DNA from: Planctomycetota bacterium
Lineage (GTDB): Bacteria > Planctomycetota > Planctomycetia > Gemmatales > Gemmataceae
Reading direction: 5' to 3'
Assembly (NCBI GenBank): GCA_016191165.1
Contig: JACPPF010000161.1
Coordinates: forward strand, 1-53,862
Length of the DNA stretch: 53,862 nt
The translations under genes were made by a program, and so were the position numbers. The notes below the pieces were generated by a model. It ran no database searches, had not been told where the DNA came from, and saw nothing but the letters and a program-made list of their open reading frames with translations. Each line of letters begins with the position of its first letter. Within the stretch, counting starts at the first letter, position 1. Below, one piece after another: positions 1 through 53,862 of the stretch.

Positions 1-224
1 CCGTTCTTGCGACCCCCGCTTCTTGCGGGCTACGACGAGCCATGACCTGCCTCCTTGCAAGACCGTGGGCAGGCCGTAGCTTAACGCTGTCTGTATTTTC
101 CTGAAACGTCAAATCCCATCAATAAAGCGGGTGGTTGAATTCAAAGCGTGACGCCGCCCGCTGGCACGGAGCGCTCGCGGGCGGATGGGCCGGGACTTGA
201 TCGATCATGAGTTGGCGGATTGGT
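1..224. other. Window-edge non-coding stretch with a GC hairpin
   Basis: I see no convincing gene here. An 8-bp inverted repeat (154-161 CCGCCCGC, 177-184 GCGGGCGG, 15-nt loop) lies about 40 nt beyond the stop codon of the minus-strand basic protein that ends at 225. It could end the sigma-factor gene cluster, but there is no clear T-run, so that role is inferred from position. Confidence 0.35.
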
Positions 225-536
225 TTAGCGTGCGCCTTTTCCCTTGCCTTTTCCTTTTCCGCCTTTTTGTTGCATGTGCATTTGACCTTTGCCTTTTCCG
301 CCTTTTTTTTGCATCTTCATTTGACCTTTCCCTTTGCCTTTTCCGCCTTTTTGGTGCATCTGCCCTTTTTGTTTCCCCTTGCCTTTTTGTCGGGCCATCA
401 ACAATTTGCTCAGGGCCTGGTCGGGAACTTTCTGGATGGCGCGGTCGAGGCCTGCCGGCTGGGCCGGCGCGCTCTGCATCAGGCCAAGGGCAATCAAAAG
501 AAACCCGGACCCGATGCCGATACAAACGGTACGCAT
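225..536 (-). CDS. Small secreted Lys/Gly-rich repeat protein
   Basis: This 103-residue protein starts at the ATG at 536, behind a strong AGGGGGG ribosome-binding site; an in-frame extension upstream has no such site. A signal peptide (MRTVCIGIGSGFLLIALG) is followed by a short helical stretch with DRAIQKVPDQALSKLL. The second half is almost only Lys, Gly, Gln, Met and His, in three units of the pattern QM-(H/K)-x-(Q/K)-KGGKGKG. The charge is extremely positive. It is last in the minus-strand group headed by an ECF sigma factor, although 259 nt with an inverted repeat separate it from the gene before. Function is unknown; polyanion or metal binding (Met/His) are guesses from composition. The anti-sigma factor has a similar KGKG tail. 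Confidence 0.7.
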   Translation of the reverse strand: MRTVCIGIGSGFLLIALGLMQSAPAQPAGLDRAIQKVPDQALSKLLMARQKGKGKQKGQMHQKGGKGKGKGQMKMQKKGGKGKGQMHMQQKGGKGKGKGKGAR

Positions 537-618
537 ACCAATCCCCCCTGCCAATGATTGAGAAACAGGTTCGGGTTCAAATCCGTCGATTCTCGGAGAA
601 CCAACAATCAGCAAGCAA

Positions 619-678
619 CCGGGCTTGCCCCGGCGGTTAACCAGGGCGGATCGCGATGCACCGCCGGGACAAGCCCGG
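619..678. repeat. Imperfect inverted repeat, 19-bp arms
   Basis: Arms 619-637 and 660-678 match at 18 of 19 positions (CCGGGCTTGCCCCGGCGGT against its reverse complement) around a 22-nt loop. The element fills part of the 259-nt gap between two minus-strand genes. The rest of that gap (537-795) shows no gene. The sequence type resembles dispersed repeats of planctomycete genomes. Confidence 0.75.
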
Positions 679-795
679 CGGCTCGCTGTAATCTCGATTT
701 GCTGACAGCGCAACTTTCGCTTTGCGCTGCCTACTCGATTGGGTAGGGCTCCCCTTCGGGTCGCGCCCAAATGAACGATTCGTTTTTGACGTTGG

Positions 796-1629
796 CTACC
801 TGCTGGCGTCGGCTTGTTTGCCCATTTCATCCAGGCCGAGCATCTCCTGGATACCGGCCCAGGCTTCGCTTCGGGCGGCATGGAAAGCGTTGATCTGCTC
901 GGTCTCTCCCTTCTCCCAGTAGGCGCGCAGGGCAGTGGTTTGTTTGCGCAGCGTCTGGGCGTGGGCGCGAACTTTTTCGAGCGCCTTGCGGTCGTTCGGG
1001 TCGAGATCGAGTTTGGATACTTGGTCGAACTGGCCGTCCACGAGCGTCATCAGGCGGACGATGTTGGCCAGGGTTTTCTCCGCTTCGTCCAGTTTCAATT
1101 GCTCGCTCTCCACCGCGTCGGCCAGCAAGCCGATGTTGACGTAGGTCTGATAAAGATGTGCCGCCGCCATGCTGCCCAGCGCTTCCAGATAGGCGTCGTT
1201 GGCCGGGGCCGGGGCCTTGGCGAACGGTCGAACGGCTGGCTTGCTTTGGGGATCGGCAATCTTCAGCAACGCCAGTTTGGTTTGCGCGCGTGCGAACCCA
1301 TCCTTTTTGGTCGGCGCTGGCGCAGGGTGTGCCACCGGCAAGCCATCGGCGGATTTTTCCGGCGCGGCCACAGGCGACTCGGTTGCGGCTGGCTCGGCGA
1401 AGAGTCGGACATGCCATGCGACGCCCACGGCAAGTAGACCGAGGACGGTCAACAGACCCAAGACGCCAACTTTGCGCGCGCCCGAGCGAGATCGCGTCGG
1501 GGCCTCGGGTTCCGCCTCGGGGGAATCATCCGATTGCGGCGGCTTTCGTTTCTCGGGCAGCGCCGTTGCTTCCGGCGCCCGATGAGGCAAGGCCGTGGGA
1601 TAGCTTTTGGATTTCTTGTCGGCGTTCAT
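796..1629 (-). CDS. Single-pass membrane protein with coiled-coil C-terminus
   Basis: This protein has 277 residues. A basic, proline-rich cytoplasmic N-terminus (1-52) precedes one membrane helix (about 53-75, VGVLGLLTVLGLLAVGVAW), an Ala/Pro/Lys linker and a helical extracytoplasmic domain (about 130-277) with heptad-like Leu/Ala spacing. Its start codon overlaps the stop of the preceding 566-residue protein gene by 4 nt (ATGA), so the two are probably translationally coupled. No family was recognised. Because it sits behind a sigma/anti-sigma pair, it may take part in envelope sensing or be a regulon member; that is inference. Confidence 0.75.
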   Translation of the reverse strand: MNADKKSKSYPTALPHRAPEATALPEKRKPPQSDDSPEAEPEAPTRSRSGARKVGVLGLLTVLGLLAVGVAWHVRLFAEPAATESPVAAPEKSADGLPVAHPAPAPTKKDGFARAQTKLALLKIADPQSKPAVRPFAKAPAPANDAYLEALGSMAAAHLYQTYVNIGLLADAVESEQLKLDEAEKTLANIVRLMTLVDGQFDQVSKLDLDPNDRKALEKVRAHAQTLRKQTTALRAYWEKGETEQINAFHAARSEAWAGIQEMLGLDEMGKQADASR

Positions 1630-3326
1630 CGGCGTCTCCCCGTGGTTCGTGCTTGCGCCATGCCTCGCTGGAACGCCACCGGACGTTGAGCAACCATCGG
1701 TTGAGGCCGATTCATTTTCTGTTGCTGGGGCGCCCGGGCCTGAGCCGGTGCGAACTGACGTGGAAACCCTTGCTTCAGGTTGGCGGGGCGATTCGCTGGC
1801 ATCCGGTTGGCCTGTTGCGGCGATTTCTTTTGGGCGGCGAAGCTGGCTTTCTGGACGTTTGCTTTTTTCATACCCGGCGCCAGGTTTCTGCCGGCTTTGA
1901 GGTTTTGCGATGCACCCTTCTTGTTGGCGGCAATTCGCGCTGGACCTTTTTGGGTCGGCATTCGGAGCCCGTTGTTCTTGAGCTGGCTTTTGGCAGCGAT
2001 CTGCCCTGGACCTTTGGCCGCCCCGCCTTTTTTGGCGAAGGCTTTATTCCCGCTGGAGGCCCCGGGGCGGGCGTGAGCGAATTTCCCGTCACATTTCACG
2101 AGGCCGACCGGTCGGTTGCCAGCTTTGGCGCCGACGCCTTTGGTTCGATTTCCCAGATTTGCGTTTCGTGTTGGCCCATTCTTGCGAGCGCCAGGAGCCT
2201 TGGCGAGGGCTTTTTGGCCGAGGCAGGCGCCGGGATTACGGGCCTGGCCTCCCGCTTTTTTGGTGTTTTGGGCTGCGCCGCGGATGTTGCCCACCGCGCG
2301 TTGTCCTTTGGCCTGGCCGCTGCCCGCATTCTTGACGCCGCAGTGATGAGCAGCCGACTTCGCTCCGGCCTGCTTGGCGTTGCCGCGGGTTGGATTGGAT
2401 TTTGCGTTGACGTTCTTGGCCCTGGCGGTATTGCCGGCTCGGCCTTCCTTGGTCAGTGCTTGACCATCGCGCTTGAAATGGCCGCGATGTTTTTCGCGTG
2501 ACACCACGACGTTAACATCGATGTGTACGCACATTTTGACGGCCGATTGTATCCCGCCCTGGAGGGGGCTACGTTGCCTGGCGGTTCGGCCGACTGGCTG
2601 TCGACGGGGTTGGTTGGGAAAGGCGTTCGTCTTGGTTTTTCCGGCGTTCCTGGCCAGGGCGCCCTGACCGAGATTGGCCCCGGGTCCCTGCCTCTTGGGG
2701 CCCGTGTTTCTCGCCGAGCCAAAATTACCTTTACCCCTGATTTTCCCTTTGTTGTTGTTGGACGCCAGGCCATTCTGCTGGCGAACATTCTTTGCCTTCA
2801 CGTGCGCGCCCCTGGCTCCGTTTGCTCCTCCATCGGGCTTGGCCTTACAATCGCAGCCGTGGTCTTTGCCACCCGGAGTGGACCGTTGGGCGTTTTGGCC
2901 CCCTCCCTTGTGCCAACCTTTGCCCGCATGTCCACCGTTTCCATGACCGTGTTGCCCACGCCCGGTCAGACCTAGCAGGAGCTGGTGCAACGCTTGATTC
3001 AGGTGATTTACCGTGGGTCTGGGGAGGTCGTCTTGGACTGCCTCCTTGAGCATGCCAAACACGTCATGGATCATATCCATCAAGCCAGGTTCGCTACCAG
3101 GAGCCAGGGCGGCGCCGCCTTTTTTTCCTTTTTGGGTCTTCGCGTTTTTTGGAATAGCCGCTTTTTGTTTCCCGGCCTTGGCGGCGGCCGGCTTCTTGCC
3201 AGCTTTCAGGCCCGCGTTCAACGGACTGTTTTTCCGCTGTTGCGCCTGGACCAGACCGAGTGCGCAGAAAAAACCAGCGCTTGCCAGCACCAGTGCCAGC
3301 CAACCCGTGTGGGTACGAGGCAGCAT
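1626..3326 (-). CDS. Secreted, strongly basic low-complexity protein
   Basis: This protein has 566 residues. The start at 3326 is chosen because AAAGGAG lies just upstream and a clear signal peptide follows (WLALVLASAGFFCALGLVQA); the open frame begins 18 codons earlier without support. After the signal comes a Lys/Ala-rich region, a short ordinary helical segment near residues 75-110 (MDMIHDVFGMLKEAV, then HLNQALHQLLLGLTGRG), a His/Gly-rich patch, and about 440 residues dominated by Asn, Gly, Ala, Lys, Gln and Arg with almost no acidic residues. It may bind an acidic polymer or nucleic acid outside the membrane, but no domain supports a specific role. It lies directly downstream of the anti-sigma gene. 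Confidence 0.75.
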   Translation of the reverse strand: MLPRTHTGWLALVLASAGFFCALGLVQAQQRKNSPLNAGLKAGKKPAAAKAGKQKAAIPKNAKTQKGKKGGAALAPGSEPGLMDMIHDVFGMLKEAVQDDLPRPTVNHLNQALHQLLLGLTGRGQHGHGNGGHAGKGWHKGGGQNAQRSTPGGKDHGCDCKAKPDGGANGARGAHVKAKNVRQQNGLASNNNKGKIRGKGNFGSARNTGPKRQGPGANLGQGALARNAGKTKTNAFPNQPRRQPVGRTARQRSPLQGGIQSAVKMCVHIDVNVVVSREKHRGHFKRDGQALTKEGRAGNTARAKNVNAKSNPTRGNAKQAGAKSAAHHCGVKNAGSGQAKGQRAVGNIRGAAQNTKKAGGQARNPGACLGQKALAKAPGARKNGPTRNANLGNRTKGVGAKAGNRPVGLVKCDGKFAHARPGASSGNKAFAKKGGAAKGPGQIAAKSQLKNNGLRMPTQKGPARIAANKKGASQNLKAGRNLAPGMKKANVQKASFAAQKKSPQQANRMPANRPANLKQGFPRQFAPAQARAPQQQKMNRPQPMVAQRPVAFQRGMAQARTTGRRR

Positions 3327-3420
3327 GGGATACGCTCCTTTATTCGGGAGTTCATGACGAGATTCAGATAAGGGACGCACGTGGTCGGGATTTGTTGGAA
3401 GAATTCCGGATTTTGATTTT

Positions 3421-4821
3421 TCACGAAATGATGCGGTCCGAGCCTGAGCGCCAGCAAAGGGCTACTTTGGGCTCTTGTCCTTCGCTGGCGTTCAGGCTCG
3501 GATGAACCCTGGGCGCCGGGATCACGCTGGAGGAGCGTCCGGACTGGCCCCCTTTGCCCTTCGATTTGCCTTTCCCCTTGTTGTTGCCCCGGCTTTTCTC
3601 CCAACCTTTTTTGGTCGGGCGGACCGCGCGTTGGAAGCTCGATTGCCCGGCACTGGAGACGGCTTCCATGTGCTTTTCCATTTCGCCCACCGTCTGATCG
3701 GCGTCGCGCAGAATCCGGTCCATCTTGAGTCGAGTCTGGGCGGGCGGCTCGAGGGCGTTCCCGCTTTCCAGCGGCACGTAGACGCCGAAGCGAATCATGC
3801 TCCCGAACTGTTGCCCCGGATCCCCTTCTTTCGTCTCCGGGTTGTCAGCCAGCTGGAGCTTCACGTACGGCATCAGGCGTTGCACGCAATCGGAGCAGCG
3901 ATCGGCCTTGATGACCGGGTCGGTCTCCGAACTGTACGCAATCGCGAACTGAACCAGCGCCACGGTCGCCGGCACCGCCTCGGTGTCCCGCCATTTCGGT
4001 GTCGCGCCTGGAACGGGCAATGGCTTGCCATTGCTGGCTACCTCGATCGTCGCCAGTGCGATGCTCCGCAGCGACGCGCGATGTTGCTCCAGCACCTTTG
4101 CCGTCTTGGGGCCGCCTTCCACCGGCTCCGCCATCTTGCGCAGACGAAGTTTGGCCACCGCCTCGAGCATCGGCCGATCCGTCGCGGGGGCCCGCGCCAG
4201 CTGCACCAGCACCCCCTGATGAAGAAGTTGCGAGTACAGGTCGATCGTCATCGGCAAATAATCGCGTGGCCCCTGGTCGATCAGCTTGATCGCATGTTGT
4301 CGACAATCGTCCGCCATGTCGAGCAACGTTTCCAGGCGATCCTTCGCCTGGGCTGACTGGACGAGCTGGGCGTTACGTTTTAGCAACAGGGCGGTCAGCC
4401 CCCGCTCGGCGCTGGCGTGAACCGTGACGATCCTGTCGCGGACGACTTCCACGGTGCCTGTCTTTTCGCTGGAATCAACCCCTTCGGGTGAGGCGTCCCA
4501 TGACTTGCCCAGCAGCCAGCCAATCGCCACGAGCGCCGCGGCCGCTCCGACATAGGAACCCCAACGCCACCATCGGGCCGGAGGCTTTGGCGCCGGGGTC
4601 GCCGTTTGCGGTGTTTGTTCCAGCCGTTCAAACAGTTGTGCGATCGGCCGATCGTTTTTCGGCAGACTCGTCAGCTGGTTGACCTGCTGATCGATTTGCC
4701 GTAGCTGGGATTGCACCTTCTGGCAGTCTGCACATTGCTGCAAATGCCCGACGACGTCCACCGGCCAGGCGGCGTTTGGCTGGAACGAGTACAACCAGTA
4801 TTGGGCCTCACGACATTTCAT
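3421..4821 (-). CDS. Zinc-finger anti-sigma factor with Lys/Gly-rich tail
   Basis: This 466-residue protein opens with a zf-HC2-type anti-sigma domain: Cys3, His26, Cys30 and Cys33 (HLQQCADC) can bind zinc. One membrane helix follows at about 83-106 (YVGAAAALVAIGWLLG). The rest is a large extracytoplasmic part of helical repeats, then a basic tail near residue 410 (NNKGKGKSKGKGG). In this family the N-terminal domain holds the cognate ECF sigma factor at the membrane until a signal arrives. The start codon overlaps the sigma gene stop by 4 nt, so the two products are probably made in step. The long outer domain suggests that an envelope signal or complex is sensed. The KGKG tail resembles the small basic protein encoded at 225-536. 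Confidence 0.88.
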   Translation of the reverse strand: MKCREAQYWLYSFQPNAAWPVDVVGHLQQCADCQKVQSQLRQIDQQVNQLTSLPKNDRPIAQLFERLEQTPQTATPAPKPPARWWRWGSYVGAAAALVAIGWLLGKSWDASPEGVDSSEKTGTVEVVRDRIVTVHASAERGLTALLLKRNAQLVQSAQAKDRLETLLDMADDCRQHAIKLIDQGPRDYLPMTIDLYSQLLHQGVLVQLARAPATDRPMLEAVAKLRLRKMAEPVEGGPKTAKVLEQHRASLRSIALATIEVASNGKPLPVPGATPKWRDTEAVPATVALVQFAIAYSSETDPVIKADRCSDCVQRLMPYVKLQLADNPETKEGDPGQQFGSMIRFGVYVPLESGNALEPPAQTRLKMDRILRDADQTVGEMEKHMEAVSSAGQSSFQRAVRPTKKGWEKSRGNNKGKGKSKGKGGQSGRSSSVIPAPRVHPSLNASEGQEPKVALCWRSGSDRIIS

Positions 4822-5378
4822 GCGTCACGACAATGCAGGTAAGAGTTCATCATTTGCAACAGGCTTTGCCGGGCCTTACAAACGCGCCAGCGGGCGGTTT
4901 CCTCGCTGACTCCCAAGATCTCGGCGATTTCCGAGTACGGCAATTCTTGCTGGGTCCAGAGCAGATACGCCGCTCGGAACTTCGCGGGCAGCAGGTCCAG
5001 CGCGTCCTGCAATTTCTCCTGGGCCTCGTTGCCGATGATTTCCGTCAACGGTCCGGCCTCTTTGGAAGGAATCGCCAACCCCAGGGGAACTTTCCGTTGG
5101 ACGCGAGACCGGCGGCGCGCATCGAGCCAGCAATGTCGGGCGATGCGAAAGAGCCAGACGCGGAAAGTGGCGGCCTCGCGCAGGTTTGGCAGGGCGGTCC
5201 ACGCTTTCAGGAACGTTTCCTGGGCGACATCCTCCGCGAGGTGTTGCTTGCCTGTCAATCCGTACAGCCAACGGCGCACGTTCTCCCAGTAGGCATCGAC
5301 GAGGCGCGCAAACGCCTCGCGGTCACCCTGGCTTGCTTGCCGAACCCAGGTACTCTCCTCGAGAGGTGGGACGTTCAT
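4818..5378 (-). CDS. ECF RNA polymerase sigma factor
   Basis: The length, 186 residues, is normal for an ECF (group 4) sigma factor. Region 2 is clear (AFARLVDAYWENVRRWLYG, then HLAEDVAQETFLKAW and WLFRIARHCWLDARRR). Region 4 carries a helix-turn-helix (LPYSEIAEILGVSEETARWR) followed by KARQSLL. AAGGCGAG precedes the ATG. It is first in a minus-strand group with the zinc-finger anti-sigma factor and three envelope proteins, which are candidate targets. ECF factors often control their own operon. GGAACTT at 5453-5447 on this strand looks like an ECF -35 element, but I found no good -10 at the usual distance. Confidence 0.95.
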   Translation of the reverse strand: MNVPPLEESTWVRQASQGDREAFARLVDAYWENVRRWLYGLTGKQHLAEDVAQETFLKAWTALPNLREAATFRVWLFRIARHCWLDARRRSRVQRKVPLGLAIPSKEAGPLTEIIGNEAQEKLQDALDLLPAKFRAAYLLWTQQELPYSEIAEILGVSEETARWRVCKARQSLLQMMNSYLHCRDA

Positions 5379-5574
5379 CTACTCGCCTTGGGTGTTTTGA
5401 TGTAATAAGACGCCGCCGACGGTAATTTGTTGGGAAAAAAGAGAAAAAGTTCCCCACCCGCCGAATCGGCGTATATTCTACTGGAAAACGCCGCCCTTGC
5501 TATGCCGCTTGCGGCCTGGCGCTCGCATTACGCCGCGCGACCGCCAGGCCGCAATCGGCAAACACAGGAATAAC
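5379..5574. promoter_or_regulatory. Divergent intergenic region, sigma operon / aminotransferase
   Basis: This region separates two divergent transcription units, so it must hold both promoters. Visible candidates are GGAACTT (5447-5453, minus strand; ECF -35-like), TATATT (5472-5477, plus strand; -10-like), a small palindrome CGCCGA-A-TCGGCG (5459-5471) and the family A repeat at 5504-5559. None is certain. Confidence 0.3.
5504..5559. repeat. Palindromic repeat, family A (copy 1)
   Basis: Arms 5504-5521 (GCCGCTTGCGGCCTGGCG) and 5542-5559 pair at 17 of 18 positions around 20 nt. Related copies are at 11424-11479 and 13327-13382. The element ends 15 nt before the aminotransferase start, so it would lie in its 5' leader. 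Confidence 0.85.
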
Positions 5575-6819
5575 ATGACCACTACCCTCAGCCAGTTTGC
5601 CCGCGGGCTCTCCACGGAAACCGCGTTCGACGTGCTCGCCGTCGCCAAGCGCTTGAAGGCGCAAGGCAAGGACGTGATTGAACTCCAGATCGGCGACAGC
5701 CCCTACCCCAGCGCGACCCATGCCCTCGAAGCCGGCATCGCCGCGATCAACGCCGGGCAGACTCACTACTGCCCCTCGATGGGCCTGATGAGCTTTCGCG
5801 AAACGGTGGCCGCCAACTACAAGAAAGAATACGGCATCGCCATCGGCCCGGAGAATGTCGTCGTCGGCCCCGGCGCGAAGGTGTTCGAGCAATTTTTCTG
5901 CGAAGCGTTCCTTGATGCTGGCGATGAGGTCCTCGTGTTCAGCCCTGCGTTCCCGACTTACGCCCCGAACATCGAACGCCGCGGGGGCGTCATCGTCACG
6001 TCGCACCTGAAACAGGAGCACGCCTTTCGGCCCAACCTGCACGACATCGAAGATTTCGTCAAACGCCCAAGGGCCAAGGCGATCTTCCTCAACAGTCCGC
6101 ACAACCCGACCGGCGGGGTTGCCACCGAGGGCGACCTCAAGGCGATTGCCAACCTCGTGCGCGGCAAAAACCTCGCGATCTTTTCCGATGAGCCCTACAA
6201 CCACATGGTCTGGACCGGCAAACATTTTCCGATGCTCGGCCAGCCGGGCATTCTCGACCAAACGGTAGCGTGCTACACGTTCAGCAAATCGTACAGCATG
6301 TCCGGCTGGCGGCTCGGCTACGCCGTCAGCAGTCCGCGCGTCATCGACGCGATTGGCAAGATGATCAACACATCGCTTTCCTGCGTGCCGCCGATCGTGC
6401 AACTCGCCGGCGAAGCCGCCCTCAAAAACGACGCTCAAGAGCGCGACGACGTGATGCAGCGTTTCAAAAAGAAGGTCGAGTTGCTGGTGGAAGAGCTCCT
6501 CGGCGTGCCCGGCGTGGGCGTCATCATGCCGGCCGGCACGTTCTACGTCTTCCCGAACGTGGCGCCAATCTGCATGAAGCTCGGCATCACCTCGCACGGC
6601 CTGGCCATGTTCCTGCTCGAAGCCGCCGACGACAAACTCGGCGTCGCGTGCCTGGGCGGCGAATGCTTCGGCCCGGCAGGGAAGGGCTTCCTGCGTTTCA
6701 GTTGTGCGGAGCCGGACGAGCGATTGGTGCAAGCGGTGGCATTCTTCAGGGACGCGGTGAAGCGCGTGGAGCGCGTGGAGGCGTATTTGAAGGAGCATGG
6801 GAAGTTTCGGCTACAATAA
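5575..6819 (+). CDS. PLP-dependent class I/II aminotransferase
   Basis: This 414-residue fold-type I aminotransferase contains the PLP lysine motif SKSYSMSGWRLGY (Lys238), the NSPHNPTGG cofactor/substrate loop (173-181) and SDEPYNHMVW with the PLP-binding Asp. These are typical of aspartate aminotransferase-like enzymes, which move an amino group between an amino acid and a 2-oxo acid in the cytoplasm. The exact substrate cannot be told from sequence; aspartate, alanine or LL-diaminopimelate-type substrates are possible. The start at 5575 follows ACAGGAATAAC; the frame is open 26 codons upstream but that part runs through the palindromic repeat. The genes after it (restriction-modification) are unrelated. 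Confidence 0.92.
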   Translation: MTTTLSQFARGLSTETAFDVLAVAKRLKAQGKDVIELQIGDSPYPSATHALEAGIAAINAGQTHYCPSMGLMSFRETVAANYKKEYGIAIGPENVVVGPGAKVFEQFFCEAFLDAGDEVLVFSPAFPTYAPNIERRGGVIVTSHLKQEHAFRPNLHDIEDFVKRPRAKAIFLNSPHNPTGGVATEGDLKAIANLVRGKNLAIFSDEPYNHMVWTGKHFPMLGQPGILDQTVACYTFSKSYSMSGWRLGYAVSSPRVIDAIGKMINTSLSCVPPIVQLAGEAALKNDAQERDDVMQRFKKKVELLVEELLGVPGVGVIMPAGTFYVFPNVAPICMKLGITSHGLAMFLLEAADDKLGVACLGGECFGPAGKGFLRFSCAEPDERLVQAVAFFRDAVKRVERVEAYLKEHGKFRLQ

Positions 6820-6868
6820 TAAAGGATGTCAATTTCACAGGCGATGAAGCAACCCGAAATCGAGCGAT

Positions 6869-8017
6869 ATGATGGCCTATGGATCCGTTGACCAACTTCA
6901 GAAGGCATTGACGCGGGACGTCTTCCATTATGCAAAAGATGCCAAAAAAGCGGCGGGACGCGCGCTCGGCACACTCGTGGAAATCATTACGTTCTACGCC
7001 TTGAAGGCGTGGGGGCTGGAAAAGAACGTCGCGATCGAACGGCCCTTGCCGGAGTTCGCCAATGACGACATTACACATAATGTCGAATACAGCCTTCATC
7101 CGTCGACCTCGACTGCCGAGCTCGAATTCCATCGCGACGCGCTACCTCTAACGGCGCGAAAGATCCTACGGAACAAGCAATTTGCTCCGTTTGCCATTCC
7201 TGCCGAGTCATTGAAAAAGGGAAAAACCTTGTTGAGCAAGAAGCTCATCCTCCGCAATTCGTGCAGCATCTGCGAGCTTGGGCCTATTTTTCTGAATGCG
7301 TACTTGGGCACCATGGGCGAGGACACAGGCAAATATGACGTGATGTCACTTCACCGGCGCCCATTCGCCATTTTCGAATGCAAACGCGTTGGGATCGAGG
7401 AAGGAACACGGAAGGGGCCACAGACGATCGAAAAGGCAAAACAAGGCGCCTATGTGGCACGAACGGTTTCGGCGTTGCAGAAGATCAGGCTGTCGGATGG
7501 CTCAATGGGCGGGTTCATTCAGAAACGTGACGGTGTCTTCCGGCATGGAGATTATTACGAACTGATGGCCGAAGTCATCGGCTCGAATGATCCGGATTTG
7601 CTTGCTCGCTTTATCCTCACCGTTGGTGTCGTCAGTAACCACGGAAATTGGTTCACATCCGAAAATCACAACAAGGAGTTGAAGGTGCTGGCCCAGTCTT
7701 ACGATTGGCTGCTCTTCCTGACCGACGCGGGAATCGGCCAGTTTATTGAGGAGCTTCTCTTGCACCCGGCTAAGGAGTTGGAACCGGCAAGAGAGGCTTT
7801 TCTCGCGAGTTACACGGGAAAAAAGGGCGTCAACCGGTTCACGAAGGTCAAGATTGCTCTTTCTGCGGACGCGGCATTGCAGTCTTTTTTTTCGGCCCGT
7901 ATCCAAGCCATCGAGGGCTGGTTCAATGTTATTGCTCCGCCGTCCAAGGGCCTCGCCGTTCTGAAGGAGGAATTGCAAACCTTGAGAAGCAAAAACTGGA
8001 AGGAGTTGCACAAATGA
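6869..8017 (+). CDS. Probable type II restriction endonuclease (PD-(D/E)xK)
   Basis: This protein has 382 residues. I do not recognise a named family. Asp157 (KYDV) followed by FAIFECK (Glu170, Lys172) has the spacing and hydrophobic strand of a PD-(D/E)xK nuclease core, and conserved-looking Cys residues lie at 132-135 (CSIC). The gene overlaps a Dam-family DNA adenine methyltransferase gene by 4 nt (ATGA), the arrangement expected for a type II restriction-modification pair in which this enzyme cuts unmodified DNA. The target site is unknown. The start is uncertain: two ATGs (6869, 6872) lack a good ribosome-binding site, and an overlapping 21-codon frame at 6826-6891 runs into it. Parts of the gene are visibly less GC-rich than the neighbours, which fits horizontal transfer. 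Confidence 0.7.
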   Translation: MMAYGSVDQLQKALTRDVFHYAKDAKKAAGRALGTLVEIITFYALKAWGLEKNVAIERPLPEFANDDITHNVEYSLHPSTSTAELEFHRDALPLTARKILRNKQFAPFAIPAESLKKGKTLLSKKLILRNSCSICELGPIFLNAYLGTMGEDTGKYDVMSLHRRPFAIFECKRVGIEEGTRKGPQTIEKAKQGAYVARTVSALQKIRLSDGSMGGFIQKRDGVFRHGDYYELMAEVIGSNDPDLLARFILTVGVVSNHGNWFTSENHNKELKVLAQSYDWLLFLTDAGIGQFIEELLLHPAKELEPAREAFLASYTGKKGVNRFTKVKIALSADAALQSFFSARIQAIEGWFNVIAPPSKGLAVLKEELQTLRSKNWKELHK

Positions 8018-8628
8018 CGGCTGGGCGAAAACTGAACACCCTGAGTCAGGATTGGGGAACCCCGGAAAAATACGTCAACGCCGTCCGGGCGTGCTTTGGG
8101 GGCGCCATTGACCTTGATCCCTGTTCCAACGATTACTCGATCGTGCATGCTACGACGGAATACCGCCTCCCCGAGCACGATGGCTTGCGCGACAAGTGGA
8201 ATTTCGCCACGATTTACGTAAATCCACCGTATGGCATTGACAAGGAACGCGGCAGCTCAATCAAAAAATGGCTCTCCAGGTGCGCCATGGCGCATACGGA
8301 ATACCATTCTGAGGTATTGGCGCTCGTCCCCGTGGCAACCAATACCGGGCATTGGAAAAAGTTCGTCTTTGGCGAGGCCGCGGGGCTTTGTTTTCTCTAC
8401 GATACTCGCCTCAAATTCCTAGTCAACGGTAAAAACGGCGGCCTGGGCGCCCCCATGTCCTGCGCGATGATCTACTGGGGACGGAAATACGAGACATTCC
8501 TCGCAGTGTTCAAGAGGTTCGGAGCCGTCGTGGACCTTCGCCCTTTGCAAGGACAATCCTGGGGCACCGATCTTGAAAACGGACAAGGACGGTTCCAGTT
8601 TGAACCCGACGAGGAAGATAGCTACTAA
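8014..8628 (+). CDS. DNA N6-adenine methyltransferase, phage Dam family
   Basis: This 204-residue protein resembles the phage-type Dam family (pfam05869): the N-terminal motif QDWGTPEKYVNAV, the AdoMet-linked DLDPCS (33-38), the catalytic NPPY (70-73, within VNPPYG), and an ending with GAPMSCAMIYWG. It would methylate adenine in a short target sequence, protecting it from the endonuclease encoded immediately upstream with a 4-nt overlap. Many members of this family come from phages and have no endonuclease partner, so the pairing is notable. The stop codon overlaps a possible downstream ATG (TAATG), tying the Uma2 gene to the same transcript. Confidence 0.88.
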   Translation: MTAGRKLNTLSQDWGTPEKYVNAVRACFGGAIDLDPCSNDYSIVHATTEYRLPEHDGLRDKWNFATIYVNPPYGIDKERGSSIKKWLSRCAMAHTEYHSEVLALVPVATNTGHWKKFVFGEAAGLCFLYDTRLKFLVNGKNGGLGAPMSCAMIYWGRKYETFLAVFKRFGAVVDLRPLQGQSWGTDLENGQGRFQFEPDEEDSY

Positions 8629-8711
8629 TGAATCCGCAGCTCGGCAGCCCTACCCAACATCGGCTACAACATTCAAGTCAACCACCCTTGCCTCGACGCG
8701 CAGAAAAACCC

Positions 8712-9365
8712 ATGAAAACCATCGTATTTGCAGAACACCTGACGTTCCCCGAATCCGTTCACGATCTGGAAACCTTCCGCCATTGGGTTACCTCCGATAG
8801 GTTTCCCGAAAAAGCGAGGGTGTCTTATCTCGACGGGAACTTCTGGGTGGACCTTCCCATGGAACGGCTCGGACACAACGAGTGCAAAAAGGTGATTTCC
8901 ACCGTACTGTCGGACCTGGTCGTCACGGAGAATCGCGGGCTTGATTGCCCCGATGGCATGCTGCTTTCCAACCTCGAGGCCGGTCTGTCCACGCAGCCCG
9001 AATTCATGTTCATCGCCTCGGAAAACCTTGACTCAGGACTGGTGACGATCCTACGCGGTGACGATTCGATTGAAGTAATCGGATCGCCCGACATGACGCT
9101 CGAAGTGGTCAGCCCGACTTCCGTCGAAAAAGACACCGTCACCTTGCGGCGTCTCTACTGGGAGGCGGGCGTCAAGGAATACTGGCTCGTCGATAGCCGC
9201 GAGAACACCTTCTCCTTCGACATTCTGCGGCGCGGTTCGTCGGGACCCATCGCGACCCGCAAACGGCACGGATGGATCAAGTCCCAAGTCTTCGGGCGCG
9301 AATTCAAGTTGAACCGAGAAATGACCAGGCACGGCGTTTCGAAGTTCACGCTGGATTTGCGTTGA
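8712..9365 (+). CDS. Uma2 family protein (DUF820, PD-(D/E)xK fold)
   Basis: This 217-residue member of the Uma2/DUF820 family has YLDGNFWVDLPM near the N-terminus, then PDMTLEVVSPTS, the RRLYWEAGVKEYWLVDSR block typical of the family, and a C-terminal beta region. Uma2 proteins have a restriction-enzyme-like fold and are abundant in cyanobacteria and planctomycetes; their role is not settled. The usual GxH-type motif is seen here as LGHNE. I start it at the ATG at 8712, where homology begins. An in-frame ATG at 8628 overlaps the methyltransferase stop (TAATG) and would add 28 residues of low-quality sequence. The gene converges on pyrE, 12 nt away. Confidence 0.85.
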   Translation: MKTIVFAEHLTFPESVHDLETFRHWVTSDRFPEKARVSYLDGNFWVDLPMERLGHNECKKVISTVLSDLVVTENRGLDCPDGMLLSNLEAGLSTQPEFMFIASENLDSGLVTILRGDDSIEVIGSPDMTLEVVSPTSVEKDTVTLRRLYWEAGVKEYWLVDSRENTFSFDILRRGSSGPIATRKRHGWIKSQVFGREFKLNREMTRHGVSKFTLDLR

Positions 9366-9377
9366 GAAGTGAACCGC

Positions 9378-9947
9378 TCACTTCGTCCCCCGCTCTTCCG
9401 CGTTCGGCTCGATGCCGAAATCGCGGATCGTGAAGATCGGCAGGAACGGGTACTTCGCCAGCGCCTCCCGGGCGCCTTCGAGCCGATCGACGATGCAGAC
9501 CACGGCGACCACGCTGGCGCCGACTTTTTCAATCTCCGCGATCGCCTGCAACACCGAGCCGCCCGTCGTCAACACATCGTCGAGCACGAGGGCGCGCATG
9601 CCGGGCTTCAACACGCCCTCGACGCGCTCCTTGCTGCCGTGCTCCTTGGCTTGCTTGCGGACGAAGAATCCTTCGAGCGGCTTGCCGTGCATGGCGAAGC
9701 GTTGCGCGAGCACCGCCGCCATGGGGATGGCGCCAACTTCGAGCCCGCCGGCGGCGTCGATGTTCAGATCCTTCGTCATGTCCCAAAGCACTTCGCTGAG
9801 TAGATTGACGACCTCGCCGTTGAAAATCGCCTTCTTGCTGTTGACGTAGTACCGGCTCTTTTTACCCGAGGCGAGCGTGAAGTCGCCAAACGAGAAGGCG
9901 CGGGTCTTGAAGACTTGCAGGAGCTGCGTGCGCACGTCGTTGTTCAT
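9378..9947 (-). CDS. pyrE: Orotate phosphoribosyltransferase
   Basis: This 189-residue enzyme converts orotate and PRPP to orotidine 5'-monophosphate, the fifth step of pyrimidine synthesis, in the cytoplasm. The PRPP-binding motif is ALVLDDVLTTGGSV, and the flexible catalytic loop is FFVRKQAKEHGSKERVEG with the expected Arg/Lys/His residues. ASGKKSRYYVNSK near residues 27-39 matches the family's orotate-binding N-terminus. It is a single-gene unit, convergent with the Uma2 gene and divergent from the proton-channel operon. No other pyrimidine gene is in the window. Confidence 0.95.
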   Translation of the reverse strand: MNNDVRTQLLQVFKTRAFSFGDFTLASGKKSRYYVNSKKAIFNGEVVNLLSEVLWDMTKDLNIDAAGGLEVGAIPMAAVLAQRFAMHGKPLEGFFVRKQAKEHGSKERVEGVLKPGMRALVLDDVLTTGGSVLQAIAEIEKVGASVVAVVCIVDRLEGAREALAKYPFLPIFTIRDFGIEPNAEERGTK

Positions 9948-10131
9948 TTTCCTACCACCATGATGCTTGAACCGGTCGCCAACTCCGCCCGGCTCGCCTG
10001 GTTGTCTTCGCTATTCTATGCATCTTTCCCGCGCCAGGCTTAAACGTCCGCCACCTTCGGCAAAACCGTCATGAACTGTCTTGTACGCCGTCGATGATAC
10101 GATTATCACGCATTGCAGGGAGGAAGATGCC

Positions 10132-11412
10132 ATGAGCAAATCCACACGCACGACCATCGAAACAGGTCGTAGTTCGTTTGTCAGCTGGTTTACCTTCGTG
10201 GTCGGCGTCCCGCTCGGCGTGGGGGCGCTATATCTCGTCGAGCACGGGCCCTGGCAAAACGAGCTGGTGCAGCGCTATGTCGAGCATGAAGTCGAGAAAG
10301 CGGAAGTCGTCCTCTTCTTCTGCGCCCTCGCGATGCTGCTCGCCAAGCTCCTGATGGCCCTGCGCGAACGCTATGTCCACACCCAGCAACTTCTGCCCAG
10401 CTGGGACGGCAAGGCGATTCCCGTGAGCGAAATCTCCAAGTTGCAGCAATCGCTGGCCCTGGTCTGGGACAGCGTCAGCGGCAGTTACCTGGGCCGACGG
10501 ATTGCCAACATCCTCAACTTCGTCTCCAGCCGCGGCTCCGCGGATGAACTCGACGATCAGATGCGCACCCTGTCCGACAACGACGCCAACACGCTCGATT
10601 CCAGCTATACGCTGTTGCGCTTCATCAACTGGTCGATCCCGATCCTGGGCTTCCTCGGCACCGTCCTTGGCATCACGCAGGCGACCGCGGGAGTCACGCC
10701 CGAAAAACTTGAGACCGGCCTCAACGAGGTGACCGGCGGTCTGGCGAATGCGTTCGACTCCACCGCCCTGGCGCTCGGGTTCACCATGGTCTCGATGTTC
10801 ATCAACTTTCTTGTTGAACGCTACGAGAGCAGCCTGCTGGAGCGCGTGGACAGCTACGTCGATGCCGAGCTTTCGCATCGTTTTGTCCGGTCGCAAGTTG
10901 AAGGCGGCGGGACGGGAATGATTCCGCCGGCCTTGCAGCTGCTGCTGGAAAAACAGATCGCCGGCATGGAGCGCGCCGAACAGCGCTGGGCGCAGACCCA
11001 TGGCCCAGGCCAGCACGAAAAATGGGCCGCCGCCATGCAGCAGGCGCTTGACGCTTCACTGACGCGCTTCGGACAGCGCATCGCTGAAACGGAAAAGAAA
11101 CTGCTGGAACGCCATCAGGCGGTTCTGGATGGTCTGGCCAGCGTGGTCGTCGCGCTCCAGGAAACGGGACGCGAGCATCAAGCCGCGGTCGCCCGGCTTA
11201 CCGATGCCATCAACCTCTCCGTCGAGATGCTCGCCAAATTGCAATCCAACGAGGCGCACCTGCTGCGCTTGCAGGACGCCCTGAATCAAAACCTCGGTCT
11301 CCTGGCAAATTCGGCGACCTTCGAGCAGGCGGTGGAGAGCCTCACGGCCGCGATTCACCTGCTGTCGAGCCGCGTGAACCCGAGCCAGGCGGCAACGCTG
11401 CGGGCGGCGTGA
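10132..11412 (+). CDS. MotA/TolQ/ExbB-like proton channel protein
   Basis: This protein has 426 residues. Four membrane helices are visible at about 16-34, 57-76, 164-188 and 204-228. Helix 3 has GFLGTVLGI (173-181), matching the GxxGTVxGI signature of ExbB/TolQ/MotA. Helix 4 (NAFDSTALALGFTMVSMF) has the small and hydroxyl residues that line the channel. An extra 200-residue cytoplasmic helical tail follows. Proteins of this fold form pentamers that use proton flow to drive an ExbD-type partner. The two following genes encode single-pass proteins with ExbD-like N-termini, so the three probably form one complex. GGGAGG precedes the ATG at 10132; the frame is open upstream from a TTG. Confidence 0.88.
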   Translation: MSKSTRTTIETGRSSFVSWFTFVVGVPLGVGALYLVEHGPWQNELVQRYVEHEVEKAEVVLFFCALAMLLAKLLMALRERYVHTQQLLPSWDGKAIPVSEISKLQQSLALVWDSVSGSYLGRRIANILNFVSSRGSADELDDQMRTLSDNDANTLDSSYTLLRFINWSIPILGFLGTVLGITQATAGVTPEKLETGLNEVTGGLANAFDSTALALGFTMVSMFINFLVERYESSLLERVDSYVDAELSHRFVRSQVEGGGTGMIPPALQLLLEKQIAGMERAEQRWAQTHGPGQHEKWAAAMQQALDASLTRFGQRIAETEKKLLERHQAVLDGLASVVVALQETGREHQAAVARLTDAINLSVEMLAKLQSNEAHLLRLQDALNQNLGLLANSATFEQAVESLTAAIHLLSSRVNPSQAATLRAA

Positions 11413-11423
11413 ATCGCGTTTCC

Positions 11424-11479
11424 GCCGCATGCGGCTTTGCGCTCGCGTGACGCCATACGAACGCTAAGCCGCAAGCGGC
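11424..11479. repeat. Palindromic repeat, family A (copy 2)
   Basis: Arms 11424-11441 and 11462-11479 (CGCTAAGCCGCAAGCGGC) pair at 16 of 18 positions. The element lies between the proton-channel gene and the first ExbD-like gene, where it could form a hairpin in the shared mRNA. Confidence 0.82.
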
Positions 11480-11500
11480 TTGACATGAATTCGATCCATC

Positions 11501-13321
11501 ATGCGAAGGCCACGAACCAAACTCCAAGTGACGACCTTTCCGTTCCTCGCGGTCTTGCTCTGCGCGATGGGGTCGCTGTTGTTGTTGCTTTTCATCATGG
11601 ACCGGCGCGCAAAAATTGCCGCGCAAAACAAGGTAAACGAATCGCTGGCCAAACGCCAGGAGCGCACCAAGGCCGAGGAGGACGCACGTCAGGCGGCCTG
11701 GGAGAAGGCCAAAGCGGCGCTGCATCAAACGCTCCTGGAGCAGCAGCAAGAGTTGCTTTCGGCGTCGAAGAAAACGGGGAATCAACTCGACGACGTCGCC
11801 AAGAGTCTGGACCTCGTACAGGCTCGACATCTGGACGTGCAAGGCAAACTCAAGGACGAAAAAAACAAGATTGCCAACCTTCACTTGCAAATCCTGAGCC
11901 AGCAGGACCAGGTGCAACAATCGGCCAACAAAGAAACAGCATCCAGGGCGGAGCTGCTGGCCGCCGCCAGGGAATTGGCCGAGCTGGAGGCGGCGTTTCG
12001 GCAACTCAAGGCCCTGCGCCAGCGCGACAAGCAAACCTATTCGCTGGTTCCCTATCGCGGCAAGCTCGGCGATACGCGGGCGCCGATCTACGTTGAATGC
12101 GGACGGGACGGAATTCTCTTCCATCCAGAAAAAAAACTGTTGGAAACCTTTCGACTGACCTCCGCGGCGATCCGCGAGGAAATCGAACGCCACCACGGCC
12201 CAATCGCCACCGACCCCAAGCCGGAGGCGAAACGCAAGGACGTGAACTGGCCATACGTCCTATTTCTTATACGCCCCAGCGGCATCGACGCCTATTACAA
12301 GGCCCGAGCGCTCCTGAAGGGGCATCGCCTCGACTTTGGTTATGAACTCGTCGATGAGGACTGGGCCCTGGACTTCAGCGATTCAGGAAAGACCAAGCAG
12401 GCGGCGTCAAGCAGACCGGGGCCGGCGTCGCCTTCAGGTGTCACGCTGGAATTCCCGGCTCTGCCCAGACCGGGCGGCGAGGGCGGGCCGTTCAAGAACG
12501 GCGGCGGCTTGGGGAAGGGCCCCTTCACGTCGCCGGCTCTAACCCCCGGGGGTCAAAATGGCAAAGGCCTCGCGATGCAACCGCTCGCACCGTCGTCTGG
12601 CGGAATGGTAGGCCAAAACGCGGGATCAGGAAATTTTCGTATCACCCCGCCGAGCCTCGAGCCGCCGTTGCCTCGCACCGGGACCGTGCCCCCTGGGCCC
12701 AACCAGGGGCCGTCCTTCGCGCCGATTGCGAAGACCGGCCCGCCGGTAGCCATCGCGTCATCCGGGCAAAACGCGCCCCCCGCGCTGAACCCGGCGCTGA
12801 TGCCTCGCATCAATTCACTCGGAGTCAAGCCCGGCGCTAACCAGCAAGAGGGAGGGCCGAAAGCCAATCCGGATGCCAGGCCAGGTGGGTCGCAGCAAAC
12901 GAACGATGCGAAACCCGATCCGAACGGTCAAGCACCGACGCCGGGCTCGCAGGGCGAACCGGGGTCGCCGTCGCGTTCCGGCTTCGGACCGAAGCGAAAG
13001 CCGGCGCCGCCCAGCCGAGCCATCGGCAATCGCGACTTCGTCATCACCATCGAATGCGACAGCGACGCCGTCCTCGTCACCCCGGGAAGTTTGATTTTCC
13101 GTTGGTCCACAAGCGATGTGAGAATGGTGGACCGCGCCCTGGTGCAGTCGGTCGGCAGCCTGATCGCGCGCAGGCAAAAATCGGTCCGCCCTGGCGACCC
13201 GCCCTATCGCCCGGTAATCCGCTTTCTCGTCTCGCGCGAGGGCCTGCGAACCTACTACCACGTTTACCCACTCCTGGAATCGTTGCGCGTGCCAATGACG
13301 CGAGAGAACATTGAGGAATAG
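11501..13321 (+). CDS. ExbD-like single-pass protein with duplicated periplasmic module
   Basis: This protein has 606 residues. A short basic N-terminus precedes one helix (about 13-33, FPFLAVLLCAMGSLLLLLFI) with the outline of the ExbD/TolR helix (PFIDV...), but Ala17 stands where ExbD has its essential Asp. Then come a long coiled coil (about 35-180), module 1 (about 197-287, APIYVEC...VLFLIRPSGIDAYYKA), a Pro/Gly-rich linker of some 200 residues, and module 2 (about 511-606, VITIEC...IRFLVSREGLRTYYH). The modules share the pattern [IV]EC, a strand, then [FL]-x-V/I-x-x-x-G-[IL]-x-x-YY. The next gene has a related module. It lies downstream of the ExbB-like channel gene, with a repeat between them. 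A force-transmitting role is inferred. Confidence 0.8.
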   Translation: MRRPRTKLQVTTFPFLAVLLCAMGSLLLLLFIMDRRAKIAAQNKVNESLAKRQERTKAEEDARQAAWEKAKAALHQTLLEQQQELLSASKKTGNQLDDVAKSLDLVQARHLDVQGKLKDEKNKIANLHLQILSQQDQVQQSANKETASRAELLAAARELAELEAAFRQLKALRQRDKQTYSLVPYRGKLGDTRAPIYVECGRDGILFHPEKKLLETFRLTSAAIREEIERHHGPIATDPKPEAKRKDVNWPYVLFLIRPSGIDAYYKARALLKGHRLDFGYELVDEDWALDFSDSGKTKQAASSRPGPASPSGVTLEFPALPRPGGEGGPFKNGGGLGKGPFTSPALTPGGQNGKGLAMQPLAPSSGGMVGQNAGSGNFRITPPSLEPPLPRTGTVPPGPNQGPSFAPIAKTGPPVAIASSGQNAPPALNPALMPRINSLGVKPGANQQEGGPKANPDARPGGSQQTNDAKPDPNGQAPTPGSQGEPGSPSRSGFGPKRKPAPPSRAIGNRDFVITIECDSDAVLVTPGSLIFRWSTSDVRMVDRALVQSVGSLIARRQKSVRPGDPPYRPVIRFLVSREGLRTYYHVYPLLESLRVPMTRENIEE

Positions 13322-13326
13322 CACAA

Positions 13327-13382
13327 GCCGCTTGCGGTTTAGCGAACGCATGGCGCCGCGCGAACGCTAAGCCGCAAGCGGC
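13327..13382. repeat. Palindromic repeat, family A (copy 3)
   Basis: Arms 13327-13344 (GCCGCTTGCGGTTTAGCG) and 13365-13382 pair at 17 of 18 positions around 20 nt. It starts 5 nt after the stop codon of the 606-residue protein gene and ends 15 nt before the next start, filling the intercistronic gap. Confidence 0.87.
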
Positions 13383-13397
13383 CTGCACGAGGAGACC

Positions 13398-14453
13398 ATG
13401 TTCCGCCGCCGCAGACCACCGAAGGGCGATTCGATCAGCTTCGGCTTCGATTCGTTCCTGGATCTGGTGACGAATGTCGTCGGGATCATCATCCGGCTCA
13501 TTCTGGTCACCTGGGTCGGCGCGCGCTCGTATCATGCCTCGATGCAATGGATGGAGGTCGAACCGGAACAAAAATCCATGCCGGCGCCAAAATTGGTGGA
13601 CGACCCGCTGCACGCCCGCCTTCAACAAGCCAAGAACGATCTCGACGACGCCAAGACGCGCCTGCTCGCTCAGCTCAAATACCTTGAGGCGACCAAGCAA
13701 AAAGACGGACTGGCCGAACAGCAACTTTACCTGCTGGCGAGTCGCCGCGCCGAGTTGGAAGCCGAGCGCGACAAGCTGGCGAAAAAGGCGGCGGGCAACG
13801 GCACGGTTCTCCAGACAAGCGTTTCGCTGGCGCAGATTCGCCAGCGCTCGCGGAAGTTGCTGGACGATCTGAAGAAGCTTGAAGCGTTGCCACCGCTCAA
13901 GAAGCAGTTGAAGTATCACGCGCCGCTAAGCAAGGCGGTTCATAGCGACGAGTTGTTTTTCGAGTGCAAGGCAGGCCGGGTGGCGTTCATCGACTTGCCG
14001 GCGTTCCTGCAAGAGATCAAGCTGTCGCTGGAAGAAATCGCGGGCGAGTTGAAGGCGACGTTTCGCGTGGAGCGCCGCACCGCGCCGGCTGGCCCGTTTC
14101 GACTGCGCTATGTAATCGAACGCGAACGCACCATTCAGGACGTGGGCGCCACCCCGGCGGCGACGAGCTACCGATATGGTTTATCCGAGTGGGTCGTCGA
14201 GCCGATCGCCGGCCAGCGCGGGGAGAACTTGAAACAGGCGCTGGCCGCCAATTCCGAATTCCGCCAGCTGACCGACAACCTGGATTCGCGCATCACGGTG
14301 GTCACCTTCTGGGTCTATCCCGACAGCTTCGATTTGTTTCGCCAACTACGCGACCATCTTTACGAGCGGGGCCACAACATCGCCGGCCGCCCGTTGACGC
14401 CGGATGCGCCGATCGCCGCGTCCAGAAACGGCACCGCCTCGCGCGGGCAGTAG
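13398..14453 (+). CDS. ExbD-like single-pass protein with membrane Asp
   Basis: This protein has 351 residues. A basic N-terminus (MFRRRRPPKG) leads into one helix, FDSFLDLVTNVVGIIIRLIL (17-36). Asp22 in FLDLV falls where ExbD/TolR have the protonatable Asp (FIDV), and Arg33 lies inside the helix, which is unusual. A coiled coil (about 65-165) connects to a periplasmic module (about 185-333, ELFFEC...VTFWVYPDSFDLFRQLR) related to the two modules of the preceding protein. The ATG follows GAGGAG. It ends a three-gene unit with the ExbB-like channel protein. Role, partner and load are unknown. A Tol-, Gld- or Zorya-like proton-driven engine is the closest analogy, although no peptidoglycan-binding OmpA domain is present. 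Confidence 0.82.
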   Translation: MFRRRRPPKGDSISFGFDSFLDLVTNVVGIIIRLILVTWVGARSYHASMQWMEVEPEQKSMPAPKLVDDPLHARLQQAKNDLDDAKTRLLAQLKYLEATKQKDGLAEQQLYLLASRRAELEAERDKLAKKAAGNGTVLQTSVSLAQIRQRSRKLLDDLKKLEALPPLKKQLKYHAPLSKAVHSDELFFECKAGRVAFIDLPAFLQEIKLSLEEIAGELKATFRVERRTAPAGPFRLRYVIERERTIQDVGATPAATSYRYGLSEWVVEPIAGQRGENLKQALAANSEFRQLTDNLDSRITVVTFWVYPDSFDLFRQLRDHLYERGHNIAGRPLTPDAPIAASRNGTASRGQ

Positions 14454-14496
14454 CGCGTCGATCCGCAATACCGTTCGTCAAACGGAACGATACCAG

Positions 14497-14556
14497 CCCC
14501 ACGCGCAAGCGTGGGGGTTTGGGCAGCCGCACAAAACCCTCAGCTTCCGCTGGGGG
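14497..14556. terminator. Two hairpins between convergent genes
   Basis: CCCCACGC (14497-14504), loop GCAA, GCGTGGGG (14509-14516) is a perfect 8-bp stem with a GNRA tetraloop, followed by GTTT. A second stem, CCCTCAGC / GCTGGGGG (14537-14544 / 14549-14556, loop TTCC, one G-T pair), lies next to it. They sit in the 166-nt gap between the converging ExbD-like gene (ends 14453) and MscS gene (ends 14620), so a bidirectional terminator is likely. There is no long T-run, so rho independence is uncertain. Nothing else is visible in the gap. Confidence 0.5.
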
Positions 14557-14619
14557 CTGGTCAAGTGCTTTTCGACGCTCACGCTCGCGCTCCCCTTCGG
14601 GTCGCGGCTAAACCAACCT

Positions 14620-16317
14620 TCACGCCGCCAACGCCTTGAGCGTGACCCGGGCGGTCTCGTCGAACACTTCCTTGAGCGTTCGGCGGTACTCCTGCTGCAT
14701 CACGAAGTGTGTCCCGGGCTGCACCTTGGTGACGGCGCGAATCGTCATGTCGTTGGGCGTCAGATCGACCAGTCCCTTGATGACGGTTTCGCCCAGGACC
14801 TCGCGGCGGCTTGTCCGCAAGCGCCGGCCCGCCTCGGTCATGTCGCGCATCACTTGTTCGAGGTTGGAAGTCGTTGGGACCTTGATGTCCACGACCGCGT
14901 TGACGTAGCCCTTGGAAAAATTGACGACCGTCTTGATCTGCCCATTCGGGATGATGAACAGCCGGCCCGACTCGTCGCGAATCTGAGTGCAGCGAATATT
15001 GATCGCCTCGACCCGCCCGACCGCGTCGCCGACCTGGATGATGTCGCCCACGAGGAACTGGTTTTCAAACAGGATAAAGAACCCGGCCACGACATCTGCG
15101 ACCAGGTTCTGCGCGCCTAAACCAACGGCCAACCCGACGACGCCGGCGCCAGCCAGGATTGGCGTCGTGTCCACCTCGAAGACGCGCAGCATCATCAGGG
15201 CGCAGCCGAAGTAGAGCACGTATTGCGAGATCGATTCCAGAAGCGGGACCAGCGTTTGCCCTTTTTGGTCCTCGGCTTGCTCGTCCTTGTACATCCCAAA
15301 TGCCTGGTTGATGAAGACATGCAGGAACTCGATGAGGACGCGCGTGCCATAGAAGATGCCGATGCACTGCACGATGCCGGTGCCGAACTTCGCGACGAAG
15401 GCGATGAAGCTCAAGGCCTCGGCGCACTGCGAGGCGGCGAAAATCCAGATGGCGGCCTCGAAGCAGCGCTCGCCCAGAGGGAAGAGCCGCACGATGCGTT
15501 CCCAGTAACGGTGAAACTGCCCGCGGTCGAGATGTTTGTTGCCCATGCTGGCGAATACGTGAAAGAGCGTACGGCAGGCCAGCGTCAGCAAACGCGCGAT
15601 CATGAAGTAGGTGACAATTTTCAGGACAAGCCCGGCCCAGCCGTCAGCGTCGGTGAAACCAACCACGCGTCCGCCCAGCCAAAGGGCGCCCACGATCATC
15701 AGGAGCAGACAGAAGCGCTCGAGCAGGGTGAACCAACGGCGAATCGTCTCTTCCAGATGCGCACGCCGCGGCGAATCTCCGAGCCCGGGCGAGCCGGGAG
15801 CCTCAGCGGCGGGAGTTTGCGCCGGTGGAGCAAACGGCAGCGCGACGGGCGTTTCCATTTGCACGTGTTTGGGTAAATGGTGATGAACGTAGGCTTCAAG
15901 GAAAACGCGCAAACGTCGCAAGAGACGAAAGCCCAGGGCCACGCCAATCGCCAGCGCCACCAGCTTGCCCAGCGCGAGGCCGAGGGAGAGCAGATGGGCG
16001 CCGGTGAGTTGCCCGAACCAGTCCTGAAAGTCGGCCCGGGCATTGCGGCCGGAGACGTGGTAGACCGCCATCGACGCCACGCTGGCGACCATCAAGACGA
16101 CGGTGCTCCAGAAAAGCATCGAGCGCATGCCTTTGACGGCTTCCTTGGAGATGCCGTCGAGCCACTGCAAGCCGGTCCAGCGCACGACCTGTTCGCCGCC
16201 GTCCTTGAGCAGCTTGCGCAGGATGATTGAAACCAGCAAGACGACGGCGAGCACCACGTGAATGCTGATGAGATTGGTGAGCAGGCGGTCGTCGTTGAAA
16301 AACTTACTGAAGTCCAT
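14620..16317 (-). CDS. MscS-family mechanosensitive ion channel
   Basis: This protein has 565 residues. The C-terminal half holds the MscS pore helix and beta domain: ILAGAGVVGLAVGLGAQNLV (glycine/alanine-rich TM3), then FFILFENQFLVGDIIQVGD and RLFIIPNGQIKTVVNFSKG. About five or six further helices precede it, so this is a long MscS type rather than the E. coli MscS size. Such channels open when membrane tension rises and release solutes. The start at 16317 follows GGGAGGGCGCG; the open frame extends 20 codons further. It lies downstream of the oxidase operon on the same strand but is separated by 185 nt and a strong palindrome, so it is probably its own unit. Confidence 0.92.
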   Translation of the reverse strand: MDFSKFFNDDRLLTNLISIHVVLAVVLLVSIILRKLLKDGGEQVVRWTGLQWLDGISKEAVKGMRSMLFWSTVVLMVASVASMAVYHVSGRNARADFQDWFGQLTGAHLLSLGLALGKLVALAIGVALGFRLLRRLRVFLEAYVHHHLPKHVQMETPVALPFAPPAQTPAAEAPGSPGLGDSPRRAHLEETIRRWFTLLERFCLLLMIVGALWLGGRVVGFTDADGWAGLVLKIVTYFMIARLLTLACRTLFHVFASMGNKHLDRGQFHRYWERIVRLFPLGERCFEAAIWIFAASQCAEALSFIAFVAKFGTGIVQCIGIFYGTRVLIEFLHVFINQAFGMYKDEQAEDQKGQTLVPLLESISQYVLYFGCALMMLRVFEVDTTPILAGAGVVGLAVGLGAQNLVADVVAGFFILFENQFLVGDIIQVGDAVGRVEAINIRCTQIRDESGRLFIIPNGQIKTVVNFSKGYVNAVVDIKVPTTSNLEQVMRDMTEAGRRLRTSRREVLGETVIKGLVDLTPNDMTIRAVTKVQPGTHFVMQQEYRRTLKEVFDETARVTLKALAA

Positions 16318-16435
16318 CGCGCCCTCCCTGGCGTAGATTCGGCGAGTTGGCCCGCCGCGGAATTCGTTCGCCCGCAAAGGTACATCCCCGCCGGGCCACG
16401 TGTCAAGGCGAACCGCGCGGTGTCAGCGGTCGAGG

Positions 16436-16503
16436 GTTTAGCCGCTCGCCTTTGGCGAGCGCTTCCGCACGAATCCCCGCTCGCCAAAGGCGAGCGGCTA
16501 AAC
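16436..16503. repeat. Palindromic repeat, family B, paired copies
   Basis: GTTTAGCCGCTCGCCTTTGGCGAGCG (16436-16461) and its exact reverse complement (16478-16503) form a 26-bp inverted pair around 16 nt. Each half is itself a hairpin (CGCTCGCC-TTT-GGCGAGCG). The last base touches the stop codon (16503-16505) of the Sco-DUF420 gene, so it probably acts as the operon's 3' end. Single copies are at 31628-31654 and 48469-48495. Confidence 0.9.
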
Positions 16504-17531
16504 TACCAGGTGATCCGATAGAGCATCCAGTAAACCACAACCCCGGTCACCGACACATAGAGCCAGATCGGCAGCGTCCAGCGCGCGAGCTTGACGTGAA
16601 TGCGGCGAGCGTCGCGCAGGCCCTGAATCGTGACCGTCAATGCCAATGGCGCGACGGCCATCGCCAGCACCGTGTGCGACAGCAGAATCGCGAAATAGGC
16701 GTAGCGTGCCGCCCCCTGACCCTGGAAGCGCATCGGCTCCATGTCCAGGACAACGAAATGATAGAACAGATAGCTCGAAAGAAAAATTATCGACACCGCC
16801 AGCGCGAGCAGCATGACGAGCTTGTGCAGCGTCTCCAGCCGCAGGCGAATCAAGATCCATCCCAGCAGCAGCAGGACGGTGCAGGTTGAATTCAGAATCG
16901 CATTGAACCAGGGCAAGTCGGCGCCCGTGATCGGAATGCGCTCCTCCATCCGGCGGCGCGCACGCAGGCGATCGATCTCGGCCGTCAAGACCTCCGCGGC
17001 CCTGGGCTCCACGCCGTTGACGTAACCGACCATCGTGCCCGAGCCGTCGATCAGGATCAGAAATGTGGAATGCTGAATCTCGTTGCCGACCGGCGCGTTT
17101 TTCAGTGGCAGCACCATGTTGAAAAAGCTCGTCTCGACGATGGCGTGAACTTTTTTTTGCGGTCCGGTCAGGAAAAGCCACTGGTCGGCGTCGGCCTGGT
17201 GATCGTCGGCGAACTCGTTGAGCGTTTTGACACCGACGTCGATGAGATCGATGCTGACCAGGCGCACGTCGGGTTTGCCGCGGAAGTGTTCTTGTAGCTT
17301 CTGCATGGTGGGGGTATTGCGGCTGCACAGGTTGCAGCCGGGGTAGAAGAACTGGGCGACCCAGATTTTGCCCAACAGGTCGCGTGCGCGGACTGTCTTG
17401 CCAGAGCGCTCCGTCAGCGTGAAATCGCCGACGGGCTGGTCGAATGGCTTGAACAGGATGTCGGAAGGCGGCGCCTGGGCCAGGACCGGCTGCGCGAGAA
17501 GGGCGAGCAAAAGGAACGGGAACCAGCGCAT
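16503..17531 (-). CDS. Sco1/SenC-DUF420 (CtaM-like) fusion, oxidase copper assembly
   Basis: This 342-residue protein has two parts. After a signal peptide (FPFLLLALLAQPVLA), a thioredoxin-fold Sco/SenC domain (about 25-190) carries GCNLC (Cys66, Cys69) and His154 in IQHSTFLILIDG, the copper-ligand positions of Sco proteins. Cys spacing is CxxC rather than the usual CxxxC. From about 203, a four-helix DUF420 domain follows (LPWFNAILNSTCTVL, SSYLFYHF, ILLSHTVLAMAVAPL, PIWLYVSVTGVVVY). Sco proteins help build CuA; DUF420 proteins (CtaM/YozB) are needed for aa3-type oxidase maturation in Firmicutes. One protein may thus serve both copper centres. It is last in the oxidase operon. The start at 17531 is chosen for the signal peptide. 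Confidence 0.88.
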   Translation of the reverse strand: MRWFPFLLLALLAQPVLAQAPPSDILFKPFDQPVGDFTLTERSGKTVRARDLLGKIWVAQFFYPGCNLCSRNTPTMQKLQEHFRGKPDVRLVSIDLIDVGVKTLNEFADDHQADADQWLFLTGPQKKVHAIVETSFFNMVLPLKNAPVGNEIQHSTFLILIDGSGTMVGYVNGVEPRAAEVLTAEIDRLRARRRMEERIPITGADLPWFNAILNSTCTVLLLLGWILIRLRLETLHKLVMLLALAVSIIFLSSYLFYHFVVLDMEPMRFQGQGAARYAYFAILLSHTVLAMAVAPLALTVTIQGLRDARRIHVKLARWTLPIWLYVSVTGVVVYWMLYRITW

Positions 17532-17559
17532 GGTACGGTGCTCGCGGAAAGTGCCGCAC

Positions 17560-17590
17560 GCCCCAGGAATCGCTGCGCTCATCCTGGGGC
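17560..17590. repeat. Hairpin repeat, family D (copy 1)
   Basis: Stem GCCCCAGGA (17560-17568) / TCCTGGGGC (17582-17590), a perfect 9 bp, around the 13-nt loop ATCGCTGCGCTCA. It lies between the ctaF stop and the Sco-DUF420 start. The same loop occurs at 18050-18062 and, with one change, at 23988-24000. Confidence 0.88.
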
Positions 17591-17596
17591 TTTCGG

Positions 17597-18019
17597 TCAT
17601 TTTTGGACAATCATCGGAACGGCGCTTTCCGGATAGGCGTGCCAGGCCAGGGCCGCGTCGATGGAGAGGATGATCACCATCATCACCGTCACGACGCACA
17701 CGGGCAGGATGATGCAGTAGAGCTTGCCCCAGTCGAATTTCAGGTGCATGAAGATGGCCGCGACCAGCGTCGCCTTGACGACGGCGACGGCCATGATGAT
17801 CGCGGCGCCGGTGTGGTTGTTTTCGCCGAAGATTCGGTTGATGACAAACGAAAGCCCGGTGCAGACGCACAGGGCGAAGAAGACATACATGTACATCTGA
17901 AAGCTCGGCCCGGCGTGGCCGTGTTCGCCGCCACTCGCTGCTGGCGGCGTTGCGGAGAACTGGCCGCCTGGAGCGGCGGGCAGGCCGGGGGCGATGTTTT
18001 CGCTTTGGGGATCCGACAT
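17597..18019 (-). CDS. ctaF: Cytochrome c oxidase subunit IV, bacterial type
   Basis: This 140-residue protein has a Gly/Ala/Pro-rich N-terminus (about 1-38) followed by three membrane helices: MYMYVFFALCVCTGLSFVI, GAAIIMAVAVVKATLVAAIF and LYCIILPVCVVTVMMVIIL. The pattern AVVKATLVAAIFMHLKFD matches the bacterial COX4 family (pfam03626), a small accessory subunit of caa3/aa3 oxidases in the cytoplasmic membrane. It sits between ctaE and the Sco-DUF420 gene, with a hairpin repeat in each gap. Confidence 0.92.
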   Translation of the reverse strand: MSDPQSENIAPGLPAAPGGQFSATPPAASGGEHGHAGPSFQMYMYVFFALCVCTGLSFVINRIFGENNHTGAAIIMAVAVVKATLVAAIFMHLKFDWGKLYCIILPVCVVTVMMVIILSIDAALAWHAYPESAVPMIVQK

Positions 18020-18041
18020 GGGGTCTTCCTTTGCAAACTAC

Positions 18042-18070
18042 CCCCGCCAATCGCTGCGCTCATGGCGGGG
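18042..18070. repeat. Hairpin repeat, family D (copy 2)
   Basis: Stem CCCCGCCA (18042-18049) / TGGCGGGG (18063-18070), a perfect 8 bp, around ATCGCTGCGCTCA. The loop is identical to copy 1 while the stem differs on both sides together. It lies between ctaE and ctaF. Confidence 0.88.
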
Positions 18071-18081
18071 CTTGGCAAACT

Positions 18082-19023
18082 CTATACAAGGTACAACAGA
18101 GGGAACAGGAAAATCCAGACGATATCGACGAAGTGCCAGTACAGGCCCGTCAGCTCGATGCCCAGCTCGTTGTCCGGGCCGAACTTGCCGAAGAGAGCGC
18201 CGATCAGGTAGATTCCGAATACAACGAGCCCGCCGAAAACGTGCAGGGCGTGAAAGCCCGTCATCGCGAAATACGACGACGCCCACAGGTTGCCATAGGG
18301 AATCGAGTAGGACAGGTGAACATTCGGATCGACTTCGAGGATGCCCCTAACCTTGGCGGCGCCGCTTTCCCGTTTCGGCATATCACACTTCTTGAGCTTG
18401 TCGGTGCCGACGATGCGCTCGTTGACTTCCTTGGGGGACAGCTTGCCGGCGTTGATCTCGTCGAGCAAGTCCTTGCACATCTTCTTGGCGTCCGCGCTGA
18501 TGTGGCCGTCGTGGTCGGCATGTTTGAGTTGCTCCTGGACGTGCCGAACGAATTTGTAATTCTGCGGCGAGTCGTCGTTTTTCAGCTCAAACACGCGGCC
18601 CGGCAGGATTTCATGCTCGATCTTGGCCTTGTACTCGACCGCCTTGACGCCGAGGAACACGCAGCCCAGGGCCAGCGTAATGCCCAGGTACATCGTCGCC
18701 TTTTTGGTGAACGCTTGCTTCGCCGCGGCATCGGCAGACTTGCGCGCCTCGTGAAGGCACCAGTGGCACAACACGACGGTCAAGCTGGAGCAGATCAGGA
18801 CGAAGGTGTTCAACGCGCCGATCCACTCGACCAGATGCACGTCATGCGGGCTGGGCCACGGCGTCGCCGCGGTGGGCTGGCCGTTGCGCAGGAGCATGTA
18901 GGTGCCGATGATGGCGGTGAAGAAGGTGATTTCCGTCACCAGGAATATCCACAGCGCGAGCTTGCCGTTGGGCAACGGCAGGCCCATGTGAAGTTCCGAG
19001 TTCTCAGCGACGTCGTGTGCCAT
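18082..19023 (-). CDS. ctaE: Cytochrome c oxidase subunit III with soluble insertion
   Basis: This 313-residue subunit III of the heme-copper oxidase starts with [19 protein letters not shown], has [10 protein letters not shown] near 126-135, and ends with [20 protein letters not shown] and [19 protein letters not shown], all family features. Between the VKAVEY helix and the last helices lies an extra charged stretch of about 100 residues (roughly 138-240), rich in Lys, Asp and Glu with Cys183 and Cys213, absent from the usual subunit of about 200 residues. The insertion would face the outer side and may contact another subunit. It is preceded by ctaB and followed by ctaF. Confidence 0.94.
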
Positions 19024-19033
19024 GATTTCTCTC

Positions 19034-19050
19034 TTCGTTTAGCGCCCGCG
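19034..19050. repeat. Partial palindromic repeat, family C (half copy)
   Basis: TTCGTTTAGCGCCCGCG is the left arm of the family C element seen intact at 52104-52145. The right arm is reduced to a short TACGAAA. It lies between the ctaB stop and the ctaE start. Confidence 0.6.
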
Positions 19051-19059
19051 TACGAAAAA

Positions 19060-20010
19060 CTAACCAATCAAAAACCGCATCCAGCGTTCGAGCAAAAACA
19101 AGCCCAGGATGCCAGGCAAATAAATCAGCGACGCCTGCATGACGCGGCGCGCCCGTGCATCGCCCGGCTGAAGCGCGAACGCCCAGACGAAGCGCAGGAA
19201 GAACACGCCCAGGCCGAGCGCCCCGAAGCCGAACATCGGGCTCGCCTCGGTGATGAATAACGGCGTGACGCTGACGCCGATGAGCGCCAGCGTGTAGATC
19301 AGCATTTGCCGGGCCGTCGTCGTTCCGTCCGGATCGACGCCCGGGAGCATTTTCAGGCCCGCGTGGGCGTAGTCGGCGCGGTACATCCAGGCGATGGCCA
19401 AAAAGTGCGGCACTTGCCAGAAAAAGACGATCAGGAACAAAATGCCGGCCTGCGCGTCGAGCGTGCCGGTCATCGCGGTCCAGCCGATGACGGGCGGCAG
19501 CGCGCCGGGCACGGCGCCGATCAGCGTGTTCAGCGTCGTCTTGCGCTTGAGCGGCGTATAGACAAACACGTAGCTCAGATGCGTCAACGCCGTCAACCCG
19601 ACCGCCCAAGGATGCGTGACAAGTAAAAACATGTACCCCAGCCCAAGCGCCGACAGGAACGTGCCAAAGGTCAGCACCTCGGTCGCGGACAGTCGGCCTG
19701 CGGGAAGCGGGCGATTCTCGGTGCGGCGCATGGCGCCATCAGTCCGGCGTTCGAGCCACTGGTTCAGCGCGCTGGCGCCGGCGGCCGTCAGCGCGGTCCC
19801 AATCAGAGCGTGAAGAAGCTGCATTCCGTCCAGCCCGGCGGACGGCGCCAGCATGGCCCCGATCGCCACCGTGAACAGCACCATCACGCTGATGCGCGGC
19901 TTCGTCAGTTCAAGAAAATCCAGCCAGCGCGAGCGCACCAGCGAGCCGGGAGCGTAAGCAACCGGACCAGCGACCCGAGGAGGACCGGCGGCGTAAGCGG
20001 CCGTCTTCAT
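19060..20010 (-). CDS. ctaB: Protoheme IX farnesyltransferase (heme O synthase)
   Basis: This 316-residue membrane prenyltransferase attaches a farnesyl group to heme B, giving heme O, the first step to heme A for the oxidase encoded around it. The UbiA-family signatures are LNQWLERRTDGAMRRTENRP (first Asp-rich loop) and KRKTTLNTLIGAVPGALPP; about nine membrane helices are visible. The start at 20010 overlaps the ctaA stop by 4 nt. The first 30 or so residues (AYAAGPPRVAG, VAYAPGSLVRSRW) are unlike the family and look like a translated intergenic repeat. The conserved part begins at LELTKPRIS. Confidence 0.94.
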   Translation of the reverse strand: MKTAAYAAGPPRVAGPVAYAPGSLVRSRWLDFLELTKPRISVMVLFTVAIGAMLAPSAGLDGMQLLHALIGTALTAAGASALNQWLERRTDGAMRRTENRPLPAGRLSATEVLTFGTFLSALGLGYMFLLVTHPWAVGLTALTHLSYVFVYTPLKRKTTLNTLIGAVPGALPPVIGWTAMTGTLDAQAGILFLIVFFWQVPHFLAIAWMYRADYAHAGLKMLPGVDPDGTTTARQMLIYTLALIGVSVTPLFITEASPMFGFGALGLGVFFLRFVWAFALQPGDARARRVMQASLIYLPGILGLFLLERWMRFLIG

Positions 20011-20996
20011 GCCACGCCCTCCAGCTCGCGATTCAACGTTGATTTCGTGTTTTCTGCGAAGGCCGGCTCCGGTCGCTTGCGCACCCGGCTCGCCAGCGCG
20101 CGATTTGCCAAAATCGCGACGTTGACCACGGTCGCGAACAGCAGCGTGCCGATCAGGTAGTGCAGCGTGCGAACCCACTCGGCATGGATCGGCAAGGGCA
20201 GCACCTGCGGCAGATCGGCCGTCGGCACGTGAAACCGCGCCAGCCACGATTCGACGCCCAGCCAAAGTTGAGCGGTCAACAGGACAATCAAGACAATGCC
20301 ATGAATACTCAGGTGCTCCCGCGCTTCGCTTTCAAGCATCAGTTTAAGCAGCCAGGCCACCGCACCGACGACGACGAACGCGCCCAGCAAATGCCCGCGC
20401 GGGCCGAGCAGACCGTCGGTGTGGCGAACCAGGGCGCCCAGCATCAGTTGCATGAAAACGATCTCCGCCGTGACGATGGACCAGAGTTTTAGCCCGATAC
20501 CCGCGGTTTGCATATTCTCGGATGCCCACCCGCGCGCCGTGAACAGGGCAATGCTGACAAGGACTGCAAACACGATCTGGGCCAAACATCCGTGCAGCAA
20601 CTTGAACACGAGCGGATAGTCGGCGTTTCGATCGACGCGCAAGATGCCCAAGGCCCCCTGCACGCAGATCAGCGTCAAGGCCAGCAGGGCAACCCAGCCC
20701 AGCCAGGCACGCCGATCGAAGAACCAGCATCCCACGGCCAGCGCGATGCCGCACATGCCGACCAGGAAGCCGAAAGTGCGATGCCCATATTCCAGCCGCC
20801 AGGCCATGCCGCTGTTCTCGAACAATCCGTTGACGATTTCCCACGGGGGCCGAAACCCGCGCGGGTCGATCATGCCGACGCCGTGGCTCGTCACGCTCGC
20901 GCCAAGGAAGACGAGCGGCAGGGCGCACAATACCGTCAACACGGCCAAGGCGTGAAGCCAGCGGGGGGCGTCAGGGGAATCAGACTCGGTACGCAT
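20007..20996 (-). CDS. ctaA: Heme A synthase (CtaA/Cox15)
   Basis: This 329-residue integral membrane protein has about eight helices in two similar halves. Family marks include SGMAWRLEYGHRTFGFLVG (heme-ligand His in the EYGHR region), KLLHGCLAQIVFAVLV, LGALVRHTDGLLGPRG and LHYLIGTLLFATVVN. It oxidises the C8 methyl of heme O to the formyl group of heme A. Its stop overlaps the ctaB start by 4 nt, so the two heme A enzymes are probably coupled in translation. It is downstream of ctaD. Confidence 0.93.
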   Translation of the reverse strand: MRTESDSPDAPRWLHALAVLTVLCALPLVFLGASVTSHGVGMIDPRGFRPPWEIVNGLFENSGMAWRLEYGHRTFGFLVGMCGIALAVGCWFFDRRAWLGWVALLALTLICVQGALGILRVDRNADYPLVFKLLHGCLAQIVFAVLVSIALFTARGWASENMQTAGIGLKLWSIVTAEIVFMQLMLGALVRHTDGLLGPRGHLLGAFVVVGAVAWLLKLMLESEAREHLSIHGIVLIVLLTAQLWLGVESWLARFHVPTADLPQVLPLPIHAEWVRTLHYLIGTLLFATVVNVAILANRALASRVRKRPEPAFAENTKSTLNRELEGVA

Positions 20997-21016
20997 GGGT
21001 GTTGATATTTCGTGCC

Positions 21017-21056
21017 TGCGAGGCGCTGTGCGAACACCAAGCCGCGAGCGGCCTAA
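21017..21056. repeat. Degenerate palindromic repeat, family A (half copy)
   Basis: CGAACACCAAGCCGCGAGCGGC resembles the right arm of family A (CGAACGCTAAGCCGCAAGCGGC), with the left arm degraded. It fills the gap between ctaD and ctaA and reaches the ctaD stop codon. Confidence 0.5.
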
Positions 21057-22861
21057 TGCGAGCTCAGAGGCAGCACGCCATCGCCTTTCTCCGTTTGCGG
21101 GCAGCTATCTTTTTCGCCCATCTCGCCGTAGACGTAGGGCCCGTGAAACACGTTCGGGACCTGATCGAAATTCCCGTGGCCCGGGACGGGATCGCCGGTC
21201 ATCCATTCGAGCGTGTTGGAGTTCCACGGGTTCCGAGTTGCCCTGGGGCCAAAGAACAAGCTGTAAAAGAAGTTGGCCAGGAAGATAAACTGGACGGTCC
21301 CCAGGATCAGCGCCGACACGCTCATGAACTCGTTCAGACCCAGGGTGTTGGTTTCGAGCGCACCCGCGGTAATGTCCGGAATTCGGCGCCGCAAGCCCAT
21401 GACGCCGACCATGTGCATTGGGAAAAACGTGCAGTTTCCGAAGATGAACGTCAGGAAGAAGTGGACCTTCCCGACGTTGTCATTCATCATGCGGCCAAAC
21501 ATCTTGGGGAACCAGTAGTAGATGCCCGCGAAGATGCCGAAGAGGCTGCTGGCGAAAAGCACGTAGTGAATGTGAGCTACGATAAAGTATGTATCGTGAA
21601 TGTAGATATCCACGGGGGTGGCGGCCATGAAGATGCCGGAAAGCCCGCCGATGATGAAAAGCGACACGAACCCGAGCGCGAAGAGCATCGGCGTCGTGAA
21701 CTGGAGATTACCACGGAAAATCGTGCCGAGCCAGTTGAACACTTTGACCGCGCTGGGCAGGGCGATCATGATGGTGGCGATCATGAACCCGGTGCCAAGG
21801 CGAGGATCCATGCCAGACTGGAACATATGGTGGCCCCACACGATGAATCCCAGCCCGGCGATGCCGGCGATGGAGTAGATCATCGCGCGATACCCGAAGA
21901 GCGGCCGACGCGAAAACGTGGCGATGATGTCCGACACCATGCCCATCGCCGGCAGAATCATGATGTAGACCGCCGGGTGCGAATAAAACCAGAACAGATG
22001 CTGCCACAGGAGCGGCTGCCCGCCGCCGGCGTCCACGCCGTAGTTGCCGATCGTGACCATATCGGGCAGGAAGAAAGTGGTGCCAAGCGTCTTGTCGAGA
22101 ACCTGGAAGAACAGTGCGACCGTCAGCACCGGCAAGGCAAACGCCTGCAGGATGGCGGTGATGAACATGGCCCAGATGGTCATTGGCATACGGTACAGGG
22201 TCATGCCGGGGGCGCGCATGTTGATAATGGTGGTGATGTAATTGACCGAGCCCATCATCGAGCCGACTCCGACGCACAGCAGCGCGAGGAGCCAAAGAAT
22301 CTGGCCGTGCCCCGAACCCGGCGCGGCGGGCGAATGGAACCCCTGGCCGGCCGGCATGCCAAGGCTGGCAAGCGTCGGGTACGCGGTCCACCCGGAGGAG
22401 GCCGCGCCGCCGTCCACGAAGAACGAGAACGAGATCAAGACAAACGCGGGCCACAGCACCCAGTACGACATCATGTTGAGCTTGGGAAACGCCATGTCCG
22501 GCGCGCCAATCATCAAGGGGATGGTGAAGTTGCCGAACGCTCCCGTCAGGAAGGGAATGATGACGAAAAAGATCATCACCGAGGCGTGCATGGTGAAGAG
22601 CATGTTGTAGAACGACTCGGGAATCCGCCCGCCGTTGTCGGCGAAGTAGCCAGAAATGATCGGGATTTCCGCATGAGGCCAGGCCAGCTGGATGCGCACC
22701 AGCAGAGCGAGGATGCCGCCCAGGCCGAGGAAGATGATGCTCGTGAACAGGAATTGAATGCCAATGATCTTGTGATCTTCGGAGAAGATGTACTTGCGAA
22801 TGAAGCTCAACTCCGGGTGGGCGTGAGCGTGTGTGGCTGAAGGGGAAGCGTGCGAATCCAT
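21053..22861 (-). CDS. ctaD: Cytochrome c oxidase subunit I, A2 type
   Basis: This 602-residue catalytic subunit has at least twelve helices. Heme/copper ligands are visible: FTMHASVM (heme a), the His-Tyr pair in YSHPAVY, GHHMF (CuB) and HDTYFIVAHIHYV (hemes a3 and a). The usual D-channel Glu of HPEVY is replaced, and a Tyr-Ser pair precedes the His, defining the A2 subtype seen in Thermus and Rhodothermus caa3 oxidases. The D-channel entry Asp is present (GAPDMAFP), as is the K-channel Lys (LPSAVKVFNWL). It reduces O2 to water and pumps protons. CGAGG precedes the ATG. It lies between ctaC and ctaA. Confidence 0.97.
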   Translation of the reverse strand: MDSHASPSATHAHAHPELSFIRKYIFSEDHKIIGIQFLFTSIIFLGLGGILALLVRIQLAWPHAEIPIISGYFADNGGRIPESFYNMLFTMHASVMIFFVIIPFLTGAFGNFTIPLMIGAPDMAFPKLNMMSYWVLWPAFVLISFSFFVDGGAASSGWTAYPTLASLGMPAGQGFHSPAAPGSGHGQILWLLALLCVGVGSMMGSVNYITTIINMRAPGMTLYRMPMTIWAMFITAILQAFALPVLTVALFFQVLDKTLGTTFFLPDMVTIGNYGVDAGGGQPLLWQHLFWFYSHPAVYIMILPAMGMVSDIIATFSRRPLFGYRAMIYSIAGIAGLGFIVWGHHMFQSGMDPRLGTGFMIATIMIALPSAVKVFNWLGTIFRGNLQFTTPMLFALGFVSLFIIGGLSGIFMAATPVDIYIHDTYFIVAHIHYVLFASSLFGIFAGIYYWFPKMFGRMMNDNVGKVHFFLTFIFGNCTFFPMHMVGVMGLRRRIPDITAGALETNTLGLNEFMSVSALILGTVQFIFLANFFYSLFFGPRATRNPWNSNTLEWMTGDPVPGHGNFDQVPNVFHGPYVYGEMGEKDSCPQTEKGDGVLPLSSH

Positions 22862-22888
22862 TTTACCGACCTCGTATGAACAGCCGCC

Positions 22889-22930
22889 TGGGGTTTCGCG
22901 CTCGCGCGGTGACGCGCGAACGCCAAGCCA
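22889..22930. repeat. Degenerate palindromic repeat, family A-like
   Basis: GGGTTTCGCGCTCGCGCGGTGACGCGCGAACGCCAAGCC keeps the middle layout of family A (CGCTCGCG...CGCGCGAACGC) with eroded outer arms. It lies in the gap between ctaC and ctaD. Confidence 0.45.
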
Positions 22931-22942
22931 TGAGCGTCTTGA

Positions 22943-23965
22943 TTAGCGATCACCCGTCCGTTGTCGATGGTAGCTCTCGGCTTTCGCGAGCCAGTCTTGA
23001 AATTGGGCCTGATCCTTGTGAACGAAGACGCGGCCGATCATGCGGTAGTGTCCCCAGCCGCACAGTTCGGCGCAGGGGATGTCGTAGATGAAGGCCGGGT
23101 CGTGTTTGCCAGTGTCCGGGTTGATGCCGTCCACGTAGCGATTCTTGGTTTGGTCCCAGACACAGTTGTGCGATTTGTCTTTGGAGCCTTTGGGCGTGAA
23201 CCAGAGGGGAATCAACTTGCCGGGCAGGGCATCCTGTTTGACGCGGAAGTTGGGCAGATTGAAGCTGTGAATGACATCGCGCGTGCTGAGGTGGACGTTG
23301 ACGGGGTAGCCTTGCCAGACGTGCAACTCGTTGACGACGAGCACGTCGTCCGCCTGGGGAACTTTGCCGAACGAGCGGTGGTCGGACTTGCTTTCGCCCG
23401 GTTCGGCCAGCCATTTTTTGAGCCGCGCTGAACTGGGATAGCGCATGCGCCATTCAAACTGCCGAGCGCTGACCGCGATCTGATGATGCAAGGCCTTGCC
23501 GGTGGCGGCGGCATAGGGGTTCTTGCTCAGATCCTCGACCTGGTTTCGCGAGGCGTATTTGATGTTGGCCCAGGTTTCGACCTGGGCAAAGGCGATGTAG
23601 AGCAGGATGACCGCCGGGATAAACGTCCACGCCAGTTCGACCCGGTGCTGGTCGTGGAGCAGATTGGCGAGGGGCTTCATCATGCCAGGGAACTCTGCCT
23701 TTTCGCTCACTGGATGCTTCATATCCCCAGTCCCGGCATATTTCCACATGAAGGCGACGAGGATGGCTTCGGTCAACACGAAGAAGAACGCGGTGATGTA
23801 GAGAATCACGTCGAACAGAAAATCGACGTCGTCGGAGTGGGTCGATCGGCCTTCAGGCCTCCACCAGCCGACAAACGGGGAGATGGCGAAACCGACGAAG
23901 CACGCCAGCATGACGACGCCGAATACGATGCTCCAGGCTTTGTTGCCCACGATAAAAATCTCCAC
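22943..23965 (-). CDS. ctaC: Cytochrome c oxidase subunit II with CuA site
   Basis: This 340-residue subunit II has a membrane anchor at the N-terminus (AWSIVFGVVMLACFVGFAI), two further helices near 48-68 and 115-135, and a periplasmic cupredoxin domain. The CuA ligands are complete: Cys298, Cys302, His306 and Met309 in CAELCGWGHYRM, plus the earlier His of DVIHSFNLPNFRVKQD. It accepts electrons from cytochrome c and passes them to subunit I. No cytochrome c domain is fused to it, unlike classic caa3 enzymes; a separate diheme cytochrome gene precedes it. An insertion of about 60 residues enlarges the cupredoxin domain. The start is a GTG. Confidence 0.95.
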   Translation of the reverse strand: MEIFIVGNKAWSIVFGVVMLACFVGFAISPFVGWWRPEGRSTHSDDVDFLFDVILYITAFFFVLTEAILVAFMWKYAGTGDMKHPVSEKAEFPGMMKPLANLLHDQHRVELAWTFIPAVILLYIAFAQVETWANIKYASRNQVEDLSKNPYAAATGKALHHQIAVSARQFEWRMRYPSSARLKKWLAEPGESKSDHRSFGKVPQADDVLVVNELHVWQGYPVNVHLSTRDVIHSFNLPNFRVKQDALPGKLIPLWFTPKGSKDKSHNCVWDQTKNRYVDGINPDTGKHDPAFIYDIPCAELCGWGHYRMIGRVFVHKDQAQFQDWLAKAESYHRQRTGDR

Positions 23966-23979
23966 TCACAAAACAACCC

Positions 23980-24008
23980 CCAGGAATCGCCGCGCTCATC
24001 CCGGGGCT
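23980..24008. repeat. Hairpin repeat, family D (copy 3)
   Basis: Stem CCCCAGGA (23980-23987) / TCCCGGGG (24001-24008), 7 of 8 pairs, around ATCGCCGCGCTCA, the family D loop with one T-to-C change. It lies between the cytochrome c gene and ctaC, within their shared transcript. Confidence 0.85.
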
Positions 24009-24016
24009 TGGCAAGT

Positions 24017-25561
24017 TCAGTTGATGCGGATGCCGAGGCGTTCGCGCATGGCCGGGTACGGGAGGACCGTGACGAAATTGACGAGGTCCCAGATGTATTG
24101 TTCGTTCCCCCTGAAGGCGTCGCCGAAGGGGGTCATGCCCGACCCGTTGATGCCGGAGTGAATACGGTAGTAAACATCCACCGGCCGTTTCCCGCCGCGC
24201 AGTTGGCCCAGCGGCAAGTTGTTGGGTCGCACGAGCGTGCCCCATTGATCGAAGCGGTACAGCGCCTGCCGGCCAAAGTTGTTGTGACAGCTAACACAGT
24301 TGCCTGCCTTGAGCTTGCTCAGCGCTGATTCGTCGGCCTGTTTGTTGACCGATTTTTCGATGCCGGCAAGTTCCTCCTTGGTGAGCTGGATCGCCGCATG
24401 TTCTTCCTTGGACAGGATGATTTTCTCCAGATCGTCGTCGGAAATCTTGGGATCCTTCTTCTTGGCGGCATCTCGCTTCTTCTTCTCCGCATCGGCAATC
24501 TTCGGGGCGAGGGCGGCGTCTTTCGCATTCTGGCGAAGGGCGGGAACAAGGCGATCGGCCAGGCTCTTGATGGTTTTCGGCGACGGCAGGGCGGTGAAAA
24601 GCTCCTGCCCGCGCTGGACCGATTCGGTCAACACGGCGACATCGTTGTCGTCATAGGGGTATTTCTTGACGTCGATGGCGCTCGCCGGGGAATTTGATTT
24701 GTGCCATCTCTTCGCGGCCGCGGTGGCCCGTTCCTTCACGTTGGACTTCACGTCGCCGTCTGCGTCCCATTTCAGCACGTTCTTTTCGCGCAGGAATTCA
24801 AAGCCTCCATGCATGATCGTGTATTCCGTGGACCCTCGCATGCTCAGATGGATGACGTAGCTGACGAGCGCTTCCAGTTCGTGGTCCTCCAGCAAGCTGA
24901 AGGTTGGCATGGCGGTGCCTTCAATGCCGTGGCGCAACGTGCGGAGCAAGTCGGCCCGCGATGGTGGCAACCCCGATTTTTGCGTCTGGTCAACCGACTG
25001 GAACTTGAATAGACCCTGGCGAAAATCACGCGGGTGCGGGTTGATCCAGCGCGCCGTCGGCCCGCGGCCATTGCCGGGAACGCCGTGGCAATGCAGGCAG
25101 TGGATGCGATAGCGCGTGCTGCCCTTTTTCAGCGTCTCCGCGTCCAGTTTAAGGTCCGCAATGATGTTCGCGCCAATCCCCGCCAGCTCCGCGTTGACAG
25201 TGGGATTTGCCGGCGTGCCGAACATGGCCTCCAGGGCCTGTTCCAGTTCTTGCCTTTCCTTTTGAGGAATCATGCCGGGGTCGCGCAGCACCTTGTCATC
25301 GATCTTCTTGATATTGGCATGATAGGGATGTTGGGGATCTTCCATGTCGGCGATCTTCATCACCGGGAACACGCCTGGGCGATCGGGCTCGTACCGTTCG
25401 TCGCCAAGCAATTTCTCTTGGCCGGGCCTCATGATGGGATCGGTGCGCAAACCGTATTTAACGCTTGCGGAGTAGGACGGATGGAGATCCCCTGAACAAC
25501 CGGCCAATCCAGGCGCGAGGGCGGCGATTCCCAATGCCATGCTTCGAAGCAGCTTTTTCAT
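24017..25561 (-). CDS. Diheme cytochrome c lipoprotein of the oxidase operon
   Basis: This 514-residue exported protein starts with a lipoprotein signal (APGLAGC, Cys22), so it is probably lipid-anchored outside the membrane. Two heme c sites are present: CLHCH (155-159) with GTAMPTF as the likely Met ligand, and CVSCH (422-426) with GSGMTPF. The first domain resembles cytochromes such as ActE that serve alternative complex III. A long charged helical stretch (about 260-410) separates the domains. As first gene of the oxidase operon, directly before ctaC, it probably delivers electrons to CuA in place of a fused cytochrome domain. I start it at 25561; the frame continues upstream only through an inverted repeat. 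Confidence 0.9.
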   Translation of the reverse strand: MKKLLRSMALGIAALAPGLAGCSGDLHPSYSASVKYGLRTDPIMRPGQEKLLGDERYEPDRPGVFPVMKIADMEDPQHPYHANIKKIDDKVLRDPGMIPQKERQELEQALEAMFGTPANPTVNAELAGIGANIIADLKLDAETLKKGSTRYRIHCLHCHGVPGNGRGPTARWINPHPRDFRQGLFKFQSVDQTQKSGLPPSRADLLRTLRHGIEGTAMPTFSLLEDHELEALVSYVIHLSMRGSTEYTIMHGGFEFLREKNVLKWDADGDVKSNVKERATAAAKRWHKSNSPASAIDVKKYPYDDNDVAVLTESVQRGQELFTALPSPKTIKSLADRLVPALRQNAKDAALAPKIADAEKKKRDAAKKKDPKISDDDLEKIILSKEEHAAIQLTKEELAGIEKSVNKQADESALSKLKAGNCVSCHNNFGRQALYRFDQWGTLVRPNNLPLGQLRGGKRPVDVYYRIHSGINGSGMTPFGDAFRGNEQYIWDLVNFVTVLPYPAMRERLGIRIN

Positions 25562-25903
25562 GGAGCGTCCCGCGAAATTCGTTGACCACCGGATTCGGTT
25601 GGATTGTTCTTTTGTACGGCTCACCCGTTGGGCGTCAAGCATTGGGCGAACGGCATTCGATGGCATACCAACTCGAAGCGTGAGCGAGGGATGGTCGAAT
25701 TCCTCGCTCACGCTTCGAGTTGGTATGGCAGGCTCGGCCGATCGCTTGATCGCCAACATGCGTTTCTTACGTCACAACTTCGCAAGTTTCATGCCGCCGC
25801 GGGTTGCGTCCGTAGAATCAAATGGCAGCGGCACGATCTGGCAGGCTTTCGGCCGCGGGCGGGGCCTGGATTTTTTCTCGTTTCCGGGAAACCTGAGACG
25901 TTT
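25562..25903. other. Divergent intergenic region, oxidase operon / 58-aa gene
   Basis: This 342-nt gap between divergent genes should hold the oxidase operon promoter (minus strand) and that of the small membrane peptide (plus strand). The only clear structure is the 26-bp perfect inverted repeat at 25664-25727. Open frames crossing the gap translate the repeat and are not believable genes. I could not fix a promoter. Confidence 0.5.
25664..25727. repeat. 26-bp perfect inverted repeat
   Basis: CATACCAACTCGAAGCGTGA followed by GCGAGG (25664-25689) is repeated exactly in reverse complement at 25702-25727, around GATGGTCGAATT. It lies upstream of the cytochrome c / oxidase operon. Sequences with a similar CGAAGCGTGAGCGAGG core are widespread repeats in planctomycete genomes (from memory, not searched). 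Confidence 0.92.
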
Positions 25904-26080
25904 ATGGTCTACAATCTGGGACGCATGCTCCAACTGTTGGGCCTTCTCGTCCTGCCAATTGCCATGGCGGGCGAGGTGGCCGAGTCGATCTCGCTGGGCC
26001 GGATGTTGACCTGGGCCAGCGTCGGCATCGGCCTGTTCATCGCGGGTTGGCCGTTGCAACAAACCGCGGGGAAAAAGTAA
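25904..26080 (+). CDS. 58-residue conserved membrane peptide
   Basis: The protein is MVYNLGRMLQLLGLLVLPIA continuing to 58 residues, with two hydrophobic helices (about 8-23 and 35-50) joined by a short loop containing SLGRML, and a basic end (AGKK). It looks like a small two-helix membrane protein common in planctomycetes (recalled, not searched); function unknown. The ATG at 25904 is preferred because the longer frame upstream reads through repeat DNA. It stands alone between the oxidase operon and the PQQ-protein gene. Confidence 0.65.
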   Translation: MVYNLGRMLQLLGLLVLPIAMAGEVAESISLGRMLTWASVGIGLFIAGWPLQQTAGKK

Positions 26081-26093
26081 GCCAGCGCATGAC

Positions 26094-26208
26094 CTCGAGG
26101 GGAGTGGTGTCTCACATTGCTTCGGCGCATGGTAGACCTCACGTTCCGCGTGAGGAATTCCTCGCGCGGAGCGGGAGGTCTACGATCAAACTGAGACACT
26201 ACCTCGAG
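26094..26208. repeat. Nested palindromic element, 115 bp
   Basis: The inner imperfect palindrome spans 26132-26183 (perfect GTAGACCTC / GAGGTCTAC ends, centred on GAATTC). The outer arms are 26094-26114 (CTCGAGGGGAGTGGTGTCTCA) and 26192-26208 (TGAGACACTACCTCGAG). The nested design suggests a small non-autonomous mobile element that can fold as a cruciform. No transposase is nearby. It sits between the 58-residue gene and the start of the PQQ-protein gene. Confidence 0.7.
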
Positions 26209-26261
26209 TGGCATTCATTAGACAAATACGCACCTTCCCGTGTAAGATGATAGGTCGCCAC

Positions 26262-29200
26262 ATGGATCGCACCATGACATCCAACACTCGCCAACATTGG
26301 CTTTTGCTTTTAACGTTGGCGGCCTTGGCGCCAGCTGGGGCGCAGGCTCAGGATCGTGGTGCGCTGCGCGACATCGTGCTGCCGGGATTTGACTCTCAGG
26401 CCGGCGCGCGTCTGGCGGCGCTGGACCACAGGCTCAATCCGGTGCATTCCCCGGCGTTGATTGGTTCGCTTGTTGCAAATCCCGCCGGCGCGTTGTTGCC
26501 GATTCTCGCGGATCGTCGCAATCAGGACATCTGGGAGCGGATGCCGGAAGAATATCAGCGCATGATGCAAGAATCGGGCGACGCGCTCGTTATTGTGCAA
26601 GGCCCGGTAAAACGGGGCCACGTGGCGGAATCGCACGGACAAGTGCGTCGGCTGTGCCAGGAACGCCTCGCCAGGTTGCCTCGCGTGTACCTGGACGCCT
26701 ATCGTCAGCGTGTCGACGCCGAAGCCCGAGTGCTCTTGAACCTGGGTCGGCAAACCCGCTCGACCCAGCCCTTGCGGCGCCTGGTGGACGAGCTGGTCTA
26801 CAGCCGGTATGGCGACGAAGCGATCGAATTGCTGGGCGACCTCACTTTCGAGCGCGGTAACTTTGACGACGCTCGTGTCTGGTGGCATCGGCTCGCGCCG
26901 CCGGGCGGTCAGCGGGGAATCTTCGCGCTGCTTCCCGATCCTAAAGTGGATCGGGTCCGCGTTCGGGCCAAACTAATCCTGGCGCATCTCTTCGCCGGCC
27001 GCCTGGACGAGGCTCGCGCCGAGATCGACCGATTCCAGCAACGCCATCCCAATGCCAAGGGCCATTTCGCGGGCAAGGACGACGCCTACGGCGTTACGCT
27101 CGAAAACATCCTGCGCGGTCTCGTTCGCGAAAAGATCATCAACAACGCCGAAGCCTGGACCACGTTCGGCGGCGACGTGGCCAGAAACCGCTCCCTTTCG
27201 CAGGCATTGTCCTGGCAGCTCTGGGAAGATGGCCCGGCCTGGAGCGTCTCGCTGCCGCCGCTGAATCGACCCGAAAACGGCAAGGCGGCGCCCACGACGC
27301 GAGGCAGCCTGGCGCGCGCGGCGGCGTTTCATCCGGTGATCGTTGGCACGCAGGTCTTGATCGCGGACCACCGGTCGGTAATTAGCTATCACCTCACAAC
27401 CGGGCGCGAACTGTTCCGCTATGACCTGAAGGCGGCTGGCTTGCCTGACCCGGGCCCCGGAATCGATCCCACGGTGGCCGTGCCTCGCTTTACCCTGTCC
27501 GCTGATCCGCGCCGCGCCTACATTCGCCTGGGCGCGATGACCCTGGGCGCCAAGAAGGAGGGTGAGAATGCGGAACCGACCTGGCTGATCTGCCTGGACT
27601 TGACCGAACCCGCCATGGTCAAGAAACGGGAGTTATGGCGCATCAAGGCCAGCGCGGACGACAGAAAGGCGGTATTTTTCGAGGGCGCGCCCCTGGTGAC
27701 GGGTGACGGCGTTTACATCGCCCGCACGGAATTCGCCGGCGGGCGCGCCAGGACCTCGATCGACTGTTTCGATCGCCTGGGCCGACGCCGATGGACGCGC
27801 GCGGTGTGCGACTGTCCCGATGCTGCCCTCGTCACCAAGTCCCCCCGGCATCGCCACCATTTGCTGACCTGGGCCGGCGGTCAGGTGGTGTTTGCCTCGC
27901 ACGCGGGCGCGATGGTCGCGATTGATGGTCTGACCGGGCAGCCGACCTGGGGCGTGCGTTATCCGCCGAAGCTTTCCCACGGCGCGGACACGGAAGCGAC
28001 CCCGCGCGATCTGATCCCGTGCGTCCATGCGGACGGGTCCGTCTACGCGGCCCCGCTGGATACTGATCGCGTCTTTTGTATCGATGCGGTCACCGGCCAG
28101 GTTATCTGGGAGGCGGCAGACCTCGAAGCGGTGCATCTGCTCGGCGTCTCGAATGGCCGGCTGTTTGTTACGACTCGTACCGGTCTCGTCGCCCTTCGCA
28201 CCGCCAGTGGGCAGGTCGATTGGATGCAGCCAAGCGACGGACGCCTACCGCCGCTGGGGCGCGGGCTGATTGCAGGCCGTTGGATTCTTTGGCCCACGCA
28301 GGATCCGAAACTGCCGTACCGCGCCGTGACCCTGGATTCCGGACGCCAAGAACAGGAACGGCAAGCCCAGGTGCTTCCAGAACCGGCGATCTTCGATCCC
28401 ACAATGCTTGCCACGCTGCCGGTCGGCAATCTCGCGTTCGGCCACGGCTGCCTGGCGATCGCCGGTTTGCGCGAGCTGGTCGTGTATGCGCCCGCGCACC
28501 AGATTCATCAGCTGCCCCCCGCTGATCCCAGACCGCAGGTGCGACTCGAGCGTCTCTACCAGCGCGGCCGCTGGTTCGCCAGCGCGGGCCGAACGGCGGA
28601 AGCACTCGAAGTTTATCGGCAACTACTCGACGCCTCCCATTCTCATCGGGACGCGACAACCTGGCATAGGCTGGCGAAGGCTCGGATTGATGCGATAGGT
28701 GACCCTGGCAAGAAAGTAGCCGACCCTCCAACGATGAACGCCGAATTGCGCCGCGCGGCCTCGGCTCTGCAAAACAAAAACTGGGGCGAGGCCACGGACG
28801 CGTTTCGCCGGGCACTCCGACTAAACCCCAGCGACCAACAGGAAGCAACCAGCCTACACGGCCTGGCGCGAGCGTATGAAGGGCAACGCGACTTTCGCTC
28901 CGCGTGGCACGCCTGGCAATCGCTGGACGCCCGGTTTGCCGGCCTGATCGAGCCAATCAGCAAAAAGACGTATGGGGCGCTCGTGCCATCGAGACACAAG
29001 GAACCCTATCTCAGCGCCTTGGCGGCGTGGCCCGCCGTTGGCCCGAGGCTTCCGCTGGTACAGGCGTGGGAGCAGACCGATGGCCGGGCTTGGCCGTTGT
29101 CCGATCCGCAGGCCAAGACTTTCTTTTGTACAAGCCAGGGCCGCTTGACGTGCCGAAGGCTTTCGGATGGCGCCGCCATCTGGAGCCGAGCGATCGATTT

Positions 29201-30263
29201 TGAGCCGACCTGGCTGGAGCGCTGGCGCGACCTGGTGGTTTTTGCCGGGGCCCAGGCGGTGCAGGCGGTGCGGGTTCACGACGGCATGATGGCGTGGCGC
29301 GTGCCCGCGCCATCGCGCGCCTGGCGCTTGTCCGGCTTGAGGGACGGAATGCCGGCGTTCACGTTTGCCGGCGCAGGCTTTGGATTGGCCCAGCGCTGGG
29401 ACGATACCTTGTTGCTGCTGGACGATTCGCGCCGCTTCTTGAGGCTGCGCCTGGACACCGGCGAAATCGCCTGGCAATACGCTCCGCCCGCCGCCGCGTT
29501 GCGCCCGCTCGACGGCGCCGCGTTCGGACCGCATTTCGTCCGGTTCGGCGCCAACCTGTTCGCGCAAAACGTGGCCGGGCAGCCCGTTCAACTCAACGAA
29601 TCCACCACGCCCTTCGGCGCCATCACCCGGCCCTGGGTGGAACCACCGCGGGTCGTCGGCAAGCTTTTGATTCGCGCCGAGGAGAACGGTCGCATCATCG
29701 CCCAGCATCCGAGTTCCCTCAACGAGGCAATCTGGCATTGGCAGGCCAGCTGGCCAACCTCGTTGACCGGGGAACTTTGTAAACTCAAAACCAAGGACAA
29801 CACGCTACTCGCGGCAGTCCCCTACAACGAAGGCAATGACTGGGTCCGCCTGGACACCGAACGTGGCCAACTCCTGTGGCGCGTCCCGGCCCGAAAACTC
29901 CCCGACGGCCTGGACCCAGAAACGGTCTGCCTGGGTAATACGTCTTGGTATTACGCCAAGGGCAACGCGGTGTGTGCTCGGTCCTTGAACGACGGCACGT
30001 TGCAATGGACGCGTTCGCTGCCAGCCACCACCGGAGGCTGGCGCATCCGTTATGCCAGGGATTATCTCGCGGTTTATCCTCTGAAATGCCAGAAGGAGCA
30101 AGCCTTCTTTGTCTCCTTTCTGGACCCTATTGAGGGAACTCTGTTGCAACGCCTTTCGTTCCCCGAATCGGCCACGCCGGGAAAAGTCGTGCTCACGCCG
30201 CGCAACGTGCTGGTTTCGGCCGCCGGCCGGATTTTCAATTTTCGCAGCCTGGACGCGGAATAA
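26262..30263 (+). CDS. Large secreted PQQ-like beta-propeller / TPR protein
   Basis: This 1333-residue exported protein has a signal peptide, HWLLLLTLAALAPAGAQA. The first 200 residues are helical. From about 330 on there are many PQQ-like propeller blades (SVYAAPLDTDRVFCIDAVTG, LFVTTRTGLVALRTASGQVD); a TPR region at about 775-890 (AEALEVYRQLL, WGEATDAFRRALRLNP) splits them, and a second propeller fills the rest. Such proteins act as scaffolds or sensors outside the membrane; no catalytic site is evident and pyrroloquinoline quinone binding is not implied. The start may be 26262 or 26274. It lies 82 nt before moxR on the same strand, so it may share the envelope-complex operon. Confidence 0.85.
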   Translation: MDRTMTSNTRQHWLLLLTLAALAPAGAQAQDRGALRDIVLPGFDSQAGARLAALDHRLNPVHSPALIGSLVANPAGALLPILADRRNQDIWERMPEEYQRMMQESGDALVIVQGPVKRGHVAESHGQVRRLCQERLARLPRVYLDAYRQRVDAEARVLLNLGRQTRSTQPLRRLVDELVYSRYGDEAIELLGDLTFERGNFDDARVWWHRLAPPGGQRGIFALLPDPKVDRVRVRAKLILAHLFAGRLDEARAEIDRFQQRHPNAKGHFAGKDDAYGVTLENILRGLVREKIINNAEAWTTFGGDVARNRSLSQALSWQLWEDGPAWSVSLPPLNRPENGKAAPTTRGSLARAAAFHPVIVGTQVLIADHRSVISYHLTTGRELFRYDLKAAGLPDPGPGIDPTVAVPRFTLSADPRRAYIRLGAMTLGAKKEGENAEPTWLICLDLTEPAMVKKRELWRIKASADDRKAVFFEGAPLVTGDGVYIARTEFAGGRARTSIDCFDRLGRRRWTRAVCDCPDAALVTKSPRHRHHLLTWAGGQVVFASHAGAMVAIDGLTGQPTWGVRYPPKLSHGADTEATPRDLIPCVHADGSVYAAPLDTDRVFCIDAVTGQVIWEAADLEAVHLLGVSNGRLFVTTRTGLVALRTASGQVDWMQPSDGRLPPLGRGLIAGRWILWPTQDPKLPYRAVTLDSGRQEQERQAQVLPEPAIFDPTMLATLPVGNLAFGHGCLAIAGLRELVVYAPAHQIHQLPPADPRPQVRLERLYQRGRWFASAGRTAEALEVYRQLLDASHSHRDATTWHRLAKARIDAIGDPGKKVADPPTMNAELRRAASALQNKNWGEATDAFRRALRLNPSDQQEATSLHGLARAYEGQRDFRSAWHAWQSLDARFAGLIEPISKKTYGALVPSRHKEPYLSALAAWPAVGPRLPLVQAWEQTDGRAWPLSDPQAKTFFCTSQGRLTCRRLSDGAAIWSRAIDFEPTWLERWRDLVVFAGAQAVQAVRVHDGMMAWRVPAPSRAWRLSGLRDGMPAFTFAGAGFGLAQRWDDTLLLLDDSRRFLRLRLDTGEIAWQYAPPAAALRPLDGAAFGPHFVRFGANLFAQNVAGQPVQLNESTTPFGAITRPWVEPPRVVGKLLIRAEENGRIIAQHPSSLNEAIWHWQASWPTSLTGELCKLKTKDNTLLAAVPYNEGNDWVRLDTERGQLLWRVPARKLPDGLDPETVCLGNTSWYYAKGNAVCARSLNDGTLQWTRSLPATTGGWRIRYARDYLAVYPLKCQKEQAFFVSFLDPIEGTLLQRLSFPESATPGKVVLTPRNVLVSAAGRIFNFRSLDAE

Positions 30264-30345
30264 ACGATGCCCGGAAGCGAAGAATCCGGTAGCATGAAAC
30301 AGACCTGGAAAAAGTAATCCTGATTCACCCTTCGAGTCTCACTCC

Positions 30346-31626
30346 ATGAAATCCGACGTCGTCAGCGTTCGTTGTAAAGCGTGTCAAACTCCTTTGCAGG
30401 TTCCGGCAGGAGGCAAACGCCTCTGCGCCTGTGGTACCTGGGTGGCGGCGCCGCCGACCATGCCGTCGGCCGAGGAACCGGTCATCGTCGTGCGGCCCGA
30501 AGATTCGCACGCGCCGATGGCAGCATCGATTCCGTCAGCGCCGGTCGTGCCAACCGTGGCGCCGACCGCCGCCGGCACGAACTGGCCGCGCATCGAGGGG
30601 GATCTTGCCGCCATTGAACGTCTTAACGATGGCTACCGGCGCATCAAGAACGAACTTGCCAAGGCGATCGTCGGGCAAACCGAGGTCATCGAGCAACTCC
30701 TGATCGCCGTCTTTTCAAAAGGCCATTGCCTGCTGGTCGGCGTGCCCGGCCTGGCGAAGACGTTGATGATCCGCGCCCTCTCCGACGCGCTCAACCTCAG
30801 CTTTAGCCGAATCCAGTTCACGCCCGACTTGATGCCCTCGGACATCACCGGCACCGAGGTGTTGCAAGAAGACAAGGCGACCGGCCAGCGCGTGTTCAAG
30901 TTCCTGCACGGGCCGATCTTCTCCAACGTCATCCTGGCCGACGAAATCAACCGCACTCCGCCCAAGACGCAGGCGGCCCTTCTGGAAGCCATGCAAGAAA
31001 AGCAGGTGACCGTGGGCGGCACGCGGCACAAACTGCCCGACCCGTTCTTCGTCCTCGCCACGCAAAACCCAATCGAGCAGGAAGGAACCTACCCGCTCCC
31101 CGAAGCGCAACAAGATCGCTTCATGTTCAACGTGCTCGTCGATTACCCCAGCGAAGACGAGGAATACAAGATCGTCGAGATGACCACGGCGACGCATAGT
31201 GCCAAGCTCGAACGCATTCTGTCGGGGAATGACATCCTGGAGATGCAAGACATCGTGCGCAAGGTCCCGGTCGCGCCCTACGTCATCCGCTATGCGATGA
31301 AGTTCGCCCGCCTGACACGCAAGGAGAAAGGCGACGTGCCGGACTTCATCAAGGAATACGTGACCTGGGGCGCCGGTCCGCGCGCCACGCAAAACCTGGT
31401 GCTCGGCGCCAAGGCCCGCGCGGTCTTGCATGGCCGCTATTACGTTTCGTGCGAGGACATTCGCGCCGTCGCCATCCCGGTCTTGCGGCATCGCATCATC
31501 ACCAACTTCAACGCGGAGGCCGAGGGCATCAAGCCGGAGACGATCGTGCAGCGGCTCGCCGACATCATCCCGCGCGACCCGAACGAGGAAGCGCTGGCCC
31601 GGGGCAAGGCGGTGGTGACGGGGTGA
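30346..31626 (+). CDS. MoxR-family AAA+ ATPase with N-terminal zinc ribbon
   Basis: This 426-residue ATPase has Walker A GVPGLAKT (132-139), Walker [10 protein letters not shown], and a sensor region [20 protein letters not shown], all typical of MoxR (AAA_3) chaperone-like ATPases. An added N-terminal segment has Cys10, Cys13, Cys27 and Cys29 ([14 protein letters not shown]), a likely zinc ribbon, followed by a Pro/Ala-rich linker of about 55 residues before the ATPase. MoxR proteins work with DUF58 and vWA proteins to assemble or activate membrane or periplasmic complexes; those partners follow from 33883, after an unusual insertion of other genes. Zinc binding is inferred. Confidence 0.95.
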
Positions 31627-31627
31627 G

Positions 31628-31654
31628 CGTTTAGCCGCTCGCCTTTGGCGAGCG
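31628..31654. repeat. Hairpin repeat, family B (single copy)
   Basis: CGTTTAGCCGCTCGCC-TTT-GGCGAGCG contains a perfect 8-bp stem (31636-31643 / 31647-31654) with a TTT loop. It begins directly after the moxR stop codon (31624-31626), the same relation to a stop as at 16503. Confidence 0.85.
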
Positions 31655-31668
31655 CGGGCGGAGGACAC

Positions 31669-31992
31669 ATGAAAACCAAACAATGCCAACGATGCTGGAG
31701 TCCTCGCGTGGTTGAGGTTGATGCGCACGTTCTGATCGTCAAAACGAAATTAGTGGAAATTCAGGACGAACTCACGCCAAAGTTCGAAGAGGTTTGTTTA
31801 AAGGGTCACGGCGCGTCGTCGTTCACCTATGCCGTAAACAAAGGCCGGGCCATTGAAATATCCGAAGACAACGGCGGATTCTGGCTCGAATTCTGGAAGA
31901 AAAGCGACGACGAGGACGCGACGCCGGTCCGAGAGCAGGCTGTCGATAGCGGCGAACGATCGATACAGGAAGCCAAGAAGTGGTTGGGATGA
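31669..31992 (+). CDS. Small orphan protein with CxxC motif
   Basis: The protein has 107 residues; GGAGGACAC precedes the ATG, so translation is likely. The N-terminus has CQRCW (a half zinc knuckle), the middle is beta-rich (VLIVKTKLVEI, FTYAVNKGRAIEI, GGFWLEFWKK) and the C-terminus is acidic and helical (RSIQEAKKWLG). No signal peptide or membrane helix. I do not recognise a family. It lies between moxR and the LRR lipoprotein gene, in a block foreign to the usual moxR operon. Its size resembles small immunity proteins, but nothing specific supports that. Confidence 0.6.
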   Translation: MKTKQCQRCWSPRVVEVDAHVLIVKTKLVEIQDELTPKFEEVCLKGHGASSFTYAVNKGRAIEISEDNGGFWLEFWKKSDDEDATPVREQAVDSGERSIQEAKKWLG

Positions 31993-32033
31993 TTCTTTGG
32001 CTGCTCGTGCGGAAACGATCCAGGAGACACCCT

Positions 32034-33143
32034 ATGCAACGGCGAAGTTTCTCGGGTCCACTGGCCGCGCTCGTGCTGCTGGCCGGCGGCACTGTGCCGG
32101 GTTGCAATAAGGCGGGGCAGCCGCCCAAACAAGATCCGCCCCAGCCGCTGCCCAACGAGATCGTCGCGGCCCGGCAAGAGGCCGGGGCCGTACCCGGCTG
32201 GATGGGGCTGGATTCGGACGGCTTTCATGGTTTTCAAGAGGAGGCGACCGGGCTAGCTGGCGCCGTACGGGCGTTCCGGTTTCTCGCCTGGAAGGATGGG
32301 GTCGTGGCCAAGCTGCCGCTCCCCGCAGCGCCATTCGGGCTGGACCTTGCCGACACTGAGGTAACGGACGCGGGTCTGAAGGAGCTCGCCGGCCTGACGA
32401 GCCTGCACGCGCTGCACCTTGCCGGCACGAAAGTGACGGACGCGGGTCTGAAGGAGCTGGCCGGCCTTAAGAGCCTGCACACGCTGAACCTCGGCGTCAC
32501 GAAAGTGACGGACGCGGGGCTAACGGAGTTGGCCGGCCTCAAAAGCCTTAACTCGCTTGACCTTGGCTGTTCGGATGTGACGGACGCGGGTTTGAAGGAG
32601 TTGGCCGGGCTTAAAAATCTTCACACACTGGATCTCACAACAACGAGGGTGACGGGCAGGGGACTTAAGAGCCTGGCCGGACTCAAGAAACTTCACACGT
32701 TGAACCTTACCTGGACGAAGATCACGGACGCGGGTCTGAAGGAATTGGCGGCCCTTAAGAGCCTGCGCGAACTGGACCTCAGGGGCACGGCAATCACGGA
32801 CGCAGGGCTGAAGGAATTAGCGGGCCTCAAGGACCTGAGCCTACTCGACTTAATGGACACGCCAGTGACGGACGCAGGGCTAAAGGAATTGCCTGCCCTC
32901 AAGAGCCTGTACCACCTCTCCCTTTTCAGGACGCAGGTAACGGACGCAGGTCTGAAGGAACTGGCCAGCCTCAAAAACCTGCAGAGTCTGTTCCTGGATT
33001 TCACACAGGTGACGGACGCGGGGTTAAAGGAACTGGCCAGCCTCAAAAACCTACGAACGCTGAATCTGGGCGACACAAAGGTGACGGATACTGGCGTCGC
33101 AAAGCTGCAAAAGGCCCTGCCGGATTGTCACATCCATCGCTAG
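32034..33143 (+). CDS. Leucine-rich-repeat lipoprotein
   Basis: This 369-residue protein starts with a lipoprotein-like signal (LAALVLLAGGTVPGC). A Pro/Gln spacer and a short domain precede ten nearly identical 24-residue leucine-rich repeats of the form TxVTDAGLKELAGLKSLxxLxL, then a capping unit ending DCHIHR. At DNA level this is a 72-nt tandem repeat from about 32354 to 33139, so recombination could change the repeat number. LRR proteins of this TDAGL type are plentiful in planctomycetes and probably bind proteins at the cell surface. CCAGGAGAC precedes the ATG. Confidence 0.9.
   Translation: MQRRSFSGPLAALVLLAGGTVPGCNKAGQPPKQDPPQPLPNEIVAARQEAGAVPGWMGLDSDGFHGFQEEATGLAGAVRAFRFLAWKDGVVAKLPLPAAPFGLDLADTEVTDAGLKELAGLTSLHALHLAGTKVTDAGLKELAGLKSLHTLNLGVTKVTDAGLTELAGLKSLNSLDLGCSDVTDAGLKELAGLKNLHTLDLTTTRVTGRGLKSLAGLKKLHTLNLTWTKITDAGLKELAALKSLRELDLRGTAITDAGLKELAGLKDLSLLDLMDTPVTDAGLKELPALKSLYHLSLFRTQVTDAGLKELASLKNLQSLFLDFTQVTDAGLKELASLKNLRTLNLGDTKVTDTGVAKLQKALPDCHIHR
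32354..33139 (+). repeat. 72-nt tandem coding repeat (LRR units)
   Basis: About eleven units of 72 nt, each coding a 24-residue LRR, lie head to tail without indels. Third positions vary between units, so the array is not a fresh expansion. Unit 5 is the most diverged (TRVTGRGLKSLAGL). Confidence 0.88.
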
Positions 33144-33190
33144 GGTGGTGCCGGTGAACGCCTGAACGAACTCGAACTGAGGTTGATACC

Positions 33191-33427
33191 ATGCAAACGA
33201 CGCTACACATAGAAACAACCGTTCTACCCGGCAACCGCGTTGAGTTCACCGCTCCGGGATTGCCAGAAGGGACGACCGTCGAGGTGACCGTCGTACCAAA
33301 GTCGGCGGTGCCGCGCACGTCGATGCTTGAATATCTGAAGACGTTGCCGCTTGGCCCGTTGGTATTCAAGACGCCGGCAGAGGTCGATGAGTACATCCAG
33401 GAGGAACGAAACGCATGGGATCGTTGA
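33191..33427 (+). CDS. Antitoxin of a PIN-domain toxin pair
   Basis: This 78-residue protein begins with a small beta domain (TTVLPGNRVEFTAPGLPEGTTVEVTVV), like antitoxins found before PIN toxins in planctomycetes and cyanobacteria, and ends with a helical tail (LEYLKTLPLGPLVFKTPAEV, then YIQEERNAWDR) that would wrap around the toxin. It overlaps the toxin gene by 13 nt. Antitoxins of this kind block the toxin and often repress their own promoter. Confidence 0.8.
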   Translation: MQTTLHIETTVLPGNRVEFTAPGLPEGTTVEVTVVPKSAVPRTSMLEYLKTLPLGPLVFKTPAEVDEYIQEERNAWDR

Positions 33428-33858
33428 TGTTGCCGGCCGCCGGGTCGGTGTATGTCGACGCGATGGCGGTCATCTATTCGGTCGAGCGCTACCCGGACTA
33501 TTGGCCCTTGCTGGAGCCATTATGGCTCGCGGCACATGCTGGCACGGTCGATGTTATCACGAGCGATTTGACTCTCATGGAAGTGCTCGTGAAACCATTG
33601 AAAACCAAGCATGTAAAACTGGTGGCGGCGTTCGAACAATCGCTCATCGGCACGGACGTTTCCCTGCTCCCGATCACACAATCGATCTTGCGTGATGCCG
33701 CCCAGTTGCGTGCGACGACCAAGTTGCGAACGCCCAACGCGATTCATGCTGCGACGTCGCGGCAAGCTGGTTGTGCGTTGTTCGTCACGAACGACGCCGT
33801 TTTTCGCGGCATTACGGGATTGCCCGTGGTGGTACTGGATGACCTGCGGACGCCGTGA
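33415..33858 (+). CDS. PIN-domain toxin (VapC-like), one acidic residue changed
   Basis: This 147-residue PIN-fold protein keeps Asp15 (VYVDAMAVIY), Glu56 (LTLMEVLV) and Asp127 (FVTND). The third acidic position, normally TPDAIH, is Asn108 (TPNAIH). VapC toxins are RNases that cut tRNA or rRNA using magnesium held by these acids, so the change may reduce or abolish activity. The start at 33415 has GAGGAACG 8 nt upstream; an alternative ATG at 33427 overlaps the antitoxin stop (TGATG). The pair sits between the LRR gene and the DUF58 gene, inside an otherwise conserved operon. Confidence 0.85.
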   Translation: MGSLMLPAAGSVYVDAMAVIYSVERYPDYWPLLEPLWLAAHAGTVDVITSDLTLMEVLVKPLKTKHVKLVAAFEQSLIGTDVSLLPITQSILRDAAQLRATTKLRTPNAIHAATSRQAGCALFVTNDAVFRGITGLPVVVLDDLRTP

Positions 33859-33882
33859 CATGATATTTTAGAAAGGCGATAT

Positions 33883-34800
33883 ATGGCCAAGCAAGCAACC
33901 AAAGACGATCCCCGCAAATACCTCGACCCGCGCACGCTTGCCAAGGTGCGCAGCCTCGAACTCAAGGCGAGGCTCATCGTCGAAGGCTATCTCTCCGGGC
34001 AGCACAAGTCGCCCTACCACGGGTTCTCCGTTGAATTCGCCCAGCATCGCGAATACGTGCCCGGCGACGACATCAAGCACATCGACTGGAAAGTCTGGGG
34101 CCGCACCGGGCGTTTCTACCTCAAGCAATACGAGGAAGAAACGAACCTGGTTTGCTGGATCATGCTCGATATCAGCGAATCGATGAAGTACGGCTCCATC
34201 GAGGGGATGTCGAAGTTTGACTACGCCTGCATGTCCGCGGCTGCCCTGGCGTATCTGGTGCTGCACCAATCCGACGCGGTCGGGTTTGTCACCTTCGATT
34301 CGGAGATCCGCAATTTCCTGAAGCCGACGAGCCAGATGTCGCAGCTCAAGGAGATGGTTCACTTGATGAACCAGGGCGTCGGCGGCGAGAAATCGAACAT
34401 GGCCCCGTTGTTTCACGACATGGCTGAACGCATCAACCGCCGCTCAATCCTTTTCCTGATAAGTGACATGTTCGAGGACCTGGAGCCAATCCTGTCGGGT
34501 TTGAAGCATTTGCGGCACAAGCGTCACGAGGTGGTGCTATGGAATGTCCTCGACGAGATGGAGTTGACGTTTCCTTTTCAGGAATCGACGCTCTTCCGCG
34601 GCATGGAACTCTACCCGGACCTGTTGACCGACCCGCGTTCGCTGCGTAAAGCGTACCTGGAGCAGATCGAGGGTTTCCTGCGCGGCTTGACAAAAGGCTG
34701 CCGGGATCAGAATATCGACTATGTGCAATTGCGCACGGACACGCCGTTAAACGTGGCGATGTCAAGTTACCTGGCGCATCGGCAGAAGCGGTCGCGTTGA
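33883..34800 (+). CDS. DUF58 domain protein, partner of MoxR
   Basis: This 305-residue soluble protein has the DUF58 core: VRSLELKARLIVEGYLSGQH, then FAQHREYVPGDDIKHIDWKV, YLKQYEEETN and a vWA-like strand IMLDISESMKYG with a MIDAS-type DxSxS. DUF58 proteins are adaptors of MoxR ATPases in the MoxR/BatA system. AAAGG precedes the ATG. It is followed 38 nt later by the BatA/vWA fusion gene. In comparable genomes it normally follows moxR directly; here 2.2 kb of other genes intervenes. Confidence 0.95.
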   Translation: MAKQATKDDPRKYLDPRTLAKVRSLELKARLIVEGYLSGQHKSPYHGFSVEFAQHREYVPGDDIKHIDWKVWGRTGRFYLKQYEEETNLVCWIMLDISESMKYGSIEGMSKFDYACMSAAALAYLVLHQSDAVGFVTFDSEIRNFLKPTSQMSQLKEMVHLMNQGVGGEKSNMAPLFHDMAERINRRSILFLISDMFEDLEPILSGLKHLRHKRHEVVLWNVLDEMELTFPFQESTLFRGMELYPDLLTDPRSLRKAYLEQIEGFLRGLTKGCRDQNIDYVQLRTDTPLNVAMSSYLAHRQKRSR

Positions 34801-34838
34801 CGTGTTGAAACGAAATCCAGCGTGCCACAGGCGTTGCC

Positions 34839-37800
34839 ATGATGATCCTATTCGCATTCCTCGGACTTTTTCCCGCCCTGGCCGTCGCCGCGGGCGCGGT
34901 TTCCATTCCCGTCATCATCCATCTGATCAACCGTCGGCGATTCAAAATCGTGCCTTGGGCCGCCATGAAGTTTTTGCTTGCCGCCCAGAAGCAAACGCGC
35001 AAACGCATGCGCATCGAGCAACTCCTTTTGCTCCTGGTGCGCATGCTGGTTCTTTTTCTCATTCTGCTGGCGATGGTCAGCGTGATGCCGTGGGCCGAGG
35101 ATGTTTGGTCCATGCTTCATCTCAACCGCCTGGGCGACGCCAAGGCCGGCCGCGGGCATCGCGTGCACCACATCATCGTGCTTGACGCCTCACTCAGCAT
35201 GAATCAGAAGGTCGAAGGGCAAACCGCCTTCGAGGTGGCGCGGCAGATGGCGCTCAAGAAAATTCAGGACGGACAATCGGGCGACGGGTATAGCGTGCTC
35301 CTCTTGAAAGACAGCCCCAGCTGGCTCGTCGGCGGAGCGTCGCAGGACACGCGCCTGGTCGCGCGCGAAATCGAAGCCGTCTTGCCGAGCCACGGAAACT
35401 CGTCCGTGCCCGCCGCCCTCAACATGATCGCGTCCAAGCTCGGCGAGGCAAAGGCGCGTTTTCCCGCGCAGGCGGTCTATTTCTTCACCGACATGCAAAA
35501 CTCCACCTGGATTTCGGCGCAGGCTCCCGACGCCAAGACCGAGGCCGACGCCAAGGAGAAAAACCCCTACCTGGACATCCAGAAGCGGGCGACCACGGTC
35601 TTCGTCGATTGCGGCCCGGCGGCGGACGCGGCGAATGTGTCCGTGACGCACCTGGAATTCGATTATAGCAGAAACACCTATATCACCGCCAAGACGCCGG
35701 TGTCGCTGCGCGCCACCGTGAAGAACTACGGCCTGCAAGCGGCCCTGTTGCGCGCCGAGCTCTTGATCGGCAAGGCCAAGGAAACCGCCAACGACGCTCC
35801 CCTGCAATTGCGCGTCGTCGAGCAGGAAAACGCCCTGGTGGCGGCTCAAGGTCAGGACATCGTGGTCTTCAAGAATGTCAACTTCCCCGCCGCCGGCACC
35901 TACGCGGTGCAGGTGCGCATCGCCGGCGACGCCTTGCCGCAGGACGATGCCAACACCATCATCATCACCGTGCGCGAGACAATCCCGGTCTTGCTGGTCA
36001 ACGGCAAGGCCTCGGCCGACCGCTTCGAGCGGGCCACGGAATACTTGCGGCTGGCGTTGAATCCGTTCCCGCCAGGGACGGAGGAGGCATGGATGCCGTT
36101 GCGGCCCAAGGTGGTCAGCCCGTCCCAATTCGCCGACCTGGCGGAAGGCGACCTGGCCCAGTACGACTGCATCTTCTGGTGCGACGTCGGTTCGTTCGGC
36201 GTCAACGACGTGCGCAAGATCGACACGCACCTGCGCCGCGGCGGCGGGTTCGTCGTGTCCGCGGGGGACGAGACGGTCAAGCACCTGGATCGCTACAACG
36301 AGTTGCTCTACAAGAACGGGCACGGCCTCTTGCCCGCCAAAATGATCAAGAAAATCACCGCCCCGAAGGAGCATCATTTCTTCCTATCCAACTCGGATAA
36401 GAACGCTTTCCGCCTCCCGCCGTTAAATGCGTTCAGCGAGGAGGAAGATCGGCTGACCTTGCAGACGGCGCGTTTTCGCCAGTATTTGCAGGCGAGCGTG
36501 CCGGAGGGAAAAGCGCGGACCGTGCTGTCGTTCGCCACGGAGGTGCCTGCCAAGGGGCGCAAGGCCGAGCCGGACAAGACCCTGCCCGTCAGTTCCCCGG
36601 CCATCGTTGAATGGAACCCGCCGCTATCGCGTGCTCATCAGCCTGCGCCGCCCGTGGCCAAGGCGGGGCAGCGCGTGCGATTGCAGCCGGCGCGTTATCG
36701 CGGCAAGGTCATTTTCCTTGCGTCAACCGTCAACCTCGACTGGACCAGCTGGCCCGGTTCGCCCAGTTTCGGGGCCATGATGCACGAGTTGACCCGGCTT
36801 GCCGTTACCGGCCGACTGCGTGAACAGAGCCAGACCGTTGGCGGGATGCTCGAGGCCTACCTCCCCGGTGGGGCCGAGTTGGATGTCACGGTCAAGTACC
36901 CGCCCGAGATCACAGGGTTAAAGCCACAGAAGGGCAAGACGCAGTTGATCGACGACGTGAACCTGTTTCGCTGGGCGGATACCGATGTCAGCGGTGTCTA
37001 CCGCTTTGAAACATCCACGGGGGTGGAGATTCCGTTCGCGGTCAACGTTCCCGTGTTCGGCGCCGACCAGCGCGGCTCGGAAAGCGACCTGGCGCGGATC
37101 GACAAGACCAAACTTGAGGAAGCCTATCCCGAATGGACGTTCCAGGTCGTGCGCGATGCCCGTTCGGCTTCGTTGCCCGGCGCTCCGGTGGAAGACGGCG
37201 CGGTCCAGGTCGCGCTTCCCTTTGGCCCGGACCTGGCGAACGCCGTTCTGTTGCTCGTGCTTGGCTTGCTCTTCGCGGAAATCCTGCTGGCGTGGCGTTT
37301 CGGGCACTACACCACCACGGAGGCCGCGCTAACCAACGCTCCCGCCGGGCCCGCCAGCACGATGGTCGCCGCCGGTATCGCAATTGTCTTCACGATCCTC
37401 TTCGCGGTCGGGCTCTTCATTGTCACCATCTACTGGTGGACAGGCGATTTCCTCGGCTTCTTGCCTGACATGATCCGCACCTGGTTTGAACGCCGTATCG
37501 GCGTCGAAGACCTTCAGGCCGGCGAGGGCTCGAGCTGGAGTTATGCGCAGATGTCCTGGCTGTTCGGCCTGCCAGGCAACGAGCACTGGTACGCTGTCAT
37601 TCTGACTCTAGCCGCGGTGCTGACCATCTTCTTCACCTACCGGGCCGAGGCGCCGCGCGTCTCGCTGGTGTACAAGCTCCTTCTGGGCGCGCTGCGGCTT
37701 TACCTGATTTTGTTTACCCTGTGGTTTCTTCTGCCCAGGCCCGAGTTGCATTATGACCGTGAGGGCTTCCCCGATCTGGTCTTGTTGATCGACGACACGC

Positions 37801-40274
37801 GCAGCATGGGGGAGCCGGACACGTTCCGCGATCCCGGGGTGATCGAGCGTGTCAAGAAACTTGGCGACAGCATTCGCGCCAGGCTGCAAAAGGAGATTCC
37901 GGATCGTCTCGCGGCTCTGAAGACCGAGATCGCCGCCAAGGCCGCCGCGGCCGACACCGATCCGGATGTGATGGCGGAACGAGATGAGCTCATCAAACGC
38001 CTCACCTACTGGACCCGTCAGCGCGACCAGTTAAACACCGACCAGTGGCGGCCAAGCCGGTTGCAACTCGTCCAGGCGATCCTCGCTCAGCCGGAGCCGC
38101 ACTGGATCAAAACGCTCCTGACCAAGCATCGCTCGAAGGTGCATATTTTCCATCTGGACCTTCATGGCCGGGCGACCAAGCTGCGCGACAAGGAGGGCGA
38201 CGCGGGCGAGATCATCGACCCGCGCGACGCCGCCAGCATCGAGCGCGCTTTGGCGGCGGTGGATCGGCTGGAGCCCGTCGGCAACGCCAGCCGCCTGGGG
38301 GTTGCGGTCAAACAGGTCATCGACCACTACCGCGGGTCGAGGCTGTCCAGCGTCATCATGTTCACCGACGGCGTCACCACGCGCGATGAGACCCTGTCCC
38401 AGGCCGGCGATTACGCCGCCCAGAAAGGCATCGCGCTCTTCCTCATTGGCGTCGGGGATAAGGACAAGGAACGGGAGCTCCGGATTCACGATCTCAATGT
38501 CGAGGACACCATCTATGAAGGGGACCACGCCGTTTTTGAATTCCGCCTGACCGGCAAGGGCTTCAAGGGCAACATCACCGTGCCCGTCACCCTCAAGCTC
38601 AGGCAAAAAAACGGGCAGGAAAAAGAAGTCGCTCGCGAAATGGCCAAGATCGATCCCACGGGCAATGCCGTGAAACTCCGCCTGCGCGATCAACCCAAGG
38701 GCGTGGGGCGGAAGCACTACATCATCGAGGTCGAGCCGCCCAAGCCCGGCCCCAACGAAAGGCCGTTGCCCCCGGAGAACCTGCGCATCGAACGCACCAT
38801 CGAGGTGATCGACACCAAGCTGACCAAGGTGCTGTACGTGGAAGGGCAACCGCGCTATGAGTTCCGTTACGTCAAGTTCCTCCTGGAGCGCGAGGCGGAG
38901 GAAGGGAAGAACAAGAAGAACAAGAAGAAATCGATCGAGCTGACCGTGCTCCTGCTCGATGCCGACGACGACTGGGCTGCCAAGGACCGCAACGATAACG
39001 GCGGCGTGGACACGACCGCCATCGCCAATTTCCCGCCCACGCTGGAGGAACTGAGCCAGTACGACGTGTTGATTTTTGGAGATTGCGATCCAAAGCACCC
39101 GAAGCTCAATAACCGGCTCAAGGACATCGCGGCCTTCGCCAGCGGCGAACCCGGTCAGGGCGGCAAGGCGGGCAAATCCGGCGGCGGCGTCCTGTTCATC
39201 GCCGGAGCGCTTAATAACCCGCACCGCTACAAGGGAACGCCGCTCGAAAAAATTCTCCCCGTCGAGCCGCTCCAGGATAACCCACCCGCCGAGAAAGCGA
39301 TGCGCGATGTGTTCAAACCCGAACTGACCCAACTGGGCCGCAGCCATCCAATGTTCCGCTTCAGCCCAGACGAGGAACGAAGTCTGGCCATCTGGGAACG
39401 GCTGCGAAAAAGTTACTGGTACTCGTCCGGTTACGTTGCCAAGCCCCTCGCCGACGTCCTCGCCGTCCACCCCAACGTCGATGCCGCAGTCAAAAGGCCA
39501 CAGCAAAACCCCAAACATCCGCTCATTGTCCAGATGGTTCTGCCCAATGGCGGCCGCAGCATGTTCTTCGGGATCGACGAAACCTGGCGCTGGCGCGCGG
39601 GCGGCGACGAGACCAAGTACAACGACTTCTGGCTGCAAAGCATGAGGTATCTGGCGCGCGGGCAGCCGATGCACACCAAGCTCTGGCTGGATCGGCAGGT
39701 TCCCTACCTGGTCGGCGACAAAATCACGGTGCGCGTGCGCTTCCCCGATTCCGGCCCCGCCGGCGCCGAGGCCAAGGGGCCCAAGATCACCGACGCCACC
39801 GACGTGGTCGTCTCCGTCACCTATCAACCCCCCGGCGCCAAGGAGGGGGAGCCGCAGGTCTCGACGATGAAGTTGGCCAAGGTCGCCGGCAGCCGGGCGC
39901 GCTACGAAGGCGATTGGCTCCGCTCGCGCGAGGGCAAATACCGCTTCCGCCTGACCAACCCCGATGTTAGCTCCACCCAGCCCGACGGCGAAAAACCCAG
40001 CGCCGACGCCATCGTCCAGCTGCCGCCGGGCGAACTCGAAAACCTGCGCATGGACTTCGCCGAGATGCGCAGCGCCGCCGACAAATCCAACGGCATGTTC
40101 GTGAAAATCGACAACGCCGAGGAAGCGCTGGACGGGCTGCCGCTGCCCCCCACGATTCGAATTGTCTCCAACGCTCCGCCAACTTTATTGTGGAATCAGT
40201 GGTGGGCGTTCGCCTTGGTCGTCTTCTTAATATCGTCCGAATGGGTTTTGCGTAAAATGAAGCATCTGTTATAG
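34839..40274 (+). CDS. Giant BatA / double vWA membrane protein (fusion)
   Basis: This 1811-residue protein reads as two proteins joined. Part 1 (1 to about 825) starts with a BatA domain (GAVSIPVIIHLINRRRFKIVPW, two helices), a vWA domain with the MIDAS sequence DASLS (116-120), beta domains, and a helix near 797-820 (VLLLVLGLLFAEILLAWRFG), the usual BatA end. Part 2 starts with further helices (about 841-867, 917-935, 945-965), a second vWA domain with DDTRS near 984, a glutamine amidotransferase-like region (1400-1650) and a C-terminal helix. The parts are usually separate adjacent genes. It probably forms the membrane core worked on by MoxR and DUF58. The reading frame is uninterrupted. 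Confidence 0.92.
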   Translation: MMILFAFLGLFPALAVAAGAVSIPVIIHLINRRRFKIVPWAAMKFLLAAQKQTRKRMRIEQLLLLLVRMLVLFLILLAMVSVMPWAEDVWSMLHLNRLGDAKAGRGHRVHHIIVLDASLSMNQKVEGQTAFEVARQMALKKIQDGQSGDGYSVLLLKDSPSWLVGGASQDTRLVAREIEAVLPSHGNSSVPAALNMIASKLGEAKARFPAQAVYFFTDMQNSTWISAQAPDAKTEADAKEKNPYLDIQKRATTVFVDCGPAADAANVSVTHLEFDYSRNTYITAKTPVSLRATVKNYGLQAALLRAELLIGKAKETANDAPLQLRVVEQENALVAAQGQDIVVFKNVNFPAAGTYAVQVRIAGDALPQDDANTIIITVRETIPVLLVNGKASADRFERATEYLRLALNPFPPGTEEAWMPLRPKVVSPSQFADLAEGDLAQYDCIFWCDVGSFGVNDVRKIDTHLRRGGGFVVSAGDETVKHLDRYNELLYKNGHGLLPAKMIKKITAPKEHHFFLSNSDKNAFRLPPLNAFSEEEDRLTLQTARFRQYLQASVPEGKARTVLSFATEVPAKGRKAEPDKTLPVSSPAIVEWNPPLSRAHQPAPPVAKAGQRVRLQPARYRGKVIFLASTVNLDWTSWPGSPSFGAMMHELTRLAVTGRLREQSQTVGGMLEAYLPGGAELDVTVKYPPEITGLKPQKGKTQLIDDVNLFRWADTDVSGVYRFETSTGVEIPFAVNVPVFGADQRGSESDLARIDKTKLEEAYPEWTFQVVRDARSASLPGAPVEDGAVQVALPFGPDLANAVLLLVLGLLFAEILLAWRFGHYTTTEAALTNAPAGPASTMVAAGIAIVFTILFAVGLFIVTIYWWTGDFLGFLPDMIRTWFERRIGVEDLQAGEGSSWSYAQMSWLFGLPGNEHWYAVILTLAAVLTIFFTYRAEAPRVSLVYKLLLGALRLYLILFTLWFLLPRPELHYDREGFPDLVLLIDDTRSMGEPDTFRDPGVIERVKKLGDSIRARLQKEIPDRLAALKTEIAAKAAAADTDPDVMAERDELIKRLTYWTRQRDQLNTDQWRPSRLQLVQAILAQPEPHWIKTLLTKHRSKVHIFHLDLHGRATKLRDKEGDAGEIIDPRDAASIERALAAVDRLEPVGNASRLGVAVKQVIDHYRGSRLSSVIMFTDGVTTRDETLSQAGDYAAQKGIALFLIGVGDKDKERELRIHDLNVEDTIYEGDHAVFEFRLTGKGFKGNITVPVTLKLRQKNGQEKEVAREMAKIDPTGNAVKLRLRDQPKGVGRKHYIIEVEPPKPGPNERPLPPENLRIERTIEVIDTKLTKVLYVEGQPRYEFRYVKFLLEREAEEGKNKKNKKKSIELTVLLLDADDDWAAKDRNDNGGVDTTAIANFPPTLEELSQYDVLIFGDCDPKHPKLNNRLKDIAAFASGEPGQGGKAGKSGGGVLFIAGALNNPHRYKGTPLEKILPVEPLQDNPPAEKAMRDVFKPELTQLGRSHPMFRFSPDEERSLAIWERLRKSYWYSSGYVAKPLADVLAVHPNVDAAVKRPQQNPKHPLIVQMVLPNGGRSMFFGIDETWRWRAGGDETKYNDFWLQSMRYLARGQPMHTKLWLDRQVPYLVGDKITVRVRFPDSGPAGAEAKGPKITDATDVVVSVTYQPPGAKEGEPQVSTMKLAKVAGSRARYEGDWLRSREGKYRFRLTNPDVSSTQPDGEKPSADAIVQLPPGELENLRMDFAEMRSAADKSNGMFVKIDNAEEALDGLPLPPTIRIVSNAPPTLLWNQWWAFALVVFLISSEWVLRKMKHLL

Positions 40275-40288
40275 TGGGATGGGAGTTC

Positions 40289-40330
40289 TTCGTTTAGCGC
40301 CCGCGCGTCGCCTTGCGAGCGCTAAACGAA
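40289..40330. repeat. Palindromic repeat, family C (copy 1)
   Basis: TTCGTTTAGCGC (40289-40300) and GCGCTAAACGAA (40319-40330), perfect 12-bp arms around 18 nt. It lies 15 nt after the stop of the BatA/vWA gene and 24 nt before the next start. Confidence 0.87.
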
Positions 40331-40353
40331 TCGAGGCCTATAGGAAAACCGCC

Positions 40354-43300
40354 ATGAATCCGATCCTGAAACGTCTGGCGTCCCTGCGGCGTAAAGTGCG
40401 TTTGCTCGATGGTTGGCAGGGCGTGTGCGCCCTCGTCGCCCTCGTCCTTGGCGTCGGCGTCGTCGTCGGGACGCTCGATTACTGGCTGCACCTGCCCAGC
40501 CTGATCCGCGGGGCGGCCCTGGTCGGACTGCTCGTGAGCAGCGGCGTCCTGACCTACGCTTACCTTTTTCGGCCATTTTCCAGGCCGTGCGATGACCTCA
40601 ACCTCGCGCTGCGCGTGGAGGACGTCTACCCGGAACTCAACGACTCCCTCGCCAGCACAGTCCAGTTCCTGAAACAAACGCCGGAAGAGCAAGCGCGCCT
40701 GGGCGGCTCCGAGGCCCTTCGGCAAAAGACGATGAGGGAAACCATCGAGAAAGCCTCCGCGTGCGATTTCGGGCGCATCCTCGATTACCGTTCAGCCGGC
40801 CTTTTCAGCGCCGGCGCATTCTGTGGCTTGCTGGTCGCCGGGTTCGTCGTCTGGTTGACCCCGGCATTCTCCGCGATCGCGTTCTGGCGTTTCGTCGAGC
40901 CATTCGGACAACACACCTGGACCAGCATCGCCGTGGCGAGACAGGCGCCGCTCGAATTGCTCGAACAACAGGACGAGGATTCCCGCTGGGAAAAGCTTGA
41001 CCCGCGCCAGAAAAAGTCCGATGTGATCGCCATCGGCCGGCCCTATTTCATCAAGGTCGATCTGCACGGACAAATCCCAAAAAAAGCCCGCGTCGAGATC
41101 GAGGGGCAGATTCTCTCCGTCAAGGAATTTGAACTCAAGGCCACGGGTTCGGACAAGCATTCGGCGAGTTTCATCACCGCCATCGACATGACGCAGCAAA
41201 AACGCAAGTTCAAATTTCGCGTGATGGCCAATGACGGCGCCTTCCCGCGCCGCGCGGGGGAATGGCAGGTTGTCGAGGTGCTGCCGCCGCCCAAGTTGGT
41301 CGATCTCGATGGGCAGCCGTCCCCCCAGATCACCATTCATCCGCCTGAATATACCGACCTGCCGACCAAGCGGCTCAGTCCTGGCACGCGTCGGCTTGAT
41401 CTGGTCGCGGGCAGCCACGTGATCCTGCGGGCCAAGGCCGACCGCCCGCTCGCGCAGGCGTGGATCGAATACCGCCCGGAAAACGCCCTGGCCACGCCCG
41501 CGTCGGTGCTGACGTTCCTCGGCCAGACCAATCCCCTTCAAGCCGCGGCTCAGGCGGCGGGAGGTCAGGCCGTCTGGGGCCGGGTGCCCGCGGAATTCGA
41601 CGCGGACATGTCGGTCTTCCAGATTAGCTTCACTCCGTGGGTGACCGGCAGCTACGCGCTCAGCCTGCGCGACCACCATCGGCTCGACAATTCGGAGAGC
41701 GCCGATCTGCGCGTCAATCTCGATCCGCTGCCAGAGGTCAAACTGCAGCAACCCAGCGCCAGTGTGACCGCCGTGCCAACGGCCGAGGTCGCCTTCAAGT
41801 TCCTGGCACTGGACCCGCAATTCGCCGTGAAAAAAGTCTACCTCGAATTCCGCCGCCGCGGCGATGAGGGAACCCTGACCGAACCGGAAATCATCCCGCT
41901 TTTTGACGCCGCCGACTACGGGAAACTTCTGCCCCTGTTCCTGGCCAGGGCGATGGACTCTCCCATCGTGGCTTCCGATGTGCGCTTGCGCCATCAAAAG
42001 CTGGAATTCAACCTTGTTTGGGCCCTACGCAATCAGTTCAAGCACGGCGACGTCATCACCGTGCAGGTCTGTGCCGAGGATTTTTGCAATCTCTATGGCC
42101 CCCGCGAACCAGGCCGCAGCTCCGCGGTCGAATTGCGAATCATCAGCAAACAAAAACTTCTGAACAACGTGGACGAAAAGATCGGCGAAATCATCAAGCG
42201 GATCGAGGCCATCGAGAAGATTCAGGAAAAGGCCCAGGAAGCCGTCAAGGAGGCCCAGGGCAAGGACAAGTTCGATCAGAAGGCGCGCGAGAATTTTTCG
42301 GACAAGGCCGTCACGCAACAGCGCGAGGTGCGCGATCGCGTCGAGGGGTTGCGTCAGGACATCAACGACGTCAAACGCGCCCTTCAGGAAAACAAGCTGA
42401 CCGATTCTCCCGCCTTCCGTGACGCCTCCAAGATCGGCGGCACGCTCGACGCCATCGGCAACCAGGAGTTGCAGCAGATCGAGCCGAAGCTCACCGAGGC
42501 GAACAATGACATCGCCAAGAACGACAAAAACTCGCCAAAGACCAAGAAGACGCTCGCCGACACGGACAAGCTGCAAAAAGACGTGCGCACCGCCCTGAAC
42601 GAACTCATCAAAGACCTCAACCCCGGCGCCAAGGTCCAGAACTTCCGCAAGGAGTTTCGCGACCTGAATGCCAAGCAGGACAATCTGCGCGAGGACCTCG
42701 AAAATCTGAAAACCAAGAAGGAGCAACTATTCAACGACATCAAGGATCCCGATGCCCGCAAGCAACAGGAAAAAAAATTCGCCGACGACATCAACGCCAA
42801 ACGGATGGAACAACTCGATCTGGCCAACCAGCTTGACAACCTGCTCAAGCAGATGAAAGCGGCCAAAACCGAATACGAAAAAAATGGCGACCAGGCCAAC
42901 GCTCAAAAGCTCAAGGATGCCATCAAGAATGCCGAGGAACCCAAGACCGGGCCCAAGCAGGAACAAAAACCGCCCATTACGGGACAGATGAAGGACGTCG
43001 CCCGCCAGTTACAAGACAAAACGGAAGCCCCGCAAAAGGCGCTGGAACAACAAAAGGAAATCCAGAAAAACCTCGAGAAAATCCTCGATTCGCTCGAAGG
43101 CAAGAACGAGAACGCGCTCAACAAGGAAATCCAGAACCGCAAGGAAGCGCAGAAAAAGCTCGACGAGATCGCCAAGAAGCTCGACAAGCTGCAAAAAGAC
43201 ACCAAGAAAGCTGACATGGAGCCCAACCTGGAGGAACGGCTCAAAAAGAAGCAAGAGCTTGCCAAGCAGCACGAGGCGCTCCAGCAAGAAATTGCTGAAA

Positions 43301-44238
43301 TGCGTCGCCAGCTGGCCCGACTCAATGAGCAGCGCGCCGCCAACGAACTCAACGAGGCCAACAACCAACTCGACAAGGCCATCGAAAAAATCCAGCAGGG
43401 CGACAATCCCGAGGAGAATCAAAAGAAAGCGAAGGAAGAAATCAACCGCGCCAAGCGCGAACTGAAGGACGCCCAGGAACAACTGGCGCGCGAGCTGTTG
43501 ATCAAGATCGCCGATCAGCTCGAGGGGCTCAAGATCCGCCAGGCCGCCGTGCTCGAACGATCCGAATCGCTGCACGCGAAGATCATGAAGCGCAAGCAGT
43601 GGACCGATCCCTATCTCGATTCCATCGAGGGCAACATGGAAGCCCAGAAAAGCATCGCCGAGGACACCGACGCCTTCAAAGAAAAACTCAAAGGCGCCAA
43701 GGTCTTCCACAGCATCCTCGAAAAAGCCAAGGAGTCGATGGACAAGGCCGGGAAGGCCATGGAAGAACGTCGCACCCTCGGCCTGGAACGCCGAGAGAAC
43801 CGCTTCAACCCGGAAGAAACCAAGGACGAGATCGACGCCCAGGGCCATATCATTCGCCATCAGAAATCCGCCGCCGCCCGGCTCGATCGCCTGCTCGACA
43901 CCCTGAAGGAAGAGATCGCCAAAAAGCCCAAAAAACAGGACGATCAGGCCAAGGAGCCGGACGGCGATCCGAAGGAAGAGCAAGGCGGCATGCAAGCGCG
44001 CGACGGCATTCCGCCAACCGCGCAGCTCAAGGCGCTGCGCGGGGAGCAGCTGGATCTTAATCAGCGCACCGCCGAATTCGCTCGCCTCAATCCCGATCTC
44101 AAGAAGCTCAATGACGCCCAAACCCAAGAACTCCGCGACCTGTCCGCCGAGCAAGAACGGTTGCACAACCTCTTCCAGGACCTGGTCGCGCCGCCGCCGG
44201 ATCAGCCCATGCCCAACGAAGGAGAGAAAAAGAAATGA
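40354..44238 (+). CDS. DUF4175-like giant membrane coiled-coil protein
   Basis: This protein has 1294 residues. Helices lie at about 21-40, 50-72 and 149-175 (GAFCGLLVAGFVVWLTPAFS). An extracytoplasmic beta-rich part of about 400 residues follows. From about 602 to 1180 there is a nearly continuous coiled coil, very rich in Lys, Glu, Gln, Asp and Asn and poor in hydrophobic branching. The layout resembles DUF4175 proteins found beside BatA/vWA genes. The coil could span a wide periplasm or organise the complex. TAGGAAAACC precedes the ATG at 40354; the open frame upstream translates a palindromic repeat. It overlaps the next gene by 4 nt. Confidence 0.85.
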   Translation: MNPILKRLASLRRKVRLLDGWQGVCALVALVLGVGVVVGTLDYWLHLPSLIRGAALVGLLVSSGVLTYAYLFRPFSRPCDDLNLALRVEDVYPELNDSLASTVQFLKQTPEEQARLGGSEALRQKTMRETIEKASACDFGRILDYRSAGLFSAGAFCGLLVAGFVVWLTPAFSAIAFWRFVEPFGQHTWTSIAVARQAPLELLEQQDEDSRWEKLDPRQKKSDVIAIGRPYFIKVDLHGQIPKKARVEIEGQILSVKEFELKATGSDKHSASFITAIDMTQQKRKFKFRVMANDGAFPRRAGEWQVVEVLPPPKLVDLDGQPSPQITIHPPEYTDLPTKRLSPGTRRLDLVAGSHVILRAKADRPLAQAWIEYRPENALATPASVLTFLGQTNPLQAAAQAAGGQAVWGRVPAEFDADMSVFQISFTPWVTGSYALSLRDHHRLDNSESADLRVNLDPLPEVKLQQPSASVTAVPTAEVAFKFLALDPQFAVKKVYLEFRRRGDEGTLTEPEIIPLFDAADYGKLLPLFLARAMDSPIVASDVRLRHQKLEFNLVWALRNQFKHGDVITVQVCAEDFCNLYGPREPGRSSAVELRIISKQKLLNNVDEKIGEIIKRIEAIEKIQEKAQEAVKEAQGKDKFDQKARENFSDKAVTQQREVRDRVEGLRQDINDVKRALQENKLTDSPAFRDASKIGGTLDAIGNQELQQIEPKLTEANNDIAKNDKNSPKTKKTLADTDKLQKDVRTALNELIKDLNPGAKVQNFRKEFRDLNAKQDNLREDLENLKTKKEQLFNDIKDPDARKQQEKKFADDINAKRMEQLDLANQLDNLLKQMKAAKTEYEKNGDQANAQKLKDAIKNAEEPKTGPKQEQKPPITGQMKDVARQLQDKTEAPQKALEQQKEIQKNLEKILDSLEGKNENALNKEIQNRKEAQKKLDEIAKKLDKLQKDTKKADMEPNLEERLKKKQELAKQHEALQQEIAEMRRQLARLNEQRAANELNEANNQLDKAIEKIQQGDNPEENQKKAKEEINRAKRELKDAQEQLARELLIKIADQLEGLKIRQAAVLERSESLHAKIMKRKQWTDPYLDSIEGNMEAQKSIAEDTDAFKEKLKGAKVFHSILEKAKESMDKAGKAMEERRTLGLERRENRFNPEETKDEIDAQGHIIRHQKSAAARLDRLLDTLKEEIAKKPKKQDDQAKEPDGDPKEEQGGMQARDGIPPTAQLKALRGEQLDLNQRTAEFARLNPDLKKLNDAQTQELRDLSAEQERLHNLFQDLVAPPPDQPMPNEGEKKK

Positions 44239-45236
44239 CCCGCTACCTCACGATATCTCTTATCAGCTTCGCGTCCCTGGTCATGCTCGCCATGGCCCAG
44301 GACCAGACCCCCGCGCCCAAGAAGAAGGCGCCCGCGGCCCAGCCCGGCGCGAAAGACGACGACGCCAAGAAGGTTGACCCCAAGGACGAAAAGGGAGAGC
44401 CGAAAAAGGCCGACCCCAAGGACGCCAAGAAGGACGGCGAACCCGAAGCGAAGCCCGAGGACCCCAAGGCGATCATCGAACGCCTCAAGAAAAACTTCGG
44501 GGAGGCTGACGAGAACCTCCAAAAAAACGACCCCGGCGATGCCACGCGCACCAAGCAAAAGCAGATCATCGATGACATCGATAAACTGCTGGAGCAGCAA
44601 GACAACAACAAGGGTGGCGGTGGAGGCGGCGGTGGCGGCGGCGGTGGCGGCGGCGGCGGTGGTGGTGGAGGCGGCGGTGGCGGCGGCGGTGGCGGCGGCG
44701 GTGGCGGCGGCGGTGGCGGCGGTGGCGGCGGTGGCGGCCAGGCCAAGGGTGGCGGCGGTGGCGCACAACAAAAACAAAAAGACCCCATGGGCCTGACGGA
44801 CAAAAAAGACCAGGCCAAGGGCGGCGGACAGGGCGACAAAAAGGACAAAGACAAAAAAGATAAAGGCAACGGCAATCAAGCCAAGAAGGACCAGGACAAA
44901 AAAAAGAAGGAAGATCAACTCGCCAAGAACGGCAAAGGGGAAGGCGACAACAAGGGCGATAAGAACGGCAAAGGCGGCGGACAGGGCGATGCCAAGAAAG
45001 ACAACAAGGGCGGCGGCAAAGGCGCCAGCGGACTCGCCGGCAAGGGGGATGACTCTAAGAAACCCAAAACCCCGTCTATCGACCCGAAAACCAACGCCTG
45101 GGGGCACCTCCCCTTGAAAAAACGGCAAGAGGTGGACGCCCTCATGCGCGATCGCTTCGTCCCGCGCTACGAAGAAATACTCAGAGCCTACTACCGCAAC
45201 ATCGCCGAGAGCTCGCGCCGAAAAATGGGTGATTGA
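44235..45236 (+). CDS. Secreted polyglycine / Lys-Asp-rich protein
   Basis: This 333-residue protein has a signal peptide (YLTISLISFASLVMLAMA), a charged Lys/Asp/Pro region, a helix with IIERLKKNFGEADENLQKND and IIDDIDKLLEQQ (about 75-122), then 41 consecutive glycines (127-167), a Lys/Gly/Asp-rich stretch, and a conserved C-terminus, WGHLPLKKRQEVDALMRDRF then YEEILRAYYRNIAE. The helix and C-terminus are repeated in the next gene's product, so the glycine part is an insertion in a shared frame. It starts in a 4-nt overlap with the DUF4175-like gene. Function unknown; it is presumably an exported partner of the same complex. Confidence 0.85.
   Translation: MTRYLTISLISFASLVMLAMAQDQTPAPKKKAPAAQPGAKDDDAKKVDPKDEKGEPKKADPKDAKKDGEPEAKPEDPKAIIERLKKNFGEADENLQKNDPGDATRTKQKQIIDDIDKLLEQQDNNKGGGGGGGGGGGGGGGGGGGGGGGGGGGGGGGGGGGGGGGGGGQAKGGGGGAQQKQKDPMGLTDKKDQAKGGGQGDKKDKDKKDKGNGNQAKKDQDKKKKEDQLAKNGKGEGDNKGDKNGKGGGQGDAKKDNKGGGKGASGLAGKGDDSKKPKTPSIDPKTNAWGHLPLKKRQEVDALMRDRFVPRYEEILRAYYRNIAESSRRKMGD
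44613..44735 (+). repeat. GGN trinucleotide microsatellite coding 41 glycines
   Basis: Forty-one consecutive GGC, GGT or GGA codons. Local runs are near-perfect GGTGGCGGC repeats, prone to slippage. Changes by whole units keep the reading frame, so length variation between strains is expected rather than on/off switching. Confidence 0.93.
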
Positions 45237-45245
45237 GCCACCAGG

Positions 45246-45275
45246 TTTGGCCGCTCGCCCTCGGCAAGCAGGGCG
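45246..45275. repeat. Degenerate hairpin repeat, family B
   Basis: TTTGGCCGCTCGCCCTCGGCAAGCAGGGCG is a decayed version of GTTTAGCCGCTCGCC-TTT-GGCGAGCG. As in the intact copies, it lies just after a stop codon (45236) and before the next start. Confidence 0.5.
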
Positions 45276-45291
45276 CATTCTGGAGAATCCA

Positions 45292-45891
45292 ATGAGCCGA
45301 GCAATCGCCGTGCTTTTGATGGCCCTGACCCCAGCCCTCGTGGGCGCGTCCGCACCGTATCACGCTGGTGGCCCGCCCAGCGCCCAGAAGGCGCAGACCG
45401 GGTCTGGGGATTCCCGCAAGTTGATCGAGGAGATCCAGGCCGACTTCGATCGCGCTGCCACGGACCTCAACCGTAACGACCCCTCCGCCCAGACGCGGCA
45501 GGCGCAGAAACGCATCATCGACGGCATCGACAAGTTGCTCGAGCGGCCCGAACCGCCCGCAAAACAACCGAGCAACTCGCCCGCACCAAGATCGCCAAAC
45601 GCTCGTCCGAAAACGCCGCCTCCTCCGTCCGCCCAACCCGCGATGAAGCAACCCCAGCGGAAACCGGCCGTTGAACCCGCTCCACGGATCGCCCAAAAAA
45701 TCCGTGCCAATACGCCGGCGGCGCGCAGCAAGAATCCGCTGGTCGATGGTCCGTGGCCAAACCTCCCGCCGCGCCATCGCGGCGAAGTAGACGCCCACGC
45801 CCGGGAACGCTTCATCCGCAACTACGACGCGCTGCTGCGAGAATATTATCGCGCCCTGTCCGAAAACGATCGCGGCCCCAATAAAAATTGA
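45292..45891 (+). CDS. Secreted small paralogue of the polyglycine protein
   Basis: This 199-residue protein has a signal peptide (AIAVLLMALTPALVGASA), then LIEEIQADFDRAATDLNRND with RIIDGIDKLLE, matching the helix of the preceding protein, a Pro/Ala-rich linker in place of the glycine tract, and a C-terminus WPNLPPRHRGEVDAHARERF, YDALLREYYRALSE, also matching. It is therefore a tandem duplicate that diverged in the linker. TGGAGAATCC precedes the ATG at 45292. The conserved ends probably bind a common partner; function unknown. Confidence 0.82.
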   Translation: MSRAIAVLLMALTPALVGASAPYHAGGPPSAQKAQTGSGDSRKLIEEIQADFDRAATDLNRNDPSAQTRQAQKRIIDGIDKLLERPEPPAKQPSNSPAPRSPNARPKTPPPPSAQPAMKQPQRKPAVEPAPRIAQKIRANTPAARSKNPLVDGPWPNLPPRHRGEVDAHARERFIRNYDALLREYYRALSENDRGPNKN

Positions 45892-45926
45892 CGCCTGATC
45901 CCCGCCCCCGAATGGAGGACCACGCC

Positions 45927-47003
45927 ATGAATCGACGCACCTTCCTGACCCGCGGCGCTGGCGCCGCGTTAGGCTTGTCCGCGGGAAGCATGATCTGGCG
46001 CACCCTGGCGCAGGAGCAAAATCCCTCCGCCGGCATGATCGATCGCAACACGCAGCAGGCCATCGACGGCAGCCTGCGCTGGCTGGCCGACCGACAGCGC
46101 AACGACGGCGCGTTCGGCACCGGGCAGTACCAGGGCAACGTCGCGGTCACCGCACTCGCCGGGCTGGCGTTCATGTCGGCCGGCAATCAGCCAGGCCGCG
46201 GTCGCTACGGCGAGCACGTGACCAACGCGGTTCGTTACCTCGTACGCTGCGAGGAAGGCCAGAACGGCTTCATCACCCGCGGCGGACTGCACGGTCCCAT
46301 GTACGGCCACGGCTTCGCGACGCTGTTCCTCGCCGAGGTCTACGGCATGGTCAACGACACGGAGCTGCGCGATCGGCTGCGCGCCACGCTGGGCCGGGCC
46401 GTGCGTCTGATCATCACCGCGCAAAATCAAGAAGGAGGCTGGCGCTACTCGCCGCAGCCGCGCGACGCCGATTTGTCCGTGACAATTTGCCAGATCAACG
46501 CGCTGCGCGCCGCGCGGAACGCCGGCATCGCCGTTCCCAAGAGCGTGGCCGACCGCTGCACCAACTACGTCAAGGCCTGCCAGGATGACCGCACCGGCGG
46601 CTTCCGCTATCAGGCGCGCGGCTTTGGCGGCGCGGGATTCGCGCGCACCGCCGCCGGCGTCGTCGCGCTCTACAGCGCCGGCATCTACGAGGACCAGTCC
46701 GTCAAGCGCGGGCTCGAATACCTCAAGCAATTTCAGCCTGGCCCGAACCGCCCCGGCGGCCTGTTGAACGCCGAGGCCCAGATGCACTACTACTACGGCC
46801 ATTACTATGCCGTCCAGGCTATGTGGATCGCCGGGGGCAACTACTGGCGCGAATGGTTCCCCGCCATCCGCAACGAGCTGCTCACTCTGCGCCGGCCCGA
46901 CGGCTCCTGGCAGCAAGGCTTCATGTGCCCACACTACTGCACGGCCATGGCCCTGATCATCCTTCAGGTCCCCAACAACTACCTGCCGATCTTGCAGCGC
47001 TGA
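45927..47003 (+). CDS. Tat-exported prenyltransferase/squalene-cyclase-fold protein
   Basis: The protein has 358 residues. The N-terminus NRRTFLTRGAGAALGLSAGS is a twin-arginine signal. The rest is an alpha/alpha toroid with repeats of the squalene-oxidase/prenyltransferase type (SLRWLADRQRNDGAFG, LIITAQNQEGGWRYSPQ, YVKACQDDRTGGFRY, LLTLRRPDGSWQQG). The DxDD acid motif of true squalene-hopene cyclases is not seen, so a binding role is more likely than terpene cyclisation. Proteins like this commonly end the MoxR/BatA/DUF4175 gene cluster in planctomycetes. TGGAGGACC precedes the ATG at 45927. Confidence 0.88.
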   Translation: MNRRTFLTRGAGAALGLSAGSMIWRTLAQEQNPSAGMIDRNTQQAIDGSLRWLADRQRNDGAFGTGQYQGNVAVTALAGLAFMSAGNQPGRGRYGEHVTNAVRYLVRCEEGQNGFITRGGLHGPMYGHGFATLFLAEVYGMVNDTELRDRLRATLGRAVRLIITAQNQEGGWRYSPQPRDADLSVTICQINALRAARNAGIAVPKSVADRCTNYVKACQDDRTGGFRYQARGFGGAGFARTAAGVVALYSAGIYEDQSVKRGLEYLKQFQPGPNRPGGLLNAEAQMHYYYGHYYAVQAMWIAGGNYWREWFPAIRNELLTLRRPDGSWQQGFMCPHYCTAMALIILQVPNNYLPILQR

Positions 47004-47211
47004 AAACCTGTGAACCGGTGGTAATCAGTAGATCGTGGCCCACAGCCTCCGTCGTCGGGTGTCGGCACTCGGAGTCGATGGGATTTATTGGTGGGGAAGG
47101 CTTCCAGCCCGCCGAACTTCCGCGGCAAATGCACGCTTGCAGCCTGCTCCTCTTCGAAAACCCATCCTCGGGGTGTGCCGACACCAGCGTGGGCGCCTGG
47201 GTCTCAGTGCC

Positions 47212-48459
47212 ATGAAACCACTTTCGTTGCCCCTGTTGACCGGGTACCTGTTGGCGATGCTGGGAACGGGACCCCATGGGCACTGCCAGCCGGCCCCGCG
47301 CTTCATCGTTGATACGCCGGAAGGGTCGCACGTTGATGTTGCGATCCAGTCATTGCGGCCCGGGGGCCCGCTCGAGTGGATCCAAAACGGCGAACGCCAG
47401 GCATCGCCCCAATTCCTGGCTTTTATGCAAACGGGACGCAAGCTGCCCGCGCTGTGGCCCGACAGCTTTGTCCTTTTGACCAATGGCGACCGCATTCCGC
47501 TTGATCCCGACGCGGCCGTTGGCCTTAAAGACAATCGCCTGCGCGTCTGGCCGACCGCCGCGCTGCCGGGCTATCAGAAAGACGCGCTGAGCCTGTTCGC
47601 GCCGAATGTGGTCATGTGTTTTTGGTCGATCCCCCAAGGAGACGACAGCGCCGAGAAATTTTTCGCTCGCGTGGCGCGGGAGCCACGCTCGCGCGACGTG
47701 GTCTATTTACGCAACGGCGATCGCGCCGTCGGTACGCTCGGCGGCATCGATGGCAAGGGCTGCGTCCTCAATCAGGAAGATCGCCCGCTCCCCATTCCCT
47801 GGCGGCTGATCGCCGGCATCGCCTGGAACACCGATCGGCAGGCGCGCTTGCGCACGAAACAGACGTACTACCGCGCGATCCTTGCCGGCGGCGCCCGCGT
47901 CAATTTCCTGGACCTTCAATTCGATCCCAAGGCTCGTCGATGGCTGGGCAAGACGCAGTTCGGCGCCGCGGTCGAGTTGCCGGAGCCCAGCCTGCTCGCC
48001 CTGGATTGCCATCAGGGTCCAGCGCTTGATCTGTCAGATTTGAAACCAGCCAATTTTGGGGCGCGCCCCTATCTCGGCGTCTCCTGGCCGTTGGCCCACG
48101 ATTTGACCGCGGACGGCCACGCACTGCGCCTGGTCGGCAATGCATTTGAAAAAGGCCTTGGCACGCACGCACCGTGCCGGGTTTCCTATCGCCTCAACAA
48201 GAAATTCAAACGCTTCGACGCCCTGGTCGGAATCGACGCGATCACGTCGCCGCGCGGGCGGGCCCGAATCGCGCTCGAATTAGACGGCAAACGCATCGAG
48301 GTCAGCGCCGGGACCGAGCTGACCGCCAAGGCCCCACCGGTCGAGATCCGCCAGAACGTTGCCGGCATCGAGACCCTGACTCTCATCGTCGAGACCGGGT
48401 CCTTCGGCGATGTGCAAGCCAACGTGAACTGGGTCAAGGCGCGCCTCGTCAAGAAATGA
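47212..48459 (+). CDS. Secreted NPCBM-domain protein
   Basis: This 415-residue protein has a signal peptide (LPLLTGYLLAMLGTGPHGHC). The first 260 residues are mostly beta strands (VVYLRNGDRAVGTLGGIDGK). The C-terminal 145 residues form an NPCBM domain, a carbohydrate-binding module: LRLVGNAFEKGLGTHAPCRV, FDALVGIDAITSPRGRARI, LTLIVETGSFGDVQANVNWV. No catalytic domain is attached. It may bind glycans at the cell surface. The start at 47212 begins the signal peptide. The 208 nt before it (47004-47211) hold no gene or repeat that I recognise. Confidence 0.87.
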   Translation: MKPLSLPLLTGYLLAMLGTGPHGHCQPAPRFIVDTPEGSHVDVAIQSLRPGGPLEWIQNGERQASPQFLAFMQTGRKLPALWPDSFVLLTNGDRIPLDPDAAVGLKDNRLRVWPTAALPGYQKDALSLFAPNVVMCFWSIPQGDDSAEKFFARVAREPRSRDVVYLRNGDRAVGTLGGIDGKGCVLNQEDRPLPIPWRLIAGIAWNTDRQARLRTKQTYYRAILAGGARVNFLDLQFDPKARRWLGKTQFGAAVELPEPSLLALDCHQGPALDLSDLKPANFGARPYLGVSWPLAHDLTADGHALRLVGNAFEKGLGTHAPCRVSYRLNKKFKRFDALVGIDAITSPRGRARIALELDGKRIEVSAGTELTAKAPPVEIRQNVAGIETLTLIVETGSFGDVQANVNWVKARLVKK

Positions 48460-48468
48460 CACAGGATC

Positions 48469-48495
48469 GTTTAGCCGCTCGCCTTGGGCGAGCGG
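48469..48495. repeat. Hairpin repeat, family B (single copy)
   Basis: GTTTAGCCGCTCGCC-TTG-GGCGAGCGG: perfect 8-bp stem (48476-48483 / 48487-48494). It lies 10 nt after the NPCBM gene stop. The following 137 nt before nadA show no further structure. Confidence 0.85.
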
Positions 48496-48632
48496 TCGTT
48501 TCCCGGCGTTTGCCCTTGTCCAATCCGCCGCGCCAGCCATACACTGATAATAAGAAGACTTCGTGAAACGCTTCACGCGGTCGCCAACTGTGGGTTGATC
48601 CTCCGCCACACTAAAAACAAGGAACCCCCGCC

Positions 48633-49559
48633 ATGCTCGATCTGGTTCAGGAAATCCAGCATCTCAAGAAAGAGAAAAACGCGACCATCCTTGCCCATTA
48701 CTATCAAGAAGGCGACATTCAAGATCTCGCCGACTTCACCGGCGATAGCCTGAAGCTCGCGCGCGCCGCCGCGCGCGTGGAAACCGAGACCATCGTCTTC
48801 TGCGGCGTCCACTTCATGGCCGAGACGGCCAAGATGCTCAACCCGCGCAAGCGCGTTCTCCTGCCCGACCTCAAGGCCGGTTGTTCGCTGGCGGAAAGCT
48901 GTCCGGCGAAGAAATTGCAACGCTACCAGGAAATGCTGCGCGAGAATGGCCGGCGTTTTCAAACCGTGACGTACATCAACAGCACCGCCGCGGTGAAGGC
49001 GCTGTCCGACTGGGTCGTCACCTCGGGAAATGCAGAGGAAATTATCCGCCGCGTGCCGGTTGACAACGAAATCCTGTTTGTCCCGGATCGCCATCTGGGG
49101 CAATACCTTCAGGAGGTAACCGGGCGTCCGATGATCCTCTGGGACGGCGCGTGCATCGTCCACGAAATCTTCAGCGTTCGCGATTTGTTGGAGTTGAAAA
49201 AGAAAGTGCCCGGCGGAATCACGATCGCTCACCCCGAATGCCCCGCCAACATCCGCGAGCACAGCGACTTCATCGGCGGCACCGAGGCGATGCTCAAACT
49301 GGTCGCTGAATACGCCGAGCCACGCGATTTCCTGGTCGCCACCGAGGCGAACATGCTCTGGCAGCTGCAAAGCAAGTTTCCGCGCCACCGTTATCATCCC
49401 GTTCCAGGCATCAGCTGCGCGTGCAACAAATGCCCGCACATGGCCCTGAACACGCTGGAAAAGCTGCGCGACTGCCTGGCGAGCGGCACGCCCGAAATCA
49501 CCTGGGAACCGGAGTTTGCCCGGGCCCGCGAGGTGGTTGAACGCAGCTTGCTGAACTGA
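48633..49559 (+). CDS. nadA: Quinolinate synthase
   Basis: This 308-residue [4Fe-4S] enzyme condenses iminoaspartate with dihydroxyacetone phosphate to quinolinate, a precursor of NAD. Family motifs are [35 protein letters not shown], the cluster cysteines Cys84 (KAGCSLA), the Cys of AHPECP and Cys267 (CNKCPHM). [12 protein letters not shown] fits the substrate pocket. AAGGAAC precedes the ATG. It is a single gene after the envelope cluster; nadB and nadC are not in the window. Confidence 0.96.
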
Positions 49560-49653
49560 GCCGAACGCCCAGAGCCATCCGTCCGTGATCTTTCACAGCC
49601 ATTTCCAAACGCGGCCGAGTCGCAATCGGGTAACCGAGGGCCCAGACCTTGAG

Positions 49654-49784
49654 TTCTCGCAAAGACGCCAAGGACGCAAAGAAAATCAACAGACGGAACC
49701 ACCTGTAATTTTCCGCTCTCTGTTTGTACTCCTCGGTCTTCCGTTCTTTGGTCTTTCTTTGCGGCCTTGGCGTCTTTGCGAGAA
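49654..49784. repeat. 31-bp inverted repeat element
   Basis: Arms 49654-49684 (TTCTCGCAAAGACGCCAAGG and onward) and 49754-49784 match at 30 of 31 positions around 69 nt of A/T-richer DNA. It occupies the gap between nadA and a broken nucleotidyltransferase gene. The CTCGCAAAGACGCCAAGG core is a dispersed repeat type in several bacterial groups (from memory). No gene lies in 49560-49823. Confidence 0.9.
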
Positions 49785-49823
49785 ACGAAGACTCGCGATT
49801 GTTGATGGGAAATCCAAATGGGC

Positions 49824-50389
49824 CTATCCATCGGGATCATCCAGCAAGGATTGTAGGCGCGTCGCCAGTTCATCGGAAAGGCTCTTGCAACAGGATCCAT
49901 CCACCAGGCCGACGTCAATCAAATCCCGGACGTGCATGCGATCCTTGTCGCGAAACGACGTGAGCTTCATCCGCAGCAGAGCGTCGAGGCTCAGCACACG
50001 CGCCGTCGGCGTGATCTTGACTTCCTCCACATCCGGCGCCGCAATCGCAAATTCGGGTCGCACCTTTTCGCCCGCAAAGAGCACATGCACCGCGTCGCGC
50101 GCCTTGGCGCCGGGGCCATCGAGGAACATGTCGATGCTGGCGGCATGGCGGTAGATGAAGCCGGTTCGAGATCGGCGCGCCGCAAAAGGATGTCAACATC
50201 CTGCGTGTTGCGCACGGCCGCCTCATCGACCTCGCTGACCCACGCCGCGACGGCATTTCCGCCCGCCACGGCATAGGGAATCTGGGCCTGCTCCAGTGCC
50301 CCAGCAGCGCGGCGCAGGCGATCGCGCACTTTCTCCACGGCGGTCACCATCCTCTCCCAGGCAAGCTGGCTGATGACATGGGTTGTCAT
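49824..50389 (-). pseudogene. Frameshifted nucleotidyltransferase-like gene
   Basis: Two reading frames together make one protein. The first (50389 down to about 50166) gives MTTHVISQLAWERMVTAVEK, then a nucleotidyltransferase-fold start, VAGGNAVAAWVSEVDE and TQDVDILLRRADLE, with the DxD metal site. The second (about 50162 to 49824) continues GFIYRHAASIDMFLDGPGAK, FRDKDRMHVRDLIDVGLVD. The join at 50160-50166 (GAACC/GGCTTC) lacks the roughly ten residues expected between DLE and GF, so a small deletion with a frameshift is likely. Related proteins resemble the toxin side of AbiEii-type pairs. No antitoxin is adjacent. It ends 4 nt before the ilvE stop region. Confidence 0.82.
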
Positions 50390-50393
50390 GAGG

Positions 50394-51272
50394 TCACTCC
50401 CGCACCAGCCGCTGGTAGGCGTCGCGCAGTTGTTTGGTGATCGGCCCCGGCTTGCCCGTGCCGATGGGCCGGGCGTCGCATTTCGTCACCGCAATGATCT
50501 CGGCAGCCGTACCCGTCAGAAAGCATTCGTCGGCAACGTAAACGTCGTGCCGGGTCTGGGCGATTTCTTCCACCGGATACCCGCCCTTGCGGGCCAGCTC
50601 GATCACGGTGTTGCGCGTGATGCCTTCGAGAATGCCGGCGTCGATCGGCGGCGTGCGCACCACGCCATGCTTGATGATGAAGATGTTGTCGCCGGAGCAT
50701 TCCGCGATTTCGCCCTTGTGGTTGAGCATCAGCGATTCCAGGCAGCCGGCCTGAATGCCTTCCATCTTGGCGAGGATGTTGTTGAGATAATTGAGCGATT
50801 TGATGCGCGGATTGACGGCATTGGGATGATTGCGGATGGTGGAAACCGTCGCGATTTCCATGCCGTTTTCGTAAAGCTCCGGCGGATACATGACGATGTC
50901 ATCCACGATGACGATGACCTGCGGGTCGCTCGTCTTGCGCGGGTCGAGTCCCAGCGAGCCGGCGCCGCGCGTGACGACCGGCCGACAGTAGCCGTCGTGC
51001 TTGTTGTTTAGCGCGATCGTGTCGTTGATCGCCTGGATCATTTCAGCTTGCGAAATCGGAATTCCCAGCTTGATGCTGCGCGCGCTCTCAAAGAGCCGGG
51101 CCACGTGCTCCTTGAGCTTGAACGCCTTGCCGGAATAGATGCGGATGCCCTCGAAGACGCCGTCGCCGTAGAGCAGGCCGTGATCGTAAACGCTGATCCT
51201 GGCATCGGGTTTGTCGAAGTAATTGCCGTTGATGTAGACCTTGGGGGTTGGCATCGCGCTTGGACCTTTCAT
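50394..51272 (-). CDS. ilvE: Branched-chain amino acid aminotransferase
   Basis: This 292-residue fold-type IV PLP enzyme performs the last step of valine, leucine and isoleucine synthesis. Motifs: YDHGLLYGDGVFEGIRIYSG, the PLP lysine Lys158 (RIKSLNYLNNILAK), and ECSGDNIFIIK with the ITRNTVIELA region. GGGGACACC precedes the ATG at 51272; the second ATG (51254) is closer to where homologues begin, so the first six residues are uncertain. Its spacing to the ABC transporter genes upstream is short, with a family C palindrome in between. Confidence 0.95.
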   Translation of the reverse strand: MKGPSAMPTPKVYINGNYFDKPDARISVYDHGLLYGDGVFEGIRIYSGKAFKLKEHVARLFESARSIKLGIPISQAEMIQAINDTIALNNKHDGYCRPVVTRGAGSLGLDPRKTSDPQVIVIVDDIVMYPPELYENGMEIATVSTIRNHPNAVNPRIKSLNYLNNILAKMEGIQAGCLESLMLNHKGEIAECSGDNIFIIKHGVVRTPPIDAGILEGITRNTVIELARKGGYPVEEIAQTRHDVYVADECFLTGTAAEIIAVTKCDARPIGTGKPGPITKQLRDAYQRLVRE

Positions 51273-51280
51273 GGTGTCCC

Positions 51281-51318
51281 CGTTTAGCGCCCGCGTGGCG
51301 CCGCGTGGGCGCTAAACG
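51281..51318. repeat. Palindromic repeat, family C (copy 2)
   Basis: CGTTTAGCGCCC (51281-51292) and GGGCGCTAAACG (51307-51318), perfect 12-bp arms around 14 nt. It lies between the ABC ATPase stop and the ilvE start. Confidence 0.88.
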
Positions 51319-51337
51319 AAGAATTCCATAATGCATT

Positions 51338-52087
51338 TTACGTCCCGATGCCCGCCGTGGCGAACGTGGGAATGGAATTTCGTTCGGGCGCTTCAACTCG
51401 GCCATCGGTCAACTTCACCATGCGGTCGGTGTCGTGAACCAGGTCCAAGTTGTGCGTCACCATCACGATGGTCAAGCCTTCCTGCTGATTCAGGTCGCGC
51501 AATAGCTTCATGATGTGCTGTCCGTTGGCGGTATCGAGGTTGCCCGTCGGCTCGTCCGCCAGAAGAACGCGCGGGCGATTGATGAGGGCGCGGGCGATCG
51601 CCGCCCTCTGCATCTCGCCGCCGGAAAGTTCCTTCGGGCGATGCGTCAGGCGATGGCTCAAACCCACGCGATCGATCAACTCCAGCGCCTGTTTCTTGAG
51701 CTCGCGCCGATGTTGCCACCAGCTCCAGAAAGAATGCGTGATCAGGGCGGGCGTCAGCACGTTTTCGAGCAAATTCATTTCCGGCAGCAGATGGTAAAAC
51801 TGGAAGATAAACCCGAAGGTGCGGTTGCGGAGTTGATCACGCATTTTCGCCGACAGGTTGTCGATGCGCCGGCCTTCGAGATGAATGCAGCCGTCGTCGG
51901 GCCGATCAAGCGTGCCCAGAAGGTGCAGCATCGTGCTCTTGCCGGATCCCGAGTTGCCGATGACGGAGAGAAACTCTCCCTCGGCAACGTCGAGATCGAC
52001 GCCGCGCAGGACCTCGATGCGATTGGCGAATTTGACGTAGGTCTTGCGCAGGTTGAGCGCGCTTAACAGGGGCATCGTGCCGTCCAT
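51338..52087 (-). CDS. ABC transporter ATPase, LolD/MacB type
   Basis: The 249 residues contain Walker A GNSGSGKST, Q-loop FIFQFYHLLPEMNLLENV, signature LSGGEMQRAAIARAL, Walker B RVLLADEPTGNLD and the switch His in VMVTHNLDLVHD. EPTGNLD and FQFYHLLP are typical of the LolD/FtsE/MacB branch, which drives lipoprotein release or other envelope mechanotransmission rather than pore transport. The permease gene lies immediately upstream (52158-53696), so the two form one transporter. An insertion (ITHSFWSWWQHRR) lies after the Q-loop. Confidence 0.94.
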   Translation of the reverse strand: MDGTMPLLSALNLRKTYVKFANRIEVLRGVDLDVAEGEFLSVIGNSGSGKSTMLHLLGTLDRPDDGCIHLEGRRIDNLSAKMRDQLRNRTFGFIFQFYHLLPEMNLLENVLTPALITHSFWSWWQHRRELKKQALELIDRVGLSHRLTHRPKELSGGEMQRAAIARALINRPRVLLADEPTGNLDTANGQHIMKLLRDLNQQEGLTIVMVTHNLDLVHDTDRMVKLTDGRVEAPERNSIPTFATAGIGT

Positions 52088-52103
52088 GGGGTTTTCCTTT
52101 TGA

Positions 52104-52145
52104 TTCGTTTAGCGCCCGCTTGGCGTCACGCGGGCGCTAAACGAA
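52104..52145. repeat. Palindromic repeat, family C (copy 3)
   Basis: TTCGTTTAGCGCCCGC (52104-52119) and its exact reverse complement (52130-52145) form 16-bp arms around 10 nt, the best copy of the family. It lies between the permease and ATPase genes of one transporter. Confidence 0.92.
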
Positions 52146-52157
52146 AAATCGAGGTAA

Positions 52158-53696
52158 TTATTCATACCGCAGCGCCTGCACCGGATGCAGCATGGCCGCT
52201 CGGAACGCGGGGATGATGCTGAACACGACTGCGATGGCGATGGCGCCGAGGTTGACGATCAGGATCGCGGCGGGCTGCACGTCGGTCGGAATCTCGTTGA
52301 AGTAATAGACGCCGCCGTCAAATACTTTCGTTCCGGTCATCAACGCGATAAAGGCCTCGACCTCGTTGATGTTCCAGGTAAGCGTCAGGCCGAGGATCGT
52401 GCCAAACCCGGCGCCGACGACGCCGAGCAACAGGCCATAGGTCAGGAAGATTTTCATGATGCCCCCGGACGACGCGCCGAGCGCCTTGAGGATGCCAATG
52501 TCGCGGGTCTTCTCGGAGACGATCATGCTGAAGATCGCCAGGATGCCGAAACCCGCAACGGCGATGATCATGAAGAGCAAGATGTTGAGGATGCTCTTCT
52601 CGATTTCAATGGCGCGCAGCAGCGGGCCCTGTTTCTTCTCCCACGTGCTGATGGCCAGCTGGTCGTGCGGAAATAAAGCCTCCAGGGCCGCCACGACCTT
52701 GTCGGCTTCCTTGTAGTTCTTGAGCTTGATCAGGATGTTGCTGGCGCGATTGTCCATCGAACGAAGCTTTTGTAAATGTTCGAGCGGGACGAAAACGCAG
52801 TTGGCGTCGTATTCGCTCATGTCGGACTTGAAGTAATCGACGGCAATGAAACTGTCGTAAACGGGCATCAGCTTCTCGCCGCTGGAGACCGTGGTCAAAA
52901 CGATCGGGTCGCCGATCTTGATCGGCTCGGCTTCCTTGTATTCCCCCGTTTTGGGATCGCGATACTTGAAGTGGGCGATCAGATGGCCCAGAATGGCGCC
53001 CTGCGGGACGCGCGGCACATGCGGCACGGCGCGCGGCGGCGGGATCGGCGCTTCGGGCTTCTCGCCCTTCCGGGCGGCATCGAAGAGCTTCTGTACGTCG
53101 TCCGGGATGCCGATTGGTTTTTCGATCACGCGGAACGGCAGGCGCGGCGGCTGCGTGTCGAGTTTCTTTTGCTTCTCGTCCGCTTCGCGCTCCTCGCGTT
53201 CGCGGAAGGCCCGCAGGTTTTCCTCCGCCAGCTCATAGTTTTTGCGGATTTTCGCGGGGATTTCAAAGCTCGGTTCCGTCTCGTCTTTTTGACGAATCAG
53301 GTGCTGGTGGAACCCGCCCACGGAGGCGCGGTCCTTCATCTCGATGCCGACCACGCGCACGGGCCGGGTCGCGATCTCGCCGTTGATGTTGCGGTATTGC
53401 ACCATGCCAAAGGCTTCAAGCGTGACCGCCATCGACTGGATCTGTGAGTTCAGATACGGATTCTTCCGAATTCGGGCGATCTTCTCGGCCGGGTCGTGGA
53501 AGCCCTCCATGCTGTGCCCCTCCATGACGACGTCGGAGAGGACGCTATGGAGCAGATCGCGCAACTTGGTGGCAAACCCGTTCATCACGCTGTTGACAAC
53601 GATGAGCGTGGCCACGCCGAGCATGACGCTGATGATGCACGCGAACGCCAGATAGCGCGTTTTGAGATAGCGCCAGCAGAGGATTTGTTTGTACAT
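52158..53696 (-). CDS. ABC transporter permease, LolC/LolE type
   Basis: This 512-residue protein has the four-helix LolC/E (MacB-FtsX) layout: helix 1 at the N-terminus (AFACIISVMLGVATLIVVNS, followed by VMNGFATKLRD), a large extracytoplasmic domain of about 330 residues, then three helices (ILLFMIIAVAGFGILAIF, YGLLLGVVGAGFGTILGLTL, LIVNLGAIAIAVVFSIIPAF). VNSVMNGF and KTRDIGILKALGAS are family signatures. The outer domain contains an unusual charged helical and Pro-rich insertion (near 150-225). With the adjoining ATPase it probably extracts lipoproteins from the membrane; the window encodes several lipoproteins. Only one permease is seen, so it may act as a homodimer. Confidence 0.93.
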   Translation of the reverse strand: MYKQILCWRYLKTRYLAFACIISVMLGVATLIVVNSVMNGFATKLRDLLHSVLSDVVMEGHSMEGFHDPAEKIARIRKNPYLNSQIQSMAVTLEAFGMVQYRNINGEIATRPVRVVGIEMKDRASVGGFHQHLIRQKDETEPSFEIPAKIRKNYELAEENLRAFREREEREADEKQKKLDTQPPRLPFRVIEKPIGIPDDVQKLFDAARKGEKPEAPIPPPRAVPHVPRVPQGAILGHLIAHFKYRDPKTGEYKEAEPIKIGDPIVLTTVSSGEKLMPVYDSFIAVDYFKSDMSEYDANCVFVPLEHLQKLRSMDNRASNILIKLKNYKEADKVVAALEALFPHDQLAISTWEKKQGPLLRAIEIEKSILNILLFMIIAVAGFGILAIFSMIVSEKTRDIGILKALGASSGGIMKIFLTYGLLLGVVGAGFGTILGLTLTWNINEVEAFIALMTGTKVFDGGVYYFNEIPTDVQPAAILIVNLGAIAIAVVFSIIPAFRAAMLHPVQALRYE

Positions 53697-53862
53697 GGGA
53701 TCACGTCCTTGTGATGTTTTTGGCCGCTTGCGGCTTAGTGGTTCGTTTCACAAATAACGTCGTGGTTTCCCGGTTCCTTCCCTCAGGCAGCGGAAGCTGC
53801 TAAAAAATGCGGCGACGCACGTTTTAGCCAATTCAGCATATCCTGTCGAGTGAACTTCCAGG
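53697..53862. other. Window-edge region: half repeat and possible gene end
   Basis: GCCGCTTGCGGCTTAGTG (53723-53740) is a left half of the family A repeat. On the minus strand, a frame open from the window edge to a TGA at 53783-53785 reads WKFTRQDMLNWLKRASPHFL and five more residues; it could be the C-terminus of a gene beyond the window, but it is too short to judge. Confidence 0.3.

Follow-up and report, generated by a model that had tools for sequence, protein, structure and literature searches.

An unequal pair of arms, with the membrane-helix aspartate conserved in one, in a planctomycete system of the MotA/TolQ/ExbB class

In models of 5:2 motors two identical acids are used and a proton is swapped every 36 degrees. 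The arrangements that are already known comprise 5:2 motors in which the arms are of a single kind, AglRQS of Myxococcus, in which one channel protein is accompanied by two MotB-like proteins (AglQ and AglS) that were both described with an aspartate (PMC9389320), and PVC clusters that combine a vWA transducer with a tolR-like heterologous pair (PMC12204202). Whether the two MotB-like proteins of AglRQS form a heterodimer or a homodimer was left undecided (PMC9389320). The available part of PMC12204202 also gives an Asp in each monomer of the TPH-vWA proteins, the other heterologous-pair family, and its description of the PVC cluster makes no mention of Asp loss in one arm. Such a loss was not found in the open-licence literature searched.

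The locus analysed here lies in a window of 53,862 nucleotides from a Planctomycetota bacterium and consists of three open reading frames, for which the coordinates given in the first-pass annotation were correct (Table 1). The locus resembles ExbB-ExbD and TolQ-TolR, both 5:2 motors, in having a PF01618 channel with conserved threonines and a single-pass partner with a mid-membrane Asp, but it has two unlike partners with Asp in one only, long stalks, periplasmic domains without a match to PF02472 or a solved fold, and no adjacent TonB/TolA gene. With AglRQS it shares the single channel protein and the two MotB-like proteins; however, where AglRQS-type systems have Asp in both arms, the second arm of the window type carried Ala, Ser or Thr at 66 of 66 loci. 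The PVC cluster (tolQ, tolR pair, TPR and vWA) is likewise a planctomycete-type operon, in which one channel gene accompanies two dissimilar arm genes, but the window operon has no adjoining vWA gene downstream or TPR gene upstream. Zorya ZorA-ZorB has a channel of the 5:2 class with a cytoplasmic tail and a partner helix in the pore, as the window system probably does, whereas an OmpA-like domain is absent from both window arms and no ZorC, ZorD or ZorE gene was present among the ten neighbours scanned. No OmpA family match was found in either arm or among the families listed for the relatives of the arms, which sets the system apart from MotAB stators. The earlier annotation had likewise reported no OmpA, TonB or ZorC/D-like partner.

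Table 1. Features of the three-gene operon, in window coordinates.
Feature	Position	Strand	Basis or remark
Channel subunit, 426 aa, MotA/TolQ/ExbB family	10132..11412	+	PF01618, E 3.9e-10; orthologues in 22 relatives
FLGTVLGI, hydrophobic helix 3, with Thr177	10651..10674	+	Thr177 invariant across the wider channel family
AFDSTALAL, hydrophobic helix 4, with Thr211 (invariant)	10750..10776	+	
Ala arm (putative passive arm), 606 aa	11501..13321	+	
Ala-arm membrane helix; Ala17 in place of Asp (11549-11551)	11540..11602	+	
Ala-arm stalk, single predicted helix that continues the membrane helix without a break (residues 14-175)	11603..12025	+	AlphaFold2 model
Ala-arm periplasmic domain 1, residues 196-291	12086..12373	+	AlphaFold2; homologous to domain 2
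Ala-arm disordered Pro/Gly-rich linker, residues 296-508, 215 aa	12386..13024	+	pLDDT mostly <55
Ala-arm periplasmic domain 2, duplicate of domain 1, residues 512-603	13034..13309	+	AlphaFold2 and profile alignment
Asp arm (putative proton-carrying arm), 351 aa	13398..14453	+	
Asp-arm membrane helix, residues 17-48; Asp22 (13461-13463), invariant	13446..13541	+	
Asp-arm stalk, two predicted helices, to residue 163	13605..13886	+	
Asp-arm periplasmic domain, with insertion	13950..14423	+	

The channel protein contained four hydrophobic helices followed by a C-terminal helical tail and scored 40 bits against the Pfam profile PF01618, for which the curated cut-off is 22.9. The motif GFLGTVLGI was located in the third of the four helices, as annotated. 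The pore-helix threonines, in the GTV of helix 3 and in AFxxT, were invariant in 19 channels, consistent with the MotA/TolQ/ExbB family. The residue two positions before Thr211 was Asp at 61 of 66 loci, and this position is also acidic in related Asp/Asp and single-arm systems. Compensation for the lost arm Asp by this channel acid (AFD/AFE) was considered and rejected, because AFD/AFE occurs in the single-arm and Asp/Asp systems as well. An overlap of exactly 4 bp between the channel and Ala-arm genes was present in 37 of 56 loci, suggesting coupled translation. In the window, both gaps of the operon (11424-11479 and 13327-13382) hold inverted pairs of a REP/BIME-like palindrome (GAACGCTAAGCCGCAAGCGGC), of which the 7.2-Mb genome has 94 copies when up to one mismatch is allowed, compared with 0 for the reversed control.

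The two arm proteins had been annotated as ExbD-like, with an Asp in the membrane helix of one and an Ala at the corresponding place in the other. Both residue assignments were confirmed. In the 351-aa protein the sequence FLDLV gives Asp22, which was invariant in 74 family members, so that this arm has the single N-terminal helix and essential Asp of ExbD/TolR. In the 606-aa protein FPFLAV gives Ala17 at the homologous position; among 57 family members the helix was present, the Asp was absent and Ala17 occurred in at least 90%. Profile-profile alignment of the N-terminal helices placed FLA on FLD, and thus Ala17 on Asp22, with a probability of 85%. Over positions 1-19 of the Ala-arm helix acidic, basic and His residues were all absent from 66 loci, and the rest of the positions were as conserved as those of the Asp-arm helix. 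The preferred reading of the Ala arm is a pore helix from which the proton site has been lost while the other positions remained fixed. The likeness to ExbD is one of topology and motif: PF02472 was not among the matches listed for either window arm or among the families shown for the 74 and 57 members, and comparison of the arms with ExbDs of the same genomes using hhalign gave <2%. In the arm domains strands and helices were predicted in an order compatible with ExbD/TolR, a likeness in order only. Searches with the AlphaFold2 models of the arms using Foldseek and VIA-align gave no convincing fold match, the absence of ExbD from the match lists being uninformative, and sequence searches of solved structures with both arms returned essentially coiled-coil matches only.

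In the Asp arm a flexible Pro-containing stretch (residues 49-69) separates the membrane helix from the stalk, and a Pro follows the membrane helix in 60/66 Asp arms compared with 20/66 Ala arms. At 25 of 66 loci, the window among them (13494-13496, Asp +11), a basic residue (Arg or Lys) is found within the Asp-arm membrane helix. The Asp arm ends in a tail, AGRPLxxGxPIAxSxxGTxSRGQ (window 14380-14450), that is near-invariant up to the final residue, which suggests a binding site. The two Ala-arm domains, a duplication absent from the earlier annotation, were homologous with a probability of 98.6% by profile-profile alignment, and the linker between them ranged from 32 to 582 residues among relatives. 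Since two homologous domains are joined by a Pro/Gly linker, a TonB-like reach may be built into the Ala arm, and the long disordered linker and paired domains may be able to carry a load by themselves.

The conservation of the unequal pair was examined in two sets of loci. Starting from the channel, a search of 40 relatives yielded 22 more operons, and the three genes stood in the identical order wherever a contig end did not truncate the locus. The second arm carried Ala in 19, Ser in 2 and Thr in 1, never an acidic residue, and the third arm carried Asp in 19/19, counts that are free of the seed bias of the second set. The second set, obtained with the Asp arm as query, contained 80 named loci (352 relatives detected) from Gemmataceae and other Planctomycetota; it is biased for the Asp arm and unbiased for the Ala arm, because one of its two seed patterns includes Asp. 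The 66 complete triples of the combined sets had Asp in every Asp arm, and Ala (62), Ser (2) or Thr (2) in the other. The asymmetry proposed in the first-pass annotation is conserved among homologues, as is the association of both arm genes with the channel gene, in the same order across relatives; recurring in all complete relatives, the pattern is not due to chance. Homologues of the 606-aa protein bearing an Asp were looked for and were absent apart from one locus, L114, the sole one of its kind, where the second arm reads FTFLDV. The channel gene was not found beside this arm gene, and no channel of the window's family was found in the 4.5-Mb assembly, which may be incomplete. A gap of ~1.4 kb (L114 2069-3486) lies between a queD-like gene and the arm gene, at the expected place of the channel gene.

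Of 197 genomes sampled across the phylum, strong orthologues were confined to the window's class, in which 12 of 13 members had strong matches to both channel and Asp arm and the thirteenth had neither; outside the class G217 has paralogous systems. Presence in 12 of the 13 class genomes does not resemble the distribution of a mobile defence system, though the operon is patchy in the window's own family (13/24). On the aligned residues, an unequal pair of one arm with the proton-carrying acid and one without it is kept class-wide.

The surroundings of the operon were searched for a load. On the opposite strand the window operon is flanked by a phosphoribosyltransferase gene upstream and a mechanosensitive channel (MscS) gene downstream. 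No conserved load gene was found among the neighbours of 80 loci; the largest neighbour family occurred at only 12 of the 80 and was apparently lineage-bound, and a conserved neighbour as load was rejected. A function in defence was also rejected, with weak ZorA matches only (PADLOC; ZorA2 model against the channel, E 3.6e-6, the best stretch confined to the channel region) and no Zorya effector nearby. Upstream, window 6869-9365 contains a row of genes for a 382-aa protein that matches no Pfam family, a Dam methyltransferase of phage type (PF05869) and a protein resembling Uma2 nucleases, possibly a small restriction or mobile-element cassette. Downstream, the opposite strand of window 16506-19023 gave Pfam matches to COX3 (cytochrome oxidase subunit III), COX4_pro, SCO1/SenC and DUF420.

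If the two arms share one axle, their stalk lengths are expected to keep pace. Across 66 loci the stalk lengths co-varied with a rho of 0.84, and phylogenetically independent contrasts gave an r of 0.58 (p 0.0001, 20,000 permutations). Controls measured against the Ala-arm stalk (disordered linker, domains and channel tail) had no such length tie, and the tie between the Asp-arm stalk (stalk 3) and linker length was weak (r 0.27, p 0.04). The test depends on a channel tree built with FastTree and on anchor positions taken from alignments in which the proteins are divergent. A common width of the periplasm could give the same co-variation, and the mixed axle is therefore supported rather than proven. 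The co-variation is a first, sequence-based indication that two MotB-like proteins can form heterodimers. The first-pass annotation had suggested a heterodimer with one proton-coupled arm; the Asp/Ala split, the co-conservation and the co-varying stalks all favour the pairing, while we infer the coupling through one arm.

Three-gene systems that match the window in gene order and have channel and arm helices related to its own (L164, L167-L169, L171-L173, L175, L177, L186, L188) fell into type B, with Ser/Asp, and type C, with Asp/Asp. They differ from the window in a shorter second arm, ~260-295 aa in those with an unambiguous start, with Ser or Asp in place of Ala. The residue was Ser in type B (L164, L166-L169, L172, L173, L175, L184, L185) and also at L174 and L192, and Asp in type C (L171, L177, L186, L188). 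The third arm carried Asp wherever it was found; for type B in G038, G102 and G202 the Asp arm was not found beside the channel, and G038 and G202 have an Asp-arm relative at a separate locus. Ordinary ExbD pairs of the same genomes have Asp in both members. Relatives of only two genes, for a channel and one ~500-aa arm with Asp (FSISFIDVFCCALG), were located at L194 4160-5602, L197 5698-7236 and L198 2831-4321, in planctomycete genomes outside the window's class; the single-arm systems with Asp comprise L194 and L197-L199.

In an unrooted channel tree the window type formed one clade of 27 rows (support 100/99), all with a non-acidic second arm, and type B formed another of 10 rows (100/98), all with Ser. 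The sister of type B was the Asp/Asp type C (100/100), the join being weaker (92/81). As the tree is unrooted, a double loss of Asp holds if Asp is ancestral. The outgroup second arms with Asp (L171, L177, L186, L188) suggest that the Ala-arm helix descends from a proton-carrying type, and one arm has probably lost the Asp and retained the remainder of the helix.

As judged from these sequences, a PF01618 channel is co-inherited with two arms that have homologous membrane helices, and one Asp and the pore threonines are conserved. We consider it rather probable that the operon encodes a motor of the MotA/ExbB/TolQ class that is driven by protons and whose axle is mixed, with one Asp arm and one Ala arm. 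Five channel subunits would enclose the two arms, and protons would pass by Asp22 of the 351-aa arm alone, past a ring of threonines (Thr177, Thr211). One proton site in the axle would require five proton uptakes per turn and not ten, so that rotation would proceed in 72-degree steps with five proton events per turn. The Ala arm would act as a structural partner that completes and steadies the axle and, because of its unbroken stalk, two homologous domains and long Pro/Gly linker, would be the likeliest part to extend as far as the cell wall or outer membrane, serving as an anchor or lever.

The same genes could instead give two homodimers, the channel working with that of the Asp arm while that of the Ala arm forms an idle or regulatory complex. 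Homodimers were likewise left open for AglRQ and AglRS, with the dimer type of AglRQS undecided (PMC9389320), and an Asp-arm relative at a separate locus in some type B genomes would suit them, but the stalk lengths co-vary, the gene order is fixed with its 4-bp overlap, and the helix is strictly conserved in a protein whose homodimer would have no proton site; we regard this arrangement as unlikely. The membrane helix, long disordered linker and end domain of the Ala arm are also the layout of TonB, and the arm might be a TonB/TolA-like transducer on the outside of a pentamer with an Asp-arm homodimer as axle. Transducers bind the motor edge through an SHLS/His motif (PMC12204202), whereas the Ala-arm helix has no His, is homologous to the Asp-arm helix and has outgroup counterparts that bear Asp, and a transducer appears quite improbable. 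A channel or sensor without rotation, in which the proton site serves gating or signalling only, would accord with the lack of a load gene nearby, but the Asp and the threonines of both pore helices are kept as in force-generating relatives, making this very improbable indeed.

With a mixed axle of one Asp arm and one Ala arm, the system would be a natural 5:1:1 rotary motor that has a single axle proton site, moves in 72-degree steps at five protons per turn and lies outside the two-site turnstile model of 5:2 motors, having arisen when one arm lost its Asp, in two or more lineages (the Ala and Ser types) if Asp is ancestral. We put forward this fuller account tentatively, at somewhat less than an even chance. 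If it is true, a one-acid motor kept class-wide, together with its two-acid relatives, would make the need for one or two acids testable without engineered hybrids, and since the arms are genetically distinguishable each half of the axle could be mutated alone.
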